A DNA stretch of 64,000 nucleotides from Tatumella morbirosei. Its GTDB lineage: Bacteria > Pseudomonadota > Gammaproteobacteria > Enterobacterales > Enterobacteriaceae. The notes below the pieces were generated by a model. That model was not told where the DNA came from and ran no database searches. It saw only the letters and a list, made by a program, of their open reading frames with translations. The position numbers and the translations under genes are program-made. Shown here piece after piece: positions 1 to 64,000 of the stretch. The number at the start of each line of letters is the position of its first letter. The first letter of the stretch is position 1. Location: assembly GCF_000757425.2 (NCBI RefSeq), contig NZ_JPKR02000004.1, forward strand, positions 310,001 through 374,000, in the 5' to 3' direction.

Positions 1-54
1 CCCATGCTGTGCCTTCGTGCACCCACTCATCCTTGACCTTTGGGGATTTGTGTT

Positions 55-2208
55 ATGACACCTATGAAAATTGCGGCCAGTGCCGCGCTGATTCCGGTAA
101 TTTCTTCTGAGCGGCCGCTGGTGGCGCTGGAACACACTGATTTTACCGACGTTGCTGCGGTAGTGCTGACAGTGGCCGATGCCAGCAAAGCAATGCTCTC
201 TTTGCTGAAGCGCAGTGGTTTTAACTTGCCGGTATTTGTGGCGGGTTCGTTGCCGTCTCAGGATAGCTCCGGAGTGATTACCGGTGAATATCATCCTGAT
301 ACAGAAGGTAACGCGGCACTGGAACAGGCTGCCGCTCATTATCAGGAAGCGCTACTGCCGCCTTTTTACGACACACTGACCCGTTATGTCGGAATGAAAA
401 ACAGTACCTTCGCCTGTCCTGGTCATCAGGGCGGGGAGTTTTTCCGCAAACATCCCGCCGGCCGGCATTTCTATGACTTTTTTGGCGAGAATATTTTCCG
501 TTCAGATATGTGTAATGCGGATGTCCGGCTGGGCGATCTGTTGATCCATGAGGGTTCTGCCAAAGATGCCCAGAAGTTTGCGGCAAAAGTCTTTAATGCG
601 GATAAAACCTACTTTGTGCTGAACGGCACCTCCAGTGCCAACAAAGTGGTGACTAATGCGTTACTGACCCCGGGTGATCTGGTGCTGTTTGATCGCAATA
701 ACCACAAATCGAATCACCACGGTGCGTTAATTCAGGCCGGGGCGACACCGGTCTATCTGGAAGCGGCCCGTAATCCTTTTGGTTTTATCGGTGGTATTGA
801 TGCGCATTGCTTTGATGAGGCTTACCTGCGTAAGCAACTAAAACAGGTGGCGCCGGAGCGGGCCAAAGAAGCCCGGCCATTCCGCCTGGCAATTATCCAG
901 CTCGGAACCTATGACGGTACCGTGTATAACGCGCGTCAGGTTGTCGATAAGATTGGTCATCTGTGTGATTACATCCTGTTCGACTCGGCCTGGCTGGGTT
1001 ACGAACAGTTTATCCCGATGATGGCCGATTGTTCGCCATTATTGCTGGATTTGAATGAAAATGATCCGGGGATCTTTGTGACCCAGTCCGTGCACAAACA
1101 ACTGGCCGGATTCTCTCAGACCTCGCAGATCCATAAGAAAGATAACCATATTCGTGGACAAAAGCGTTTCTGCCCGCATAAGCGGCTGAACAATGCCTTT
1201 ATGTTACATGCTTCAACCAGTCCGTTTTATCCGCTGTTCGCTGCGCTGGATGTCAATGCGAAAATTCACCAGGGGCAGGCGGGTCGTCAGCTGTGGCAGG
1301 AGTGTGTCACTCTGGGTATTGAGGCACGTAAGGCCATTCTGTCACAGTGCCGGATGATACGTCCGTTCCTGCCGGAAACGGTGGATGGACAGCGCTGGGA
1401 AGATATTCCGACGCCAACTCTGGCTTCTGACCGTCGTTACTTCAGTTTTGAACCCGGAGCCCGCTGGCACGGTTTCGCCGGATATGCACAGGGACAGTAT
1501 CTGGTCGATCCCTGTAAGTTATTGCTGACCACACCAGGGATTGATGCGGCCACCGGTGAGTACAGCAGTTTTGGTATCCCCGCGACTATTCTCGCCCACT
1601 ACCTGCGGGAAAACGGTATTGTGCCGGAAAAATGTGACCTGAACTCGATTCTGTTCCTGCTGACCCCGGCAGAAAGCTCCGATAAGATGGCAAAATTGGT
1701 GGCTAAACTGGCTCAGTTTGAGCAGCATGTTGAACAGAATGCGTTACTGGAAGATGTTCTGCCGACCATTTATCGTAAATATCAGCAGCGCTACCAGGGA
1801 TACACCCTGCGTCAGTTATGCCAGGAGATGCATTCACTGTATGTCAGCTACCAGGTGAAGGATCTGCAGAAAGCGATGTTCCGTCAGCAGAGCCTGCCAG
1901 CGGTAAGAATGAATGCGCAGCAGGCTCACCACCTCTATCTGAGGGGCGAAGTGGAGTTGGTACCTCTGTCGCAGGCGGAGGGAAGGATCGCCGCCGAAGG
2001 GGCCTTACCCTATCCGCCAGGTGTGTTATGTGTCGTGCCAGGCGAACTGTGGGGTGGCTCTGTTCAGCGCTATTTCCTGGCGCTGGAAGAGGGGATCAAT
2101 CTGCTGCCAGGATTTTCTCCTGAGCTGCAGGGGGTTTATATCCGTGAGGATGAAAATCACACCCAACGTCTGTACGGCTGGGTATTGTTACCTGATGCGC
2201 TAAACTAA
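55..2208 (+). CDS. speC: Ornithine decarboxylase, biosynthetic type
   Basis: PLP-dependent fold-type I decarboxylase that converts ornithine to putrescine in the cytoplasm. The 717-residue product aligns end to end with E. coli SpeC (711 aa): an N-terminal wing domain, the PLP domain with the cofactor lysine at about K348 in SVHKQ, and a C-terminal domain ending near LYGWVLLPD. The ATG at 55 is preferred over the in-frame TTG at 40 because it gives MTPMKIAAS, matching the E. coli start in length. It faces mltC convergently, as in E. coli except that nupG is missing between them. The inducible paralogue SpeF is the alternative, but the mltC neighbourhood points to speC. Confidence 0.95.
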   Translation: MTPMKIAASAALIPVISSERPLVALEHTDFTDVAAVVLTVADASKAMLSLLKRSGFNLPVFVAGSLPSQDSSGVITGEYHPDTEGNAALEQAAAHYQEALLPPFYDTLTRYVGMKNSTFACPGHQGGEFFRKHPAGRHFYDFFGENIFRSDMCNADVRLGDLLIHEGSAKDAQKFAAKVFNADKTYFVLNGTSSANKVVTNALLTPGDLVLFDRNNHKSNHHGALIQAGATPVYLEAARNPFGFIGGIDAHCFDEAYLRKQLKQVAPERAKEARPFRLAIIQLGTYDGTVYNARQVVDKIGHLCDYILFDSAWLGYEQFIPMMADCSPLLLDLNENDPGIFVTQSVHKQLAGFSQTSQIHKKDNHIRGQKRFCPHKRLNNAFMLHASTSPFYPLFAALDVNAKIHQGQAGRQLWQECVTLGIEARKAILSQCRMIRPFLPETVDGQRWEDIPTPTLASDRRYFSFEPGARWHGFAGYAQGQYLVDPCKLLLTTPGIDAATGEYSSFGIPATILAHYLRENGIVPEKCDLNSILFLLTPAESSDKMAKLVAKLAQFEQHVEQNALLEDVLPTIYRKYQQRYQGYTLRQLCQEMHSLYVSYQVKDLQKAMFRQQSLPAVRMNAQQAHHLYLRGEVELVPLSQAEGRIAAEGALPYPPGVLCVVPGELWGGSVQRYFLALEEGINLLPGFSPELQGVYIREDENHTQRLYGWVLLPDALN

Positions 2209-2216
2209 ACGACGGC

Positions 2217-2244
2217 CCCCGCTACCGGCTAACCGGTAACGGGG
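2217..2244. terminator. Hairpin between convergent speC and mltC
   Basis: A 12-bp stem with one mismatch (CCCCGCTACCGG against CCGGTAACGGGG) around a 4-nt loop lies between the two stop codons. No long T run follows on either strand, so efficiency is uncertain, but its position suits a bidirectional terminator. Confidence 0.6.
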
Positions 2245-2249
2245 AACGG

Positions 2250-3326
2250 TTAATAGCGATAATAGCTGTGCTGAGCGTTGTTTACTTTGTACAGATAACG
2301 CCGTGACTCCATCGCCGGGTGGTTATTGACCAGTGTCTGGTAAACTTCATCCGGTGACATGCCATTAATGATGCTAAAGGCACGATCTTTGTTAGATGAG
2401 AAGATACGTAACACACTTCCGGCACCGCCGTTGTAGGCCGTGATCACCGCGTAACGCCGCGAGACCGGATTAGTGATGCCTGCCAGATAGCTATTTTGCA
2501 GCAGTGACAGATAGGCCGTACCCGCATCAATATTATTGGCCGGATCCAGCAGATATCCACGGCTGGGTTTGCCCCATTTACCCTTCATCCGGAACACATC
2601 CACCCCGGCAGTATGCTGAACGACCTGCATCAGACCGAGTGCATCCGAGTTGCTGACCGCATACGGGTTAAAACTGGATTCGGTTTGCATAATCGCCAGG
2701 ATCAGAGAAGAGTCAACACCGTACTGTTCTGAAGCTTTGCGGACCAGCGGCAGATACTTATGCGCACGTTTATTCAGATGGTTAGGAACCATCGGAATGG
2801 TGACCGACCAGATAACATGCAATCCTGACATCCGGCGCTGGAGTTTATATTTCAGCAGGTAGTCAGCAAAGCTGGCTGCCCGGCCTTGCCAGCGGATAGG
2901 ATGACCGGTGTTATCCAGTACCTCTCCGTACAGCAGCGGTTCCTGGCTGAGTTTTATATCGTTAGCATCGGAGTAGAGGTCCACGTTACCGGGGTTTTCA
3001 CCCACCAGTAAGGTGGTAATAATTGCCTGGCGCAGGCTGGCCATCGGGTCAGTACCGGCAATGGTCTCGATGGTGATATTACCGCTTTCAAAGTTAATAT
3101 GACTGCGGGTGTAGTAGTTGTCGCTATATTTTACGTAGTCTTTTGGCCCGGCAATCAGTACCTCATTGATACCCCAGATATTCTCAATGTTATGGGCAAA
3201 CTGCCCCATCAGAATGTCAAAGCCGTTGGTGTCTTTCACCCAGGCTTCATTAAATGCCGGGGTCTTATGGCTGGAGCAGGAGACCAGTAGCGGAGCAATC
3301 AACAGTAGCGGGTACAGTTTTTTCAT
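2250..3326 (-). CDS. mltC: Membrane-bound lytic murein transglycosylase C
   Basis: Cleaves the MurNAc-GlcNAc bond of peptidoglycan to leave 1,6-anhydromuropeptides; acts at the inner face of the outer membrane. The 358-residue protein starts with a lipoprotein signal (LLVSC lipobox, acylated Cys17). A DUF3393-type N-terminal domain follows, then a Slt-type SLT domain from about residue 190 with the catalytic Glu in MQTESSFNP and the AYNGGAGSV motif near the C-terminus. Length equals E. coli MltC (359 aa). It follows yggX on the same strand after about 50 nt and is probably co-transcribed with mutY-yggX. Confidence 0.96.
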
Positions 3327-3379
3327 TTTTTCTGTTTGGCTGATTGTGGGTAGCGAACGTTTTCAGGTAACACAGAATA

Positions 3380-3652
3380 TTACGGTGCCGGAGGAGTATA
3401 GCCTTCAATATGCACATCTTTGCCCTCAAACAGAAAATTTATCATCTCCTGTTCCAGCACTTTACGATCTTCAGGATTCATCATGCTGAGTTTTTTCTCG
3501 TTGATCAGCATGGTTTGCTTGGTCATCCACTCCTGCCAGGCAGGTTTAGAGATTTCCTGAAAAATACGTTTCCCCAGTTCACCCGGATATAACTGAAAAT
3601 CCTGTCCTTCAGCTTCGCGTTGCAGGTAAGTACAAAAAATTGTGCGACTCAT
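3380..3652 (-). CDS. yggX: Probable Fe(II) trafficking protein YggX
   Basis: A 90-residue cytoplasmic protein of the YggX family, linked to protection of Fe-S clusters against oxidative damage. The conserved N-terminal SRTIFCTYL with its single cysteine is present, and length matches the family (about 91 aa). The start ATG overlaps the mutY stop in TAATG, so translation is probably coupled. Pairing with MutY, itself a 4Fe-4S enzyme, is conserved in enterobacteria. Confidence 0.95.
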
Positions 3653-4734
3653 TATTCTTCCTCGTTTGGCTTACGCGAATGTAAGACCAGTTGTTGCGGG
3701 TGTCTCAGCTCATTTAACAGGCGCTCTACCGGAGCGGCCAGCCCGACCTCGGGAGCACGCGCTAAGTTATACCAGAGACTGCTGCTTTCATCCATTAAAG
3801 AGCCGAAAGCCGGCTTGTTCAGATAACAGGGAATGATATCAAGATGAAAATGGCTGAAAGTGTGACGAAATGCGGTCATTTGCTGTAGTGAGCCACTTAT
3901 TCCCTGTTTTTCCAGCCAGTTATGCATGGCTTGTTCGCTGTCGAACTGCGGAAAACAGTATAATCCCCCCCAGATTCCCACTGGAGGCCGCTGTTGCAAC
4001 AGCACATTTTCACCCTGTTGCAGTAATAAAAACCAGGCTGTTTTCACTGGCTGGGCCTTTTTCGGTTTTTTCCCGGGATATTTCTCCCAGCTGTGGTGAG
4101 CATAAGCGATACATCCACTGCTTAGCGGGCAAAGCTCGCATTTGGGGCGTGAACGGGTACAGACCATGGCCCCGAGGTCCATCATGGCCTGATTAAACTC
4201 CCCGACACCCTGCGCGGGCGTGACCTGCTCGCTGAGTTGCCACAACCGTTTTTCTACCAGGCTTGTTCCAGGCCAGCCATCCACCGCATAGCAACGGGCC
4301 AACACCCGTTTTACATTGCCATCGAGGATAGGGTAGTGCTGTCCCAGCGACAGAGAGAGGATGGCGCCGGCGGTCGAGCGTCCGACGCCCGGTAAATCTG
4401 CGACATCTTCGAAGTTTTGTGGGAAAATCCCCCCGTGCTTTTCTGCCACCTGGCAGGCAGCCTTGTGCAGATTACGGGCCCGGGCGTAGTATCCCAGGCC
4501 GGTCCACAGATGCAGTACCTCGTCGAGCGGCGCGGCAGCCAGATCGGTGACCGTCGGGAAACGGGCCATAAAGCGTTCAAAATAAGGGATTACGGTGGCA
4601 ACCTGAGTCTGCTGTAGCATCACTTCAGACAACCACACCTTATACGGGGTTTTTTGCTGTTGCCAGGGCAGGGTCTTACGCCCATATTTCTGGTACCAGT
4701 CGAGTGTGTACTGCGCAAATTGCGATGGTTGCAT
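3652..4734 (-). CDS. mutY: A/G-specific adenine glycosylase
   Basis: Removes adenine mispaired with 8-oxoguanine during base excision repair. The 360-residue product has an N-terminal HhH-GPD domain with catalytic E37 and D138 (in LPGVGRS...ILDGN), four 4Fe-4S cysteines spaced C-x6-C-x2-C-x5-C around residue 200, and a C-terminal NUDIX-like domain that recognises 8-oxoG. The frame is open to 4815, but homology to E. coli MutY begins at MQPSQF, so the ATG at 4734 is used. A second ATG lies directly upstream, and a GGAGG sits about 14 nt before that one. Divergent from trmB. Confidence 0.95.
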
Positions 4735-4889
4735 CATGACCGCGAAAATTTCCTCCAAAAGCTCACAAGGGGCAGGAATTCCAGCACAGACCTGCCAGAC
4801 TGTAAACATGAACATTGCAAAGGCTTGCTTCCGGGGGCGAAGTTTGCATAATTCCCGTCTTTATTAAATATCAACCTACAGGCATTACT

Positions 4890-5609
4890 ATGATCAATGA
4901 TGTCATCACGCCGGAATTTGACGAGAATGGTCGTCCGTTACGGCGTATCCGCAGCTTTGTCCGTCGTCAGGGGCGGCTGACCAATGGCCAGCAGCATGCG
5001 CTGGACAATTACTGGCCGGAGATGGGGGTTGAGTTTACACCTGAACCGGTGAACTTTGCTGCACTGTTTGGCCGTGAAGCGCCGGTCGTATTAGAAATCG
5101 GTTTCGGTATGGGGGCTTCGCTGGTCACTATGGCACAGCAAAACCCCCATCAGGATTTTTTTGGGATTGAAGTTCATGCGCCCGGAGTCGGCGCCTGCCT
5201 GGGCGCGGCCCATGAAGCCGGGGTGACCAACCTGCGGGTGATGTGCCACGACGCAATGGAAGTGATGGAATCGATGATCCCTGATAATTCACTGCGCATG
5301 GTGCAGTTGTTCTTCCCGGATCCGTGGCATAAAGCCCGTCATAATAAACGTCGTATCGTTCAGGTACCTTTTGCTGAGCTGGTATTACGTAAGTTAAAAC
5401 TGGGCGGTGATTTCCATATGGCGACCGACTGGGAAAATTATGCAGAGCATATGCTGGAAGTTATGCAGAGCATCCCGGGTTACCGTAACCATTCGAAAGA
5501 GGGGAACTTTGTACCGCGTCCGGAAAGTCGCCCGTTAACTAAGTTTGAACAACGTGGCCAGCGTCTGGGGCACGGGGTTTGGGATTTGATGTTTGAGAGG
5601 ATTAAATAA
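4890..5609 (+). CDS. trmB: tRNA (guanine-46-N7)-methyltransferase
   Basis: S-adenosylmethionine-dependent enzyme that forms m7G46 in the variable loop of tRNA. The 239-residue protein matches E. coli TrmB throughout: SAM site [11 protein letters not shown] near residue 70, and the family signature [15 protein letters not shown] around residue 150. The frame is open from 4815, but the ATG at 4890 gives [14 protein letters not shown], the conserved start. Its stop overlaps the yggL ATG (TAATG), indicating a trmB-yggL-yggN unit. Confidence 0.95.
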
Positions 5610-5935
5610 TGGCAGTACAGCGTAGTCGTCGTTTACGTAAGAAAATGCACCTGGCAGAATTCCAGGAACTGGGTTTTTCAGTCAGCTGGACCTTCGCAGC
5701 CGGGACTTCAGAGCAGGAGATTGATGCCACTCTGGATGCTTTTGTCGATGAGGTGATTGAACCTAATGGTCTGGCCTATGACGGCAGTGGTTATCTGCAA
5801 TGGGAAGGGCTGGTCTGCCTGCAGCAAACCGGCAAATGCACCGATGAGCACCGCCAGCTGGTTCGCGAGTGGCTGGAAGCCAGAAAACTCTCAGAAGTCA
5901 AAGTTACGGAACTGTTTGACGTCTGGTGGGACTAA
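5609..5935 (+). CDS. yggL: DUF469 family protein YggL
   Basis: A 108-residue basic-to-acidic protein identical in length to E. coli YggL. The N-terminus is rich in arginine and lysine (SRRLRKKMH), and the end is the conserved ELFDVWWD. The E. coli protein has been reported to associate with the 50S ribosomal subunit; the exact role is not settled. Its start overlaps the trmB stop by one base. Confidence 0.93.
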   Translation: MAVQRSRRLRKKMHLAEFQELGFSVSWTFAAGTSEQEIDATLDAFVDEVIEPNGLAYDGSGYLQWEGLVCLQQTGKCTDEHRQLVREWLEARKLSEVKVTELFDVWWD

Positions 5936-6024
5936 GTATCTGCAGGTAATTTTCCTGTTGTTATCAGTCAGTGAACCAGAGCCCGAAAGCAGAACATGTT
6001 TTACCGGGACAGAAAGGAGTATGC

Positions 6025-6738
6025 ATGTTACGTGAAGTGATCGCTGTCGGGGTTTTGCTGGCTACCACCCCGGCGTGGGCAGATTATCAGTGCCCGGTAA
6101 AACCTCAGGATGATGTCGCTGTCACGGCGCAGCAGGTGGTTGTCAGCGGCAGTAATGGTAATCTGACCATCTCTCCGCAGGGAGAGATGACGTTTAACGG
6201 TAAGCCGGTGCAGGCTGACCAGGCACTCCGTCAGCAGGCGGTTGCCTATCAGGCCGCGTTACGCAGTGACTTACCCTGGATTGACCAGGGGGCCCGTCAA
6301 CGGCTGGAAACCAGTCGTAGTGCGCTGGATAAAGTGATAGTTGAAAAACTGGGCTCTGACAGCCATGTGCGCACTCGCCTGGCAACACTGGACAGCGGCC
6401 TGAAAACACAGATGGATCGTGTGATTGAACACCGTGATGGCGGGCTCTATTTCCACCACGCAGCTATTGATCAGGTTAGGGCGGATGGTGAGAAGCTGGT
6501 GCAGAATGCCATGGGTGGAATACTGCAGGACAGCCTGAATGAACTGGGCAGTTCCAAATCATCAGGAGATAACCCGTTACAGGCATTAATGGGCAACCTC
6601 GGTGGTCTGCAGCAGTCTATTCGTAGTGAGGTCAGTAAGCAGGAAAAAGATTTCCAGGCGTTTGGTCAACAGGTGTGCGGCAAGGTCGGGGCACTTGAAC
6701 AACAGCGCAAGGTTATCTGGCAACAAGTCAGTCAGTAA
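6025..6738 (+). CDS. yggN: Periplasmic DUF2884 family protein YggN
   Basis: A 237-residue protein of unknown function, close in length to E. coli YggN (239 aa). The N-terminal signal peptide (about residues 1-19, cleavage after PAWA) is followed by DYQCPV, so the mature protein should be periplasmic. Conserved blocks include LPWID and AMGGILQDS. The frame opens at 5971, but the ATG at 6025 has AAAGGAGT just upstream and gives the signal peptide. In E. coli ansB and yggM lie between yggN and hemW; here they are absent. Confidence 0.92.
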   Translation: MLREVIAVGVLLATTPAWADYQCPVKPQDDVAVTAQQVVVSGSNGNLTISPQGEMTFNGKPVQADQALRQQAVAYQAALRSDLPWIDQGARQRLETSRSALDKVIVEKLGSDSHVRTRLATLDSGLKTQMDRVIEHRDGGLYFHHAAIDQVRADGEKLVQNAMGGILQDSLNELGSSKSSGDNPLQALMGNLGGLQQSIRSEVSKQEKDFQAFGQQVCGKVGALEQQRKVIWQQVSQ

Positions 6739-6750
6739 TCTCTCCGGTAT

Positions 6751-6779
6751 CAGCAGTATCACAGCCCCTGATACTGCTG
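6751..6779. terminator. Bidirectional terminator between yggN and hemW
   Basis: A perfect 11-bp stem (CAGCAGTATCA / TGATACTGCTG) with a 7-nt loop sits between the convergent stop codons of yggN and hemW, followed on the plus strand by AATTTC. Confidence 0.75.
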
Positions 6780-6793
6780 AATTTCGGAATTAA

Positions 6794-7933
6794 TTATTCC
6801 TGTTCCAGAAAAAATTCCAGCAGGCTGTTCAGAAACAGCCGTCCTTTCTCTGTCACCTGCCAGCTGGCTGTAGTCTCCTGCAAATAACCGGCCTGGATAG
6901 CCTGGTTCAGAGCAGGGCGAATGTGTTGTTCACTCAGCCCAGTCAAACGGCTAAATTCATCCCGCGGGCAGGGTTCAGATAACCGGAAACGGTTCATAAA
7001 AAACTCAAACGGTTTTTCGTCATCCGGCACGCTGTAACGTTTATCCAGGTATTCTCCGCGCATAAACCCTTTCGGGTGGCGGGTTTTCACGGTACGGATA
7101 ATTTCTCCGTCAGCCTGCGTGAGTTTACCGTGGGAACCACAACCGATACCCAGATAATCACCAAAACGCCAGTAGTTGAGATTGTGCTGACATTGCAGGC
7201 CGGGCCGGGCATAAGCAGAGGTCTCATATTGCTGATAACCGGCATCAGTCAGTAGCTGGTGCCCCTGCTCGAAGATATCCCATAATGCATCATCATCCGG
7301 TAATACCGGGGGTCGTGAGGCAAACAGCGTATTGGGTTCAATCGTTAGCTGATACCAGGAGAGATGCGGCGGCGATAACGCAATCGCCTGTCGTAAGTCG
7401 TCTAAGGCTTCTTCCAGCGACTGATCCGGCAGGCCATGCATCAGATCCAGATTAAAACTACGTAGTCCCAGTCCGGCAGCCAGCTTAGCCGCCCGTTTTG
7501 CCTCCTCCGGCCCATGGATACGTCCCAGTCGTTGCAGTTTGGCCGGGCTGAAACTCTGTACCCCAATCGAAATACGGTTGACCCCTGCCTGCTGATAACC
7601 GCTGAAACGATCGGCTTCTACCGTGCCAGGGTTAGCTTCCATAGTAATCTCGGCATCGGCTGCCAGCGGTATACGCTGACGGACACCGTCCAGCAGCGCC
7701 TGCATGGCTTCGCTACTTAACAGACTGGGAGTACCACCGCCGATAAAAATCGTCGAAACTTCACGCCCTGAAGTCCGGGGGATATCAGAGTCCAGATCAG
7801 CCAGCAGATGCCCCACATAGTCCATATGCGGGACATCGCCTTTCAGGGCATGTGAATTAAAATCACAATACGGGCACTTCTGTACACACCAGGGAATATG
7901 AATATACAGACTCAGTGGTGGCAGATTACCCAT
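6794..7933 (-). CDS. hemW: Radical SAM family heme chaperone HemW
   Basis: Heme-binding radical SAM protein that delivers heme to membrane respiratory enzymes. It was long annotated as a second coproporphyrinogen III oxidase. The 379-residue protein has the cluster motif C-x3-C-x2-C followed by a phenylalanine ([11 protein letters not shown]), as in E. coli HemW. It also has the [11 protein letters not shown] loop, and a C-terminal HemN-type domain. The frame is open to 7945; the ATG at 7933 matches E. coli ([10 protein letters not shown]). It overlaps the 3' end of rdgB by 8 nt, so the two are translationally coupled. Confidence 0.95.
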
Positions 7934-8519
7934 TACGCAGAGCATCCAGCAGCAGTTTCAGTGCCTGCCCACGGTGTGAAATTGCCAGTTTTTCGGCTTT
8001 AGTCATCCCTGCCGCCGTGATATTCAGCTCTGGCAGGAAAAAAATTGGATCGTAACCAAACCCGCCTTCACCCTGACTTTCACGGGCAATAACACCGGGC
8101 CACTGACCATGAAACACCAGCGGTGTCGGGTCATCGGCATGGCGCAGGTAGACCAGCACGCAATGGAATGCCGCCTGGCGCTTTTCATCGGGAATCTCCT
8201 GCATCGCTGTCAGCAGTTTTTCCAGATTCTGTTGGTCAGTCGCCTCGACACCCGCATAACGGGCAGAGTAAATACCAGGAGCACCCCCCAGCACATCGAC
8301 GGCCAGCCCTGAGTCGTCAGCAATTGCCGGCAGGCCGGTAACACGTGCTGCGTGGCGGGCTTTTATCAGCGCATTTTCGATAAAGGTCAGGCCGGTCTCT
8401 TCCACAGAATCGACGCCCAGATCGGTCTGAGCCACAATATCAAAACCAAAATCAGCCAGGGGTTCGGCCAGTTCACGCACTTTGCCGGGATTACCGGTTG
8501 CCAGTACAACTTTTTGCAT
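7926..8519 (-). CDS. rdgB: dITP/XTP pyrophosphatase
   Basis: House-cleaning enzyme that hydrolyses dITP, XTP and ITP to monophosphates, keeping deaminated purines out of DNA. The 197-residue protein begins [13 protein letters not shown], with the nucleotide-binding loop and the ADDSGL metal motif around residue 69. It ends [18 protein letters not shown], as in E. coli. The ATG at 8519 is chosen over one two codons upstream because of homology and spacing to GGAA. In E. coli yggU lies between yggT and rdgB; here only 20 nt separate them. Confidence 0.95.
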
Positions 8520-8539
8520 AATCATTCCAACGTTCAGAG

Positions 8540-9094
8540 TTACAGCAGATACCAGAGTCCCGGAAACAGATCCATCCCGAGATAATTCAGTGCATAGAGA
8601 ATCAGAATCACTACCATGGCAGAGAAGTCGATACCGCCCATGGCCGGCAGAATGCGGCGAACAGGTGCCATGAGTGGCTCTGTCAGCTGTACCAGCACAT
8701 AATCTATCGGGCTGCGGCCCTGGCTCACCCAGCTCATCAGTGAACGGATCAGAATCACCCAGAACACCAGGTTACCGGCAGCTTTCAGCAACGACAGAAC
8801 GCCAATCAACACATTACTCAGGCCAATCACAAAGCCACCGGACTGGATCAGCATCAGCAGTGGGAACTTGATAATGGTCAGTACCAGTGCCAGTACTAAA
8901 GACGCGGTATCAATCGGGCCCATTGCGGGGATAATACGGCGTAGTGGGCGGATCACCGGCTGAGTCAGTTTGACAATAAATTGTGCCAGTGGATTATAGA
9001 AATCACAGCGGGCCCACTGCATCCAGATACGTAGCAGCAGAACCATGACGTAAAGATCGATAACCGTTTTGACCAGAAAAGTCAGAGTGTACAT
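8540..9094 (-). CDS. yggT: YggT family inner-membrane protein
   Basis: A 184-residue integral membrane protein made of two YGGT repeats, each with a hydrophobic helix followed by a conserved P-x-RR-I-P-A-MGxID block (about residues 50-62 and 140-152). The family has been connected with osmotic tolerance and, in chloroplasts, with cytochrome assembly, but no reaction is known. GAGGA lies 5 nt before the ATG. It lies 12 nt downstream of yggS in the same operon. Confidence 0.92.
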
Positions 9095-9106
9095 GTGTGT
9101 CCTCAG

Positions 9107-9814
9107 TTATTGGGGGGAAGGGGTTGGATACTGGCGCGCACCAAAAATGGCGGAGCCAATACGAACCATCGTACTGCCGGCTTCAATGGCGGCGTCCATA
9201 TCATCGCTCATTCCCAGCGACAGGGTATCAATCCCGCTGAATTCCGCCTGTAAAGCGTGAAATGCTGCGGCCATCTGTCGGCATACCGCCAGCTGTGACT
9301 GATAATCTTCTGATGGTGCGGGAATTGCCATCAGGCCACGTAATTTCAGATGGGGTAACTCAACAATCTGCCGGGCAAGGGCCGGAATATCACTGACACT
9401 GATCCCGGACTTGCTGGATTCATCGCTGATGTTAACCTGAATCAGCACATTCAGGGGGCCACGGTGTGGTGGTCGCTGATCGTTTAGTCGTTGTGCCAGT
9501 TTCTGTCGGTCCAGCGTATGGCACCAGTCAAAGTTTTCGGCCACCAGACGGCTTTTATTGGATTGTAACGGACCGATAAAGTGCCATTCCAGCCCGGCTA
9601 AATCTGCGGTCTGTGCGACTTTATCCACCCCTTCCTGGACATAATTTTCGCCAAAGCAACGTTGTCCCGCCAGCCAGGCTTCGCGGATGTCGCTCACAGG
9701 TTTGGTTTTACTCACTGCCAGCAGAGTAATCTGCTGTGGATCTCTGCCGCAACTTTCGGCAGCAGCGCGAATACGCTGACGGATCTGCTGTAAATTATGC
9801 TGAATGGAAGTCAT
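9107..9814 (-). CDS. yggS: PLP homeostasis protein YggS
   Basis: Cytoplasmic PLP-binding protein of the PLPBP/PROSC family, which has no known enzymatic activity and maintains vitamin B6 and amino-acid balance. The 235-residue product is a single alanine-racemase-like TIM barrel with the PLP lysine K36 in AVSKTKP and the phosphate-binding region near LGMSDDM. A GTG directly precedes the ATG; the ATG at 9814 matches homologues. It is divergent from yggR, with only 14 nt between the two start codons. Confidence 0.94.
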   Translation of the reverse strand: MTSIQHNLQQIRQRIRAAAESCGRDPQQITLLAVSKTKPVSDIREAWLAGQRCFGENYVQEGVDKVAQTADLAGLEWHFIGPLQSNKSRLVAENFDWCHTLDRQKLAQRLNDQRPPHRGPLNVLIQVNISDESSKSGISVSDIPALARQIVELPHLKLRGLMAIPAPSEDYQSQLAVCRQMAAAFHALQAEFSGIDTLSLGMSDDMDAAIEAGSTMVRIGSAIFGARQYPTPSPQ

Positions 9815-9828
9815 CACCGGGCTGATTT

Positions 9829-10887
9829 ATGGAGTTAGATGAAATTGTTGCGCTTAGTGTAAAGCATAATGCCTCTGATCTGCACCTTTGCTGTGGACAT
9901 TTACCCTGGTGGCGTTGCCAGGGGCTGCTGACAGCTGTCCCGGGAATGGCCCCGGTCACTGATGCGACCCTGCAAAATTTTTTTGATGACTGTCTGACGG
10001 ATGAGCAACAGCAACAACTCCGGATCCACGGCCACTGTGATGCCGCACTAACCATGGCAACAGGAACCCGGCTGAGAGCCTGTATTTTCCGCCGTAACGG
10101 CGGCATATCACTGGCATTACGCATTCTGCGCCAAAAAATCCCCTCCATGGAGAGCCTGGGTATGCCTGCCGTCTGTTACCGCCTGACCGGTGAAAATGCC
10201 GGACTGATACTCTTCAGCGGGGCGAGCGGTTGCGGAAAATCGACATCGCTGGCGGCGATGATGGGGGCAATCAGCCGTCAGCGGGCGCTGCATATTATTA
10301 CCCTGGAAGATCCGATCGAGTATCTCTACGACAACCACCGATCTCTTATCCAGCAACGGGAAGCGGGAAGGGATTTTTCCTGTTACAGCCAGGGACTGAT
10401 GGCGGCACTCCGCCAGGACCCGGATATCATTATGTTGGGAGAATTACGTGATCATCAGACGATCCGGCTGGCTTTGACAGCCGCAGAAACCGGACATCTG
10501 GTGCTGGCGACCCTGCATACCAGGGCGGCTGCACAAACTGTTGAGCGGCTGGTGGATAGTTTTCCTGCAGGCGAAAAATCGCTGGTCAGCAGACAGCTGG
10601 CCGCCGGTCTGACGGCAGTGATTGCACAGCGGCTGGTGAATGACGAAGCGCAGGCTACCCGGCAACGGGCGGAATTTGAAGTTATGCTGAATACCCCTGC
10701 AGTGGCCAGTGTCATCCGTGAAGGAAAAACGCATCTGCTGGCAGGGATAATACAGACCAGCTCGGCTGACGGAATGCAGAGTTTTCCACTCGCTGTTGGT
10801 GTAGAAACCGCCTCGTCGGCACAGGCAGGTTGGCTTGCTGACGAGGCGGGGAGAGGTGTCGCTGGTATCTGGCCAGGTGAGGCTTAA
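9829..10887 (+). CDS. yggR: PilT-like type IV pilus retraction ATPase
   Basis: Member of the PilT/VirB11 secretion ATPase family. The 352-residue protein has an N-terminal PAS-like domain (SDLHL, with the variant WWRCQG), Walker A GASGCGKST at about residues 130-138, the Asp box ITLEDPIEY, Walker B IMLGELRD, and the His box ATLHT. It sits apart from any pilin operon, as in E. coli, so its partner is unclear. The last 30-odd residues do not resemble E. coli YggR (326 aa) and coincide with a long inverted repeat; the original C-terminus may have been altered. Its stop overlaps the end of the convergent inhibitor gene. Confidence 0.88.
   Translation: MELDEIVALSVKHNASDLHLCCGHLPWWRCQGLLTAVPGMAPVTDATLQNFFDDCLTDEQQQQLRIHGHCDAALTMATGTRLRACIFRRNGGISLALRILRQKIPSMESLGMPAVCYRLTGENAGLILFSGASGCGKSTSLAAMMGAISRQRALHIITLEDPIEYLYDNHRSLIQQREAGRDFSCYSQGLMAALRQDPDIIMLGELRDHQTIRLALTAAETGHLVLATLHTRAAAQTVERLVDSFPAGEKSLVSRQLAAGLTAVIAQRLVNDEAQATRQRAEFEVMLNTPAVASVIREGKTHLLAGIIQTSSADGMQSFPLAVGVETASSAQAGWLADEAGRGVAGIWPGEA
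10808..10849. repeat. Inverted repeat inside the 3' end of yggR
   Basis: A perfect 10-bp inverted repeat, CCGCCTCGTC and GACGAGGCGG, with a 22-nt spacer. It lies within the unusual C-terminal coding segment of yggR and about 35 nt beyond the end of the convergent minus-strand gene. It could act as the transcription terminator of that gene; no clear T run follows. Confidence 0.5.
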
Positions 10888-11255
10888 GGGGCTGCTGAGA
10901 TAACCAGCCGGATACTGTTCTCATGCCAGTCAGCGCTGTCAAACGTCCTGCCATAAATCATTTTCAGGGTTGAAGTGCCGGCTTTACGGCCAATAAGATA
11001 AAATGTCTGCTGACCCGGGCATCCCACCATGCCGGCTTTACAGTCGGGTGACTGCTGGTAACTGCCGGGAATCAATAATACACCGGCAGGTAACTGGCTG
11101 ACCATCCATTGATAGCCGGTGGATGGATTAGCCTCCAGCGTCAGCTTAACCGGTTTGCCTGCCACACCGTCCAGCTGTACAGGCACATCGGCTGCAGCCG
11201 CCGTAAACGTCATACAGCCCAGTGCCGCAGCCAGAAGGTAAACTAATCTGTTCAT
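10884..11255 (-). CDS. Secreted chagasin-type (I42) cysteine protease inhibitor
   Basis: The 123-residue product has a signal peptide (about residues 1-22, ending TAAAA), so it is predicted periplasmic. The mature part is an immunoglobulin-like inhibitor domain. It has the family's first loop NPSTGYQW, which corresponds to NPTTGY of chagasin, and a second loop around GCPGQQTF. The third loop is near RTFDSADW in place of the usual RPW. Two cysteines (in SPDCKAGMVGC) could form a disulfide, an addition to the classical fold. Family members block papain-like peptidases. It lies between yggR and ruvX, where E. coli has no such gene. Confidence 0.82.
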   Translation of the reverse strand: MNRLVYLLAAALGCMTFTAAAADVPVQLDGVAGKPVKLTLEANPSTGYQWMVSQLPAGVLLIPGSYQQSPDCKAGMVGCPGQQTFYLIGRKAGTSTLKMIYGRTFDSADWHENSIRLVISAAP

Positions 11256-11375
11256 TGCTAAAACCCCGTTTTATGCTGTGATAAGCAATGATTATAGCAT
11301 TAATTACTGATTATGGCAGCGCTGGGAGAGAAAGGACGTTGTTATTTCGCAGTCAGTAAAAGATAACCACAGGGG

Positions 11376-11792
11376 TTAATGATTATCGAACCAGCTTTCG
11401 AGGATGATCACCGCTGAACCTGAATCGACTTTTCCTTTGGTCAGTGCACGATAACCGCCGGTTTCGAACAGACCTGCACGGGCTTCCACAGTGCTTAAGC
11501 GTTCGTCCTGTAATTCAACCGCGACACCAAATCTGCCGTGCAGACGGTTGGCAAATTTACGGGCACGGGCAGTCAGTGGTTGCTCTGTCCCATCCATATT
11601 CAGTGGCAGACCGACCACCACTAAATCCGGCTGCCACTCTTTAAGCAGTTTTTCGATCACATTCCAGTCAGGGACCCCATCCTGTGCTTTGATGGCTGTC
11701 AGGGGTCTGGCGGTACCGGTCAGTTGCTGACCCACAGCCACACCGATACTCCGGGTGCCGAAATCGAATCCGAGTAAGGTTTTCACTGACAT
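11376..11792 (-). CDS. ruvX: RuvX/YqgF-type Holliday junction resolvase-like nuclease
   Basis: RNase H-fold protein of 138 residues, the same length as E. coli YqgF. It is implicated in 16S rRNA 5' end processing and, by fold, in junction resolution. Catalytic acidic residues are visible in the FDFGT strand, in QDERLST (around residue 96) and near the C-terminus in KVDSGSA. The start ATG overlaps the yqgE TGA (TGATG). Confidence 0.95.
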
Positions 11793-12355
11793 CAGGCATG
11801 CCCCGCTTCGCTGCTCATCTGACTGATATCGATCCCGATATGTTTAGCCGCGTTACGCCAGCGCTCTCCCGCCGGAGTATGGAACAGAATTTTTTCACTG
11901 GCCGGAATGGTCAGCCAGGCATTTTCCAGTATTTCATTTTCCAGCTGCGATTTTTCCCAGCTGCAGTAACCCAGCGCCACAATGATATTTTCGGGTTGCT
12001 GGTCGCTGCCCAACGATTCGAGAACATCTTTTGAGGTCGTCAGCACCGTGTGCTCAGAAATAGTAATACTGGAAGTAAACCTGTTTTCCGGTGAGTGCAG
12101 AATAAAACCGCGATCTTCTGCAACCGGGCCGCCGTTATACACCGGATTTTCTAATGAGTGTCCAGCATCATTTTGTTGCGGCGTAATGTCTAGTTTATTC
12201 AGCACCCCCTCAATGGTCAGGTTTTCCATGGGCTTATTCACTATCAGGCCCATGGCTCCTTCGTCGTTGTGCTCACAAACATAGATTACAGACCGTTTGA
12301 ATATCGGGTCCTGTAATGAGGGCATCGCGATCAGAAAATGGTGCTGTAAATTCAT
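11792..12355 (-). CDS. yqgE: UPF0301 family protein YqgE
   Basis: A 187-residue single-domain protein, identical in length to E. coli YqgE and homologous throughout, from [17 protein letters not shown] to the C-terminus. Conserved blocks are [18 protein letters not shown] and YNGGPV. The biochemical role is unknown; its constant pairing with ruvX and gshB suggests a housekeeping function. The end overlaps the ruvX start by one base. Confidence 0.94.
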
Positions 12356-12377
12356 ACTGACTCTGTAAGTTTATCTG

Positions 12378-12410
12378 AAAAAAATATCCGGCAGCCTCCG
12401 GGCCGCCGGG
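12378..12410 (-). terminator. Probable terminator downstream of gshB
   Basis: Read on the minus strand, a G+C-rich stem (CCGGC...GCCGG, 12-nt loop) is followed by ATATTTTTTT just after the gshB stop. It would end gshB transcription or attenuate read-through into yqgE-ruvX. Confidence 0.6.
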
Positions 12411-12427
12411 CAAAACGCAGGCCGGAA

Positions 12428-13375
12428 TTAGTGGCCCAGGCGTTTCTCGATAGCATCCATCAGCATGCCGGTAATCGAGATTGGGAATGCGGCCTCAATT
12501 TCACGTACACAGGTCGGGCTGGTGACATTAATTTCGGTCAGCCGGTCGCCGATAATATCCAGTCCGACAAAAATCAGGCCTTTTTGCTTCAGGACCGGGG
12601 CAACTTTACGGGCAATAGCCCAGTCACTGTCACTCAGCGGACGGGCTTCACCCCGGCCACCGGCCGCCAGGTTACCCCGGGTTTCGCCGGATTTAGGTAT
12701 TCTTGCCAGGCAATAAGGCACCGGTTCTCCGTCGACGACCAGCACTCGCTTATCACCTTCTTTAATCGCCGGCAGATAGTTTTGTGCCATACAGAAGGTG
12801 GTATTCTCATGAGTCAGTGCTTCACAGATCACCGAAAAGTTAGGATCATCCTGTTTCACGCGGAAAATCGAGGTGCCACCCATGCCATCCAGCGGTTTCA
12901 TAATGATATCGCCGTGTTCCTGCCAGAACTCGCGCAGTTTCTGCTGACTGCGGGTGACCAGGGTATCCGGAGTTAACTCCGCAAACCATGCAGTGAACAG
13001 TTTTTCGTTACAGTCACGCAGGCTCTGCGGCTTATTAACCACCAGGGTGCCCTGTTCTTCGGCACGTTCCAGAATGTAAGTGGCATAAATAAATTCGGTG
13101 TCGAACGGCGGATCTTTACGCATCAGAATCACATTCAGGTCTGCCAGCGGGATTTCCTGCTCGCTGCCGAACTGATACCAGCCGTCGTAGTTTTGTTCCA
13201 CGGTAAGCAAGCGGGTGCGCGCGCTGGCTACACCACCACGCAGGTACAAATCATTCATTTCCATATAATGGATTTCATAACCCCGGCGCTGTGCTTCCAG
13301 CAGCATTGCAAAACTGGTGTCTTTCTTAATATTGATGTCCGCAATAGGATCCATCACTATGCCAAGCTTAATCAT
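12428..13375 (-). CDS. gshB: Glutathione synthetase
   Basis: ATP-grasp enzyme that joins gamma-glutamylcysteine and glycine to make glutathione. The 315-residue product matches E. coli GshB (316 aa): N-terminal Rossmann-like domain beginning MIKLGIVMDP, central KPLDGMGGTSIFR ATP-binding segment, the GNLAAGGRGE loop, and the C-terminal EINVTSPTCVREIE metal/substrate site. Upstream is rsmE on the same strand, as in E. coli. Confidence 0.97.
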   Translation of the reverse strand: MIKLGIVMDPIADINIKKDTSFAMLLEAQRRGYEIHYMEMNDLYLRGGVASARTRLLTVEQNYDGWYQFGSEQEIPLADLNVILMRKDPPFDTEFIYATYILERAEEQGTLVVNKPQSLRDCNEKLFTAWFAELTPDTLVTRSQQKLREFWQEHGDIIMKPLDGMGGTSIFRVKQDDPNFSVICEALTHENTTFCMAQNYLPAIKEGDKRVLVVDGEPVPYCLARIPKSGETRGNLAAGGRGEARPLSDSDWAIARKVAPVLKQKGLIFVGLDIIGDRLTEINVTSPTCVREIEAAFPISITGMLMDAIEKRLGH

Positions 13376-13476
13376 TCTTATCTCCTCGGAAGGCAGTAAT
13401 GACTACCTTATCATTAACGGATTTTACCGGTTCAGGATCGTCAGGGCTTCACCGCAGGTGCCGGTTACAGGGCAGA

Positions 13477-14208
13477 TTACCCTAAATCACCAAATCTTAC
13501 CTGCAATGCTGTTAGCACGGTCAGTGCGGCGGTTTCGGTACGTAACACACGCGGCCCCAGCAGGATATCAGTAAATCCCTGACGAGAGGCCATGTCGATT
13601 TCATCGGCACTCAGACCGCCTTCCGGGCCAATCAGCATCCTTATCCTGTTGACTGGCAGCGGCAAAGTATTAATGCTCTGTGAAGCCCGCGGATGCAGAT
13701 TCAGTTTCAGCCCCTGCTCCTGTTCTGCGCACCAGTCACTCAGTGACATCACCGGGCGGATTTCCGGGACCACATTTCTGCCCGACTGTTCACAGGCTGC
13801 AATGGCAATTTTCTGCCACTGCTGGCGCTTTTTCTCCAGCCTTTCAGCATCAAGTTTAACTCCGCAGCGTTCCGAAATTAGCGGTGTCACCTGATTCACC
13901 CCCAGTTCTATCGATTTCTGGATAGTAAACTCCATTTTCTCGCCACGTGACATCACCTGACCCAGGTGGAGAAATAGCGGCGATTCACGATTATCGGTGG
14001 TGCCTTCAGTGACCTGTACAGTAACGCTTTTTTTATCGGCACGCACAATGGTGGCACTAAAGGTCTGATTACTGCCATCGAATAGCTCCAGTAGCTGTCC
14101 TGCGGTCATCCTCAGTACCCGACCCACATGATTCGCTGCCTCTTCGCTAAGCTGAAATTCACTGTGATTCGTTATTGTTTCAGGGTGATAAATGCGGGGT
14201 ATACGCAT
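13477..14208 (-). CDS. rsmE: 16S rRNA (uracil-1498-N3)-methyltransferase
   Basis: SPOUT-class SAM-dependent enzyme that methylates U1498 of 16S rRNA in the 30S subunit. It is 243 residues, identical in length to E. coli RsmE, with an N-terminal PUA-like domain. The knotted C-terminal SAM site has [12 protein letters not shown] and [11 protein letters not shown]. In E. coli endA lies between this gene and sprT; the 185 nt here carry no coding trace of it. Confidence 0.96.
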
Positions 14209-14393
14209 GAAAAATCTGCCAGTTCCGGGCCGGTATCTTATGACCAGCCCTCAGTAAATTTATGAGTCAGCAGTGTCTCTGCCCGTGATGAGAACGTCAA
14301 CCGTGACACGTTGTTTTTTAACCAGCCAGTATTGACCGCTGTCGTTGCATTATGCCATAGCCGGAGCGGAGGAGGGCAATATTAGCAGAGACC

Positions 14394-14900
14394 TCAGGCC
14401 TGAAACTCGCCACGGGTCAGTTCACTGCCACAGTGGGTACAACGGTAGCGGGTTTCGCCGCGTAATACCCGGTTATGGCGTCGTACCGTCAACTGATGCT
14501 GTCGGCAGTGGCAGGTATAGGCAAAGGTCTTCTGTACAGTGTCGGTGCTAAAGCGATGAGTGCGGCTGGCGCTAACGCCTAACACCGTTTCCATCATCCA
14601 TTTCCACTCCTTACCATGCGGAGCGACACGGCCAAACTCTTTCCAGACCAGCAGATGCGCCAGTTCATGGGGCACCACCTCGTCGATAAAGGGCTGTTTA
14701 TTTTCCAGCAACAACACCGGGTTAAGACGAATTTCCCATTGTTGCAGCCAGGCCGTACCGGCAGTGGTTCCCCGTTGCTGATAGAGAACAGAGGGTTCAG
14801 GATAAGCCTGTTTCAGACTGTCATTAGCGCGCTGTAAGTGTTCACGCAGCGAACGCATAACGGCTTGCTGAAGGGCGATGGGCAGACGAGGTGTTTTCAT
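14394..14900 (-). CDS. sprT: SprT family zinc metalloprotease
   Basis: SprT-domain protein of 168 residues (E. coli SprT is 165). The zinc-binding HELAH motif lies near residue 78 with a further histidine in [12 protein letters not shown]-terminal zinc ribbon is formed by cysteines in YTCHC and YRCTHCG. Related eukaryotic Spartan proteins degrade DNA-protein crosslinks; the bacterial role is not established. Located between rsmE and galP. Confidence 0.93.
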
Positions 14901-14951
14901 AGCGGCAGCATAAAGCCAGTCAGGGCAGATTACAATCCGGGGCAGGGTAGC

Positions 14952-14986
14952 TCCAAAACAAAACAGGCAACGTTTCCGTTGCCTGT
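14952..14986 (-). terminator. Rho-independent terminator of galP
   Basis: On the minus strand a perfect 10-bp stem, ACAGGCAACG / CGTTGCCTGT, with a GAAA tetraloop is followed by TTTGTTTTG. It lies about 20 nt after the galP stop. Confidence 0.88.
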
Positions 14987-15007
14987 CGGGGTTACCGGGA
15001 GAAAGAA

Positions 15008-16405
15008 TTAATTCTTATCACCGATATTACGTAATTTTTTACCCTGCATCAGGTTACGTTCGATGTGTTCCAGAGAAACGCTTTTGGTTTCAGGAATCAG
15101 AACCAGTGTCAGGATAATAAATAGTACGTTCAGTGCGGCGTACAGTCCGAAAGTCGCTGCATTTCCCAGAGTATTCAGCAGGGTCAGGAAGGTCGCGCCG
15201 ACAATCATATTGGCAATCCAGTTAGTCGCTGTAGAAACGGTGATACCAAAATCACGTCCTTTCAGCGGCTGGATCTCAGAGCACAGTACCCAAATCAGCG
15301 GACCGGCACTCATCGCAAAACCGACGATAAAAATCAGCAGCATGGCGATAGCAAAATATTGCTGTCCCAGTGAATGCATGCCGATATGTAACATGGTTCC
15401 CAGGATACCCATACCTGCGGCCATCACAATAAAGCCGAGGATTAGCGTAGGTTTACGACCCCAGCGGTCAACCAGGCCGATAGCGATAAAGGTCGCCAGA
15501 ACGTTGATACCGCCGACAATCACTGTCCCCCACATCTGCTGGGTGGTGTTGGTGAATCCGGCAATTTCAAAGATTTTTGGCGCGTAGTACATAATCACGT
15601 TCATCCCGGTAAACTGCTGCATCACCTGCAACAGAACACCCAGATAGACCGCACGACGGAAGTTCGGGTTAGAAGTAAACAGTGCCCAGCCAGTCTGCTT
15701 AACCTTCAGACTTTCACGGATTTCATCCAGCTCACGTTTAGCCTGTTCGCTGGTGTCGCGCAGCCGGTCAAGTACCCGTTGTGCATCCTTAAAGTTTCCT
15801 TTCGCCGCCAGCCAGCGTGGGCTGTTAGGCAGGAAGATAACCCCAACCAGCAGTAACAGGGCCGGGATAGTAATCACGCCCAGCATCCAGCGCCAGTCAC
15901 CCGTGTAGCTGAACGCGGTATCTGAAAGATAAGCACCGACAATCCCGATGGTAATCATCAGCTGATACAGGGAGATCATACTGCCGCGGATTTTTTCCGG
16001 CGCGATCTCAGACAGATACAAAGGTGCAGTATAAGAGGCGATACCGACAGCCAGGCCTAACAGAACCCTGGCGGCAATCAGTACTTCCGGATTGCTGGCG
16101 AAGGCGGAGCACAGCGAGCCTGCCACAAACAGGATAGCTCCGGCCATCAGGCTCTTCTTACGGCCCAGTTGTGAAGACATCCAGCCACTACCGACGGCGC
16201 CCACCGCCGCACCAAACATCATGGAGCTGACGATCCATTCCTGCTGATGAGCCGTCACGTTAAATTCTTTTGCGATGAAAGGCAGGGCGCCGGCAATTAC
16301 ACCGATATCCAGACCAAACAGTAAACCCGCAAGTGCCGCAAGGAAGCAGACAAAAAATGTCATCATTTTGTTCGAGCTTCTGCTTTTATTAGTATTGCCG
16401 GGCAT
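15008..16405 (-). CDS. galP: Galactose:proton symporter
   Basis: Inner-membrane sugar/H+ symporter of the MFS sugar porter family with twelve predicted helices. The 465-residue protein is close to E. coli GalP (464 aa). Signatures seen are the [13 protein letters not shown] loop 2-3 motif, PESPR-like PNSPRWL after helix 6, [14 protein letters not shown] in helix 7, and PETKSVSLE at the C-terminal end. The upstream region holds CRP-like and GalR-like sites, consistent with galactose induction and catabolite control. AraE is the nearest alternative; the sprT-metK location supports galP. Confidence 0.94.
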
Positions 16406-16467
16406 TTTAGCCTCCGCTGTTAACTATCATTCTTGTTGTAATGTTAAAAAAATCCCTTCAATTTATC

Positions 16468-16483
16468 AGTGAGCCAGATCACA
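16468..16483. promoter_or_regulatory. CRP site upstream of galP
   Basis: AGTGA-N6-TCACA differs from the CRP consensus TGTGA-N6-TCACA at one base in the core. It is centred about 70 bp before the galP start codon, a position compatible with class I or II activation. Confidence 0.65.
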
Positions 16484-16486
16484 TTG

Positions 16487-16502
16487 ATGTAATCGGTTAC
16501 AC
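16487..16502. promoter_or_regulatory. GalR/GalS operator upstream of galP
   Basis: On the minus strand the 16-mer reads GTGTAACCGATTACAT, which fits the GalR/GalS operator GTGNAANCGNTTNCAC at all but the last base. It lies 3 bp from the CRP site. Confidence 0.75.
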
Positions 16503-16686
16503 ATGATAACCCGCTGAAAGAAATATTTAATTCGAAAAAAACCTTTCAGCGCCAGCCGCAAGATTAAATTTTGTTTCCGGCAGGGTTCAGATTATAGCCT
16601 TGCACTGACGACTCAAAGCAACCCATTTTTAACGATTGAATTAATTTGTTATACCCTGAAAAATCTGAGAAATAATTATCAGGACG

Positions 16687-16717
16687 CTGTAATCGTTACC
16701 ACTTGAGCTATATCACA
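16687..16717. promoter_or_regulatory. Second GalR-like and CRP-like pair upstream of galP
   Basis: GTGGTAACGATTACAG (minus strand of 16687-16702) matches the GalR/GalS operator at 10 of 12 fixed positions. It is directly joined to CTTGA-N6-TCACA, a CRP-like site at 16702-16717. The pair mirrors the proximal one; operator centres are exactly 200 bp apart. The rest of 16503-16686 is A+T-rich with no recognisable gene. Confidence 0.4.
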
Positions 16718-16820
16718 AAATTGAGAGTGGTTTTCACAAAAGGCAGGAATAAGAAATCTGATTTCACAGCATTTTTTGTTTAGCAGGATTAATCATTAAG
16801 GTGGGGTATAGCCGGAAATA

Positions 16821-16843
16821 ACGGGGCAGCAGCGCTGCCCCGT
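16821..16843 (-). terminator. Terminator of metK
   Basis: A perfect 10-bp stem ACGGGGCAGC / GCTGCCCCGT with a 3-nt loop lies 8 nt after the metK stop; on the minus strand it is followed by TATTTCC. Confidence 0.7.
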
Positions 16844-16851
16844 AACAACAA

Positions 16852-18003
16852 TTACAGCCCGGCGGCTTCGCGCAGAGCTGCCGCTTTGTCGGTTTTTTCC
16901 CATGGGAAATGCTCACGGCCAAAGTGGCCATAGGCAGCAGTCTCACGGTAGATTGGGTGCAACAGATCCAGCATCTGGATCAGACCATATGGACGCAGGT
17001 CGAAGAATTCACGAACCAGCAGGGTCAGTGTTTCGGTTGGTACTTTCTCAGTGCCAAAGGTTTCAACCATGATAGAAGTAGGTTCAGCGACACCGATAGC
17101 ATAAGACACCTGGATTTCACAACGGTCTGCCAGGCCTGCGGCCACGATATTTTTAGCTACATAACGAGCCGCGTAAGCTGCTGAACGGTCAACTTTAGAC
17201 GGATCTTTACCAGAGAATGCGCCGCCACCATGACGAGCCATGCCGCCGTAGGTATCAACGATGATTTTGCGTCCGGTCAGACCACAGTCACCCATAGGTC
17301 CGCCAATCACAAAACGGCCGGTCGGGTTAATAAAGAATTTGGTTGAGCTGTTCAGCCATTCTGCGGGCAGTACCGGCTTGATAATGGTTTCCATTACTGC
17401 TTCCTGCAGCTCTTTCTGGCCAATATCTTCCGCGTGCTGGGTTGACAGCACCACCGCATCGATACCGACGATTTTACCGTCGTCATACTGGAAAGTGACC
17501 TGGCTTTTTGCGTCCGGACGCAGCCATGGCAGAGAGCCATCTTTACGCACTTCAGACTGACGCTGTACCAGGCGGTGTGCATAAGTCAGTGGTGCAGGCA
17601 TCAGAACATCAGTTTCGTTAGTCGCATAACCAAACATCAGTCCCTGGTCTCCGGCACCCTGTTCCAGCGGATCTGCACGGTCAACACCCTGATTAATATC
17701 CGGCGATTGTTTACCGATAGCGCTTAATACTGCGCATGAGTTCGCGTCAAAGCCCATATCTGAGTGGATATAGCCGATATCACGGACCGTTTTACGGGCG
17801 ATGTCTTCGATATCTACCCATGCACTGGTAGTGACTTCACCACCTACCAGTACCATTCCGGTTTTCACATAGGTTTCACAAGCTACGCGAGCTTTCGGAT
17901 CTTGTTCAAGAATGGCATCCAGCACTGCATCAGAGATCTGATCAGCAATTTTATCGGGATGCCCTTCTGATACGGACTCGGATGTAAATAGGTGTTTTGC
18001 CAT
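16852..18003 (-). CDS. metK: S-adenosylmethionine synthase
   Basis: Makes S-adenosylmethionine from methionine and ATP; active as a cytoplasmic homotetramer. The 383-residue sequence is nearly collinear with E. coli MetK (384 aa). It has the catalytic-loop segment [10 protein letters not shown] at the N-terminus, the P-loop-like [16 protein letters not shown] around residue 260, and [12 protein letters not shown] near residue 115. An AGGTAAGGAACAA stretch precedes the ATG. Product SAM feeds trmB, rsmE and polyamine-linked reactions nearby. Confidence 0.97.
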
Positions 18004-18152
18004 TTGTTCCTTACCTTACTCTCTGGTTTCAATTCAATCGCCTGGCGAACATCAATCATGCTCACTTTCGCTTCTTCAGACAACGCTGTGAGCGGTACAA
18101 GGTGTGCTTAAAAGCACAGACTGGAAAGACACTGCCTGGTTCTTAATCGTTT

Positions 18153-18176
18153 AGATGGAAAACCATCCGGACGTCC
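18153..18176. promoter_or_regulatory. Candidate MetJ operator of metK
   Basis: Three adjacent 8-mers, AGATGGAA, AACCATCC and GGACGTCC, match the met box AGACGTCT at 4, 4 and 6 of 8 positions. The array lies about 150-170 bp before the metK start, where methionine-repressed promoters of this gene are expected. The weak outer boxes keep this tentative. Confidence 0.4.
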
Positions 18177-18450
18177 ATTCTAGGGCAGTCTCCGGCCCGA
18201 ATTCCAGACTTTTTTTCAGATTAAGCCATTGCGAAATGTAAAAGAGTGGAACACTGTACCCGTTTACGCCAATAATTCTTTGCTTTTTCAGGCCCTGAAC
18301 GGTATAAACAGCCGCTGCTGCCCGTGAGGGTAGCCGGTGTTTCGTAGCGCCAAAATTGCGCTGCTGCAGGGTCGGGATGACGGTGATTCTGACCTTCACC
18401 CTCAGTACGTTTTCCGTATGCTTCTGGCATATGTGGAGGTGATAAAACTA

Positions 18451-18603
18451 ATGAACCAGCCTTACTCATTATCTTTTGGTTCTCTGCCTGGTCCTGTTGT
18501 GCCGGGGTTCCTTTCTGTTGTCTCCGCAGGTTCTTATCCGCAAAATTTTTCCCGACGAAGTTACCTTAGCTGTGGTAATTATTCCGACACCTGCGCCGGT
18601 TAA
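18451..18603 (+). CDS. Small ORF (possible leader peptide) upstream of speA
   Basis: A 50-codon ORF, starting MNQPYSLSFGSLPG and ending SDTCAG, lies in the 811-nt metK-speA gap in the speA direction. It is preceded by GGAGGTGATA, a near-perfect complement of the 16S rRNA 3' end, 8 nt before the ATG. That is the main support for translation. It contains PGPVVPG and two cysteines. I do not recognise the peptide. E. coli has an unrelated-looking small gene, yqgB, in this gap. It may be a leader that senses polyamines or translation, or an independent small protein. Confidence 0.5.
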   Translation: MNQPYSLSFGSLPGPVVPGFLSVVSAGSYPQNFSRRSYLSCGNYSDTCAG

Positions 18604-18814
18604 GGTAGGCTTTCAGGTTCGGTATGACTGCGTCGCGTCGCCTGTGGCACTGTCCCAAAGGCTGATGTGATATCCGGTGATTTACCCTGAAGTCGCCACG
18701 CTTGCCAGCAGAGTGTGCTATACCTGGTGACAGAAGCAGGCACTTCGGTCAGGAGAAAAATCTCCATGCGAGAAAACAGCTGTTTCACATTTCAATCTAA
18801 GATAGAGGTTCGCG

Positions 18815-20791
18815 ATGTCTGACGACATGAAGACTATTAAGGGTTCGTCAGCAGGCGAACATGGGGAACTGCGCTCAATGCAGGAAGTTGCAGTGAATGA
18901 TCAGGAAGCCAGCCGGATGTTAAAGACCTATAACATCGCCTGGTGGGGGAATAACTATTATGACGTGAACGAACTCGGTCATATCAGTGTCTGCCCTAAT
19001 CCGGATAAACCTGAGGTGCGGGTTGACCTGGCGAAACTGGTGAAGGAACGTGAGGCCCAGGGCCAGCGTCTGCCGGCACTGTTTTGCTTCCCACAAATTC
19101 TGCAACACCGTCTGCGCTCTATTAACGCTGCGTTTAAGCGTGCGCGTGAATCCTTCGGCTATACCGGTGATTACTTCCTGGTGTATCCCATCAAGGTGAA
19201 CCAGCATAAGCGGGTCATCGAATCACTGATTAATTCCGGAGAACCGCTGGGGCTGGAAGCGGGTTCCAAAGCTGAACTGATGGCGGTGTTGGCACATGCC
19301 GGACAGACCCGTTCGGTGATTGTCTGTAACGGTTATAAAGACCGTGAATATATCCGCCTGGCCCTGATTGGTGAAAAGCTGGGCCATAAAGTCTATCTGG
19401 TTATCGAGAAGATGACTGAGGTGCGGCTGGTGCTGGAAGAAGCTGAACGCCTGAATGTGACACCGCGGCTGGGGATCCGTGCCCGGCTGGCTTCGCAGGG
19501 TTCCGGCAAATGGCAGTCAAGCGGGGGTGAAAAATCGAAGTTTGGTCTGTCAGCGTCTCAGGTACTGCAACTGGTAGACATTATGCGTAATGCCGGCCGG
19601 CTGGACAGCCTGCAACTGCTGCATTTCCACCTGGGGTCGCAGATGGCTAATATCCGCGATATTTCGACCGGGGTGCGTGAGTCTGCCCGTTTCTATGTGG
19701 AACTGGCAAAACTCGGCGTGAATATCAAATGCTTCGATGTGGGTGGCGGTCTGGGGGTTGACTATGAAGGTACCCGTTCTCAGTCTGACTGCTCAGTAAA
19801 CTACGGGCTGAACGAGTACGCCAATAACGTGATTTGGGCAATTGGCGGCGCCTGTGATGAACATGGTCTGGAGCACCCGACGGTTATTACTGAATCCGGG
19901 CGTGCCGTGACGGCTCATCATACCGTTCTGGTGTCGAATATTATTGGTGTGGAACGTAATGAATTTACCACCCCACAGGCCCCGGCAGAAGATGCTCCGC
20001 GACCTATCGTCAGTATGTGGGACACCTGGCAGGAGATGCATGAGCCTAATGTCCGTCGTTCGCTGCGCGAGTGGCTGCATGACAGCCAGATGGACCTGTC
20101 TGATATTCATACCGGTTACTCTGCAGGGACTTATGATCTGAATCAGCGGGCCTGGGCAGAACAGCTCTATCTCAGCATCTGTCATTACACCCGTCAGCAT
20201 CTGGACCCGAGCAACCGTGCCCACCGGCCGATTATCGATGAGTTGCAGGAACGGATGGCAGACAAGATCTATGTCAACTTCTCGCTGTTCCAGTCGATGC
20301 CGGATGCCTGGGGGATCGATCAGTTATTCCCGGTACTGCCGCTGGAAGGACTGAATAAATCGCCTGAACGTCGGGCGGTGCTGCTGGATATTACCTGCGA
20401 TTCAGACGGTACTATCGACCACTATGTGGATGGTGACGGTATTGCGACCACCATGCCGATGCCGGAATATGATGCTGAAAACCCACCGATGCTGGGCTTC
20501 TTTATGGTCGGTGCTTATCAGGAAATTCTTGGCAATATGCATAACCTGTTCGGTGATACCGAAGCGGTGAATGTTTATGCTTTCGATGACGGTTCGGTCG
20601 ATGTGGAATTGTCAGATGAAGGGGATACTGTCGCGGATATGCTGCAGTATGTTCAGCTGGATCCACGGGAATTACTGGAACTGTTCCATAAACAGGTCAA
20701 TGCCAGTGTTATCGAAGAGGAACTGCGCGATCAGTTCCTGTCAGAATTTGAAAGTGGTCTGTATGGTTACACTTATCTGGAAGATGAGTAA
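18815..20791 (+). CDS. speA: Biosynthetic arginine decarboxylase
   Basis: PLP enzyme of the alanine-racemase fold (group IV decarboxylase) that converts arginine to agmatine, the first step of the agmatine route to putrescine. The 658-residue product equals E. coli SpeA in length. The PLP lysine is K127 in YPIKVNQ, the glycine-rich phosphate site is [12 protein letters not shown], and the C-terminal active-site block is [19 protein letters not shown] stretch precedes the ATG. speB follows after a terminator, so the two may be only partly co-transcribed. Confidence 0.97.
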
Positions 20792-20871
20792 CCCGTTACC
20801 GCGGCGGGCAATGGCTGAACGCATGATTAGTGATTGCAGTCATTGCAGCGAAATACCATAATCATCTATCG

Positions 20872-20912
20872 CCCTTGTGCGTCGGGTTTAACGACACACA
20901 AGGGTTTTTTTT
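20872..20912 (+). terminator. Rho-independent terminator after speA
   Basis: The stem CCCTTGTG / CACAAGGG, with a roughly 17-nt interior that can pair further (CGTC/GACG-like), is followed by eight T residues. It lies between speA and speB. Confidence 0.85.
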
Positions 20913-20983
20913 CGTCAAAATCAGGCCGGAATACTGCTCTTTTTCAGCAGATTACCGGTTTACGGAAATATAGAGGAACAACT

Positions 20984-21904
20984 ATGTACCATACCCTGGG
21001 TAATGAATATGACAACTCTCTGGTGTCTAATGCCTTTGGTTTTATGCGGTTTCCGCTGAATTTTCAGCCTTATAACAGCGATGCTGAATGGGTGATCACC
21101 GGGGTTCCTTTTGATGCTGCCACCTCTGGTCGTCCTGGCAGCCGCCTGGGCCCGGGCGCTATTCGCCAGATTTCCACCAATCTGGCGTGGGAAGGCTGCC
21201 GCTGGCCATGGGACTTTGATCTTCGTCAGCGCCTGAAGGTGATCGACTGTGGCGATCTGGTGTATGCCTTTGGCGATTCTCAGGATATGTCGACTAAACT
21301 GCAGGCCCATGCCGAAAAGCTGCTGGCTAACGGCAAACGCATGCTGACGTTTGGGGGTGACCACTATATTTCTCTGCCATTATTGCGGGCACATGCCAAA
21401 CATTTTGGCAAAATGGCGCTGGTACATTTTGATGCCCACACTGATACTTATTCGAACGGCCCGACCTTCGATCACGGTACCATGTTCTACCATGCGCCTA
21501 ACGAAGGACTGATCGATCCGAATCATTCGGTGCAGATTGGTATCCGGACCGAATATGACAAACAACTGGGATTCAACGTGCTGGACGCAGCCCGTGTCAA
21601 CGATCTGCCGGTAGACAGTATCCTGGCCGAAATTAAAAACACGGTCGGTGACCTGCCGGTGTATCTGACGTTTGATATTGACTGTCTGGACCCGGCACAT
21701 GCCCCGGGTACCGGAACCCCGGTAATAGGTGGCCTGACATCCGATAAAGCCGCTAAACTGGTGCGTGGATTACAGGGGCTGAATATCGTGGGTATGGATC
21801 TGGTGGAAGTGGCACCGGGTTATGATCACGCGGATATCACGGCTCTGGCCGCAGCGACACTGGCGCTGGATATGTTGCACGTACAGGCAGCGAACAAAGC
21901 ATAA
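20984..21904 (+). CDS. speB: Agmatinase
   Basis: Ureohydrolase with a dinuclear manganese centre that splits agmatine into putrescine and urea. The 306-residue protein, same length as E. coli SpeB, has the metal motifs [19 protein letters not shown] and [17 protein letters not shown] of the arginase/agmatinase family. The frame is open from 20834, across the terminator, but the ATG at 20984 carries AGAGGAACA upstream and starts [11 protein letters not shown], matching the family. Together with speA and speC it gives two routes to putrescine in this window. Confidence 0.96.
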
Positions 21905-21962
21905 CTGACTTGTGTTCGTCTGCTGAAAAATGAAACGAACACCGAATGGGAAGGAGATTGAC

Positions 21963-22370
21963 ATGGGTTTACTGGATGAGCTGGTGGGTTCGCTGACTGG
22001 TGGTCAGCAAAATAATCTGGGCCAGTTACAGGCAGTCTGGAACTGGGTCCAGGAGCAGGGTGGAATTGAGGTGCTGATTCAGAAATTTCAGCAGGGTGGA
22101 CTGGGCGAGGTTTTATCTTCGTGGCTGAGTAATGGCTCTAACCAGCCGGTCAGCAGTGGTGATATTCAGTCTGCATTCAGCAATGAAGACTTGCAGTCAC
22201 TGGCAGATAAACTCGGTACTGACGTTAACGGCGCTTCCGGCACCTTATCTCAGTTGCTGCCACACCTGGTAGATAAAATCTCTCCACAGGGTGAAGTTCA
22301 TCCTGAAGCCACTAGCAGCAACAGCCAGCTGGACCTGGGATCGCTGGTGAATAGTATTTTCAAAGGCTGA
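21963..22370 (+). CDS. YidB family (DUF937) protein
   Basis: A 135-residue protein starting MGLLDELVGSLTGG, with the Gln-rich linker and the GGLGEVLSSWLSNGSNQPV and LPHLVDKISPQGE blocks of the YidB/DUF937 family. Function is unknown. The ATG at 21963 has AAGGAGATTG upstream, so the longer frame from 21930 is not used. It lies 58 nt after speB on the same strand and may be read from the same transcript. E. coli does not have this gene here. Confidence 0.85.
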   Translation: MGLLDELVGSLTGGQQNNLGQLQAVWNWVQEQGGIEVLIQKFQQGGLGEVLSSWLSNGSNQPVSSGDIQSAFSNEDLQSLADKLGTDVNGASGTLSQLLPHLVDKISPQGEVHPEATSSNSQLDLGSLVNSIFKG

Positions 22371-22389
22371 TAGCCGCCAGTGTCAATTC

Positions 22390-22420
22390 AGCCGGTCTTC
22401 TGCAAGCAGGCCGGCTTATT
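22390..22420 (+). terminator. Terminator after the YidB family gene
   Basis: The stem AGCCGG...CCGGCT, with two more near-pairs inside, is followed by TATTTCAT. Moderate strength. Confidence 0.55.
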
Positions 22421-22747
22421 TCATCACAGGCTTCAGCCAGCCGCAGACGTTTTTTCGCTCACCGGTGCCCTCAGAGCTATTTGGCGTAATATTCCCTGTC
22501 AACTGGCAACTATCCGGTGTGGTGAGGGTTTACACGGAAAATATTCCGCTATCATCGCTTCGGGCGGCAGATCTGTCGCCGAACTCGCATCAGTCGCACA
22601 ATTCGCCGTCTGCGGCATATACTTTTGCCCTGTTTTTCATGTACATTGAAGGACTAAAGTATTTCTGCCTTGCCTGATAATTGTTGATTTTCAATGAAAT
22701 AGCCAATTTCACTCAGGGAAGGCTTTTTGCCGATCTGGAGTTAAAAC
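22421..22747 (+). promoter_or_regulatory. Upstream region of tktA
   Basis: This 327-nt stretch has no convincing gene. Short open frames at 22380-22677 lack ribosome-binding sites and homology. Its last part is A+T-rich and should contain the tktA promoter; TCTGGAGTTAAAAC provides the ribosome-binding site of tktA. Confidence 0.4.
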
Positions 22748-24739
22748 ATGCCCTCACATAAAGAACTCGCCAATGCGATTCGCGCTCTCAGTATGGATGC
22801 CGTTCAGAAAGCCAATTCCGGTCACCCGGGTGCCCCTATGGGAATGGCGGACATCGCTGAAGTGTTATGGCGCGATTACCTGAACCATAACCCGCAGAAC
22901 CCGTCATGGAGTGATCGTGACCGCTTCGTGCTGTCCAACGGCCACGGCTCAATGCTGATTTACAGCCTGCTGCACCTCACCGGTTATGATCTGCCGATTC
23001 AGGAACTGGCGAACTTCCGTCAGCTGCACTCACGCACTCCGGGCCACCCGGAATACGGCTACACGCCGGGCGTTGAAACCACCACCGGCCCTCTGGGACA
23101 GGGGATTGCCAATGCCGTCGGTTTCGCGATTGCTGAACGCACCCTGGCGGCACAGTTTAACCGTCCGGGCCATGACATCGTCGATCACCACACCTACGTG
23201 TTTATGGGCGACGGCTGTATGATGGAAGGGATCTCTCACGAGGTCTGCTCACTGGCCGGCACCCTGAAACTCGGTAAGCTGATGGCGTTCTATGATGACA
23301 ACGGTATCTCTATCGATGGTCACACCGAAGGCTGGTTTACCGATGACACCGGACTGCGTTTTGAAGCTTACGGCTGGCATGTGATCCGTGGTATCGACGG
23401 TCACGACAGCGAAGCGGTGCGTAAAGCGATTGAAGAAGCCCGTAGCGTCACAGACAAGCCGTCACTGCTGATGTGTAAAACCGTGATTGGTTTCGGTTCA
23501 CCGAACAAAGCCGGAACTCACGATGCACACGGAGCCGCGCTGGGTAACGAAGAAATTGCACTGACCCGTAAACAGCTGGGCTGGAACTATCCTCCGTTTG
23601 AAATCCCTGCCGATATTTACGCGGCCTGGGATGCCAAAGCGGCCGGTCAGGAAAAAGAGCAGGCGTGGAACCAGAAATTTGCCGCTTACCGCGAAGCCTT
23701 CCCTGAGCTGGCCAAAGAGTATGAGCGTCGTACCACCAGCCAGCTGCCGGCCAACTGGCAGGCAGAATCTCAGAAATATATTGAGCAACTGCAGGCGAAT
23801 CCGGCGAATATCGCCAGCCGTAAAGCCTCACAGAATGCGATTGAATCTTTCGGCAAACTGCTGCCGGAATACCTGGGCGGCTCTGCTGACCTGGCGCCAA
23901 GCAACCTGACCATGTGGTCCGGCTCCAAACCGATTAACGAAGACCCGGCCGGTAACTACATCCATTACGGTGTCCGTGAATTCGGTATGACCGCGATTGC
24001 TAACGGTCTGGCTCTGCACGGTGGTTTCCTGCCATACACCGCCACCTTCCTGATGTTCGTGGAATATGCCCGTAACGCGGCGCGCATGGCCGCCCTGATG
24101 AAAATCCGTCAGGTACTGGTCTATACCCATGACTCCATCGGTCTGGGTGAAGACGGCCCGACTCATCAGCCGGTAGAGCAACTGGCCAGCCTGCGCACCA
24201 CGCCTAATATGAGCACCTGGCGTCCGTGTGACCAGGTGGAATCTGCCGTGGCCTGGAAATATGCCATTGAACGTCAGGAAGGACCGAGCGCCCTGATTTT
24301 CTCCCGCCAGAACCTGACCCAGCAGCCGCGCAGCGCAGAGCAGCTGGCGAACGTGGCCCGCGGCGGTTATATCCTGAAAGACAGTGAAGGCCAGCCGGAA
24401 CTGATCCTGATTGCGACCGGTTCAGAGGTTTCTCTGGCGGTGGACGCGGCAGACAAACTGACTGCTGAAGGGCGTAAAGTGCGGGTGGTTTCTATGCCAT
24501 CCACCGATACCTTCGACAAACAGGATGCGGCGTACCGTGAATCTGTACTGCCTGCGGCGGTCAGCGCCCGTGTGGCGGTGGAAGCAGGAATCGCCGACTA
24601 CTGGTACAAATATACCGGTCTGAACGGTGCGATTGTGGGAATGACCACCTTCGGTGAATCTGCTCCGGCGGACCTGCTGTTTAAAGAGTTCGGCTTTACC
24701 GTAGATAACGTGGTGGCGAAAGCGAAAGCGATTCTGTAA
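22748..24739 (+). CDS. tktA: Transketolase 1
   Basis: Thiamine-diphosphate enzyme that moves two-carbon ketol units in the non-oxidative pentose phosphate pathway. The 663 residues match E. coli TktA (663 aa) throughout. The ThDP motif begins [12 protein letters not shown] and ends in the conserved DDNGISIDG. The substrate-phosphate histidine lies in SGHPGAPMG, and the pyrimidine-domain catalytic Glu is in [11 protein letters not shown]. Codon use is strongly biased, as for a highly expressed gene. The isozyme TktB is the alternative; the link to epd-pgk-fbaA supports tktA. Confidence 0.96.
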
Positions 24740-24764
24740 CGGCACTTTCCGTCAGCGTAAATTT

Positions 24765-24797
24765 CAGCATGGCAGATCTCTGCCATGCTGTTTTTTT
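24765..24797 (+). terminator. Rho-independent terminator of tktA
   Basis: A perfect 12-bp stem, CAGCATGGCAGA / TCTGCCATGCTG, with a 2-nt centre is followed by seven T residues. Confidence 0.92.
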
Positions 24798-25058
24798 AAC
24801 TGTAGCCGGCAGCAGCTAACTGTTTTTTTTATGCACAGTCATTGGTTAAAAATGTGAAGTTGATCGAAATATTAAGATCCCGGTTGATCTCAGTCATTCC
24901 CCGGTGACATGGCATGATTTATTCTCAGCTGAAGCGTTTCAGTTGGGCTGGTTCACTAGCATCAGTGGTTTGATTATTCTGCTGATGTCTTCAGACTGAC
25001 AGAGGCTGTGACGGTCGCGGAGCGTACCGTGGCGGCAGTTTAAGGTAATGGTAGTGAA
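24798..25058 (+). promoter_or_regulatory. Upstream region of the epd-pgk-fbaA operon
   Basis: No gene is supported in these 261 nt. A TGTGA-N6-TCGAA at 24853-24868 is a half-matching CRP-like site, of interest because E. coli epd is CRP-controlled, but it is weak. An AAGG lies about 13 nt before the epd ATG. Confidence 0.3.
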
Positions 25059-26078
25059 ATGACCATCAGAATTGCTATTAATGGTTTTGGACGTATTGGC
25101 CGGGGTGTGCTGCGGGCGCTGTATGAAAGCGGACGCCATACCGAAATTTCGGTCATCGCAATCAATGAGCTGGCTGACAGTGAAGGGATTGTCCATTTAC
25201 TGAAATACGATACCAGCCATGGTCGCTTCGCTTATGAGGTCCGGCTGGAAGATGAATTGCTGAAAGTGGGCCGCGACACCATTCGCCTGCTGCATCAACC
25301 CCTGATTAAAGATTTACCGTGGTCTGAGCTGGATATCGATATTGTCCTGGACTGTACCGGTAAATATGGCAGCCGTGCCGATGGCGAAGCACATCTGGCA
25401 GTCGGTGCCAAAAAGGTCTTGTTCTCGCACCCCGGAGGCAATGACCTGGATGCGACCGTGGTGTTTGGTGTCAATCACCAGTCGCTGCGGGAACAGGACC
25501 GGATAGTGTCGAATGCTTCCTGCACCACCAACTGTATTATTCCGGTGATTAAATTGCTGGATGATGCTTTCAGTATCGTGTCGGGAACCGTCACCACTAT
25601 CCATTCATCGATGCACGATCAACAGGTCCTGGATGCATACCATGAGGATTTACGTCGGACCCGGGCCGCGAGTCAGTCGATTATCCCGGTAGATACCAAA
25701 CTGGCGGCCGGGATTACACGGATACTTCCGAAATTTTCGGACCGGTTTGAAGCGATAGCGGTTCGCGTCCCGGTGATTAACGTGACGGCGATTGACCTGA
25801 GCGTGACACTGGAAACGGCAGTCTCTGCCGCAGAAGTTAATGCCGTGTTGCAAAACGCTGCTCACGGGGTATTTCGTGGTATAGTCGACTATACGGAATT
25901 ACCGTTAGTTTCTGTCGATTTTAACCATGATCCGCACAGTGCCATCGTGGATGGTACGCAGACCCGGGTCAGTGGTCAGCACCTGGTGAAAACCCTGGTA
26001 TGGTGCGATAACGAATGGGGCTTTGCTAACCGGATGCTGGATACTACGTTAGCAATGTCTGCAGGTAATTTCAGGTAA
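25059..26078 (+). CDS. epd: D-erythrose-4-phosphate dehydrogenase
   Basis: GAPDH-family NAD enzyme that oxidises erythrose 4-phosphate to 4-phosphoerythronate in the pyridoxal phosphate pathway. The 339 residues equal E. coli Epd. It has the NAD-binding [15 protein letters not shown] at the N-terminus and the catalytic Cys in [11 protein letters not shown] (around residue 155). The Epd-type [13 protein letters not shown] replaces the GAPDH substrate loop. First gene of epd-pgk-fbaA. The product ties the pentose phosphate pathway (tktA, rpiA) to vitamin B6 needed by SpeA, SpeC, YggS and GcvP. Confidence 0.95.
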
Positions 26079-26128
26079 GGCGCGCTTGCGTCTGGCAAAA
26101 CTTATGAGAGTTAACGAGAGGATTCACC

Positions 26129-27292
26129 ATGTCTGTAATTAAAATGACCGATCTGGATCTTGCGGGTAAACGTGTACTGATTCGTGCCGACCTTAATGTG
26201 CCGGTAAAAGAAGGGAAAGTTACATCAGATGCCCGTATTCGTGCATCACTACCCACGATTGAATCGGCGCTGAAGCAGGGTGCGAAAGTGATGGTGACCT
26301 CGCATCTGGGTCGTCCGACGGAAGGTGAGTACAACGAAGAATTCTCCCTGTTGCCGGTGGTGAACTACCTGAAAGATAAACTGAGTGGTACCAGCGTGAA
26401 ACTGGCAAAAGATTACCTGGACGGTGTTGATGTGCAGGCCGGTGAGCTGGTAGTGCTGGAAAATGTCCGTTTCAACAAGGGCGAGAAGAAAGACGACGAG
26501 ACCCTGTCTAAAAAATACGCGGCGCTGTGTGATGTGTTCGTGATGGATGCTTTTGGTACCGCACACCGTGCTCAGGCATCCACTCACGGTGTGGGTAAAT
26601 TCGCGCCAATCGCCTGTGCCGGCCCACTGCTGTCAGCAGAACTGGAAGCCCTGGGTAAAGCAATGAGTAATCCGGCTCGTCCGATGGTTGCTGTGGTTGG
26701 CGGGTCAAAAGTCTCTACCAAGTTTGATGTGCTGCAGTCTCTGGTCAATATTGCCGACACGGTGATTGTCGGTGGCGGTATCGCCAATACCTTCGTGGCT
26801 ATCGATAATAAGGTCGGTAAATCACTCTACGAACCAGAATTTGTCGACGCAGCGAAAAAACTGCGCGATCAGTATGGTATCCCGGTGCCAGTTGACTCCC
26901 GTGTAGGTACAGAGTTTTCTGAAACCGCACCTGCTACCGTGAAAAAAGTGTCTGAAGTTCAGGACGACGAAGAGATCATGGATTTCGGTGACGAAACCGC
27001 GCAGGCGATGGCGAAGATCCTTAAAGAAGCCAAAACCATTCTGTGGAACGGTCCGGTGGGGGTCTTCGAGTTCCCTAACTTCCGTAAAGGCACCGAAATT
27101 GTGGCGAATGCGATTGCTGACAGTGAAGCATTCTCTGTAGCCGGTGGCGGCGATACTCTGGCCGCGATTGACCTGTTCGGTATTGAGAACAAAATCTCTT
27201 ACATCTCAACCGGCGGCGGCGCATTCCTGGAATTTGTTGAAGGCAAAAAACTTCCGGCAGTTGCTATGCTGGAAGAGCGCGCAAAACAGTAA
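26129..27292 (+). CDS. pgk: Phosphoglycerate kinase
   Basis: Glycolytic enzyme that transfers the acyl phosphate of 1,3-bisphosphoglycerate to ADP. The 387-residue protein has the two-lobed PGK fold: N-terminal substrate signature [11 protein letters not shown], basic [10 protein letters not shown], central [10 protein letters not shown], and the C-terminal nucleotide-binding [10 protein letters not shown] and AGGGDT. Length equals E. coli Pgk. AGAGGATTCACC precedes the ATG. Spacing to epd is 50 nt and to fbaA 86 nt. Confidence 0.97.
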
Positions 27293-27378
27293 TTCAGCAG
27301 CAGGTGCGGCCCGCTGGCTGCACCGATTTTGCCCGATTGACGGGCTTCCGTTTACGGCCAACGAAACAGGACAACGTT

Positions 27379-28458
27379 ATGTCTAAAATTTTTGATTTCG
27401 TAAAACCTGGTGTAGTTACTGGCGAAGATGTGCAGAAGATCTTCAAAGTAGCCAAAGAAAATCACTTTGCTCTGCCGGCAGTTAACTGTGTAGGCAGCGA
27501 CTCAATCAATGCGGTACTGGAAGCTGCGGCGAAAGCCAAAGCACCGGTCATTATTCAGTTTTCTAACGGCGGTGCTGCGTTTATTGCCGGTAAAGGCTAT
27601 AAAACTGACAAACCTCAGGGTGCGTCAATCATGGGAGCCATTGCCGGTGCGCATCACGTGCATCTGATGGCAGAAGCCTATGGTGTGCCGGTGATCCTGC
27701 ATACCGACCACTGTGCGAAGAAATTACTGCCGTGGATCGACGGGCTGCTGGATGCAGGTGAAGCGCACTTTGCAAAAACCGGTAAACCCCTGTTCTCTTC
27801 TCATATGATTGACCTGTCAGAAGAGTCACTGGAAGAAAATATCGAGATCAGCAGTAAGTACCTGGCCCGTATGGCTAAGATGGGTATGACACTGGAAATT
27901 GAACTGGGTTGTACCGGTGGCGAAGAAGATGGTGTCGACAACTCTCACCTGGATAACTCCGCGCTGTATACCCAGCCTGAAGATGTTGATTATGCCTATA
28001 CCAAACTGAATGCTATCAGCCCGAACTTCACTATCGCGGCTTCATTCGGTAACGTTCACGGTGTCTATAAACCAGGTAACGTTCAGCTGACTCCAAAAAT
28101 TCTGCGTAACTCTCAGGATTATGTGAGCGAGAAACACGGTCTGCCGCACAATGCCCTGAATTTTGTTTTCCACGGGGGTTCTGGTTCTTCTGCGGAAGAG
28201 ATTAAAGAATCTATCGGTTACGGTGTGATTAAAATGAACATCGATACCGACACTCAGTGGGCGAACTGGCACGGTATTCTGGAGTTCTATAAAAAGAACG
28301 AAGGCTACCTGCAGTCACAGCTGGGTAACCCGGAAGGCGAAGATAAACCAAACAAAAAATACTATGACCCGCGCGTTTGGTTACGTGCTGCTCAGAGTTC
28401 TATGGTTGTTCGTCTGGAACAGGCCTTTAAAGAACTTAACGCTATCGACCGTTTGTAA
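27379..28458 (+). CDS. fbaA: Class II fructose-bisphosphate aldolase
   Basis: Zinc-dependent aldolase that splits fructose 1,6-bisphosphate. The 359-residue product matches E. coli FbaA (359 aa). It has the zinc-site HTDHCAKK around residue 108, the conserved ELGCTGGEEDG loop, NVHGVYKPGNVQL, and the phosphate-binding FHGGSGSS segment. The ATG at 27379 is used rather than the open frame from 27304, because homology starts at MSKIFDFVKPG and ACAGGACAACGTT lies upstream. Confidence 0.97.
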   Translation: MSKIFDFVKPGVVTGEDVQKIFKVAKENHFALPAVNCVGSDSINAVLEAAAKAKAPVIIQFSNGGAAFIAGKGYKTDKPQGASIMGAIAGAHHVHLMAEAYGVPVILHTDHCAKKLLPWIDGLLDAGEAHFAKTGKPLFSSHMIDLSEESLEENIEISSKYLARMAKMGMTLEIELGCTGGEEDGVDNSHLDNSALYTQPEDVDYAYTKLNAISPNFTIAASFGNVHGVYKPGNVQLTPKILRNSQDYVSEKHGLPHNALNFVFHGGSGSSAEEIKESIGYGVIKMNIDTDTQWANWHGILEFYKKNEGYLQSQLGNPEGEDKPNKKYYDPRVWLRAAQSSMVVRLEQAFKELNAIDRL

Positions 28459-28479
28459 TCACTCAGAGGGTCAGAGAAA

Positions 28480-28506
28480 GCCTGCCGGTTGGCAGGCGTT
28501 TTTTTT
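28480..28506 (+). terminator. Rho-independent terminator of the epd-pgk-fbaA operon
   Basis: A perfect 7-bp stem, GCCTGCC / GGCAGGC, with loop GGTT is followed by G and eight T residues, ending the operon 21 nt after the fbaA stop. Confidence 0.92.
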
Positions 28507-28581
28507 GCGCCATGACCGGTCGCTTAACGCTTACCGGCCCTCTGCATCGGCTAAGTTGTCGCGGGGACCAGTGCTTTATTT

Positions 28582-28648
28582 TATATCGTTCGATATATAA
28601 TTAATTGACAATTGGCGTGGTGTCCCATAAATTTATATCGATCGGTAT
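28582..28648 (+). promoter_or_regulatory. Strong sigma-70 promoter framed by two palindromic operators
   Basis: A consensus TTGACA at 28605-28610 and TAAATT at 28628-28633 are separated by exactly 17 bp. Just upstream lies the perfect palindrome TATATCG-TT-CGATATA (28582-28597). Overlapping the expected transcription start is a second copy, TATATCG-AT-CGGTATT (28634-28649), with 5 of 7 matching arm positions. The centres are 52 bp apart. The layout suggests repression by a dimeric regulator encoded elsewhere; its family cannot be named from the site alone. Confidence 0.65.
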
Positions 28649-28762
28649 TTAAATCATGCCGCGTCAATGTTTAACATCTCACTTGCCGGCGACAGCAGAA
28701 TAAACCCGCAGTATCCACCGGCCTGTCGCCGGTTCATTCACTCTGTTTTTCCGGAAATCACT

Positions 28763-29080
28763 ATGCACAATTTATCGTCACAGGTTATCGTCTATGTTAC
28801 CTATCAGGGTACTGCTGACAGCCGGTTTGACCGGCGTTACTACACTGAACATCATCTGCCGTTGGTCATGCGGGCATGGCAACAGTACGGACTGGAGAGT
28901 GTCAGCGCCTTTTTTCCTGCAGAGACACGTCCCGGAACCCTGGCGATTTGCGAATGTATCTTTCGCGATGAACAGGCGGTTCAACAGGCGTTTAATGCCG
29001 AAGATGTCATGGGGGTAATACAGGACGTCCCGAAGTTTACCGATCTTATTCCTGCCCGTATCCGCGGCGTATCTTTGTAA
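28763..29080 (+). CDS. EthD family (dimeric alpha-beta barrel) protein
   Basis: A 105-residue protein whose core resembles EthD-type ferredoxin-like proteins: YVTYQG near the N-terminus, then YYTEHHLPLVMRAW, in which the histidines follow the usual F/Y-x-x-x-H-x-P-L pattern. EthD proteins often accompany oxidoreductases, and most have no assigned reaction. The ATG at 28763 is chosen because homology starts there and GGAAATC lies upstream; the frame is open from 28667. It is the first gene of a two-gene unit inserted between fbaA and mscS. Confidence 0.8.
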   Translation: MHNLSSQVIVYVTYQGTADSRFDRRYYTEHHLPLVMRAWQQYGLESVSAFFPAETRPGTLAICECIFRDEQAVQQAFNAEDVMGVIQDVPKFTDLIPARIRGVSL

Positions 29081-29096
29081 TCAGAAGGAGTGTGTG

Positions 29097-29963
29097 ATGG
29101 AGTATGGCTTAATTGGGTTAGGGGCAATGGGGCGCGGCATCGCTGGCCGGTTACTGGCGGCAGGGCACAGCGTAAAATGCTGGACCCGATCCGGCAAGAC
29201 TATGCCGGGTGTCGGGGCGGTAAATACCCCGGCGGAAGTTTTTCAGTCTGATGCTGTGCTGACGATGCTTTCTGATGATGCGGCGATTCGTGAAGTCGTC
29301 TTTGCCGGGGATTTTTTCAGCCAGTGCCGGCCCGGAGTTATTCATATCGTCAGTTCCACACTGTCGGTGGCTATGTCAGAGCAACTGACTGACTACCACC
29401 GTAAGGCTGGGATCGGATTTATTGCCGCGCCGGTACTGGGCCGCCCGGATGTGGCAGCCCGTGGAGAACTGAATATCCTCGCGGCCGGTCATCCGGATTT
29501 AATTGCCCGGGCTGAGCCGTTGTTTCAGGCGATTGGCCGCAAAGTCTGGCCGCTGGGAGATCACCCTCCCGCCGCTCATGCGGCCAAAATTGCCTGCAAT
29601 ATGATGATTGCGATGACAATTGAAGCCATCGCCGAGGCGGTCGCTCTGACCGATGTCAACGGTGTGCCCCGCGATGACTTTTTCGAGCTGATTCTGGGCA
29701 CCCTGTTTGGCGGCCGATCCTATCAGGTCTATTCGCAGCTGATTGCCGAAGGGGAATACCAGCCGGGCTTTAAAGCCACTCTTGGGCTGAAAGATCTCAA
29801 TCTGGCGACTGAGGCTGCGACACAACTGGCCGCACCCTTACCTATGTTGTCAGCGGTTCATCAGCAGATGTCGCGTGCCATTGAAGACGGGGGAGGGGAG
29901 CGTGACTGGTCGATTATGGCTGATTACACGCTACGCACCAGTCAGCCCAAAAAAGCTGAATAA
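29097..29963 (+). CDS. NAD(P)-dependent beta-hydroxyacid dehydrogenase family protein
   Basis: A 288-residue member of the 3-hydroxyisobutyrate / tartronate semialdehyde / 6-phosphogluconate dehydrogenase superfamily. The Rossmann motif GLIGLGAMGRGIAGRL is at the N-terminus. The substrate-binding segment APVLGRPDVAARGEL is in mid-protein, where dehydrogenases usually have a Ser-Gly-Gly motif. The catalytic Lys lies in HAAKIACNMM near residue 165. The loss of the canonical Gly-Gly in the substrate motif suggests an imine-reductase-like or glyoxylate-reductase-like branch rather than classical MmsB. AGAAGGAG lies 6 nt before the ATG at 29097. It follows the EthD gene by 16 nt, surely co-transcribed. 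Confidence 0.82.
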   Translation: MEYGLIGLGAMGRGIAGRLLAAGHSVKCWTRSGKTMPGVGAVNTPAEVFQSDAVLTMLSDDAAIREVVFAGDFFSQCRPGVIHIVSSTLSVAMSEQLTDYHRKAGIGFIAAPVLGRPDVAARGELNILAAGHPDLIARAEPLFQAIGRKVWPLGDHPPAAHAAKIACNMMIAMTIEAIAEAVALTDVNGVPRDDFFELILGTLFGGRSYQVYSQLIAEGEYQPGFKATLGLKDLNLATEAATQLAAPLPMLSAVHQQMSRAIEDGGGERDWSIMADYTLRTSQPKKAE

Positions 29964-30141
29964 TCCGGAGAGTTAACCGGGGATATTCCCAAAATTGATA
30001 ACAGCGGGTAATAATTTCCTAAAAACAGTGACTCAGCCGCCGGCGGATTTGGCAATCCGCCATTAATTGTTTACCCTTGGCGCTGATCGGCTGATAACAG
30101 CCTCTGTGGTTTCATTCAGGAATTTATTACAGGATTATTCG

Positions 30142-31011
30142 ATGCAAGACTTAAACGTCGTTGATAGCATTCACAATGCCGGCAGCTGGCTGGCACGTAA
30201 CCAGGAACTGTTACTAAGCTATGCGGTAAACGTTGCCGCCGCTCTGGCTATTTTGTTTGTGGGTTTTATTGTTGCCCGCATATTATCTAATGGTTTTAAT
30301 AAACTCCTGCAGGCCCGCAGCATCGATCAAACAGTCGCCGACTTTTTATCGGTGTTGGTACGCTATGCCATTATCGCCTTTACGCTGATTGCCGCACTGA
30401 GCCGTGTCGGCGTTCAGACCGCATCGGTGATCGCTGTACTGGGTGCCGTAGGTCTGGCCGTGGGTCTGGCACTGCAAGGGTCCCTGTCTAACTTTGCCGC
30501 CGGTGTACTGCTGGTGACTTTCCGCCCGTTCCGTGTCGGCGAATATGTGGATGTAGGTGGTGCCGCCGGGACAGTCCTGAGTGTGCAGATTTTCTCAACC
30601 ACCCTGAAAACCGTTGATGCAAAAATTGTGGTCGTACCTAACGGTAGTATCATTGCCGGTAAAATTATCAATTACAGTCGTGAACCCTTACGTCGTAATG
30701 AATTTATTATTGGTGTGTCTTACGATGCTGATATTGATAAGGTTTCAGAGATACTGCGTCAGGTGGTAGACGCCGACAGCCGTGTACTTAAAGACATGCC
30801 TGTGGTGGTGGCATTAAATGAGATGGCACCATCATCGTTAAACTTTATTGTCCGTTGCTGGAGCACCAGTGGTGATCTACAGCAAGTGTACTGGGATTTA
30901 ATGGCTGCCTTTAAACGGGCGCTGGATGCCAACAGCATCGGTATTCCTTATCCGCAGATGGATGTGCATATCATCAATCCAACAGCGGAAAAAGCTGAAG
31001 AAAAAGCCTAA
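30142..31011 (+). CDS. mscS: Small-conductance mechanosensitive channel
   Basis: Homoheptameric inner-membrane channel that opens under membrane tension to release solutes in hypo-osmotic shock. The 289-residue protein (E. coli MscS 286) begins [16 protein letters not shown]. It has three transmembrane helices; the pore-lining helix shows the alternating Gly/Ala pattern of [18 protein letters not shown]. The rest is the cytoplasmic cage with PNG and the C-terminal PYPQMDVH. The frame is open from 30067, but homology and AGGAT support the ATG at 30142. Confidence 0.95.
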
Positions 31012-31019
31012 TCTCTCCT

Positions 31020-31058
31020 GCCTGCCGGTGAGACTATCCCCGGCAGGCCTTTATTTTC
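31020..31058 (+). terminator. Rho-independent terminator of mscS
   Basis: The stem GCCTGCCGG / CCGGCAGGC (9 bp) with an 11-nt loop is followed by CTTTATTTT. Confidence 0.8.
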
Positions 31059-31158
31059 CCCGCCTGATTAATTTTTCTAATTACGGATAAGTTCTTTCCA
31101 TTTCACTTTTTGCCGGAAAATCGCCAGACTCTGCGCATTAATTGCCGGAGAACACTCT

Positions 31159-31788
31159 ATGTTATTCTATTTACAAGGAATTACCCTTGGGGCAGCGCTC
31201 ATCCTGCCGCTGGGACCACAAAATACCCTGATCCTCAATCAGGGAATATTACGCCGCTATGCTCTGATGTCTGCCAGCTTCTGTATTCTGAGCGATGTGG
31301 TACTGATTTGTGCCGGAGTATTTGGCGGAAGTGCGGTTCTGCAACACTCTCCGTTGGCGCTACAAATAATTACCTGGGCAGGTTGTGCCTTTCTGTTGTG
31401 GTATGGATGGGGAACCTTACGCCAGGCCCTGTGGCCTTCGACGCAACGCAGTGATCCGCAAACAGTTCAGCAGCAGCGTTTTAAAATTCTGCTGACCCTG
31501 ATTGCGGTCACCTGGCTGAATCCTCATGTCTATCTGGATACCTTTGTGGTGCTCGGCAGCCTGGGAAGCCAGGTGCCGGCAGAGTCCCGGGGGTGGTTTG
31601 CGCTGGGGGCGGTAACGGCGTCGGTGGTCTGGTTTTATGCACTGGCTCTGCTGGCCAGCGCGCTGTCACCCTGGCTTAAACAGGGGCGTACTCAGCAGGT
31701 GATTAATCTGCTCGTCGCCGGCATGATGTTTTATCTGGCCATCAGGCTGGGCAGCGAAGGCGTGGCCATGCTGCGTACCGTAGTGTAA
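31159..31788 (+). CDS. argO: L-arginine exporter
   Basis: LysE/RhtB-family inner-membrane transporter that exports arginine. The 209-residue protein has about six hydrophobic segments and the family N-terminus [21 protein letters not shown]. coli ArgO is 211 aa. In E. coli argO is activated by ArgP in response to arginine, and argP lies nearby here (32643-33578), so the same control is likely. It lies between mscS and yggE as in E. coli. Confidence 0.94.
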
Positions 31789-31887
31789 AACTGTGTCTGC
31801 CGCCGAACTTTCAGACGGCATCTGACTGCAATTTCCCGCTATTGCCTGTAATCTCAGGCGGTAAATTGCAGACAGGGAACCCTTATC

Positions 31888-32625
31888 GTGAAATTATTTC
31901 AGCTCGTTATCCCTGCCATCCTGGCGGGAAGCTTAACCTCAGTCGCGGCTCTGGCCGCAGAAGTTCCGGACTCACCGCATATCTCCACCTCCGGCCACGC
32001 TTCGGTTCAGGCAAAGCCGGATATGGCAACACTCAGCATTGTGGTGCAGCTCACCGCGCAACAGGCAACTGAGGCGAAAAAACAGGTAGACGCCAGGGTC
32101 GCCAAATATTTCGATTTTCTGCATAGCCAGGGAATAGAGAATAAAGATATCGATGCGGCCAATATCAACACCCAGCCGCAATATGATTACAGCAAGCAGG
32201 GCAAACCTCAGCTGACGGGCTATCAGGCCACCCGCCAGGTCACTGTGACGGTGCGGAAGATTGATAAACTCAATGATTTGCTGGATGGTGCCCTGAAAGG
32301 CGGGCTGAATGAAATCCGTTCGGTCACTCCGGGAGTCGCCGATGCAGCCCGCTATCAGCAGCAGGCCCGGCAGGAAGCGATTAAAGATGCCATCAGCCAG
32401 GCACAGGCTTTGGCTGCCGGTTTCCATGCCGAACTGGGGCCGGTATGGAGCATTCAGTATCATACCGGCAGTGACCGGCCACAGCCGGTGATGCGGATGT
32501 ATGCACTGGCAAAAGCCAGCGCAGACACCACCCCGCAGGAAACTTATCAGCAGCAGAGCATCAATTTTGATGATGAGCTTAATGTGGTGTTTGAACTGAA
32601 ACCACAACCTGCAACGACGAATTAA
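31888..32625 (+). CDS. yggE: Periplasmic SIMPL domain protein YggE
   Basis: A 245-residue protein (E. coli 246) with a signal peptide of about 23 residues ending AALAA, followed by the SIMPL (DUF541) domain that spans most of the chain. Landmarks are ISTSGHASVQAKPDMA, GYQATRQVTVTVR and ALKGGLNEIRSV. It has been linked with reduced oxidative stress, but its biochemical role is unknown. The start is a GTG with ACAGGGAA upstream. It converges on argP with 17 nt between stop codons. Confidence 0.92.
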   Translation: MKLFQLVIPAILAGSLTSVAALAAEVPDSPHISTSGHASVQAKPDMATLSIVVQLTAQQATEAKKQVDARVAKYFDFLHSQGIENKDIDAANINTQPQYDYSKQGKPQLTGYQATRQVTVTVRKIDKLNDLLDGALKGGLNEIRSVTPGVADAARYQQQARQEAIKDAISQAQALAAGFHAELGPVWSIQYHTGSDRPQPVMRMYALAKASADTTPQETYQQQSINFDDELNVVFELKPQPATTN

Positions 32626-32642
32626 CGCCGCAGGCAGGAAGA

Positions 32643-33578
32643 TTAGCGGGCCTGGCCGGAGGGCGAATCGACCCCGGCCGGGAAATCATCCTGACGCAAT
32701 ACACCGTGACCATGTTCCAGCAGTGCGTCAGTCACACGGCGCATCAGTCGGCTTTCAGGCGCAAAACGATGCCAGTACAACATCCGCCGTTGGTAGAGCC
32801 CCGGGGTTAAATCGACCAGTTCACCGCGGGCGAGTTCACCACCGATCTGCAGATGGGGGATCATACAACAGACCGAACCTTGTCTTGCCAGCTGGACAAA
32901 GGCTTCTGATGAATTGACGATATGGCAGGGGACACTGCCCGGTGGCAAATCGAAATATTGTTGTAAGAAAGCCTGATGCATATCATCCAGATGATCGAAC
33001 GCCACCGCCGGCGCTTTCAGCAGTGCGGAACGGGTTACCCCGTTGGGGAAATAGCGTTTGGCGAAATCCGGAGAGGCAACGAACAGATAATCCAGTGCGC
33101 CCAGCTGATCGACCAGACAACTTGGCAGGGCCTGAGGCTGGATACTGACTGCACCCACCACCTCACCGCGCCGCAATCGCTCCTGGGTACGGCTTTCATC
33201 TTCTACCTGTAAATTCAGACGTACCGGCGAATCGGCCAGCACATCTTTCAGCGCGGGTAACAGCCAGGTCGCCAGACTGTCGGCGTTGACCGCAATCGAC
33301 AGTAACAACGGCGTGCTGCCGCCGGTTTCATCGGCCAGCCACTGTTCTTCCAGCATTTCAACCTGATGCAACAATGCCAGTAATTTCTGACCCTGCTCGG
33401 TCGGACGCGGCGGTACAGTCCGTACCAGCAGCGGCTGACCAAACAGATTCTCAAGCTGTTTAATTCTCTGCGAGACTGCAGACTGGGTAATACAAAGTTT
33501 TTGTGCGGCACGTTCAAATCCGCGCTCGCGAATAACTGCATCCAGAGCCTGAAGGGTTCGGTAATCCGGGCGTTTCAT
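32643..33578 (-). CDS. argP: LysR-type regulator ArgP (IciA)
   Basis: Transcription factor that activates argO with arginine and is antagonised by lysine; also binds other lysine-repressed promoters. The 311-residue protein has an N-terminal winged helix-turn-helix ([20 protein letters not shown]) and a LysR substrate-binding domain nearly identical to E. coli ArgP. It carries about 14 extra residues at the C-terminus ([15 protein letters not shown]) not present in the 297-residue E. coli protein. The frame is open to 33701; the ATG at 33578 gives [13 protein letters not shown]. Divergent from rpiA. Confidence 0.95.
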
Positions 33579-33768
33579 AGTTTTGCTCTCTGCTTCAGGG
33601 AGGACGTATCCTGCATTATAGTGTTTGCTTTGTGCTGTACGCCGCATTGTCAGAAAAAAATTGCGGTCTGCAATACAATCCACGCAATCTGCCCGCAACA
33701 TTAATTATTTTTCCTGCTGCTTGTTTTATACTACGCCAACGAACAGAGCGTACAGGTTTAAACATATC

Positions 33769-34434
33769 ATGAGCCGGGATGAACTTAAAAAAGCGGTAGG
33801 CTGGGCAGCACTCAGGTTTGTACAGCCGGGGTCAGTGGTTGGTGTAGGTACCGGTAGCACGGCAGCCCATTTTATTGATGCATTAGCGACAATAAAAAAT
33901 GACATCGAAGGTGCGGTATCCAGCTCCGATGCCTCGACAGAGAAATTACTCAGCTATGGTATTCAGGTGTTTGATCTGAACACTATCGATCGTTTGTCGG
34001 TGTATGTCGACGGTGCGGATGAAATCAACCCGCAGATGCAAATGATCAAAGGAGGCGGGGCGGCACTGACCCGCGAAAAGATTATTGCGGCTGTGGCGGA
34101 TAAATTTATCTGCATTGCCGATGAAAGCAAGCAGGTCGATGTGCTGGGGCGCTTCCCCCTGCCGGTTGAAGTCATTCCCATGGCAAGGTCTTACGTGGCC
34201 CGTCAGTTAGTTAAAATGGGGGGCTTACCGGAGTACCGTCAGAATGTGTTGACCGATAACGGTAATATTATTCTGGATGTTCATAATCTGAGTATCGTGA
34301 ATCCACGGGAACTGGAGATTATGATTAATGCGCTGCCGGGTGTGGTGACAGTCGGACTGTTCGCCGCCAGGGGGGCTGATGTGGCATTAATTGGTACCGA
34401 TCACGGAGTGATTACACTGACCAAAGACGACTAA
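33769..34434 (+). CDS. rpiA: Ribose-5-phosphate isomerase A
   Basis: Interconverts ribulose 5-phosphate and ribose 5-phosphate. The 221-residue product (E. coli 219) has the phosphate-binding [11 protein letters not shown], the SSSDAST loop, DGADEIN with the catalytic Asp region around residue 85, and [11 protein letters not shown]. The ATG at 33769 yields [15 protein letters not shown], matching homologues; the open frame from 33625 has no homology upstream. The stop codon lies in the loop of its terminator. Confidence 0.96.
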
Positions 34435-34450
34435 CTGTCGTCTTTTTTTT
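34423..34450 (+). terminator. Rho-independent terminator overlapping the rpiA stop codon
   Basis: The stem AAAGACGAC / GTCGTCTTT has the loop TAACT and runs into a T tract. The loop contains the rpiA stop codon TAA, so the last codons form the 5' arm. Confidence 0.88.
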
Positions 34451-34462
34451 ATCGCAGATTTT

Positions 34463-34478
34463 AGTGATTTATATCACA
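34463..34478. promoter_or_regulatory. CRP site upstream of serA
   Basis: AGTGA-N6-TCACA, one base from the CRP core consensus, about 200 bp before the serA start. E. coli serA has a CRP-dependent upstream promoter and Lrp control, so the location is plausible. Confidence 0.6.
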
Positions 34479-34670
34479 GTTTAGTCAACGACTGATAAAA
34501 TCTGCTTCCCGGTAGCGTTCAGGATCTGCTTTTCCCCGCAATCTGCTGTAGCCCGCTGCCGGGCATGCTTTCAGGGCAATCGGTTTCTATTGCCCGTAGC
34601 GTAATATTTGTTATGTTGACAGAAGAAATTCTTATATTCGTCTCATTATCGTTAACCATAAGGTCGGGCA

Positions 34671-35909
34671 ATGGCAAAGGTATCACTCGAGAAAGATAAA
34701 ATTAAGTTCCTGCTGGTGGAAGGTGTTCATCAGACAGCACTGGATAATTTACGCGCAGCAGGCTACACCAACATCGAATTCCACAAAGGCGCGCTGGATA
34801 CAGACGCTCTGAAAGAGTCGATTCGTGATGCGCACTTTATCGGTATCCGTTCCCGTTCCCAGTTAACTGAAGAAGTTTTCGCTGCCGCCGAAAAACTGGT
34901 CGCTGTCGGTTGTTTCTGTATCGGCACCAACCAGGTTGACCTGGATGCAGCCGGTAAACGTGGTATCCCGGTATTTAATGCACCTTTCTCTAACACCCGT
35001 TCGGTGGCAGAACTGGTGATCGGTGAACTGCTACTGTTACTGCGTGGCATTCCTGAAGCCAATGCCAAAGCGCACCGTGGAATCTGGAACAAAAATGCCA
35101 AGGGTTCCTTCGAAGCCCGTGGTAAGAAACTGGGGATTATTGGTTACGGCCACATCGGGATGCAGCTGGGTGTACTGGCGGAAAGCCTGGGCATGCATGT
35201 GTTCTTTTATGATGTGGAAGATAAGCTCCCGCTTGGGAATGCCACCCAGGTGAAAAAAATGCACGACCTGCTGGCGATGAGCGATGTGGTCACTCTGCAT
35301 GTTCCTGAAACACCGAACACGCAGAATATGATCGGTGCTGAAGAGCTGGCCGCGATGAAAAAAGGCGGACTGCTGATCAATGCCTCACGCGGGACTGTTA
35401 TCGATATTCCTGCGCTGTGTGACGCTCTGGCCAGCAAACATGTTGGCGGTGCAGCCATCGACGTTTATCCGGTGGAACCTGCGTCTAACAACGATCCGTT
35501 TATCTCTCCGCTGTGTGAGTTTGATAACGTGATCCTGACGCCGCATATCGGTGGATCGACCGAAGAAGCTCAGGAAAATATCGGTCTGGAGGTCTCTGGT
35601 AAGTTAATCAAATACTCTGACAACGGTTCTACCCTGTCAGCAGTGAACTTCCCGGAAGTCTCCCTGCCAGCCCATGCTGCCAGCGCCAGCCGTTTGCTGC
35701 ATATTCATGAAAACCGTCCGGGTGTACTGACTGCCATTAACCAGATCTTTGCGGACCAGGGGATCAACATTGTCGGCCAGTACCTGCAAACTACTCCGTT
35801 TATGGGCTATGTGGTTATCGATATTGATGCACCACAGGAAATTGCTGATAAAGCGCTGGAAGCGATGAAAGGTATTCAGGGGACACTGCGCGCCCGTCTG
35901 CTGTACTAA
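34671..35909 (+). CDS. serA: D-3-phosphoglycerate dehydrogenase
   Basis: First enzyme of serine synthesis; oxidises 3-phosphoglycerate with NAD and is allosterically inhibited by serine. The 412-residue protein (E. coli 410) has the NAD motif GIIGYGHIGMQLG near residue 157. Catalytic Arg lies in NASRGT, Glu in the PVEPAS region and His in TPHIGG. The C-terminal ACT domain holds the serine site (HENRPGVL). Serine made here feeds the glycine cleavage and one-carbon genes gcvTHP and fau in the same window. AAGGTCGGGCA lies before the ATG. Confidence 0.97.
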   Translation: MAKVSLEKDKIKFLLVEGVHQTALDNLRAAGYTNIEFHKGALDTDALKESIRDAHFIGIRSRSQLTEEVFAAAEKLVAVGCFCIGTNQVDLDAAGKRGIPVFNAPFSNTRSVAELVIGELLLLLRGIPEANAKAHRGIWNKNAKGSFEARGKKLGIIGYGHIGMQLGVLAESLGMHVFFYDVEDKLPLGNATQVKKMHDLLAMSDVVTLHVPETPNTQNMIGAEELAAMKKGGLLINASRGTVIDIPALCDALASKHVGGAAIDVYPVEPASNNDPFISPLCEFDNVILTPHIGGSTEEAQENIGLEVSGKLIKYSDNGSTLSAVNFPEVSLPAHAASASRLLHIHENRPGVLTAINQIFADQGINIVGQYLQTTPFMGYVVIDIDAPQEIADKALEAMKGIQGTLRARLLY

Positions 35910-35952
35910 TGAGTGACTGACCACCCCGGGGGAGCAGTTTCTCCCCGTGATG

Positions 35953-35983
35953 AAAAGGGAAAAGCCTGGCTTTTCCCTTTTTT
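35953..35983 (+). terminator. Rho-independent terminator of serA
   Basis: The near-perfect inverted repeat AAAGGGAAAAGCC / GGCTTTTCCCTTT, with a minimal loop, runs into TTTTTT. Confidence 0.88.
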
Positions 35984-36060
35984 GTCTGCGGCGTACAGAT
36001 GAGCAGATTCCACTGGCTGCTCATATCGCGCTAAGCGGCTCTCTGATCCCTGCTCTGTCT

Positions 36061-36699
36061 TTAGTTTACCGGTGAGTCACTGGCCGGTACGGGCGGTGGC
36101 CATTGCCAGACTCTGTCCGGGGTAATCAGTGCCGGCAGCGGGATATCCCAGTCTGCGACCGGTAACTCGCCGACCTGTTGACAGTGATGGGCAAATCCGA
36201 CCGGCAGACAGCCATGTTGCTGCCAGCGCTGGAGTGTCCGGTCGTAATATCCGCCTCCCATCCCCAGCCGTTGCCCTTGGGCATCAAACGCCACCAGTGG
36301 CACCAGAATAACATCCAGCTCATCCAGAGTGGCCATCTGACGGATATCTAACCCGGGTTCAGGGATTCGTAGCTGGTTAGGGCGGAGCAGCGTTTCCGGC
36401 TGATAACGGATAAACAGCAAATTACCGGCAGAGAAGGGATGCAGCACCGGCAGGTAAACCTGCTGGCCCCTCTGCCACAATAATTCGATCAGCGGGCGGG
36501 TATCCAGTTCACCATCTACCGACAGGAACAGGGCGATTTTTTTTGCCTGACTGACAGGCAGAAAACTGACCGCCTGTTGCGCTGCCTGTTGTGCAGCCAG
36601 CTGTTGCTCTGCACCACTCAGCGCTCTGCGGCGGCGGCGGATTTCGCTACGAATCTGCTGACGTTGGTTGTCAGAGGTGGTTTCCACGATGCTGTCCAT
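36061..36699 (-). CDS. fau: 5-formyltetrahydrofolate cyclo-ligase
   Basis: ATP-dependent enzyme (ygfA) that recycles 5-formyltetrahydrofolate to 5,10-methenyltetrahydrofolate. The 212-residue protein carries an arginine-rich N-terminal helix (IRSEIRRRRRALSG), LFLSVDGELDT and the signature GMGGGYYDRTL near residue 150. It lies directly downstream of 6S RNA on the same strand, an arrangement conserved with E. coli, where ssrS and ygfA are co-transcribed. A weak hairpin at 35999-36024 follows the stop. Confidence 0.93.
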   Translation of the reverse strand: MDSIVETTSDNQRQQIRSEIRRRRRALSGAEQQLAAQQAAQQAVSFLPVSQAKKIALFLSVDGELDTRPLIELLWQRGQQVYLPVLHPFSAGNLLFIRYQPETLLRPNQLRIPEPGLDIRQMATLDELDVILVPLVAFDAQGQRLGMGGGYYDRTLQRWQQHGCLPVGFAHHCQQVGELPVADWDIPLPALITPDRVWQWPPPVPASDSPVN

Positions 36700-36970
36700 G
36701 ATAATTGAGCAGGTCAGTCACTCTAACACAGAGTAAGCAGCGGGCAGAATGGTCAGCCTGTGTGGGGCAATGCATTCGCTTCAGACCCGGGGCCGCGCTC
36801 AGGAATCATAAGCACCTGCCGCCGGCAGAAACGGCTGTAATAACCGGAACCATTAAGTGCCAGGGGTACGCCCGCAAGAGGACAGGGTAACGACTTCAGA
36901 GTCAGTTCAGTACTGTATCAGTACGACATTAATACGACAGAGGGGAAATTTAGAAACCGAACTACAGAAA

Positions 36971-37156
36971 GGAGATCTCCGGGATGCCGCTACAGGCTGT
37001 AACCCTTGAACCCTTGGTTCAAGGTGAACATGTCGTCATTATCATCAGGCTTCCCGGACGAACCGGGCATGCTCACAGTTAATGAAGCGCCATATTCTGT
37101 TTGGTATGAAATATCGGCTCAGGGGACTGGCCCGTTCACAAACATCCCAGAGAATA
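36971..37156 (-). ncRNA. ssrS: 6S RNA
   Basis: RNA of about 185 nt that sequesters sigma-70 RNA polymerase by mimicking an open promoter. On the minus strand the 5' end reads ATTCTCTGGGATGTTTG and the 3' end GGCATCCCGGAGATCTCC; the two ends pair as a closing stem. The central segments GGGCCAGTCCCCTGAGCCG and TTGAACCAAGGGTTCAAGG are the hallmark sequences of enterobacterial 6S RNA. It sits between zapA and fau, the family's normal place. Ends are estimated to within a few bases. Confidence 0.95.
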
Positions 37157-37195
37157 TTTACTTCATGATTAGTTTAGCACAGGATTCATGAAGTG

Positions 37196-37525
37196 TTATT
37201 CGAATTTTGGACCCTGACGATCAGTGATCCGACCCTGCTCGACTAATGCCTGTTCAATAGTCTGCTGTAACATACGAATACGTTGTTCCATATTCGATGC
37301 ATAATCACGGGTCTTGTTCTTTTCCTGCGCTAACTCATGACAAATGTTTAACGCAGCGATAAACACCAACTGTTCGGTGTTGTTTACCCGGGTTCGGACT
37401 TTCAGGTCCTGTAAGCGCTGGTCAAGGTCAGCTGCTGCCGCAGTTAACGCTTCCTGCTGTTCCGGCGGACAATTGACTCTTAACGAACGACCAAATATCT
37501 GAATATCTACTGGTTGCGCAGACAT
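37196..37525 (-). CDS. zapA: Cell division protein ZapA
   Basis: Cytoplasmic protein that bundles FtsZ protofilaments and stabilises the Z ring. The 109 residues match E. coli ZapA: a globular head beginning [20 protein letters not shown], then a long C-terminal coiled coil (about residues 60-100, [13 protein letters not shown]). The frame is open to 37588, but the ATG at 37525 is the conserved start. 6S RNA lies 40 nt downstream. Confidence 0.96.
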
Positions 37526-37690
37526 GCCACCTTCCTGACTGATTACATTACCCGCTTCCGATGCTTTATATCGGGGAACGGGGGCCACTATATAGGCCTG
37601 AATAATAACTTACAACCCCTTTTCTGGAATCCTTCAGGCTGCTAGTGGTAGCATACCATGAACTTAACTCTCCAACATTGATGATTAACT

Positions 37691-38269
37691 ATGTCCTTAC
37701 AGAACGCACTACCTTCTTTTGAAGCCTTATCGGCCACCTTGTCGTTGCAGGGCGTAGGTATGACCGCGTCGGAGATGCACGGTCTGATCAGCGGTATAAT
37801 CTGTGGTGGCAATCAGGATCACAGCTGGAAAACCCTGGTCCATGACCTGGCGAACGACGGTATGGCTTTCTCCCAGACTCTGTCTCAGCCATTGCAGCTG
37901 TTGCATGACTCTGTTCAGCAAACGCTGGAAGATGACGGCTTTATGTTCCGTCTGTTAATGCCCGATGACAGTAAAACCAGCGTATTCGAACGTGCGGATG
38001 CACTGGCCGGCTGGGTAAATCACTTCCTGTTGGGACTGGGCGTGACTCAGCCAAAACTGGATAAAGTCACCGGCGAAACCGGCGAAGCCATTGACGATCT
38101 GCGTACCATTGCTCAACTGGGGTACGATGAAGATGAAGATCAGGAAGAACTGGAGCAGTCACTGGAAGAAGTGGTGGAGTACGTCAGGGTTGCGGCGGTA
38201 CTGTGCTATGAAACCTTTAACCGGCCACAACCGACAGCACCAGAAGTACAGAAACCTACGTTACATTAA
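37691..38269 (+). CDS. ygfB: UPF0149 family protein YgfB
   Basis: A 192-residue, largely helical acidic protein, the same length as E. coli YgfB. Conserved features are [34 protein letters not shown], a stretch of Asp and Glu around residue 155, and the C-terminal [15 protein letters not shown]. Function is unknown in enterobacteria; the Pseudomonas homologue has been tied to regulation of resistance genes. First gene of ygfB-pepP-ubiH-ubiI. Confidence 0.94.
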
Positions 38270-38312
38270 TCAATTTCCGTGCCTGAGCGCCGGGTAAACA
38301 GGGAGCCTGATT

Positions 38313-39641
38313 ATGATTACTCTGGAAAATTATCTACAACGCCGCCAGTCTTTGCTGGCCAAAATGGTGCCCGGCAGTGCCGCATTAATCTTTGCCGCTC
38401 CGGAAGTCACCCGCAGCCGTGACACCGAGTATCTGTTTCGTCAGAACAGTGATTTCTGGTACTTCACCGGATTTAACGAACCAGAAGCGTTGCTGGTATT
38501 GATTAAAAGCGATGAAAATCATAATCACAGTGTACTGTTTAACCGCGTCCGTGACCTGAATGCTGAAATCTGGTTTGGCCGTCGTCTGGGGCAACAAGCG
38601 GCCCCGGAAAAGCTGGGGGTGGATAAGGCGTTACCCTGGGAGGATGTGGACCAGCAACTCTCGCAACTGCTCAATGGGCTGGATGTTGTTTATCACGCGC
38701 CGGGTGAGTATCCGTTTGCCGACCAGAAGCTCTCTTCCGCGCTGGAGACCTTACGCAATGGCAGCCGTCAAAATTTGCAGGCCCCGGCGACCGTCACTGA
38801 CTGGCGGCCGTGGGTGCATGAAATGCGGTTATTTAAAGATGCCGAAGAGATAGCTATCCTGCGCAAAACCGGCAAAATTTCGGCACTGGCACATCAGCGT
38901 GCCATGGAACGCTGCTGCCCCGGGATGTTTGAATATCAGTTGGAAGGCGAAATCCTGCATGAGTTCAGCCGCCACGGTTCGCGGTTTGCTTCCTATAACA
39001 CCATTGTGGGTGGCGGTGAAAATGGCTGTATTCTGCACTACACCGAAAATGAGAGCGAGTTGCGCGATGGTGATCTGGTCCTGATTGATGCCGGATGCGA
39101 ACTCTATGGCTATGCCGGCGATATCACCCGGACGTTTCCGGTTAACGGACGTTTCAGCCCGGCACAACGACAGATTTATGACATAGTACTGGCCTCGCTG
39201 GAACATGCCTTATCGGTCTACCGGCCGGGCGTCAGTATCCGTGAAGTGAATGACCAGGTGATCCGTATTATGGTCAGCGGGCTGGTTGAACTGGGCGTGA
39301 TGCAGGGCGATGTGGATACCCTGATTGCTGAAAATGCCCACCGGCAGTTTTATATGCACGGACTGGGTCACTGGATGGGGCTGGATGTGCATGATGTGGG
39401 CGACTATGGTTCTCCTTCCCGTGAACGGCTGCTGGAGCCAGGCATGGTACTGACCGTGGAGCCAGGGCTTTACATTGCGCCGGATGCCGATGTTCCTGCA
39501 CAATATCGCGGGATTGGTATAAGAATTGAAGACGATATCCTGATTACTGAGCACGGTCATGAAAACCTGACCGATACTGTAGTAAAAACAGCAGATGATA
39601 TCGAGGCACTGATGGCTGCGGCCAGAAAGTCACACCAGTAA
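38313..39641 (+). CDS. pepP: Xaa-Pro aminopeptidase P
   Basis: Dimanganese peptidase that removes N-terminal residues preceding proline. The 442-residue protein (E. coli 441) has an N-terminal regulatory domain and a C-terminal pita-bread domain. The five metal ligands are visible: Asp in LIDAGCE, Asp in GDITRTFP, His in HGLGHWMGLD, Glu in EPGLY, and Glu in IRIEDD. GGGAGCC lies upstream of the ATG. It is 43 nt after ygfB and 18 nt before ubiH. Confidence 0.96.
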   Translation: MITLENYLQRRQSLLAKMVPGSAALIFAAPEVTRSRDTEYLFRQNSDFWYFTGFNEPEALLVLIKSDENHNHSVLFNRVRDLNAEIWFGRRLGQQAAPEKLGVDKALPWEDVDQQLSQLLNGLDVVYHAPGEYPFADQKLSSALETLRNGSRQNLQAPATVTDWRPWVHEMRLFKDAEEIAILRKTGKISALAHQRAMERCCPGMFEYQLEGEILHEFSRHGSRFASYNTIVGGGENGCILHYTENESELRDGDLVLIDAGCELYGYAGDITRTFPVNGRFSPAQRQIYDIVLASLEHALSVYRPGVSIREVNDQVIRIMVSGLVELGVMQGDVDTLIAENAHRQFYMHGLGHWMGLDVHDVGDYGSPSRERLLEPGMVLTVEPGLYIAPDADVPAQYRGIGIRIEDDILITEHGHENLTDTVVKTADDIEALMAAARKSHQ

Positions 39642-39659
39642 CGGATAAAATACGCCAGC

Positions 39660-40838
39660 ATGAGCATGATAATTGCGGGGGGAGGGATGACCGGTGCGAC
39701 CCTGGCACTGGCCGTTTCTCACCTGACGAATGGAAAACTTCCTGTCACTCTGATTGAAGCGACCACACCGGGTGAACGTGGTCATCCCGGCTTTGACGGC
39801 AGGGCCATCGCTCTGGCGGCCGGCACTTGTCAGCAGTTGCAGAATATTGGTGTCTGGCCTTCACTGAGCGACTGCGCGACAGCGATTACCGATATTCATG
39901 TCAGTGATCGCGGGCATCCAGGCTATGTCGGCATCAGTCACCGTGAATACGGGGTGCCAGCGCTGGGTAATGTGATTGAACTGCACGAAGCCGGTCAGCG
40001 TTTATTTGAGCGGCTAAAAAAAGCCCGTGGTGTCACGGTGATTTGCCCTGCACAGGTTACAGAGGTACATCGGACAGCAGAGCAGGTGACAGTAAGCCTG
40101 AATGATGGTCAGCAACTCAGCGGCAGTCTGCTGGTGATGGCAAATGGTTCGGGTTCCCCGCTGGCGGCAGGATGTGGTGTTCACTGGCAAAGAGAGGACT
40201 ACCGGCAACTGGCAGTTATCGCCAATGTGACCACCAGTGAGCCCCCACGCGGCAGGGCCTATGAACGCTTCACCACCGACGGGCCACTGGCACTGCTGCC
40301 GATGTCCGGAAATCGTTTTTCGCTGGTTTGGAGCCTGCCGGCAGAACTGCGTGAACAGGTTCACCATTGGAGTGACCCGCAGTTTCTCGACCAGCTGCAA
40401 CAGGCCTTTGGCTGGCGTCAGGGGCGTTTTCTGCACTGTGGCAAACGCGATTACTATCCTCTGGTGTTACAGCAGGCGACGGAGATCACCCGCCACCGGC
40501 TGGCGCTGGTGGGAAATGCCGCACAAACGCTGCATCCTATTGCCGGACAGGGATTTAATCTCGGGCTGCGAGATGTGATGACCCTGGCCGAAACCGTGGC
40601 GCAGGCCCATACGGAAGGGCAGGATACTGGCAGTTATTCGGTGCTGGAACAGTACCGGCAGCGTCGCCTGCCGGACAGACAGAAAACGGTCGCCATTACC
40701 GACGGACTGGTCAGGTTATTCTCTAATCAGGACCTGCCGTTAATTATCGGCCGAAATGCCGGTTTAAGTGTCATGGGTAAATTGCCGTGGCTTAAGCACC
40801 AACTGGCCGGGCGCACTCTGGGCTGGGTAAAACGTTAA
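39660..40838 (+). CDS. ubiH: 2-octaprenyl-6-methoxyphenol hydroxylase
   Basis: FAD monooxygenase that hydroxylates C4 of the ubiquinone ring precursor. The 392 residues equal E. coli UbiH. The FAD GxGxxG motif is near the start (IIAGGGMTGATLALA), FDGRAIALAAGTCQQL follows, and the second FAD motif reads LVGNAAQTLHPIAGQG; the Asp-to-Asn change in this motif is also present in E. coli UbiH. It is adjacent to the paralogous ubiI, 13 nt apart. Confidence 0.95.
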   Translation: MSMIIAGGGMTGATLALAVSHLTNGKLPVTLIEATTPGERGHPGFDGRAIALAAGTCQQLQNIGVWPSLSDCATAITDIHVSDRGHPGYVGISHREYGVPALGNVIELHEAGQRLFERLKKARGVTVICPAQVTEVHRTAEQVTVSLNDGQQLSGSLLVMANGSGSPLAAGCGVHWQREDYRQLAVIANVTTSEPPRGRAYERFTTDGPLALLPMSGNRFSLVWSLPAELREQVHHWSDPQFLDQLQQAFGWRQGRFLHCGKRDYYPLVLQQATEITRHRLALVGNAAQTLHPIAGQGFNLGLRDVMTLAETVAQAHTEGQDTGSYSVLEQYRQRRLPDRQKTVAITDGLVRLFSNQDLPLIIGRNAGLSVMGKLPWLKHQLAGRTLGWVKR

Positions 40839-40851
40839 TGAGAGAACAGTG

Positions 40852-42060
40852 ATGCAAAGCTTTGATGTTGTGATTGCCGGAGGCGGTATGGTCGGACTGG
40901 CCGTCGGCTGTGGGCTACAGGGGAGTGGGCTGAAGGTGGCGGTGCTGGAACAAACACCTCCCCGTGCTCCTGATATGCAGGCTGCCCCTGCCATCCGGGT
41001 GTCGGCAATCAACCTTGCCAGCGAACGGCTGCTCAGCCATCTCGGCGTATGGCAGGATATTCTGGCGATGCGGGCCAGTGCTTACCACGGGATGGAAGTC
41101 TGGGAAAAAGACAGCTTTGGTCATATCCGTTTTGATGAACGACCCCAGGGCATCGCCAGCCTGGGACATATTGTTGAAAATCAGGTGATTCACCATGCAC
41201 TCTGGCAACGTGCCAGTCAGTGCAGCGATATCCAACTGATAGCGCCTGCTCAGTTACAACAGGTAGCCTTCGGTGATAACGAAGCCTTTGTTACCCTGCA
41301 GGACGGTACGATGTTAACCGCCAGATTGCTGGTGGCTGCCGACGGTGCCAACTCCTGGCTACGCGACAAAGCTGATATCCCTCTGGTATTCCGGGACTAC
41401 CAGCATCATGCGCTGGTCGCCAATATCCGTACCGAACAGCCCCACGGGTCGGTCGCCCGGCAGATTTTTTATCCGGAAGGTATTCTGGCGTTTCTGCCAT
41501 TACAGGACCCGCACCTCAGTTCCATCGTCTGGTCCTGTGATCCACAGCAGGCCAGCCGGGCGCAGGGCATGTCCGAAGATCAGTTTAATCAGCAACTGGC
41601 GGTAGCCTTTGACATGAAACTGGGGCATTGTCAGCTGGAAAGCGAGCGTAAAACCTTCCCGCTGACGGCCCGCTATGCACGTCAGTTTGCCGCCCACCGT
41701 CTGGCTCTGGTGGGCGATGCCGCCCATACCATCCATCCGCTGGCGGGGCAGGGCGTGAATCTCGGCTTTATGGATGCGGCTGAACTGATGGGTGAAATTC
41801 GCCGCTTACAGCAACAAGGGAAAGACATTGGTCAGCACCTCTATCTGCGTCGCTATGAGCGCAGCCGGAAACACAGTGCGGCCCTGATGCTGGCTTCGAT
41901 GCAGGGCTTTCGCGATCTGTTTGCCGGTAGCAATCCGGCCCGTAAACTGCTGCGGGATATTGGCCTGAAACTGGCGGATACCTTACCCGGGGTGAAGCCT
42001 CAGTTACTTAAACAGGCGATGGGTCTGCATGATCTGCCTGACTGGCTGAAAAATAGTTAA
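40852..42060 (+). CDS. ubiI: 2-octaprenylphenol hydroxylase
   Basis: FAD monooxygenase (formerly visC) that introduces the C5 hydroxyl in aerobic ubiquinone synthesis. The 402-residue protein has VIAGGGMVGLAVGCGL at the N-terminus, VAADGANSWLR, and the second FAD motif LVGDAAHTIHPLAGQGVNLGF. The ATG at 40852 follows a GTG one codon upstream; the ATG matches E. coli UbiI. Last gene of the operon. In E. coli gcvTHP comes next; here a 7-kb accessory segment intervenes. Confidence 0.95.
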   Translation: MQSFDVVIAGGGMVGLAVGCGLQGSGLKVAVLEQTPPRAPDMQAAPAIRVSAINLASERLLSHLGVWQDILAMRASAYHGMEVWEKDSFGHIRFDERPQGIASLGHIVENQVIHHALWQRASQCSDIQLIAPAQLQQVAFGDNEAFVTLQDGTMLTARLLVAADGANSWLRDKADIPLVFRDYQHHALVANIRTEQPHGSVARQIFYPEGILAFLPLQDPHLSSIVWSCDPQQASRAQGMSEDQFNQQLAVAFDMKLGHCQLESERKTFPLTARYARQFAAHRLALVGDAAHTIHPLAGQGVNLGFMDAAELMGEIRRLQQQGKDIGQHLYLRRYERSRKHSAALMLASMQGFRDLFAGSNPARKLLRDIGLKLADTLPGVKPQLLKQAMGLHDLPDWLKNS

Positions 42061-42071
42061 CTTTGCAATCC

Positions 42072-42091
42072 GGCCCGCATTCCTGCGGGCC
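42072..42091 (+). terminator. Hairpin after ubiI
   Basis: A perfect 8-bp stem, GGCCCGCA / TGCGGGCC, with loop TTCC lies 11 nt after the ubiI stop. It is not followed by a T run, so it may stabilise the 3' end rather than terminate. Confidence 0.5.
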
Positions 42092-42229
42092 ACAATAAGA
42101 TAATCTCCCCCCCTGTTCAGTGATTCATCACAGAGGCTAAGCGGTTCACCGGTTTTTGCTTCCGGTAAATGTCTCCCCGCCGGATAAGAAACTCCTATTA
42201 TGGTAAAAATTTCACAGGGAATATAGTGC

Positions 42230-42258
42230 TTTAAGTATCTGAAATATGAACCTATAAT
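42230..42258 (+). promoter_or_regulatory. Probable promoter of the nicotinamidase-ABC-nucleoside hydrolase operon
   Basis: A perfect TATAAT lies at 42253-42258 with a poor -35 (TTTAAG) 17 bp upstream, which hints at an activator. The predicted leader to the ATG at 42361 is about 95 nt and contains repeated GCATTGCG elements and G+C-rich complementary segments. A small palindrome GTGAT-TC-ATCAC sits at 42120-42131, over 100 bp upstream. I recognise no NAD-related or other riboswitch. Confidence 0.4.
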
Positions 42259-42360
42259 CGGGCATTGCGGTTAGCGATGGTCATAATCTGAACGTCGGTT
42301 GCCCTTCGCCTGGCGCCGGTGCATTGCGACAGCGCTTATTATAATGACGGGGATAATGTT

Positions 42361-43011
42361 ATGCAGTCATCAGCGACCACGGTGCCGGCGAATGACCAGC
42401 ACAGCGCGTTAATTATTGTCGATGTACAGAATTGCTTTGTCACCGGCGGAACACTGGCGGTCGAGGGCGGTGAAACCATTATCCCGCTAATCAACCAGCT
42501 GGCAAGCCGCTTCTCCAACGTTATCCTGACCCAGGACTGGCATCCGGCCGGACATATCTCCTTCGCGGCGAATCATCCGGGGAAGCAAGCGGGTGAATTT
42601 ATCGATACTCCCTACGGTCCGCAAATTCTCTGGCCGGTTCATGCGGTTCAGGGCAGTGAAGATGCTGCTCTGCATGCTGGTTTGCAGGTCCCTCATGCGC
42701 AGCTGATTATCCGCAAAGGTTGCCATTCCCATATCGACAGTTATTCGGCATTTACTGAAGCTGACCGGCAAACCACCACCGGACTCGCCGCTTACTTACG
42801 TGCCCGCGATATCCACACACTGTATATCGTGGGACTGGCAACCGATTTTTGCGTCTCGATGACAGCCATCGATGCCAGTCTGGCGGGCTTTACGACCTCG
42901 GTGATTGAGGATGCCTGTAAAGCTATCGATATACAGGGTTCACTGGCTGCCGCCCGCCAACAGATGCTTTCCCGGGGTGTGCAACTCATCCAGTCTTCTG
43001 CGCTTAACTAA
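42361..43011 (+). CDS. pncA: PncA-type nicotinamidase
   Basis: Isochorismatase-fold amidase predicted to hydrolyse nicotinamide to nicotinate and ammonia. In the 216-residue product the catalytic triad is complete: D21 in VDVQNCF, K119 in IRKGCH, C164 in ATDFCVS. The metal ligands are also present: D59 and H61 in QDWHP, H94 in WPVHAVQGSE. The cis-peptide region GLATDFC and VDSYSAF-like IDSYSAF agree with E. coli PncA. ATG 42361 has GGGGAT upstream; the frame is open from 42319. It heads a five-gene operon with an importer and a nucleoside hydrolase. Whether this is the genome's only pncA cannot be seen. Confidence 0.85.
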   Translation: MQSSATTVPANDQHSALIIVDVQNCFVTGGTLAVEGGETIIPLINQLASRFSNVILTQDWHPAGHISFAANHPGKQAGEFIDTPYGPQILWPVHAVQGSEDAALHAGLQVPHAQLIIRKGCHSHIDSYSAFTEADRQTTTGLAAYLRARDIHTLYIVGLATDFCVSMTAIDASLAGFTTSVIEDACKAIDIQGSLAAARQQMLSRGVQLIQSSALN

Positions 43012-43034
43012 CACTATCCTGACAGGGAGACTCT

Positions 43035-43859
43035 ATGTCTGTACTGACCACAGATCTGCCTCCTGCGGCGGACCCCGGGGATTCACGACCGATCCGGCTG
43101 GAAATTAATAATCTCACCGTGCGTTACGGGGACGTCACCGCGCTGAGTAATGTCAGCCTGCAGGTCCGGGAAGGCGAGTTTATCTGCATTCTTGGCGCTT
43201 CAGGCTGCGGCAAAAGTACCCTGTTTAACGTGGTCTCCGGGCTGCTGCCGTCCAGTGAAGGACGGATTATGCTGGAGGGAAAAGATGTCACGAATAAGCC
43301 AGGCCAGGTCGGCTATATGCTGCAAAAAGATCTGATGCTGCCGTGGCGTACCGTGCGCGGTAATATCACCCTGGCCGCCGCGTTAACCCGTGGAGTGAGT
43401 GCGGCCGATCGCCATCAGGCTGAGGAACTGGCGACCCGTTACGGGCTGGGGGATTTTCTCGACCATTATCCCCATGCGTTGTCGGGCGGAATGCGCCAGC
43501 GGGTAGCGATGATGCGAACCGTCGCCGCCGGCAAAGAAGTGATGCTGCTGGATGAACCCTTCGGTGCTCTGGATGCCCAGACCAGATTCAGTATGCAGGA
43601 GTGGTTATTACAAATCTGGCGTGACCTGAACCGCACGGTGCTGTTTGTCACCCACGATGTGGATGAAGCGATTTTCCTGGCGGACCGGATTGTGGTGATG
43701 ACCCCGCGTCCGGGACGGATTGCCGAAATCCTGACGGTGCAACTGCCAAGGCCCCGCACCCTGGAAGATCTGACCGGAGAGACGTTTGTGCAGCTGAAAC
43801 GGCAAATCATGAGCCGCCTGTATCACGATGAGAAACAAAACGGAGGGCGCCATGAATAA
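43035..43859 (+). CDS. ABC transporter ATPase, NitT/TauT (ThiZ/RibZ-like) family
   Basis: A 274-residue cytoplasmic ATPase. Walker A is GASGCGKST near residue 55, the Q-loop region is GYMLQKDLMLPWRTV, the signature is LSGGMRQRV, Walker B is VMLLDEPFG, and the H-loop is FVTHDVDEA. The LPWRTV after the Q-loop is typical of NitT/TauT-type importers for sulfonates, nitrate and pyrimidine or riboflavin precursors. It lies 23 nt after the nicotinamidase gene and overlaps the permease gene by 8 nt. Confidence 0.92.
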   Translation: MSVLTTDLPPAADPGDSRPIRLEINNLTVRYGDVTALSNVSLQVREGEFICILGASGCGKSTLFNVVSGLLPSSEGRIMLEGKDVTNKPGQVGYMLQKDLMLPWRTVRGNITLAAALTRGVSAADRHQAEELATRYGLGDFLDHYPHALSGGMRQRVAMMRTVAAGKEVMLLDEPFGALDAQTRFSMQEWLLQIWRDLNRTVLFVTHDVDEAIFLADRIVVMTPRPGRIAEILTVQLPRPRTLEDLTGETFVQLKRQIMSRLYHDEKQNGGRHE

Positions 43860-44643
43860 TACTCAGCAACATCCCTGGCGGGCGGTGCTGGTCTGGCTGA
43901 TTTCGCTGGTGATGATTATCGTGCTGTGGCAGTTGGTAATCTGGGTTTCCGGGCTGCCACAGTATGTGATTCCTTCTCCGCTAACCGCCTTCCGGACCCT
44001 GGTGGAAAATGGACAGCGCCTGCAGTTACTGACCTGGCAGACATTATCTGAAACCGCCATGGGGTATCTGCTTGGCGCGGTGGCGGGCTTTGTACTGGCA
44101 TTGCTGATGGGGCAAATTCCACTGGTTCAGCGACTGGTCATGCCGGCGTTAATCGTTTCCCAGGCAGTGCCGATTGTCGCGATTGCCGCACCGCTGGTGA
44201 TTATTTTTGGTTTCGGTCTGCTGCCTAAGCTGATTATCGTGGCCTGGATTGTCTTTTTCCCGGTGGTGGTCAATGTGCTGGACGGGCTGGCGGGCATCGA
44301 CCGCGATATGCTGAACCTGGCCAGGCTGATGGGCGGCAAACCGCTGCGGGTATTTATGCTGGTCAAACTGCCGGCCTGCGTAGGTCCGTTGTTCTCCGGT
44401 CTTAAAATCGGGGCGACCTATGCGGTAACGGGCGCGGTGATCGGTGAATGGACGGCCTCGGCACAACAGGGGTTGGGCACATATCTGCTCAGCGCTAATG
44501 CGCGAATGGATACCGCCGGGGTATATGCGGCGATGATCCTGCTGACATCGATTGGCGTGGGTTCGTTTCTGATTGTCCTGGGCCTGGAAAGGATAGCTAC
44601 CCCTTGGCGTAGCCGGACCAAAGCCCCGCGTTATTTACGTTAA
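43852..44643 (+). CDS. ABC transporter permease, NitT/TauT family
   Basis: A 263-residue inner-membrane protein with about six helices. The BPD_transp_1 coupling-helix region reads GIDRDMLNLARLMGGKPLRVFMLVKLP, in which the EAA-loop glycine is recognisable, and PSPLTAFRTL precedes helix 2 as in SsuC/TauC/ThiX-type permeases. The ATG at 43852 follows GGAGGGCGCC; translation is coupled to the ATPase gene by the 8-nt overlap. Confidence 0.92.
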   Translation: MNNTQQHPWRAVLVWLISLVMIIVLWQLVIWVSGLPQYVIPSPLTAFRTLVENGQRLQLLTWQTLSETAMGYLLGAVAGFVLALLMGQIPLVQRLVMPALIVSQAVPIVAIAAPLVIIFGFGLLPKLIIVAWIVFFPVVVNVLDGLAGIDRDMLNLARLMGGKPLRVFMLVKLPACVGPLFSGLKIGATYAVTGAVIGEWTASAQQGLGTYLLSANARMDTAGVYAAMILLTSIGVGSFLIVLGLERIATPWRSRTKAPRYLR

Positions 44644-44691
44644 GCCCGGTGAAACTCACCGTAACCTATTATCCCGACAGAGGTAGACACA

Positions 44692-45669
44692 GTGAAAGCA
44701 GCTATTATTCGTACCGCCATTCTCAGTGCATTACTGTCCGGTGTTTCGGCGGGCTTTGCGCATGCCGAAACTCTGACTCCGATCCGCTTTGTTTATGACT
44801 GGGCCGGCGCTGATCACGAATTGATCCCGATTGTGGTCGGGCAGGAAAAAGGTTTCTACCAGCAGGCGGGGCTGGACGTGAAAGTCATATTCCCGCCAGA
44901 TTCGCAAACCACCGCCCGGATGCTGGCGCTGGGCCAGGCCGATGTTGGTCTGAATGCCACCACAGACGTGGTGTTTGCGGCCGATCAGGGGCTGCCGGTG
45001 ATCGCGGTGGGTCTGTATGCCCAGCATAATAACTGGGGGCTGTTCACCCGCCCCGGAGTGCCGGTGTCACTGAAAGATCTGAAAGGTAAATCGATCGCGA
45101 TCTATACCGATTCCTGGAGTAAAGCGATGATGCCGTTTGTGCTGAAAGCGGCAGGACTTCAGGAAAGTGATGTGAAATTTATTATTGCCCAGGACAGTGA
45201 TGTGCCGTTGCTGCTGGCCGGTAAAGTGGATATTGCCACCAATACCAATAACTTCCTGGTTCCGGATGTGGAACTGTCACAAAACAAGACTCCGGGACAG
45301 CTGGTGGGTAAAGATGCCGGAGTGCCGGATGTGCCGGTATGGGCTTATACCGCCTCGACCCGCTATCTGCAGCAACATGGTGATGTAGCGAAGAAATGGA
45401 TGCAGGCCACGATTAAAGCCACCGAATGGGCAGCGGCTCATCCGGATGATGCCGCAGAACTGTTGCATAAAGCCTATCCGGACAGTGGTTCAGTGGCTCT
45501 GAGCACCAAAGCCTGGAAAATTATCTCACCGGATATGAAAGGGCCGCAGGGTTACATGATGCAGAATGATGACAACTGGTTGCCGATTGCCAAAGCTTTG
45601 CAGGCGACCGGTCAGATTAAGACGGTGTTACCGGCCGATAAATACTACACCAATCAGTTACTCAAATAA
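44692..45669 (+). CDS. NMT1/THI5-like periplasmic substrate-binding protein
   Basis: A 325-residue protein with a signal peptide of about 25 residues ending GFAHA, then an NMT1/THI5-type two-lobed binding domain. YDWAGADHELIPIVVGQEKGFY, the opening strand and helix, corresponds to the WxPNxxH region of pyrimidine-binding ThiY-type proteins. Later blocks are LGQADVGLNATTDVV and LKGKSIAIY. Known relatives bind HMP-like pyrimidines, riboflavin or sulfonates; the ligand here cannot be read from sequence. The operon context suggests a nucleoside or base of the nicotinamide group. The start is a GTG with AGAGGTAGACACA upstream. Confidence 0.88.
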   Translation: MKAAIIRTAILSALLSGVSAGFAHAETLTPIRFVYDWAGADHELIPIVVGQEKGFYQQAGLDVKVIFPPDSQTTARMLALGQADVGLNATTDVVFAADQGLPVIAVGLYAQHNNWGLFTRPGVPVSLKDLKGKSIAIYTDSWSKAMMPFVLKAAGLQESDVKFIIAQDSDVPLLLAGKVDIATNTNNFLVPDVELSQNKTPGQLVGKDAGVPDVPVWAYTASTRYLQQHGDVAKKWMQATIKATEWAAAHPDDAAELLHKAYPDSGSVALSTKAWKIISPDMKGPQGYMMQNDDNWLPIAKALQATGQIKTVLPADKYYTNQLLK

Positions 45670-45722
45670 GCGACTTATCACGACAGGCTCTGCGGAACGA
45701 TATCCGCAGGGCAGGAGAGGGT

Positions 45723-46634
45723 ATGGAAAAGATAATTATCGATTGTGACCCGGGTGTTGATGATGCTGTGGCATTAATGATGGCACTGGCCGCGGGTGAG
45801 CAGCTTGAGGTGTGCGGAATTACTACGGTAGCCGGTAATCTGCCTTTGCCGGCGGTCACCCGTAATGCATTACGTATTCTCTCTTTCCTGCAGCGGGAAG
45901 ATATCCCGGTGTTTGCCGGATGTTCGCGGGCGATTTTTCCGGGACCCGCCCGCCTCTCGTCAGTACACGGCGCAGATGGCCTGGGCAACAGTGGCCTGCC
46001 TGAATCGGAGCTACGTCCCGCACAACAACATGCCGTCGATTTTATTATCGACACTGTGCTGGCGGCAGCTGGTGAGATTACACTCTGCGTGCTCGGCCCA
46101 ATGACCAACATTGCCCTGGCTCTGATTAAGGCACCGGAAATAGCCCCGCAAATAAAACAGATAGTCGTGATGGGCGGGGCGGTATTCTGTCCGGGGAATA
46201 CTACCCCGGCGGCTGAGTTTAATTTTGCCTGCGATCCCCATGCCGCCGAAGTGGTACTGGCGGCCGGAGTGCCACTGACCCTGTTCGGACTGGATGTGAC
46301 CTCAAAGGCGCTGTTAACCGCACCGCGCATCGAAGCGTTGCGGCAATCGGATTCAGCGTCCTGTCAGCTGGCAGCCGTAATGCTGGCAGATTACGGCGCA
46401 GCCGATCCTTGTCTGCATGATCCCTGTGTGATCGCCGGACTGTTAGATCCTGACTGTTTTACGGGGATTCCGGCATGGGTGAGTGTCGACTGTACCCCCG
46501 GCATTAACTACGGGCGAAGTGTCGGTTTTGTCAGTGAACGGCATCTGGCCGGACGTCAGCCCAACGCGAAAGTGATTACCGGGGTCGATGACCAGCGGCT
46601 GTTCCGGTTACTGATGGATTTACTTAACCGCTGA
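45723..46634 (+). CDS. Inosine-uridine-type nucleoside N-ribohydrolase
   Basis: A 303-residue calcium-dependent nucleoside hydrolase predicted to release ribose and a free base. The N-terminal signature IDCDPGVDDAVAL supplies the metal-binding aspartates (D9, D13, D14). GNTTPAAEFNFACDPHAAE is the ribose-binding block, and the catalytic-site histidine is about H232 in LHDPC. The AGGAGAGGGT stretch precedes the ATG. It closes the five-gene operon. Specificity for purine, pyrimidine or nicotinamide riboside cannot be decided; pairing with nicotinamidase favours the last. Confidence 0.9.
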   Translation: MEKIIIDCDPGVDDAVALMMALAAGEQLEVCGITTVAGNLPLPAVTRNALRILSFLQREDIPVFAGCSRAIFPGPARLSSVHGADGLGNSGLPESELRPAQQHAVDFIIDTVLAAAGEITLCVLGPMTNIALALIKAPEIAPQIKQIVVMGGAVFCPGNTTPAAEFNFACDPHAAEVVLAAGVPLTLFGLDVTSKALLTAPRIEALRQSDSASCQLAAVMLADYGAADPCLHDPCVIAGLLDPDCFTGIPAWVSVDCTPGINYGRSVGFVSERHLAGRQPNAKVITGVDDQRLFRLLMDLLNR

Positions 46635-46641
46635 ATGTTGA

Positions 46642-46661
46642 GTAATGGAGCCTCGTTATGA
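46642..46661 (+). repeat. Direct repeat, left copy
   Basis: GTAATGGAGCCTCGTTATGA here and GTAATGGATCCTCGTTTGAT at 48826-48845 agree in 15 of the first 16 bases. Both lie just after nucleoside hydrolase sequence, so they are best read as the ends of a duplicated segment. Confidence 0.55.
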
Positions 46662-46795
46662 CGAATACGGCAGCCGGGATACGAGTCAACCTTACGCCGC
46701 TTTTCTGGTGGCTGTGGATGATGAATTATCAGCCCATGCGGCAGTTGATAACAAAGACTGGAAAGCCTCAGCAGCCGGGAGACATCGTGAATTGA
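46658..46795 (+). CDS. Small ORF after the nucleoside hydrolase gene, possibly truncated
   Basis: A 45-codon ORF starts MTNTAAGIRVNLTPLF and ends QQPGDIVN. GGAG lies 7 nt before the ATG, a good ribosome-binding site, and WWLWMM suggests the start of a membrane segment. The segment around NLTPLF resembles SNLTLCFALLF decoded after the duplicate remnant at 48843, so both may be the 5' end of the same lost membrane-protein gene. No function is recognised. Confidence 0.35.
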   Translation: MTNTAAGIRVNLTPLFWWLWMMNYQPMRQLITKTGKPQQPGDIVN

Positions 46796-46937
46796 ACGAT
46801 AATGGAGATATGAGAAGTAAAGAAACAGCGACACACTCAAAGCAAGCACTACAGGGTGAATGATATATTCAAGAAATCGATTAATATTTGTTAAAATATT
46901 AATCAGGTAAATAGTCAATCACGGGAATATCTTATAA

Positions 46938-47438
46938 ATGGTCAGGTTTATTGTTGCTGGAATAGCTGTATTGTTATCAATAGGTAATGCAACTGCCGCT
47001 ATTGAAGTATTCCTTGCACCTCCAGGCTGGCAACGCAGTACTGACTCTACTGTGGAAATTAAGGATTACCTTACCAGCAAAAAATCAGGTGACAAGACTG
47101 TTGAAAATTCGTATTTACCGGTAATTTTTTCTGCTGTTGAAATTTATCGTAATCAGGTTCAAAAACAGATTAATGGTATGTTTACTCAGACGGAACTGAA
47201 AAAATATTCTGGTACAATTTGCAAGATAGACATCACCACTGGAAATACAGCTATTGACGATCCCGACCCTCCGGAATTATTCGCATTAGACTACTATGCT
47301 GATAATTCCCGGGCTGGTTGTCAGGTCTTAATCAAAAAATTAGAGAAATTAGTTACTCATGGTCGCTTCCGACAATATCCTGTGCGCGCGAAAGAACATG
47401 GAATGCTATCTATTGATATGCTTTGGGTTTATAGCTAA
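46938..47438 (+). CDS. Hypothetical secreted protein
   Basis: A 166-residue protein with a likely signal peptide (about residues 1-20, MVRFIVAGIAVLLSIGNATA). The mature region has three cysteines and the block IDDPDPPELFALDYYADNSRAGC. I recognise no family. The coding sequence is clearly richer in A+T than the neighbouring operon and its ribosome-binding site is weak, pointing to recent acquisition. It is the longest intact frame in the decayed segment between the nucleoside hydrolase operon and gcvT. Confidence 0.55.
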   Translation: MVRFIVAGIAVLLSIGNATAAIEVFLAPPGWQRSTDSTVEIKDYLTSKKSGDKTVENSYLPVIFSAVEIYRNQVQKQINGMFTQTELKKYSGTICKIDITTGNTAIDDPDPPELFALDYYADNSRAGCQVLIKKLEKLVTHGRFRQYPVRAKEHGMLSIDMLWVYS

Positions 47439-47555
47439 AAGATATTCAAGTAGGCATCACACCTGATATTATATGTTCAATGCTATCTCGTTTGTATCAA
47501 CGGTGGTTCGTTTACTGGGGTATTGTCAGGCAGATTAGAAAAGCAATTTGATGAG

Positions 47556-47882
47556 ATGACCAGGGATTACAGTAAAGATCGCCTTCTGGCTGCGGGTTTC
47601 ACGGTGAAGGAGTTACAGAAACTACAGAATAATATCGATAACTTTGGCGGTACGTTTAAGGAAGTTATCACAGAGTTAGCCCGAAGGTTTAAAATTTTCC
47701 TGTGGGTTTTCTGTTGTTGTGTTGCCTGTTTTTTGTTTCTTTGTTTTTTGAAGATTGATGACTCCGGATATATTTTTGGTGGTGGTATATCGTTACTTGT
47801 TGCAGTATTTATCATTGGGTTTTCTCAACCGCCAGTCATCTCATTTAAATGCTGGCAGTTTTGTCGGATAAATAAAGATTAG
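47556..47882 (+). CDS. Small two-helix membrane protein (copy 1)
   Basis: A 108-residue product whose N-terminal half is an amphipathic cytoplasmic-type segment (LLAAGFTVKELQKLQNNIDNF) followed by two hydrophobic helices rich in Cys and Phe. It is a clear paralogue of the minus-strand gene at 48224-48535: both share LL-x2-GF, KL-x-NNI, GG, LA-x-RF, and K-x-W-x-F-x-R near the end. The frame is open from a TTG at 47523. It directly precedes a DUF4225 remnant, and the pair could be an immunity and effector-type module. That is inference only. Confidence 0.5.
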   Translation: MTRDYSKDRLLAAGFTVKELQKLQNNIDNFGGTFKEVITELARRFKIFLWVFCCCVACFLFLCFLKIDDSGYIFGGGISLLVAVFIIGFSQPPVISFKCWQFCRINKD

Positions 47883-48249
47883 TTATTCTCTATGCCGGGG
47901 CGCGAATGGCATAAGTAAAGAAGTTGCCCATTATGCAATGGATAATCAAACCTCAGAGGGTTTGGTTGCTGATGCAACTATGTCCACCGCTGAATTTATG
48001 GGATTTAGCCGTCATAGTGGGCTCGGGCTATATAAATCAGTCTCGCTGGTTGCAAATGCCTGTAGCATATTCGGTCTGTTCAGACGCCCCGGGACATGGC
48101 GTTTATTTCGATATCTGCCCGCCGATGATTACCGGAAAGTCAGCACCCTAAGCCGTCCAAAACTTACAATGAAAATTGTCGGTTATGGTGTTAAAGCTAA
48201 GATCATATTTGACCTTATGTCTATTAATGATACGGCTTCGAATGAGTGA
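47872..48249 (+). pseudogene. C-terminal remnant of a DUF4225 protein
   Basis: The frame reads GANGISKEVAHYAMDNQ and then SEGLVADATMSTAEFMGF, YKSVSLVANACSIFGL, RRPGTWRLFRYLPADDYRKV and SRPKLTMKIVGYGVKAKIIFD, a pattern I associate with the C-terminal part of DUF4225 proteins. Family-like sequence extends upstream of the first ATG (47938) back to a stop at 47869, so the N-terminal half is missing and no proper start exists. DUF4225 genes are commonly seen near type VI or polymorphic-toxin loci, though I cannot confirm the function. Confidence 0.6.
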
Positions 48250-48535
48250 TTAACCTGCGAAAGCGCCATGACTTATATGCCAGTTTCGCTGGCGTTAAAT
48301 ACCATATAAAAGGTAATACAACCGCCAGTGTGGTCGCAAGCGTGATGCTGGTAGCTACAGATGCCAGCATCAGTGTGAAAGCAAGCAGGGTAAAAGCAGC
48401 GATAGTTATCCACTTTGAGGCATTAAAGCGGTTAGCCAGATCATGGGTCACGGAATCCAGCGATCCGCCGTAATGAGCAATATTGTTTTTCAGTTTTTCC
48501 AGGTCTGCATGACTAAACCCTGACCTGAGTAGCAT
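48224..48535 (-). CDS. Small two-helix membrane protein (copy 2)
   Basis: A 103-residue minus-strand product starting MLLRSGFSHADLEKLKNNIA, with two hydrophobic helices (about residues 42-85) and a basic tail. It is paralogous to the plus-strand gene at 47556. The ATG at 48535 lacks a good ribosome-binding site. An upstream out-of-frame ATG with GGAAGGTGGA suggests that the original 5' end was lost or frameshifted. It overlaps the end of the DUF4225 remnant tail to tail. Confidence 0.45.
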   Translation of the reverse strand: MLLRSGFSHADLEKLKNNIAHYGGSLDSVTHDLANRFNASKWITIAAFTLLAFTLMLASVATSITLATTLAVVLPFIWYLTPAKLAYKSWRFRRLITHSKPYH

Positions 48536-48732
48536 CACTCACTTTCATAGCAATCCACCTTCCATCCTTAAAATGCAGATACCACTTTGCAGCAACTATA
48601 CACAAAAATTCCGGACAACGCCGGGTCATATTTAATCATTGGCTCTCAGGTTTTGTATATCACTTCAGCGGTAAGCCACCGTTCATTAAGCCTGAATTAT
48701 ATCGGGCCCGATTTACCTGTTTTTCTCAGATG

Positions 48733-48843
48733 CGGAATTTCCTGCATGAACCTCGAGTGATTGCCGGGACGCAGGATTCTGACTGTTTCACGCTAGACTC
48801 AGCACTGCTCAGCCTTGATTGCACCGTAATGGATCCTCGTTTG
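48733..48843 (+). pseudogene. Remnant of a second nucleoside hydrolase gene
   Basis: The frame reads FLHEPRVIAGTQDSDCF and LLSLDCTV, matching CLHDPCVIAGLLDPDCF and VSVDCTP of the intact nucleoside hydrolase around residue 231. The rest of the gene is absent on the left, and the last 40-odd codons are deleted. The sequence runs directly into the right copy of the direct repeat. Confidence 0.65.
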
Positions 48844-48845
48844 AT
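48826..48845 (+). repeat. Direct repeat, right copy
   Basis: Matches 46642-46661. The two copies bracket the A+T-rich decayed segment of about 2.2 kb. Confidence 0.55.
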
Positions 48846-49186
48846 TTATTCTAATTTGACGCTGTGCTTTGCCTTACTTTTTCTAATCCGAAGTGTTGGG
48901 AATGGAATCCTGTCTTAACATTAACCCCTACCGATACTCTGCAAATATGCTGAGTAAAGCTCATTATTCTGGAGTTTTAAACTGCCGTTTTATTATATTG
49001 TGATGTTTTTATCTGTAATTATTTGCGCACCATTATAGTGCACACCCCTGTTTCGCCATTATTTTGCTTATAGTTAATTTTGCCTTTCAGTGGTAAGTTT
49101 TTGCTAAGGATAACGTTTGCGTTGCGACAGAGAATCGTGGCGGCCTGACGGCTCAGGGTAAACCCTTACTTATCAACGGGACAGTT
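48846..49186 (+). promoter_or_regulatory. Upstream region of gcvTHP
   Basis: This A+T-rich stretch should contain the gcvT promoter and, by analogy with E. coli, GcvA and Lrp contact regions; I cannot place these sites. A palindrome GCAC-N7-GTGC at 49027-49041 is the most distinct element. There is no glycine riboswitch pattern. CAACGGGACAGTT leads into the gcvT ATG. Confidence 0.4.
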
Positions 49187-50281
49187 ATGACTCAGCACAC
49201 ACCTTTGTTTGAACAGCATCAGGCCTGCGGGGCCAGAATGGTGGATTTTCACGGCTGGATGATGCCTCTGCATTACGGTTCTCAGATTGATGAACATCAG
49301 GCCGTCCGCCACGATGCCGGAATGTTCGATGTTTCACATATGACCATCGTGGATATCACCGGGCCGCGCAGCCGCGAGTTCCTGCGCTATCTGCTGGCGA
49401 ATGATGTCGCCAAACTGACCGTTCCGGGCAAAGCCTTATACAGCGCGATGCTGAATGCTTCCGGAGGGGTGATTGATGATTTAATTGTCTATTTCCTGAG
49501 CGAGGAGTATTTCCGGCTGGTGGTCAACTCTGCCACCAGAGAAAAAGACCTGGCCTGGTTAACTGAGCATGCCCGCGGGTTTGGGGTGACATTACAGGAA
49601 CGCAGCGAACTGGCACTGATAGCGGTGCAGGGGCCGCAGGCACAGCAGAAAGCCCGCAGCCTGTTTACCGACAGCCAGCGTCAGCAAACCGAAGGGCTGG
49701 CACCGTTTTTCGGGGTACAGAGTGGTGATTTGTTTATTGCCACCACCGGTTACACCGGCGAAGCAGGCTATGAAATTGCGCTGCCCGCCAGCCAGGCCGC
49801 TGACTTCTGGCAGAAGTTACTTCACGCCGGAGTGAAACCGGCCGGGCTCGGTGCCCGTGATACCCTGCGGCTGGAAGCCGGCATGAATCTGTATGGTCAG
49901 GAAATGGATGAGTCAGTGTCCCCGCTGGCGGCGAATATGGGCTGGACTATCGCCTGGCAACCGGAGGATCGCCAGTTTATCGGGCGTGAGGCACTGGAAC
50001 AGCAACGCCGGCAGGGCCACGAAAAACTGGTCGGTCTGGTGCTGAAAGAAAAAGGTGTATTGCGAAATGAGCTGCCGGTGCTGTTTACTGACAGTGACGG
50101 TGTACAGCAGCAGGGGATTATCACCAGCGGTTCATTTTCCCCCACCCTGGGCTGCGGTATTGCCCTGGCAAGAGTTCCTGCCTCAATCACTGATACTGCG
50201 GTGGTACAAATTCGCCAGCGTGAGATGCCGGTCACCGTCACCCGGCCGGTGTTCGTTCGCGCCGGCAAACCTTTGGTATAA
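49187..50281 (+). CDS. gcvT: Glycine cleavage system T protein (aminomethyltransferase)
   Basis: Transfers the methylene group from aminomethyl-lipoyl GcvH to tetrahydrofolate, releasing ammonia. The 364-residue protein (E. coli 364) has the GMFDVSHM folate-domain block, the [12 protein letters not shown] signature around residue 187, and the catalytic Asp region near [17 protein letters not shown]. First gene of gcvT-gcvH-gcvP. Its one-carbon product joins the folate pool served by fau. Confidence 0.97.
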
Positions 50282-50306
50282 AGAATAATTTCAGGAGATA
50301 ACCCTA

Positions 50307-50687
50307 ATGAGCAATGTCCCGGCTGAACTTAAATACCGTGAAAGTCACGAGTGGGTGCGTTTTGAACAGGATGGCAGTGTAACGGTCGGCATTACCGAAC
50401 ATGCCCAGCAACTGCTGGGTGACATGGTGTTTGTTGACCTGCCTGAGGTGGGCGCTCAACTGCAACAGGGGGATGATTGTGCGGTGGCCGAATCCGTCAA
50501 AGCCGCATCCGATATCTATGCACCGCTTAACGGTGAAGTGATTGCTGTTAACCAAGCGCTGGGAGAAAACCCGGAGCTGGTCAACAGCGACCCTTACAGC
50601 GAAGGCTGGTTGTTCAGACTGCAACCTGCCGGTGGTGAAGATGGCCTGCTGGATGCAGCAGCCTATCAGGCCGCCATTGGCGAATAA
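50307..50687 (+). CDS. gcvH: Glycine cleavage system H protein
   Basis: Lipoyl carrier of the glycine cleavage complex. The 126-residue protein has the hybrid-fold lipoyl domain with the modified lysine K65 in [12 protein letters not shown]. The preceding [15 protein letters not shown] and the C-terminal block [18 protein letters not shown] are typical. TTTCAGGAGATAACCCTA upstream gives a strong ribosome-binding site. E. coli GcvH is 129 aa. Confidence 0.97.
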
Positions 50688-50789
50688 CTGCCAGACCCCG
50701 GCTGCACAGTCTGTGGCCGGAATGACCTTAAACGGCAGTCGCCAGTGATGCTGCCGTATTAATTCCAGCCTGATTCAGGACGCACAGCG

Positions 50790-53669
50790 ATGACCCGGAC
50801 TCTCAGCCAGCTTGAAAACCAGAACGACTTTATCTCCCGCCATATTGGCCCGACCGAACAGCAGCAACAAACCATGCTACAAAGCATCGGTGCGGACAGC
50901 TTACCGGCACTGATTAATGCGATTGTTCCGCAGTCCATCCGTTTGCCGGAACTGCCGGCGACAGGTGAAGCGGTCACTGAGCAACAGGCTCTGGCTGAGC
51001 TTAAGGCAATTGCCGGAAAAAATAAGTGTTATAAATCCTGGATAGGGATGGGTTACAGCGCGGTCATTACCCCGCCGGTGATCCTGCGAAATCTGCTGGA
51101 GAATCCGGGCTGGTACACCGCCTATACACCTTATCAGCCGGAGGTTTCTCAGGGCCGGCTGGAAGCACTGCTTAACTTTCAACAACTGACCCTGGATTTA
51201 ACCGGCATGGATATCGCCTCGGCCTCGTTGCTGGATGAGGCGACTGCGGCGGCCGAAGCGATGGCCATGGCGAAACGCGTCAGTAAACTGAAAAATGCCA
51301 ACAAATTCTTTGTAGCCGATGATGTCCATCCGCAAACCCTGGATGTGGTACGGACCCGTGCCGAAACCTTTGGTTTTGAACTGATCATTGACGCGGCAGA
51401 ACGGGCGGCTGACCATCAGGACCTGTTTGGCGTCCTGCTGCAGTACTGCGGTACCCGCGGTCATCTGCATGACTACCGTGAAATCATCGCTCAGCTAAAA
51501 CAACGCAAGGTGATTGTCAGTGTTGCCGCCGATTTTATGGCGCTGGTATTACTGACCTCACCGGGCGCTCAGGGCGCGGATATTGTCTTTGGGTCATCAC
51601 AGCGTTTTGGTGTGCCTATGGGCTATGGCGGACCGCATGCGGCGTTCTTCGCCAGCCGTGACGAGCATAAACGTGCCATGCCGGGCCGGATTATCGGGGT
51701 ATCACGGGATGTCAGCGGTAATCAGGCGCTGCGTATGGCCATGCAGACCCGTGAGCAACATATCCGCCGTGAAAAAGCCAATTCTAACATCTGTACCTCG
51801 CAGGTGTTGCTGGCCAATATTGCCGGAATGTATGCGGTGTGGCACGGGCCACAAGGGCTAAAAACCATTGCCGAACGTATTCACCGGATGACCGATATCC
51901 TGGCGGCCGCGTTGCAGCAACGGGGTATGAAAATCCGTAATCTTCAGTGGTTTGATACCCTGATGGTGGAAGTGAAAGACAAAGCGGCGGTACTGCAACG
52001 TGCGGCTGAGCATCAGGTTAACCTGCGCACCGATCTGCACCAGGCGGTGGGGATCACGCTGGATGAGACCACCGTGCGTCAGGATCTGCAGACTCTGATA
52101 ACCATTCTGACCGGTGATACGGCACCCGCAGATATTGAAAGTCTCGATCAGTTACTGGCGGCAGAAAGTCACTCGATCCCGCAGGCGTTATATCGTACTG
52201 ATGCCATCCTCAGCCACCCGGTGTTTAACCGTTATCACAGTGAAACGGAAATGATGCGTTATCTGCACCGGCTGGAGAAAAAAGATCTGGCTCTGAATCA
52301 GGCGATGATCCCGCTCGGTTCCTGCACCATGAAACTGAATGCCGCTGCAGAAATGTTGCCGATCACCTGGCCGGAATTTGCTGGGTTACACCCTTTTTGT
52401 CCGACCTCTCAGGCAGCCGGTTACCTGCAGATGATTGATATGTTGTCACGCTGGCTGGTGCAACTGACCGGCTACGATGCCCTCTGTATGCAGCCCAATT
52501 CCGGGGCCCAGGGGGAGTATGCCGGCCTGCTGGCTATCCGCCGTTATCATGAAAGCCGCCAGCAGCCGGAACGCAATATCTGCCTGATTCCGGCCTCTGC
52601 CCACGGCACCAATCCTGCCTCGGCACAAATGGCAGGGATGGAAGTGGTGGTGGTGGCCTGTGATAAACAGGGCAACATTGATCTGGATGATCTGCGTCTG
52701 AAAGCCGGGCAGGCGGGTGAACAACTCTCCTGTATTATGGTCACTTACCCCTCGACCCACGGTGTCTATGAGGCCACTATCGGTGAGGTCTGTGAAATTG
52801 TTCATCAGCACGGCGGCCAGGTCTATCTGGACGGTGCCAATATGAATGCCCAGGTCGGGCTCACCTCGCCCGGATTTATCGGCGCAGATGTTTCGCACCT
52901 TAATCTGCACAAAACATTCTGTATTCCGCATGGCGGCGGCGGGCCGGGAATGGGACCGATTGGCGTTAAAGCGCACCTGGCCCCGTTTGTTCCGGGCCAC
53001 AGCGTGGTACAACTGGACGGCGTTCTGACCCGTGAAGGGGCGGTTTCGGCGGCACCTTTTGGCAGCGCCTCTATTTTGCCTATCAGCTGGATGTATATCC
53101 GGATGATGGGCGCAGAAGGTTTACGCCAGGCCAGCTCGGTGGCGATTCTGAATGCGAACTATATTGCCCGCCGGCTCAGCGATGCTTACCCGATTCTGTA
53201 TACCGGCGCGCACGGACATGTGGCGCATGAATGTATTCTGGATATCCGCCCACTGAAAGAGCAGACCGGGATCAGTGAGATGGATATTGCCAAACGGCTG
53301 ATTGACTACGGTTTCCACGCACCGACCATGTCATTCCCGGTGGCCGGCACACTGATGGTGGAACCTACCGAGTCGGAAAGTCAGCAGGAACTGGACCGGT
53401 TTATCGCCGCCATGCTGGCGATCCGCAGCGAAATAGACAAAGTGGCCGCGGGTGAATGGCCGGCGGACGATAACCCGCTGGTCAATGCCCCACATACCCA
53501 GCAGGAAATCACGGGGGACTGGCAGCACAGTTACTCCCGTGAACAGGCCGTTTTCCCGGCCGGCAGTGAGGATAAATACTGGCCGACAGTCAAACGGCTG
53601 GATGATGTTTATGGCGATCGTAATCTGTTCTGCTCCTGTGTACCGATCAGCGATTATCAGGCACAGTAA
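50790..53669 (+). CDS. gcvP: Glycine dehydrogenase (decarboxylating), P protein
   Basis: Homodimeric PLP enzyme that decarboxylates glycine and loads the aminomethyl group onto GcvH. The 959-residue chain (E. coli 957) is the single-chain form with two homologous halves. The PLP lysine is K708 in [18 protein letters not shown] in the second half, and the first half holds the inactive counterpart. It lies 102 nt after gcvH, with a clear terminator downstream. Confidence 0.97.
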
Positions 53670-53704
53670 GGCTATTGCCGTCATAAAATTCGGTTAATGT
53701 TACT

Positions 53705-53735
53705 ACCGCGGCTGTTTACAGACCGCGGTTTTTTA
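53705..53735 (+). terminator. Rho-independent terminator of gcvTHP
   Basis: The stem ACCGCGG / CCGCGGT, with an 11-nt loop, is followed by TTTTTTA. Confidence 0.85.
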
Positions 53736-53748
53736 TTGGGGAGGATCG

Positions 53749-54300
53749 ATGAAGAAACTGAACACTGCCCGTCTGACCGGACGCCGCTTAACCGCACAGG
53801 ACTGGCCGTTCTTTTTCCGGCTCTACCAGGACCGACAGGTAATGCGCTTTATCAGTGATCCGCTGACTGAGCCGGAAATCCGTGAACGCTTTAATCAACG
53901 CCTGGTTGACTGGGATCGCCACAGCAACCACTGGCTCTGTCTGTTACTTTGCGAGGCTGAACAGGGCAGGCCGGTCGGGCTTACCGGCTGGTGCATGACC
54001 GAGCCCGGGATTGCTGAAGCGGGTTTTATTCTCAGCCGTGACGGGCAGGGCAAAGGCTATGGCAGTGAGTCGTTGAATGCGCTGAGCAGGGCATTTTTTT
54101 CCGGCCACTACGGCCACCGGTTGTTCTGCCGGGTGACTGAAGGTAACAGCCCCTGCATACGCCTGATGGAGCGATGCGGTTTTCAGCACGAAGGTTGTTT
54201 AAGGCAAAGCTTCTGGCTTAACGGGGAGTGGCACAATGACCTGTTGTACTCACGGTTAGGCAGTGACCCGGCAGCCGCTGAACCGGTCCGCGCCGATTGA
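53749..54300 (+). CDS. GNAT family N-acetyltransferase, RimJ/RimL-like
   Basis: A 183-residue protein of the RimJ/RimL branch of GNAT enzymes. It starts with the typical LNTARLTGRRLTAQDWPFFF. The acetyl-CoA site is GFILSRDGQGKGYGSESL around residue 100, and the terminal strands contain RLMERCGFQHEG. The substrate could be a protein N-terminus, an amino acid or a drug; sequence does not decide. GGGGAGGATCG precedes the ATG. E. coli lacks this gene between gcvP and trhA. Confidence 0.85.
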   Translation: MKKLNTARLTGRRLTAQDWPFFFRLYQDRQVMRFISDPLTEPEIRERFNQRLVDWDRHSNHWLCLLLCEAEQGRPVGLTGWCMTEPGIAEAGFILSRDGQGKGYGSESLNALSRAFFSGHYGHRLFCRVTEGNSPCIRLMERCGFQHEGCLRQSFWLNGEWHNDLLYSRLGSDPAAAEPVRAD

Positions 54301-54462
54301 TTTTGCACAGAAACGGGGGGATGCAGGGCCGGTCCCTCTGTCAGGTAATCCGGTTACAGCCGTTCACAAATTTATTTCGGCTTACAACTGTACACTGAAA
54401 ATATTCTTCGCTACGCTGTCGGTGATTTATCAGGAATCCGGGAATAATTCAGGAAGCATTCG

Positions 54463-55116
54463 ATGACCAAACACCGTTTTTTTCCGAAGGGATACTCCGT
54501 CGCCGAAGAAGTCGCCAACAGTGTCAGTCACGCCCTGGGATGTGTATTCGGTATTGTCGGGTTGGTATTATTACTGACTAAGGCAATTAAGACCCAGGCC
54601 GGTGCAATGGCAATCACCAGTTACAGCCTGTACGGTGGCAGCATGATCCTGCTGTTTTTTGCGTCCACGCTCTATCATGCCGTTCCCTCTCCGGGGGCGA
54701 AACCCTGGCTGAAGAAATTTGACCACTGTGCGATTTATCTGCTGATTGCCGGTACCTACACCCCGTTTTTGCTGGTGGGGCTGAAATCTCCGTTAGCCTA
54801 CGGACTGATGGTAGTTATCTGGTTACTGGCGCTGGCGGGGATAATTTTTAAGCTGGGGTTTGCTCACCGCTTTAAAATCGTCTCGCTGGTCACCTATTTG
54901 CTGATGGGCTGGTTATCGCTGGTGGTGATTTATCAGATGGCGACGCGGCTCTCGCCCGCCTGTGTCTGGTTACTGGCCATCGGCGGGATTGTCTATTCGC
55001 TGGGGGTTATTTTCTATGTCTCACGGCGAATTCCGTTTAACCATGCCATCTGGCACGGCTTTGTGCTGGGGGGCGCAGTCTGCCACTTCTGCGCCATTTA
55101 CTTTTACCTGCAATAA
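54463..55116 (+). CDS. trhA: Hemolysin III family membrane protein
   Basis: A 217-residue inner-membrane protein (E. coli yqfA) of the hemolysin III / PAQR-like superfamily with seven predicted helices. Conserved residues seen are NSVSHALG near residue 20, [26 protein letters not shown] and, near the end, [16 protein letters not shown], the probable metal-binding histidines. Roles in membrane homeostasis have been proposed; hemolysis is not established here. AGGAAGCATTCG precedes the ATG. Confidence 0.92.
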
Positions 55117-55126
55117 ACTCCTGCTC

Positions 55127-55155
55127 GCGGCAGTGCCAGACTCAGACACTGCCGC
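55127..55155. terminator. Hairpin between convergent trhA and ygfZ
   Basis: A perfect 9-bp stem, GCGGCAGTG / CACTGCCGC, with an 11-nt loop lies between the two stop codons and probably serves both strands; no long T run. Confidence 0.65.
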
Positions 55156-55161
55156 AGAAGG

Positions 55162-56142
55162 TCAGTCGGCTTCTGCCAGGGAATAGGGCAGGGGTTGCAC
55201 GTTAAGTACCGCGCCTTCATCCCCTTCCGGACGCAGAACCGCGTCACTCTCCAGGTCATTATTCAGTACCGCCTGCAGTGACAGTTGGCCGTTACTCAGC
55301 CTGACGGCAGCCAGCACGGTGCCGGTCCGGCGCCATTTATCGCCCATTTGCAATTCCAGCGAATCTCCGGCGGCCGGAGTTTTTTCACTGTGACCCGACA
55401 GCCAGTAGAGGGCACGTTTATTCGCGCCACGATATTTTGCCCGCGCCACCATCTCCTGACCGGTGTAGCAACCCTTTTTAAAACTGATGGCATTCAGAGC
55501 CTGCAGATTGGTCGCCTGCGGAATAAATTCGGCGCTGACAGCGCTGTCAATCACCGGCTCTCCGGCGGCGATATTCAGCGCCAGCCATTGCTGACTGTCT
55601 GCCGTCTGTGCGTTGTTTAACGCCTGACGTAATGCCGTGGTTTGTGGTTCACCGGCAATCACCAGAAAACGTTCCTCCGGTAACGGCAACCACAGCAGCA
55701 GGGTTTCACCGGCCATCACCCGTGGATTCTCACCGTCCGGTAACTGAGCAAATTGCCCGGCCAGTGCCTCGCGGGCGCCGCTGCCCGCCACGCCGGTCAG
55801 TTGACGGCTGTCGTCAATAGTCAGAGTGACTTTGGAAAATACCGCATATTTTTTTAGCTCGGTCAGTTGCTGTTCGCGGACCTGGCGGCGCAGCAGATAG
55901 CCGTAATCCTCAAGGTCATGGAACAGGCGCAGGCTACTCCACATCTTGCCTTTCGCATCACAATGGGCGGCCAGCCGGTGATCATTCTCCTCAAGGGCTG
56001 CGACATCCAGCGTAAGCTGACCCTGCAGATAGCTGGTGCTGTCAGGTCCGCGGGCGGTCACCAGTGCCCAGTCGTCGAGTGCGATAACGGTCAGTGGCAG
56101 GGCGTCTGCCGGTGCCGGGTATGAAAGAGTATTTGCGGGCAT
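55162..56142 (-). CDS. ygfZ: tRNA-modifying protein YgfZ
   Basis: Folate-binding protein related to GcvT that supports Fe-S enzymes such as MiaB and succinate dehydrogenase. The 326-residue product (E. coli 326) has the invariant motif KGCYTGQE around residue 225, the folate-binding N-terminal fold and the end LPYSL. The frame is open to 56349, but homology starts near [13 protein letters not shown] and the ATG at 56142 has AGGATC upstream. Divergent from sdhE, itself involved in succinate dehydrogenase assembly. Confidence 0.95.
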
Positions 56143-56454
56143 AAGAAGATCCTGTGACTGAATCTGAAGTACCGGTGCGCAAGAATCGGCGGTTGACCGT
56201 ATTCCCGCACCGGTGACGAAATTGACCTGTATCTGCGCATTATTCACCAAAGCGGCGTTGCTGAAAAGGGCACAACCACACCACAAATGCGCAAGGAGAG
56301 GGATTTTGCCGGAAACCGACGACGAATTTAAGCTCACCCTTGCCGGCATGCGGCGCGGTGCGCAATTTTAACCGCCGGTCAGCGGAGAGAGTCGCAAGGG
56401 GCAGGTTATCCGGGGTAAACTGTCTGCCTGTCGGTTAACAGCACAGGATAAATA

Positions 56455-56739
56455 ATGCCGAACATGACCTCCCCGGGAATCGAAGATAAATCCCGCGTTC
56501 AGTGGGCCTGCCGCCGTGGCATGCTGGAACTGGATATCGCGATTATGCCGTTCTTTAAATATGAATATGATTCGCTCAGTGACCACGATAAACAGTGCTT
56601 TATTAACCTGTTGCGGGCCGATGATCCTGATTTATTTAACTGGATGATGGAGCACGGCGAACCGGCAGACCCTGAGCTGAAACGGATGGTGAACCTGATT
56701 CGTGAACGCAACGCACAACGCGGGCCGGTGGCACTCTGA
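56455..56739 (+). CDS. sdhE: FAD assembly factor SdhE
   Basis: A small helical protein that assists covalent FAD attachment to SdhA and FrdA. It is 94 residues (E. coli 88), with the essential RGxxE motif in CRRGMLELD and the conserved [10 protein letters not shown]. The six extra residues at the N-terminus come from the start at 56455; another ATG three codons downstream would fit the family equally well. ygfX follows within a few bases. Confidence 0.94.
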
Positions 56740-56743
56740 GCTG

Positions 56744-57130
56744 ATGGCCTCACGGTGGGCAGTGCGGATTCAGCGGGGGGCAGAGGTTTTGCTGTTCATG
56801 TCGCTACTCTGTTCGCCCTGGCCGTTACTGTGGTCACCCCTGAAGCTGCTGGCTTTCCTGCTGGTCTGGCGGGAAGGGAAGCTGGCACGGCGGCGATTTT
56901 CTCAGCGCTCTGGAGCGATACAGCTCGATAATCAGGGTATCTGGTACTGGCAACAGCAACGCTGGCGGACGGTGCGAAATCCGGGCTGGCTTCCTTGTGC
57001 CGTATTACTGACACTGGAAAATGAACACAGCCAGCGAATCACATTCTGGCTGATGCAGGATGCCATGCCGGAAACTGACTGGCGTGGCCTGCGCATGCAC
57101 TGGTTTTATTGTTGCAGGTTACCCGACTAA
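56744..57130 (+). CDS. ygfX: YgfX/CptA family membrane protein
   Basis: A 128-residue protein with two closely spaced hydrophobic helices near the N-terminus (LLFMSLLCSPWPLL and the next segment) followed by a soluble part (IQLDNQGIWYWQQQRW). In E. coli YgfX was described as a toxin (CptA) paired with SdhE, a view that is debated. Start choice is open: ATG 56744 lies 4 nt after the sdhE stop. The frame also contains a GTG at 56702 and sequence before the ATG (RWHSEL) that resembles the E. coli N-terminus WQSDL, so the true start may be upstream. Confidence 0.8.
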   Translation: MASRWAVRIQRGAEVLLFMSLLCSPWPLLWSPLKLLAFLLVWREGKLARRRFSQRSGAIQLDNQGIWYWQQQRWRTVRNPGWLPCAVLLTLENEHSQRITFWLMQDAMPETDWRGLRMHWFYCCRLPD

Positions 57131-57369
57131 CCGGCAGACGGGGCAGGTATTCCGCAGCACGGGCATCTGTTTCGTACTGATAATAATTTCTGACTGGCCC
57201 GGGCTAACTGAGTGTTCAATGTGCTTTACTGGCCGCAGTGAGAAATTTATCTGGTGCCAAACCGGCAATCGTGCCGCACTACATGGCCGCCGCAGGAGGT
57301 TGGCAGTAATAATTTCGGGCGAATATTAAGTACAAATATTATCCAAACAGGTCAGGCGTAAAAACTCAC
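57131..57369. other. Intergenic stretch between ygfX and the fldB terminator
   Basis: No gene or RNA is recognised in this interval; short open frames have no ribosome-binding sites or homology. Confidence 0.4.
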
Positions 57370-57400
57370 CGCTATACCCCCTCGCTGCCAGGGGATAGCG
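57370..57400 (-). terminator. Terminator of fldB
   Basis: The stem CGCTATCCCC / GGGGTATAGCG (one bulged base, 10-nt loop) lies about 35 nt after the fldB stop; on the minus strand GTGAGTTTTTAC follows. Confidence 0.6.
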
Positions 57401-57433
57401 ACTACGTGCCGCAGAGAAGTTATATAAGTTCCG

Positions 57434-57952
57434 TTACAGCAGATCTGACATTTCGGTCAGAATCTGTTCGCACCACTGCTCAATCCGTTCATCGGTCTGT
57501 TCAAACTGATTAACATCATCCAGCGCCAGCCCGACAAATTGTGAGCCTCCCGGCACTACCGCTTTCTGGCTGATAAACTCAAAGCCTTCGGTCGGCCAGT
57601 AGCCGATAAAGCGAACCCCCATCGGTTGCAGTAAATCATGCAGCATACCCAGCGCATCGAGAAACCATTCGCTGTAACCAATCTGATCGCCCATTCCGTA
57701 CAGCGCCACAATTTTCCCCTGCAGCTGTAAGTCCGGCAGCATCGGCCAGATGGCTTCCCAGTCTTCCTGCAACTCACCGAAATCCCAGGTCGGGATACCC
57801 ATAATCAGCAGGTCATAGTACTGCATGGATTCGGTGGTTCCGTCTTTGACATTGTGCAAAGTGACCAAATCCGCGCCGATAAAATCGCGGATTTTTTCCG
57901 CCACTATTTCGGTATAGCAGGTACTGGAACCATAGAATAATCCTATTTTCAT
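57434..57952 (-). CDS. fldB: Flavodoxin 2
   Basis: FMN-binding electron carrier, 172 residues (E. coli FldB 173). The FMN phosphate loop is GSSTCYTE at residues 8-15. The isoalloxazine-stacking loops contain [11 protein letters not shown] and YGMGDQIGY. The C-terminal [11 protein letters not shown] resembles FldB rather than FldA. In E. coli fldB belongs to the SoxRS regulon. Divergent from xerD. Confidence 0.95.
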
Positions 57953-58200
57953 ACCATCAGTTGCTCAGTTGATCGAAAACTGCGGCGTATGGTAGCAGAG
58001 AATGGCGCTAAAGGCGCTGGCGTTATCCGGCTAATACAAGGTGAATTTGTGACTATTACGGGCAGGCCAGCCCAGCCAGTGCCGCCGGGGCTTGCGGAGA
58101 TTATCTTAGCCATCCCCTGACCATTTCAGGCATAATGGCGGCACGGCGATAAATCTGTCGGCTAAACGTAAACAGCTGTGTTGCGAAAAAAGGAGGAAAG

Positions 58201-59115
58201 GTGCAGGAACAACAGCAACAGGAAGAAAACCTCAGCAGAATCGAACTGTTCCTCGACACGTTGTGGATTGAACGTAACCTGGCGCAAAATACCCTTTCCT
58301 CTTATCGCCAGGACCTGCATCAGCTCACCGACTGGCTGGCTGCGCATCAGCTCTCGTTACTGGAAGTGACCGCCGAAGATTTACAGAGTTTCCTTGCCGA
58401 ACGTCTGGAAGGTGGTTATAAAGCCAGCAGTTCGGCCCGGCAACTCAGCGCAATGCGTCGCTTATTTCAGTATCTGTATCGGGAAAAGCTGCGCGGTGAT
58501 GACCCCAGTGCGGTACTCTCATCGCCAAAACTGCCACAGCGGTTGCCCAAAGACCTGAGCGAATCACAGATTGAACGCCTGCTGCAGGCGCCTTCGACAG
58601 AAATTCCTCTGGAATTACGTGATAAAGCCATGCTGGAGTTACTCTATGCCACCGGATTACGGGTCTCTGAACTGGTGGGGTTATCCGTCAGCGACATCAG
58701 CCTGCGTCAGGGCGTGGTTCGGGTGACTGGTAAAGGCGATAAAGAACGGCTGGTACCTCTGGGGGAAGAGGCGGTGTACTGGCTGGAGCAATATCTGGAA
58801 TATGGCCGTCCCTGGCTGACCAATGGCCAGTCAATGGATGTGATGTTCCCCAGCAACCGCGCACAGCAGATGACGCGGCAGACATTCTGGCACCGGATAA
58901 AGCACTACGCGTTGCTGGCCGGTATCGACAGCGAAAAGTTGTCACCGCACGTTTTGCGCCATGCCTTTGCCACGCATCTGTTAAATCACGGTGCCGATTT
59001 ACGGGTAGTACAAATGTTGCTCGGTCACAGCGACCTGTCAACGACACAGATCTATACTCATGTAGCTAACGAACGGCTACGACAGTTACATCAACAGCAT
59101 CATCCCCGGGGCTGA
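58201..59115 (+). CDS. xerD: Site-specific tyrosine recombinase XerD
   Basis: With XerC it resolves chromosome dimers at dif during division, activated by FtsK. The 304-residue protein (E. coli 298) has an N-terminal SAM-like core-binding domain and a catalytic domain. The catalytic domain has Arg in ATGLRVSELVGL, Lys in GKGDKERLVP, HVLRHAFATHLL (H-x-x-R), and the nucleophile Tyr in STTQIYTHV. The start is a GTG with AAGGAGGAAAG just upstream. dsbC follows 28 nt later, as in E. coli. Confidence 0.97.
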   Translation: MQEQQQQEENLSRIELFLDTLWIERNLAQNTLSSYRQDLHQLTDWLAAHQLSLLEVTAEDLQSFLAERLEGGYKASSSARQLSAMRRLFQYLYREKLRGDDPSAVLSSPKLPQRLPKDLSESQIERLLQAPSTEIPLELRDKAMLELLYATGLRVSELVGLSVSDISLRQGVVRVTGKGDKERLVPLGEEAVYWLEQYLEYGRPWLTNGQSMDVMFPSNRAQQMTRQTFWHRIKHYALLAGIDSEKLSPHVLRHAFATHLLNHGADLRVVQMLLGHSDLSTTQIYTHVANERLRQLHQQHHPRG

Positions 59116-59143
59116 ACCGGTGGACATAAAGGACGAGATGTTC

Positions 59144-59848
59144 ATGAAAAAAACGCTTTTAGCAATGACCTTGTTGTGGTCAGCACTTTCCGGTCTGGCC
59201 CATGCAGACGATTCAGCAATTCAGAGCACTCTGCAGCGGCTGGGTGTTAAAGTGACCGATATCCAGCCATCGCCATTACCGGGCATGAAAACTGTGCTGA
59301 CCGACAGCGGCGTTTTCTATATGAGCGATGATGGTAAGCAAATGATTCAGGGCCCGTTGTACGATGTCAGCGGTCCGCGTCCGGTTAACGTCACTTTCCG
59401 CCAGCTGGGCAAGAAAATGGAACAGATGGTGCCGGATATGATTATCTATAAAGCACCGAAACAAAAATATGTGGTAACGGTATTTACCGATATTACCTGT
59501 GGTTACTGCCGTAAGCTGCATCAGCAAATGGCGGATTATAATGCGTTAGGCATCACCGTGCGGTATCTGGCGTTCCCCCGTGAGGGGATGGGCGGCGAAG
59601 TGTCAAAAGCGATGCAATCGGTATGGTGTATGGCTGACCGTAATAAAGCCTTTGATGCGGCCATGAATGGCCAGACCCCGTCAACGGCCAGTTGTAATAT
59701 AGACCTTGCCCGTCAGTACCAGCTGGGACTGATGTATGGCATTCAGGGGACGCCGGCCATCATTACCGAAAATGGCACACTGATCCCGGGCTATCAGGGA
59801 CCACAGGAACTGAAACAATATCTCGATAGTCTGAATACAGGTAAGTAA
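59144..59848 (+). CDS. dsbC: Thiol:disulfide interchange protein DsbC
   Basis: Periplasmic homodimeric disulfide isomerase kept reduced by DsbD. The 234-residue precursor has a signal peptide (about 1-21, ending LAHA), an N-terminal dimerisation domain, and a thioredoxin-fold domain. That domain has the active site CGYC in TDITCGYCRKLH, a cis-Pro in GTPAII, and a second cysteine pair (WCMADRN and TASCNID). ATG 59144 matches the family start; an in-frame ATG two codons upstream lies closer to AAAGGA and may be used. Confidence 0.95.
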   Translation: MKKTLLAMTLLWSALSGLAHADDSAIQSTLQRLGVKVTDIQPSPLPGMKTVLTDSGVFYMSDDGKQMIQGPLYDVSGPRPVNVTFRQLGKKMEQMVPDMIIYKAPKQKYVVTVFTDITCGYCRKLHQQMADYNALGITVRYLAFPREGMGGEVSKAMQSVWCMADRNKAFDAAMNGQTPSTASCNIDLARQYQLGLMYGIQGTPAIITENGTLIPGYQGPQELKQYLDSLNTGK

Positions 59849-59851
59849 CTT

Positions 59852-61585
59852 TTGGCCGGAAAACATGTTTCGCAACTGCGCCGTCGTCAGGTGACCGCAG
59901 AAGTTGTTTTACCTGACGATATGCCGGCATTATTGCGTCGGTTATATACATTGCGCGGTGTTTGTTCAGCTACTGAGCTGGAACGCGGGGCCGCGGCCCT
60001 GTTGCCCTGGCAGGGGCTGAACGGAATTGAAACGGCGGCGGCACTACTGCACCAGGCGATGCTTACAGGGCAGCGGATTATGGTGGTGGGGGATTTCGAC
60101 GCCGACGGCGCCACCAGTACCGCATTATCACTGCTGGCATTACGGGGTATGGGGGCAGAGAATGTTGATTTTCTGGTCCCTAACCGCTTTGAAGACGGCT
60201 ATGGCCTGAGCCCCGAAGTGGTGGAACAGGCCCGGGCCCGTGGTGCAGAACTTATCCTGACCGTGGACAACGGTATTTCCTCACATGCCGGGGTGGCGCT
60301 GGCCAGTGAATATGGCATCCAGGTAGTGATCACCGATCACCACTTACCGGGCGACACCCTGCCGGCCGCCGCCGCGATCGTTAACCCTAATCTTGAAGAG
60401 TGCGGATTTCTGTCGCGTTCACTGGCGGGCGTTGGCGTGGCGTTTTATCTGATGCTGGCGCTGCGGGCGCATTTACGCGATCAACAGTGGTTCAGTGACC
60501 GCCCTCAACCCAACCTGGCCGAACTCCTCGACCTGGTGGCGCTGGGGACCGTCGCCGACGTGGTGCCGCTGGATGCCAATAACCGTATCCTGGTCTGGCA
60601 GGGGTTACAGCGTATCCGTGCCGGGAAATGTCGTCCCGGTATCCGTGCTTTACTGGAAGTCGCAAACCGCCAGCCGGCAAAACTGGTGGCCAGCGATCTC
60701 GGTTTCGCCCTCGGCCCGCGGTTGAATGCCGCCGGTCGGCTGGATGACATGTCGGTCGGTGTCGCATTATTACTGTGTAACGATACTCAACAGGCCCGGA
60801 TGCTGGCCAGTGAACTGGACGCTCTGAATCAGACCCGCAAAGAGATTGAGCAGGGGATGCAGGCCGAAGCATTAAGCCTGTGCGACTCACTGGAACAGCA
60901 GCAACAGTTACCTAACGGCCTGGCTTTCTATCATCCGCAATGGCATCAGGGCGTGGTCGGCATTGTCGCCTCACGGCTGAAAGAGCGTTTTCATCGCCCG
61001 GTGTTCGCCTTTGCCCCTGCGGGCGACGGTACTCTGAAAGGATCGGGGCGTTCCATCAGCGGTCTGCATCTGCGCGATGTGCTGGAACGGCTGGATACCC
61101 TGAATCCCGGACTGATACTTAAGTTTGGCGGCCACGCGATGGCGGCGGGACTGTCACTCAACGAAGATCAGTTTGAACCCTTCCGGCAGGCATTTGCCGA
61201 ACTTGCCGGAGAGTGGCTGGACGAACAGCAGCTCCAGGGAGTGGTCTGGTCCGATGGCGAACTTTCCGGCCAGGAACTGACTCTGCATACCGCCGAAATT
61301 CTGCGCGAAGCAGGCCCCTGGGGACAGGCTTTCCCGGAACCGGTGTTCGACGGTAAATTCCGCATCTTACAGCAACGGCTGGTCGGCGAACGCCACCTGA
61401 AACTGATGCTGGAGCCACTCGGCGGTGGCCCGCTGCTGGATGGTATCGCGTTTAATATCGACACCAGCCTGTGGCCGGATAACAGCATACAACAGGCGGA
61501 ACTGGCCTATAAACTGGATGTAAATGAGTTTCGTGGCCAACGTAATGTGCAGCTGCTAGTCGAGCACCTCTGGCCGGTCAGCTGA
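59852..61585 (+). CDS. recJ: Single-stranded-DNA-specific exonuclease RecJ
   Basis: 5'-to-3' exonuclease acting in recombination and mismatch repair. The 577-residue protein (E. coli 577) shows DHH-family motifs: DFDADGATST (motif I), VDNGISSH (II), DHHLPGD (III), GLGTVADVVPL-like ALGTVADVVPL, and the DHHA1 block GGHAMAAGLS. The start is a TTG 3 nt after the dsbC stop with only AGG and AAG upstream. Weak initiation fits the low expression known for E. coli recJ, which also has a poor start. Confidence 0.94.
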   Translation: MAGKHVSQLRRRQVTAEVVLPDDMPALLRRLYTLRGVCSATELERGAAALLPWQGLNGIETAAALLHQAMLTGQRIMVVGDFDADGATSTALSLLALRGMGAENVDFLVPNRFEDGYGLSPEVVEQARARGAELILTVDNGISSHAGVALASEYGIQVVITDHHLPGDTLPAAAAIVNPNLEECGFLSRSLAGVGVAFYLMLALRAHLRDQQWFSDRPQPNLAELLDLVALGTVADVVPLDANNRILVWQGLQRIRAGKCRPGIRALLEVANRQPAKLVASDLGFALGPRLNAAGRLDDMSVGVALLLCNDTQQARMLASELDALNQTRKEIEQGMQAEALSLCDSLEQQQQLPNGLAFYHPQWHQGVVGIVASRLKERFHRPVFAFAPAGDGTLKGSGRSISGLHLRDVLERLDTLNPGLILKFGGHAMAAGLSLNEDQFEPFRQAFAELAGEWLDEQQLQGVVWSDGELSGQELTLHTAEILREAGPWGQAFPEPVFDGKFRILQQRLVGERHLKLMLEPLGGGPLLDGIAFNIDTSLWPDNSIQQAELAYKLDVNEFRGQRNVQLLVEHLWPVS

Positions 61586-61725
61586 TCTTTCTTAATAAAC
61601 GGGTTTTTCTGTGCAACAAATAGCCGCTTGCTGCTGCACAGGGGATACCCGAAACTTCACCTTTGCGGTACACTGTGTGGCCTTAATTAAGCCAATAACC
61701 GACCAACTAAAAGAACTATTACGCC

Positions 61726-62824
61726 ATGTTTGAAATTAATCCGGTCAGAAACCGTATCCAGGACCTTACTGAGCGCAGCAATGTGCTTAGGGGGTATCTT
61801 TGACTACGATGCTAAAAGTGAACGTCTCGAAGAAGTAAATGCTGAGCTGGAACAGTCCGATGTGTGGAACGAACCGGAGCGCGCACAGGCGCTGGGTAAA
61901 GAGCGTTCTTCACTGGAAGTGATTGTTAACACCCTGAATCAGCTGGCTCAGGGGCTGGAAGATGTCAGCGGTCTGCTGGATCTGGCGGTGGAAGCGGACG
62001 ACGAAGAGACATTCAACGAAGCAGTGGCTGAACTGGATGATCTGGACAAGAAACTGGCCGAACTGGAATTCCGCCGGATGTTCTCCGGGGAGTACGACAG
62101 TGCGGACTGCTATATCGACCTGCAGGCCGGGTCTGGTGGCACCGAAGCCCAGGACTGGGCCAGCATGCTGCTGCGCATGTATCTGCGCTGGGCCGAAGAT
62201 AAAGGCTTTAAAACGGAAGTGATTGAAGAGTCTGATGGTGATGTCGCGGGGATTAAATCGGCGACTATCCGTATATCCGGGGAATATGCCTTCGGCTGGC
62301 TGCGTACCGAAACCGGCGTTCACCGTCTGGTACGTAAGAGTCCGTTCGACTCCGGCGGCCGCCGTCATACCTCGTTCAGCTCGGCATTTGTTTACCCGGA
62401 AGTCTCGGATGATATTGATATCGAGATTAACCCGGCCGATTTACGTATCGACGTTTACCGTGCCTCGGGTGCCGGTGGACAGCACGTTAACCGGACCGAA
62501 TCGGCAGTGCGTATTACCCACATTCCGACCAACACGGTCACCCAGTGTCAGAATGACCGCTCCCAGCATAAAAACAAAGACCAGGCGATGAAGCAGATGA
62601 AGGCTAAGCTGTACGAGCTGGAAATGCAGAAAAAGAATGCCGAAAAACAGGCGCTGGAAGACAACAAATCTGATATCGGCTGGGGCAGCCAGATCCGTTC
62701 TTATGTACTGGATGATTCGCGGATTAAAGATCTGCGTACCGGCGTGGAAACACGTAATACCCAGGCGGTGCTGGATGGCGACCTCGACCGTTTTATTGAA
62801 GCAAGTTTAAAAGCAGGTTTATAA
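61726..62824 (+). CDS. prfB: Peptide chain release factor 2 (programmed +1 frameshift)
   Basis: Recognises UGA and UAA and triggers peptide release. Translation starts at the ATG 61726, reads 25 codons, meets an in-frame TGA at 61801-61803, shifts +1 and continues from 61802 to 62824. This gives 365 residues, the E. coli length. The anticodon-mimic region and the GGQ motif ([15 protein letters not shown]) are intact. The N-terminus reads [14 protein letters not shown]. It is 140 nt after recJ and 9 nt before lysS. Confidence 0.97.
61789..61803 (+). promoter_or_regulatory. prfB autoregulatory frameshift site
   Basis: The internal Shine-Dalgarno AGGGGG is followed by TAT, the slippery CTT and the stop TGA followed by C. 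This is the canonical RF2-controlled site: low RF2 lets the ribosome slip from CTT to TTT and continue in the +1 frame. Confidence 0.97.
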
Positions 62825-62833
62825 GGAACCCCC

Positions 62834-64000
62834 ATGTCTGAACAACAACCACAGCACGCTGATGACAGCCAGGAACTCAACAACGAACTGAAAAGTCGTC
62901 GTGAGAAGCTGGCCGCGCTGCGCCAGAATGGCGTAGCATTCCCGAACGATTTCCGTCGCGATACCCTGTCGGACAAGCTGCATAAACAGTTTGATGATAA
63001 AGACAGTGAGCAACTGGAAGACCTCGGCATCGAAGTCAGCGTGGCCGGACGTATGATGACCCGGCGTATCATGGGGAAAGCCTCTTTTGTCACCCTGCAG
63101 GATAACGGCGGCCGTATTCAGCTGTATGTCTCCCGGGATGATTTAGCGGAAGGCTACTACAACGAACAATTTAAAAAATGGGACCTGGGCGATATCCTCG
63201 GGGCCCGCGGTAAATTGTTTAAAACCAAGACCGGTGAACTGTCGATCCATTGCAGCGAACTGCGTCTGCTGACCAAAGCACTGCGTCCGTTACCGGATAA
63301 ATTCCACGGTCTGGCCGACCAGGAAACCCGCTATCGCCAGCGTTACCTGGACCTGATTGCTAACGAAGAATCCCGCCATACTTTTCAGGTGCGTTCTAAG
63401 ATTATGGCGGGTATCCGTCAGTTCATGGTAAAACGCGAGTTTATGGAAGTGGAAACCCCGATGATGCAGGTGATCCCCGGCGGTGCGTCAGCCCGTCCGT
63501 TTATCACTCATCATAATGCGCTGGACATTGATATGTACCTGCGTATTGCGCCGGAACTCTATCTGAAGCGTCTGGTGGTCGGTGGTTTTGACCGGGTATT
63601 TGAAATCAACCGTAACTTCCGTAATGAAGGGATTTCGCCACGCCACAACCCTGAGTTCACCATGATGGAACTCTATATGGCGTATGCGGATTACAATGAC
63701 CTGATTGAACTGACAGAAAGCCTGTTCCGTACCCTGGCAGAGAAAGTGCTGGGGCACACCGAAGTGGCCTACGGCGAACAGACGTTTGATTTTGGTAAGC
63801 CGTTTGCCCGCCTGACCATGCGTGAAGCGATTAAGAAATATCGTCCGGAAACTGAGCTGAGTGACCTGGATGATTTTGATAAGGCCACGGCCATTGCCGC
63901 GTCGCTGGGGATTAAAGTGGAGAAAAGCTGGGGGCTGGGACGTGTGGTCACCGAGATTTTCGAGGAGACTGCCGAAAGCCAGCTGATTCAGCCTACCTTT
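62834..64000 (+). CDS. lysS: Lysine--tRNA ligase (3' end outside the window)
   Basis: Class II aminoacyl-tRNA synthetase. The first 389 codons of about 505 are present and the frame is open at the window edge. The N-terminal OB-fold anticodon-binding domain includes [19 protein letters not shown]. Motif 1 lies in [16 protein letters not shown], and motif 2 in [24 protein letters not shown]. Motif 3 lies beyond the edge. It is immediately downstream of prfB as in E. coli. lysU is the alternative paralogue, excluded by context. Confidence 0.96.

Follow-up and report, generated by a model that had tools for sequence, protein, structure and literature searches.

The window, a 64,000-nucleotide stretch of the Tatumella morbirosei genome (G000), carries a cluster of five tightly spaced genes at positions 42361–46634, all on the plus strand and free of internal stop codons (Table 1). 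An earlier note on this DNA had described a nicotinamidase, the ATPase, permease and NMT1/THI5-type binding protein of an ABC importer, and a nucleoside hydrolase, and all five genes were found in place. The successive gaps were 23 bp, an 8-bp overlap of the ATPase and permease genes, 48 bp and 53 bp. The gene gcvT, which the note had named as the downstream flank, was located at 49187, though ~2.5 kb past the hydrolase gene, because this genome carries a further small insertion; in the Tatumella genomes G005 and G001 the distance is ~0.37 kb.

Table 1. Genes of the cluster and the conserved upstream block (window positions)
Feature	Description	Position	Strand	Basis
pncA	nicotinamidase, 216 aa	42361..43011	+	NCBIfam PRK11609, 2wt9 match, residue alignment
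ABC transporter ATPase	274 aa, NtrCD/TauB/SsuB-like	43035..43859	+	Pfam ABC_tran, NCBIfam ntrCD
ABC transporter permease	263 aa	43852..44643	+	Pfam BPD_transp_1
Periplasmic substrate-binding protein	325 aa, GTG start, NMT1/THI5 family	44692..45669	+	Pfam NMT1; signal peptide by inspection
Nucleoside hydrolase	group I, 303 aa	45723..46634	+	Pfam IU_nuc_hydro, residue alignment
18-bp block upstream of pncA	possible promoter/operator element	42219..42236	+	alignment of upstream regions

The 18-bp block upstream of pncA was conserved in the three Tatumella genomes that carry the ABC genes but no pnuC. It occurs as a single exact copy in the window, where 0.03 copies would be expected when up to 3 mismatches are allowed, and an exact match to 16 of its bases was present in 7 of 142 loci, which all belong to G000, G005 or G002. 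The block may be a promoter or operator element. A NadR-type operator was searched for with TGTTTA-N6-TAAACA, which we take to be the consensus, and no site with up to 3 mismatches was detected in 42061–42360. In control scans, E. coli pncB and nadA had sites with 1 mismatch directly upstream, and Tatumella pncB was preceded by a site with 2 mismatches, the total matches in the E. coli and Tatumella scans being within chance. The idea of a NadR operator upstream of pncA thus found no support in this interval.

Families of the encoded proteins

Residues D21, D59, H61, H94, K119 and C164 of PncA were invariant in an alignment of nine proteins, including those of E. coli, Acinetobacter and Sinorhizobium. 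We take D21, K119 and C164 to be the catalytic Asp-Lys-Cys and D59, H61 and H94 the metal-binding Asp-His-His, so that the complete PncA-type site predicted from the DNA alone was borne out. The protein clears the curated cut-off of NCBIfam PRK11609 for nicotinamidase/pyrazinamidase (184.6 vs 174 bits) and matches the solved Acinetobacter nicotinamidase 2wt9 with 276.6 bits. As judged by its curated score and residues, the operon PncA is a nicotinamidase. It was the sole nicotinamidase match (E up to 1e-5) in each of the six Tatumella genomes.

The ATPase matched Pfam ABC_tran (110 bits) and the permease BPD_transp_1 (83.5 bits), while the binding protein was assigned to the NMT1/THI5 family by its score (Pfam NMT1, 150.7 bits; cut-off 20.5) and fold. 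The best NCBIfam model for the ATPase was ntrCD, at 216.4 bits and under the cut-off of 291.8. Uptake of sulfonate, taurine or nitrate could be considered, as the ATPase and permease matched the ntrCD, ntrB, TauB, TauC, SsuB and SsuC models and the binding protein matched SsuA_fam at 88.4 bits; all of these listed matches were below cut-off. The solved structures nearest to the binding protein are thiamin- or formylaminopyrimidine-binding proteins and Thi5, and the ligands of its neighbours in fold and sequence are thiamin, formylaminopyrimidine or PLP. By sequence, it appears closest to vitamin-heterocycle (thiamin/pyrimidine) binders rather than to sulfonate binders, the type that the earlier note had regarded as telling against its proposal, and a sulfonate, taurine or nitrate ligand is extremely improbable.

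Among solved structures, ThiY of the ThiXYZ system and 4nmy are the nearest fold and sequence relatives, which would fit a ThiXYZ-type importer for thiamin or pyrimidine precursors. However, the identity to ThiY and the thiamin-binding protein 4nmy is ~19–24%, the operon contains no thiamin gene, and the DW-x-x-N and YQ stretches, which 3ix1 and 4nmy have in common with most ThiY-like relatives, appear changed when the sequences are compared. No TPP riboswitch or other Rfam match was obtained in 42040–46940 (E up to 1), and riboswitch control of the operon was rejected. Such systems need not carry a riboswitch adjacent to them, and nine related NMT1 loci taken as controls (L007–L015) also gave no Rfam match, so this absence weighs little against uptake of thiamin or its pyrimidine precursors, which is nevertheless very unlikely.

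The best binding-protein matches in the plasmid records searched (32–34% identity) were from Shinella, Paracoccaceae and Klebsiella plasmids, in ABC operons that include M24 peptidase and nitrilase or amidohydrolase genes. These operons gave no clue to the ligand; unlike in Tatumella, pncA or a nucleoside hydrolase was annotated beside them in none of the three stretches viewed. Two cousins from other enterobacteria (G009 and G031) were 36% identical; neither a related ATPase nor a related permease lay within 1.5 kb of them, and none was apparent among the surrounding listed open reading frames.

The product of the fifth gene matched Pfam IU_nuc_hydro with 310.3 bits (cut-off 34.2). Its aspartate fingerprint DxDxxxDD (D7, D9, D13 and D14) was invariant among seven proteins including E. 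coli RihA, RihB and RihC, as were H82, N159, E165, F166, N167, H232 and D233, in agreement with the nucleoside hydrolase named earlier. This fingerprint and two conserved histidines are described as the marks of group I nucleoside hydrolases (PMC11241417). The scores fell below the cut-offs for RihA (248.7 vs 433 bits), ribosylpyrimidine nucleosidase (206.1 vs 459 bits), RihC (231.7 vs 382 bits) and UriH (224.5 vs 450 bits). Residues near the modelled nicotinamide riboside (NR) in yeast Urh1p have been described (PMC11241417), and those matching them by inspection were kept in all seven hydrolases compared. They therefore do not discriminate NR from pyrimidine nucleosides, and the active-site comparison was rejected as a marker of NR.

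Alternatively, the importer could take up ordinary or modified nucleosides, either pyrimidine or purine, which the hydrolase would cleave to release ribose and base; pncA would then be an older neighbour at the site that shares no more than the promoter. The hydrolase is of group I like RihA, RihB and RihC, and the operon that encodes its closest relative found (Shinella, 54%) also holds genes for an ATPase, two permeases and a binding protein of the Bmp/PnrA type. Importers of the Bmp/PnrA type are known for nucleosides. The binding protein of the Tatumella importer is of the NMT1 type, and we know of no nucleoside-binding member of that type. RihA contacts the base via H227 and K228, and RihB via Q227 and Y231 (PMC2898832). 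Counterparts of these polar residues are missing from the operon hydrolase in the seven-protein alignment because that loop is deleted, but RihC and the Shinella enzyme also lack the loop, so this difference argues only weakly against ordinary nucleosides as substrates.

Distribution of the cluster within and outside Tatumella

The pncA and ABC genes were found at the same place in four of the six Tatumella genomes and were contiguous in all four, and the hydrolase gene was present at the locus in three of these, being missing in G002. In G003 and G004, pncA occupies the same site; the next gene encodes a GNAT acetyltransferase, and both the ABC genes and the hydrolase gene are missing there. 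Therefore, pncA is not necessarily a functional partner of the importer, as would be expected if ordinary nucleosides were taken up; the missing NadR operator points the same way. In contrast, G002 keeps the importer beside pncA with no hydrolase at the locus, which uptake of nucleosides for cleavage does not readily explain.

Among the four ABC-bearing genomes, dN/dS of the operon genes was 0.024–0.146 at dS of 0.43–2.28 (the upper dS values being saturated), and that of the hydrolase was 0.06–0.14. Between G000 and G001, the identity was 68% for the hydrolase, 74% for PncA, 81% for the ATPase, 84% for the permease and 86% for the binding protein, the hydrolase being the fastest-diverging of the five. 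The operon is more than a chance assembly, and its genes are under purifying selection.

Conserved co-location in other genomes, which had been suggested as a check, was not observed outside Tatumella in the genomes sampled. At E up to 1e-30 the binding protein was matched only in G000 itself, both among 369 genomes of the class and among 398 of the phylum; these sets overlap, and genomes with many candidates were scored in part (G000: 6 of 16 and 5 of 16). At E up to 1e-40, 104 of the 398 Pseudomonadota genomes had such a hydrolase, 84 had PncA and 56 had both, and when the listed matches were compared by eye, the two lay within 20 kb of each other only in G000; the next-closest pair was ~33 kb apart (G727). 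Fifty-nine loci (L084–L142) holding the best matches were read with flanks of up to 1.5 kb. L084 is the hydrolase locus described here, and none of the other 58 contained a related permease or binding protein within those flanks, L088, L122 and L126 having a distant ABC ATPase only. Because the combination was absent outside Tatumella in these samples, the evidence from gene context rests on one genus.

NAD synthesis, PnuC and NadR in Tatumella

The nadA gene was detected in none of the six Tatumella genomes, whereas 12 of 14 control genomes, E. coli included, were positive. This agrees with a report that nadABCX occur in 0 of 3 Tatumella and 21 of 21 Pantoea genomes (PMC5808187). An ortholog of nadC is still located next to ampD, but it is 34–41% identical to that of E. 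coli, compared with 66–70% for ampD. From its gene content, Tatumella appears unable to make quinolinate, and hence NAD, de novo. The pncB gene was present in all six genomes; since nadA is missing and pncB is kept, salvage should be essential, and the sole PncA together with PncB makes the Preiss-Handler route available in all six. No experimental nicotinic acid requirement for Tatumella was found in the open-licence literature.

Loss of pnuC in operon-bearing strains, another suggested check, was observed in three of the four ABC-bearing genomes. The gene (PF04973; E. coli and four other controls positive) was absent from G000, G005 and G002 and present in G001, G003 and G004, so that both ABC-less genomes have pnuC, G001 is the exception that has both, and none of the six lacks both. 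In the pnuC-less genomes, zitB (the pnuC neighbour in E. coli) and aroG are in place, and the search of seven stretches for pnuC gave best matches of 28 and 19 residues with E of 0.13 and 0.72. In the tree, which was built without gcvT and gcvP (missing from the G000 locus used) and with G000 nadR entered as a shorter open frame, the ABC-bearing pnuC-less genomes formed one clade and the ABC-less pnuC-bearing genomes another, the position of G001 having 55% support. The pnuC pattern amounts to only about two evolutionary (loss) events. Import of ordinary nucleosides offers no reason for pnuC to be absent solely from genomes that retain the importer, and this reading is considered unlikely.

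NadR was kept in all six genomes. Its NR kinase domain, within the boundaries that we assumed for the comparison, was 86.7–87.8% identical to that of E. coli, also in the pnuC-less genomes. An intact-looking NR kinase would be expected if NR still enters these cells.

G002, with pncA and the ABC genes but neither pnuC nor a hydrolase at the locus, would fit an importer of nicotinate, nicotinamide or another pyridine base that is paired with PncA, the hydrolase being an accessory gene gained or retained in some lineages. The lower constancy of the hydrolase (3 of 4, against 4 of 4 for the contiguous pncA and ABC genes) and its fast divergence are in line with this. In one survey, only 25% of B3-auxotrophic gut genomes had a member of a known niacin transporter family, and PnuC was the sole NR transporter listed (PMC6593275); unrecognised niacin transporters therefore exist, and on these figures most B3-requiring bacteria have no recognised B3 importer. 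On the other hand, E. coli salvages both bases with no committed transporter known (PMC6593275), and the adjacency of the hydrolase in three of four genomes together with its purifying selection suggests a riboside. A free base is a decidedly unlikely ligand, although even then a B3 importer would have been identified in an enterobacterial genus. To our knowledge, none of the niacin transporters NiaP, NiaX and NiaY is an ABC system that uses a binding protein of the NMT1 type, and none of them was among the family-scan matches of the five operon proteins. These families, which PMC6593275 names, would transport the same vitamin.

Proposed riboside salvage route

We consider it quite possible, if just short of probable, that the operon is a vitamin-B3 salvage unit for NR or nicotinic acid riboside in a genus without quinolinate synthesis. 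The ligand, the hydrolase substrate and the functional link between importer and PncA are those that we infer as follows. In the periplasm, the binding protein would take hold of a pyridine compound, most likely NR or nicotinic acid riboside, which would then be pumped into the cell by the ATPase and permease. The hydrolase would then split the riboside into ribose and base, PncA would convert nicotinamide to nicotinate, and PncB, encoded elsewhere, would form nicotinate mononucleotide, which would enter NAD through the Preiss-Handler route. The earlier note had proposed such uptake of NR or a related nucleoside, and the missing nadA, the sole pncA, the gaps in pnuC and the kinship of the binding protein with vitamin binders favour it, whereas pncA without ABC genes in two genomes, the lack of a hydrolase at the G002 locus, the joint presence of pnuC and the operon in G001 and the failure to find a NadR operator do not.

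In yeast, the nicotinamidase Pnc1 forms the second half of the Urh1-Pnc1 route, which leads from NR to nicotinate. The operon encodes the same two enzyme types, a group I hydrolase and PncA, which would lead into the Preiss-Handler pathway; the shared enzyme types had been pointed out before. Urh1p cleaves NR about as efficiently as uridine and supplies a pathway that depends on the Preiss-Handler reactions (PMC11241417), so that NR cleavage by a group I hydrolase has a precedent. The Tatumella genes differ in forming a bacterial operon with its own ABC importer and a candidate NR hydrolase.

The proposed substrate is the same as that of the enterobacterial PnuC-NadR system, but the importer would be an ATP-driven, multi-subunit one and the riboside would be hydrolysed, whereas in the PnuC-NadR system it is phosphorylated. 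The note had contrasted the route with the known enterobacterial uptake by PnuC and NadR. The absence of pnuC from three of four ABC-bearing genomes supports its suggestion of pnuC loss; NadR with its NR kinase domain is retained in all six, so the operon route would operate alongside that of NadR and not in its place. If the ABC importer outlived PnuC in one Tatumella clade, NadR may therefore phosphorylate part of the imported riboside. That an NMT1/THI5-type ABC importer of NR and a hydrolytic route of the Urh1-Pnc1 type are joined in one operon that took over from PnuC in this clade is a more tentative proposal, possible but rather doubtful. A search of the open-licence literature yielded no account of the Tatumella operon, or of an ABC importer that carries NR or niacin by means of an NMT1-type binding protein. 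If the salvage reading is true, the NAD metabolism of bacteria would gain an importer of pyridine nucleosides driven by ATP as well as a hydrolytic route for NR, and there would be a hint of the ligand for one branch of the NMT1 family, which is large and poorly assigned.

Further hydrolases occur within Tatumella. One in G002, near nadR, adjoins an MFS transporter and a LacI-type regulator, and therefore looks like part of a separate nucleoside cluster.

Composition of the operon at the ubiI–gcvT site

The window (G000:C5:310001-374000) comes from a Tatumella genome of 4.41 Mb, and the closest operon among named records was found in Tatumella saanichensis and Tatumella sp. JGM91. The earlier note had read five tightly packed genes here as a nicotinamidase gene, an ABC importer and a nucleoside hydrolase gene, and this observation stands. 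Family scans gave the products as a nicotinamidase, an ABC ATPase, a permease, an NMT1-family binding protein and a group I nucleoside hydrolase. By sequence criteria, the predicted enzymes and binding protein belong to PncA, the group I hydrolases and the NMT1 binding proteins; the importer is not PnuC. Within the operon, neither an internal terminator pattern (three terminator-like sites vs 4.0 expected) nor an internal promoter pattern (six promoter-like sites, all on the – strand, vs 4.3 expected) stood out. By the curated cut-offs, it does not classify as a sulfonate system.

Positions of the operon and of other features discussed (window coordinates unless a genome, G, or fetched locus, L, is named)
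Feature	Location	Strand	Remark
Five-gene operon	42361-46634	+	gaps 23, -8, 48, 53 bp
18-bp block	42219-42236		
6S RNA gene	36972-37156	-	ordinary
Hydrolase-gcvT interval	46900-49150		small ORFs inside
Short ORF	47523-47882	+	
Short ORF	48224-48538	-	
nadR of the window's genome	G000:C4:1746307-1747302 + upstream; L041 ~1468-2684	-	split across two reading frames
Diverged nadC ortholog	G000:C4:1630062-1630805		same place in 5 relatives (L067-L072)
ubiI-pncA spacer of G003	L052 8140-9020		~870 bp
Second cluster of G002	L059 5515-9079		~7.5 kb from nadR

Distribution of the operon

The ubiI–gcvT site was compared in six Tatumella genomes (G000–G005, G000 being that of the window). It was found that pncA, the ABC genes and the hydrolase gene occupy the site in G000, G005 and G001, while G002 carries pncA and the ABC genes without the hydrolase gene; in G003 and G004 pncA is followed by a GNAT acetyltransferase gene. 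The hydrolase is thus dispensable at the locus, as G002 demonstrates. The dN/dS values of the operon genes were 0.024–0.146 among the ABC-bearing genomes, and those of pncA reached 0.177 across all six.

Several features of the surrounding DNA were also observed. The interval between the hydrolase gene and gcvT is ∼2.2 kb longer in G000 than in G005, and two short ORFs within it encode proteins that share 32% identity across 97 residues, contain hydrophobic stretches by inspection and have no Pfam match. The ubiI–pncA spacer of G003 contains short tandem repeats and is longer than those of the other five genomes. The second cluster of G002 comprises genes for an MFS transporter, a LacI-type regulator and a nucleoside hydrolase.

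Outside the genus, identity to the binding protein fell to 36% at best (60 relatives), and at E ≤1e-30 no match was obtained in 368 other class-sample and 397 other phylum-sample genomes, two samples that overlap. The first 3980 of the operon's 4274 bases had no match in the E. coli genome collection. PncA and the hydrolase were both present at E ≤1e-40 in 56 of 398 genomes, and by comparison of the listed matches by eye, G000 was the only one of the 398 with the pair within 20 kb. Plasmid records held cousins of the binding protein at 32–34%, in operons with M24 peptidase and nitrilase or amidohydrolase genes. This compact operon, in which the genes for an NMT1-type binding protein, an M24 peptidase, an ATPase and a permease have a nitrilase, carbamoyl hydrolase or amidohydrolase gene close by, was found on plasmids of three distant groups, namely Klebsiella pneumoniae (L025), Shinella (L022) and Paracoccaceae (L023).

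NAD metabolism and the possible ligand of the importer

No nadA was found in any of the six Tatumella genomes, with controls positive in 12 of 14; a published report (PMC5808187) gives nadABCX as absent from three of three Tatumella. A nadC match adjoining ampD was present in all six and exceeded the family cut-off in two. Its identity to E. coli was 34–41%, vs 66–70% for ampD. We infer that Tatumella nadC is probably under relaxed constraint; the gene could be in decay or have a role in the salvage of quinolinate. PncB and NadR were found in every genome, as was a single PncA match. The NR importer gene pnuC, adjoining zitB, was present in G001, G003 and G004; G000, G005 and G002 have zitB and aroG in position but lack pnuC.

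Among the three domains of NadR, conservation relative to E. coli was highest in the NR (nicotinamide riboside) kinase domain in all six genomes, including those without pnuC, the other two domains of the G000 protein being cut by frame choice. This conservation would be consistent with continued NR entry, and could alternatively be explained by other roles of NadR. The nadR gene of G000 is split where the DNA-binding domain meets the enzyme domains; this may be an artefact of sequencing, or the repressor part may truly have been lost. In the same comparison nadR was whole in G005, and the other four genomes have open frames of >400 aa.

In a tree built from seven concatenated proteins (2762 columns, E. 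coli outgroup), ((G000,G005),G002) had 100% support and (G001,(G003,G004)) had 55%. In the simplest history, the ancestor carried pnuC alongside the ABC operon. In one lineage pnuC then disappeared and the importer survived; in another pnuC survived and the importer and hydrolase disappeared; G001 retained both. Such losses would be expected if two importers served the same vitamin redundantly, although with two loss events they could also be due to chance.

The earlier note had proposed that the operon salvages nicotinamide riboside or a related nucleoside. Support for this proposal comes from the auxotrophy, from pncA being the only gene of its kind and from the gaps in pnuC occurrence. It stays tentative: the ligand and the hydrolase substrate are deduced from the context of one genus, pncA can occupy the site alone, and G002 lacks the hydrolase there. 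From the within-genus context, NR or a close pyridine riboside is tentatively taken as the ligand, at nearly an even chance. Ordinary nucleosides appear unlikely and niacin bases rather improbable, and thiamin-type and sulfonate ligands are jointly very improbable. The salvage reading was likened to the yeast Urh1–Pnc1 route, to which the Tatumella operon would add an importer.

Upstream region

The scan for a NadR-type operator, which did detect sites immediately 5' of nadA and pncB in E. coli, found none upstream of the operon, and no riboswitch was found at the operon. Among the fetched loci, the 18-bp block was common only to the three genomes without pnuC. The 6S RNA gene also lies in the window.
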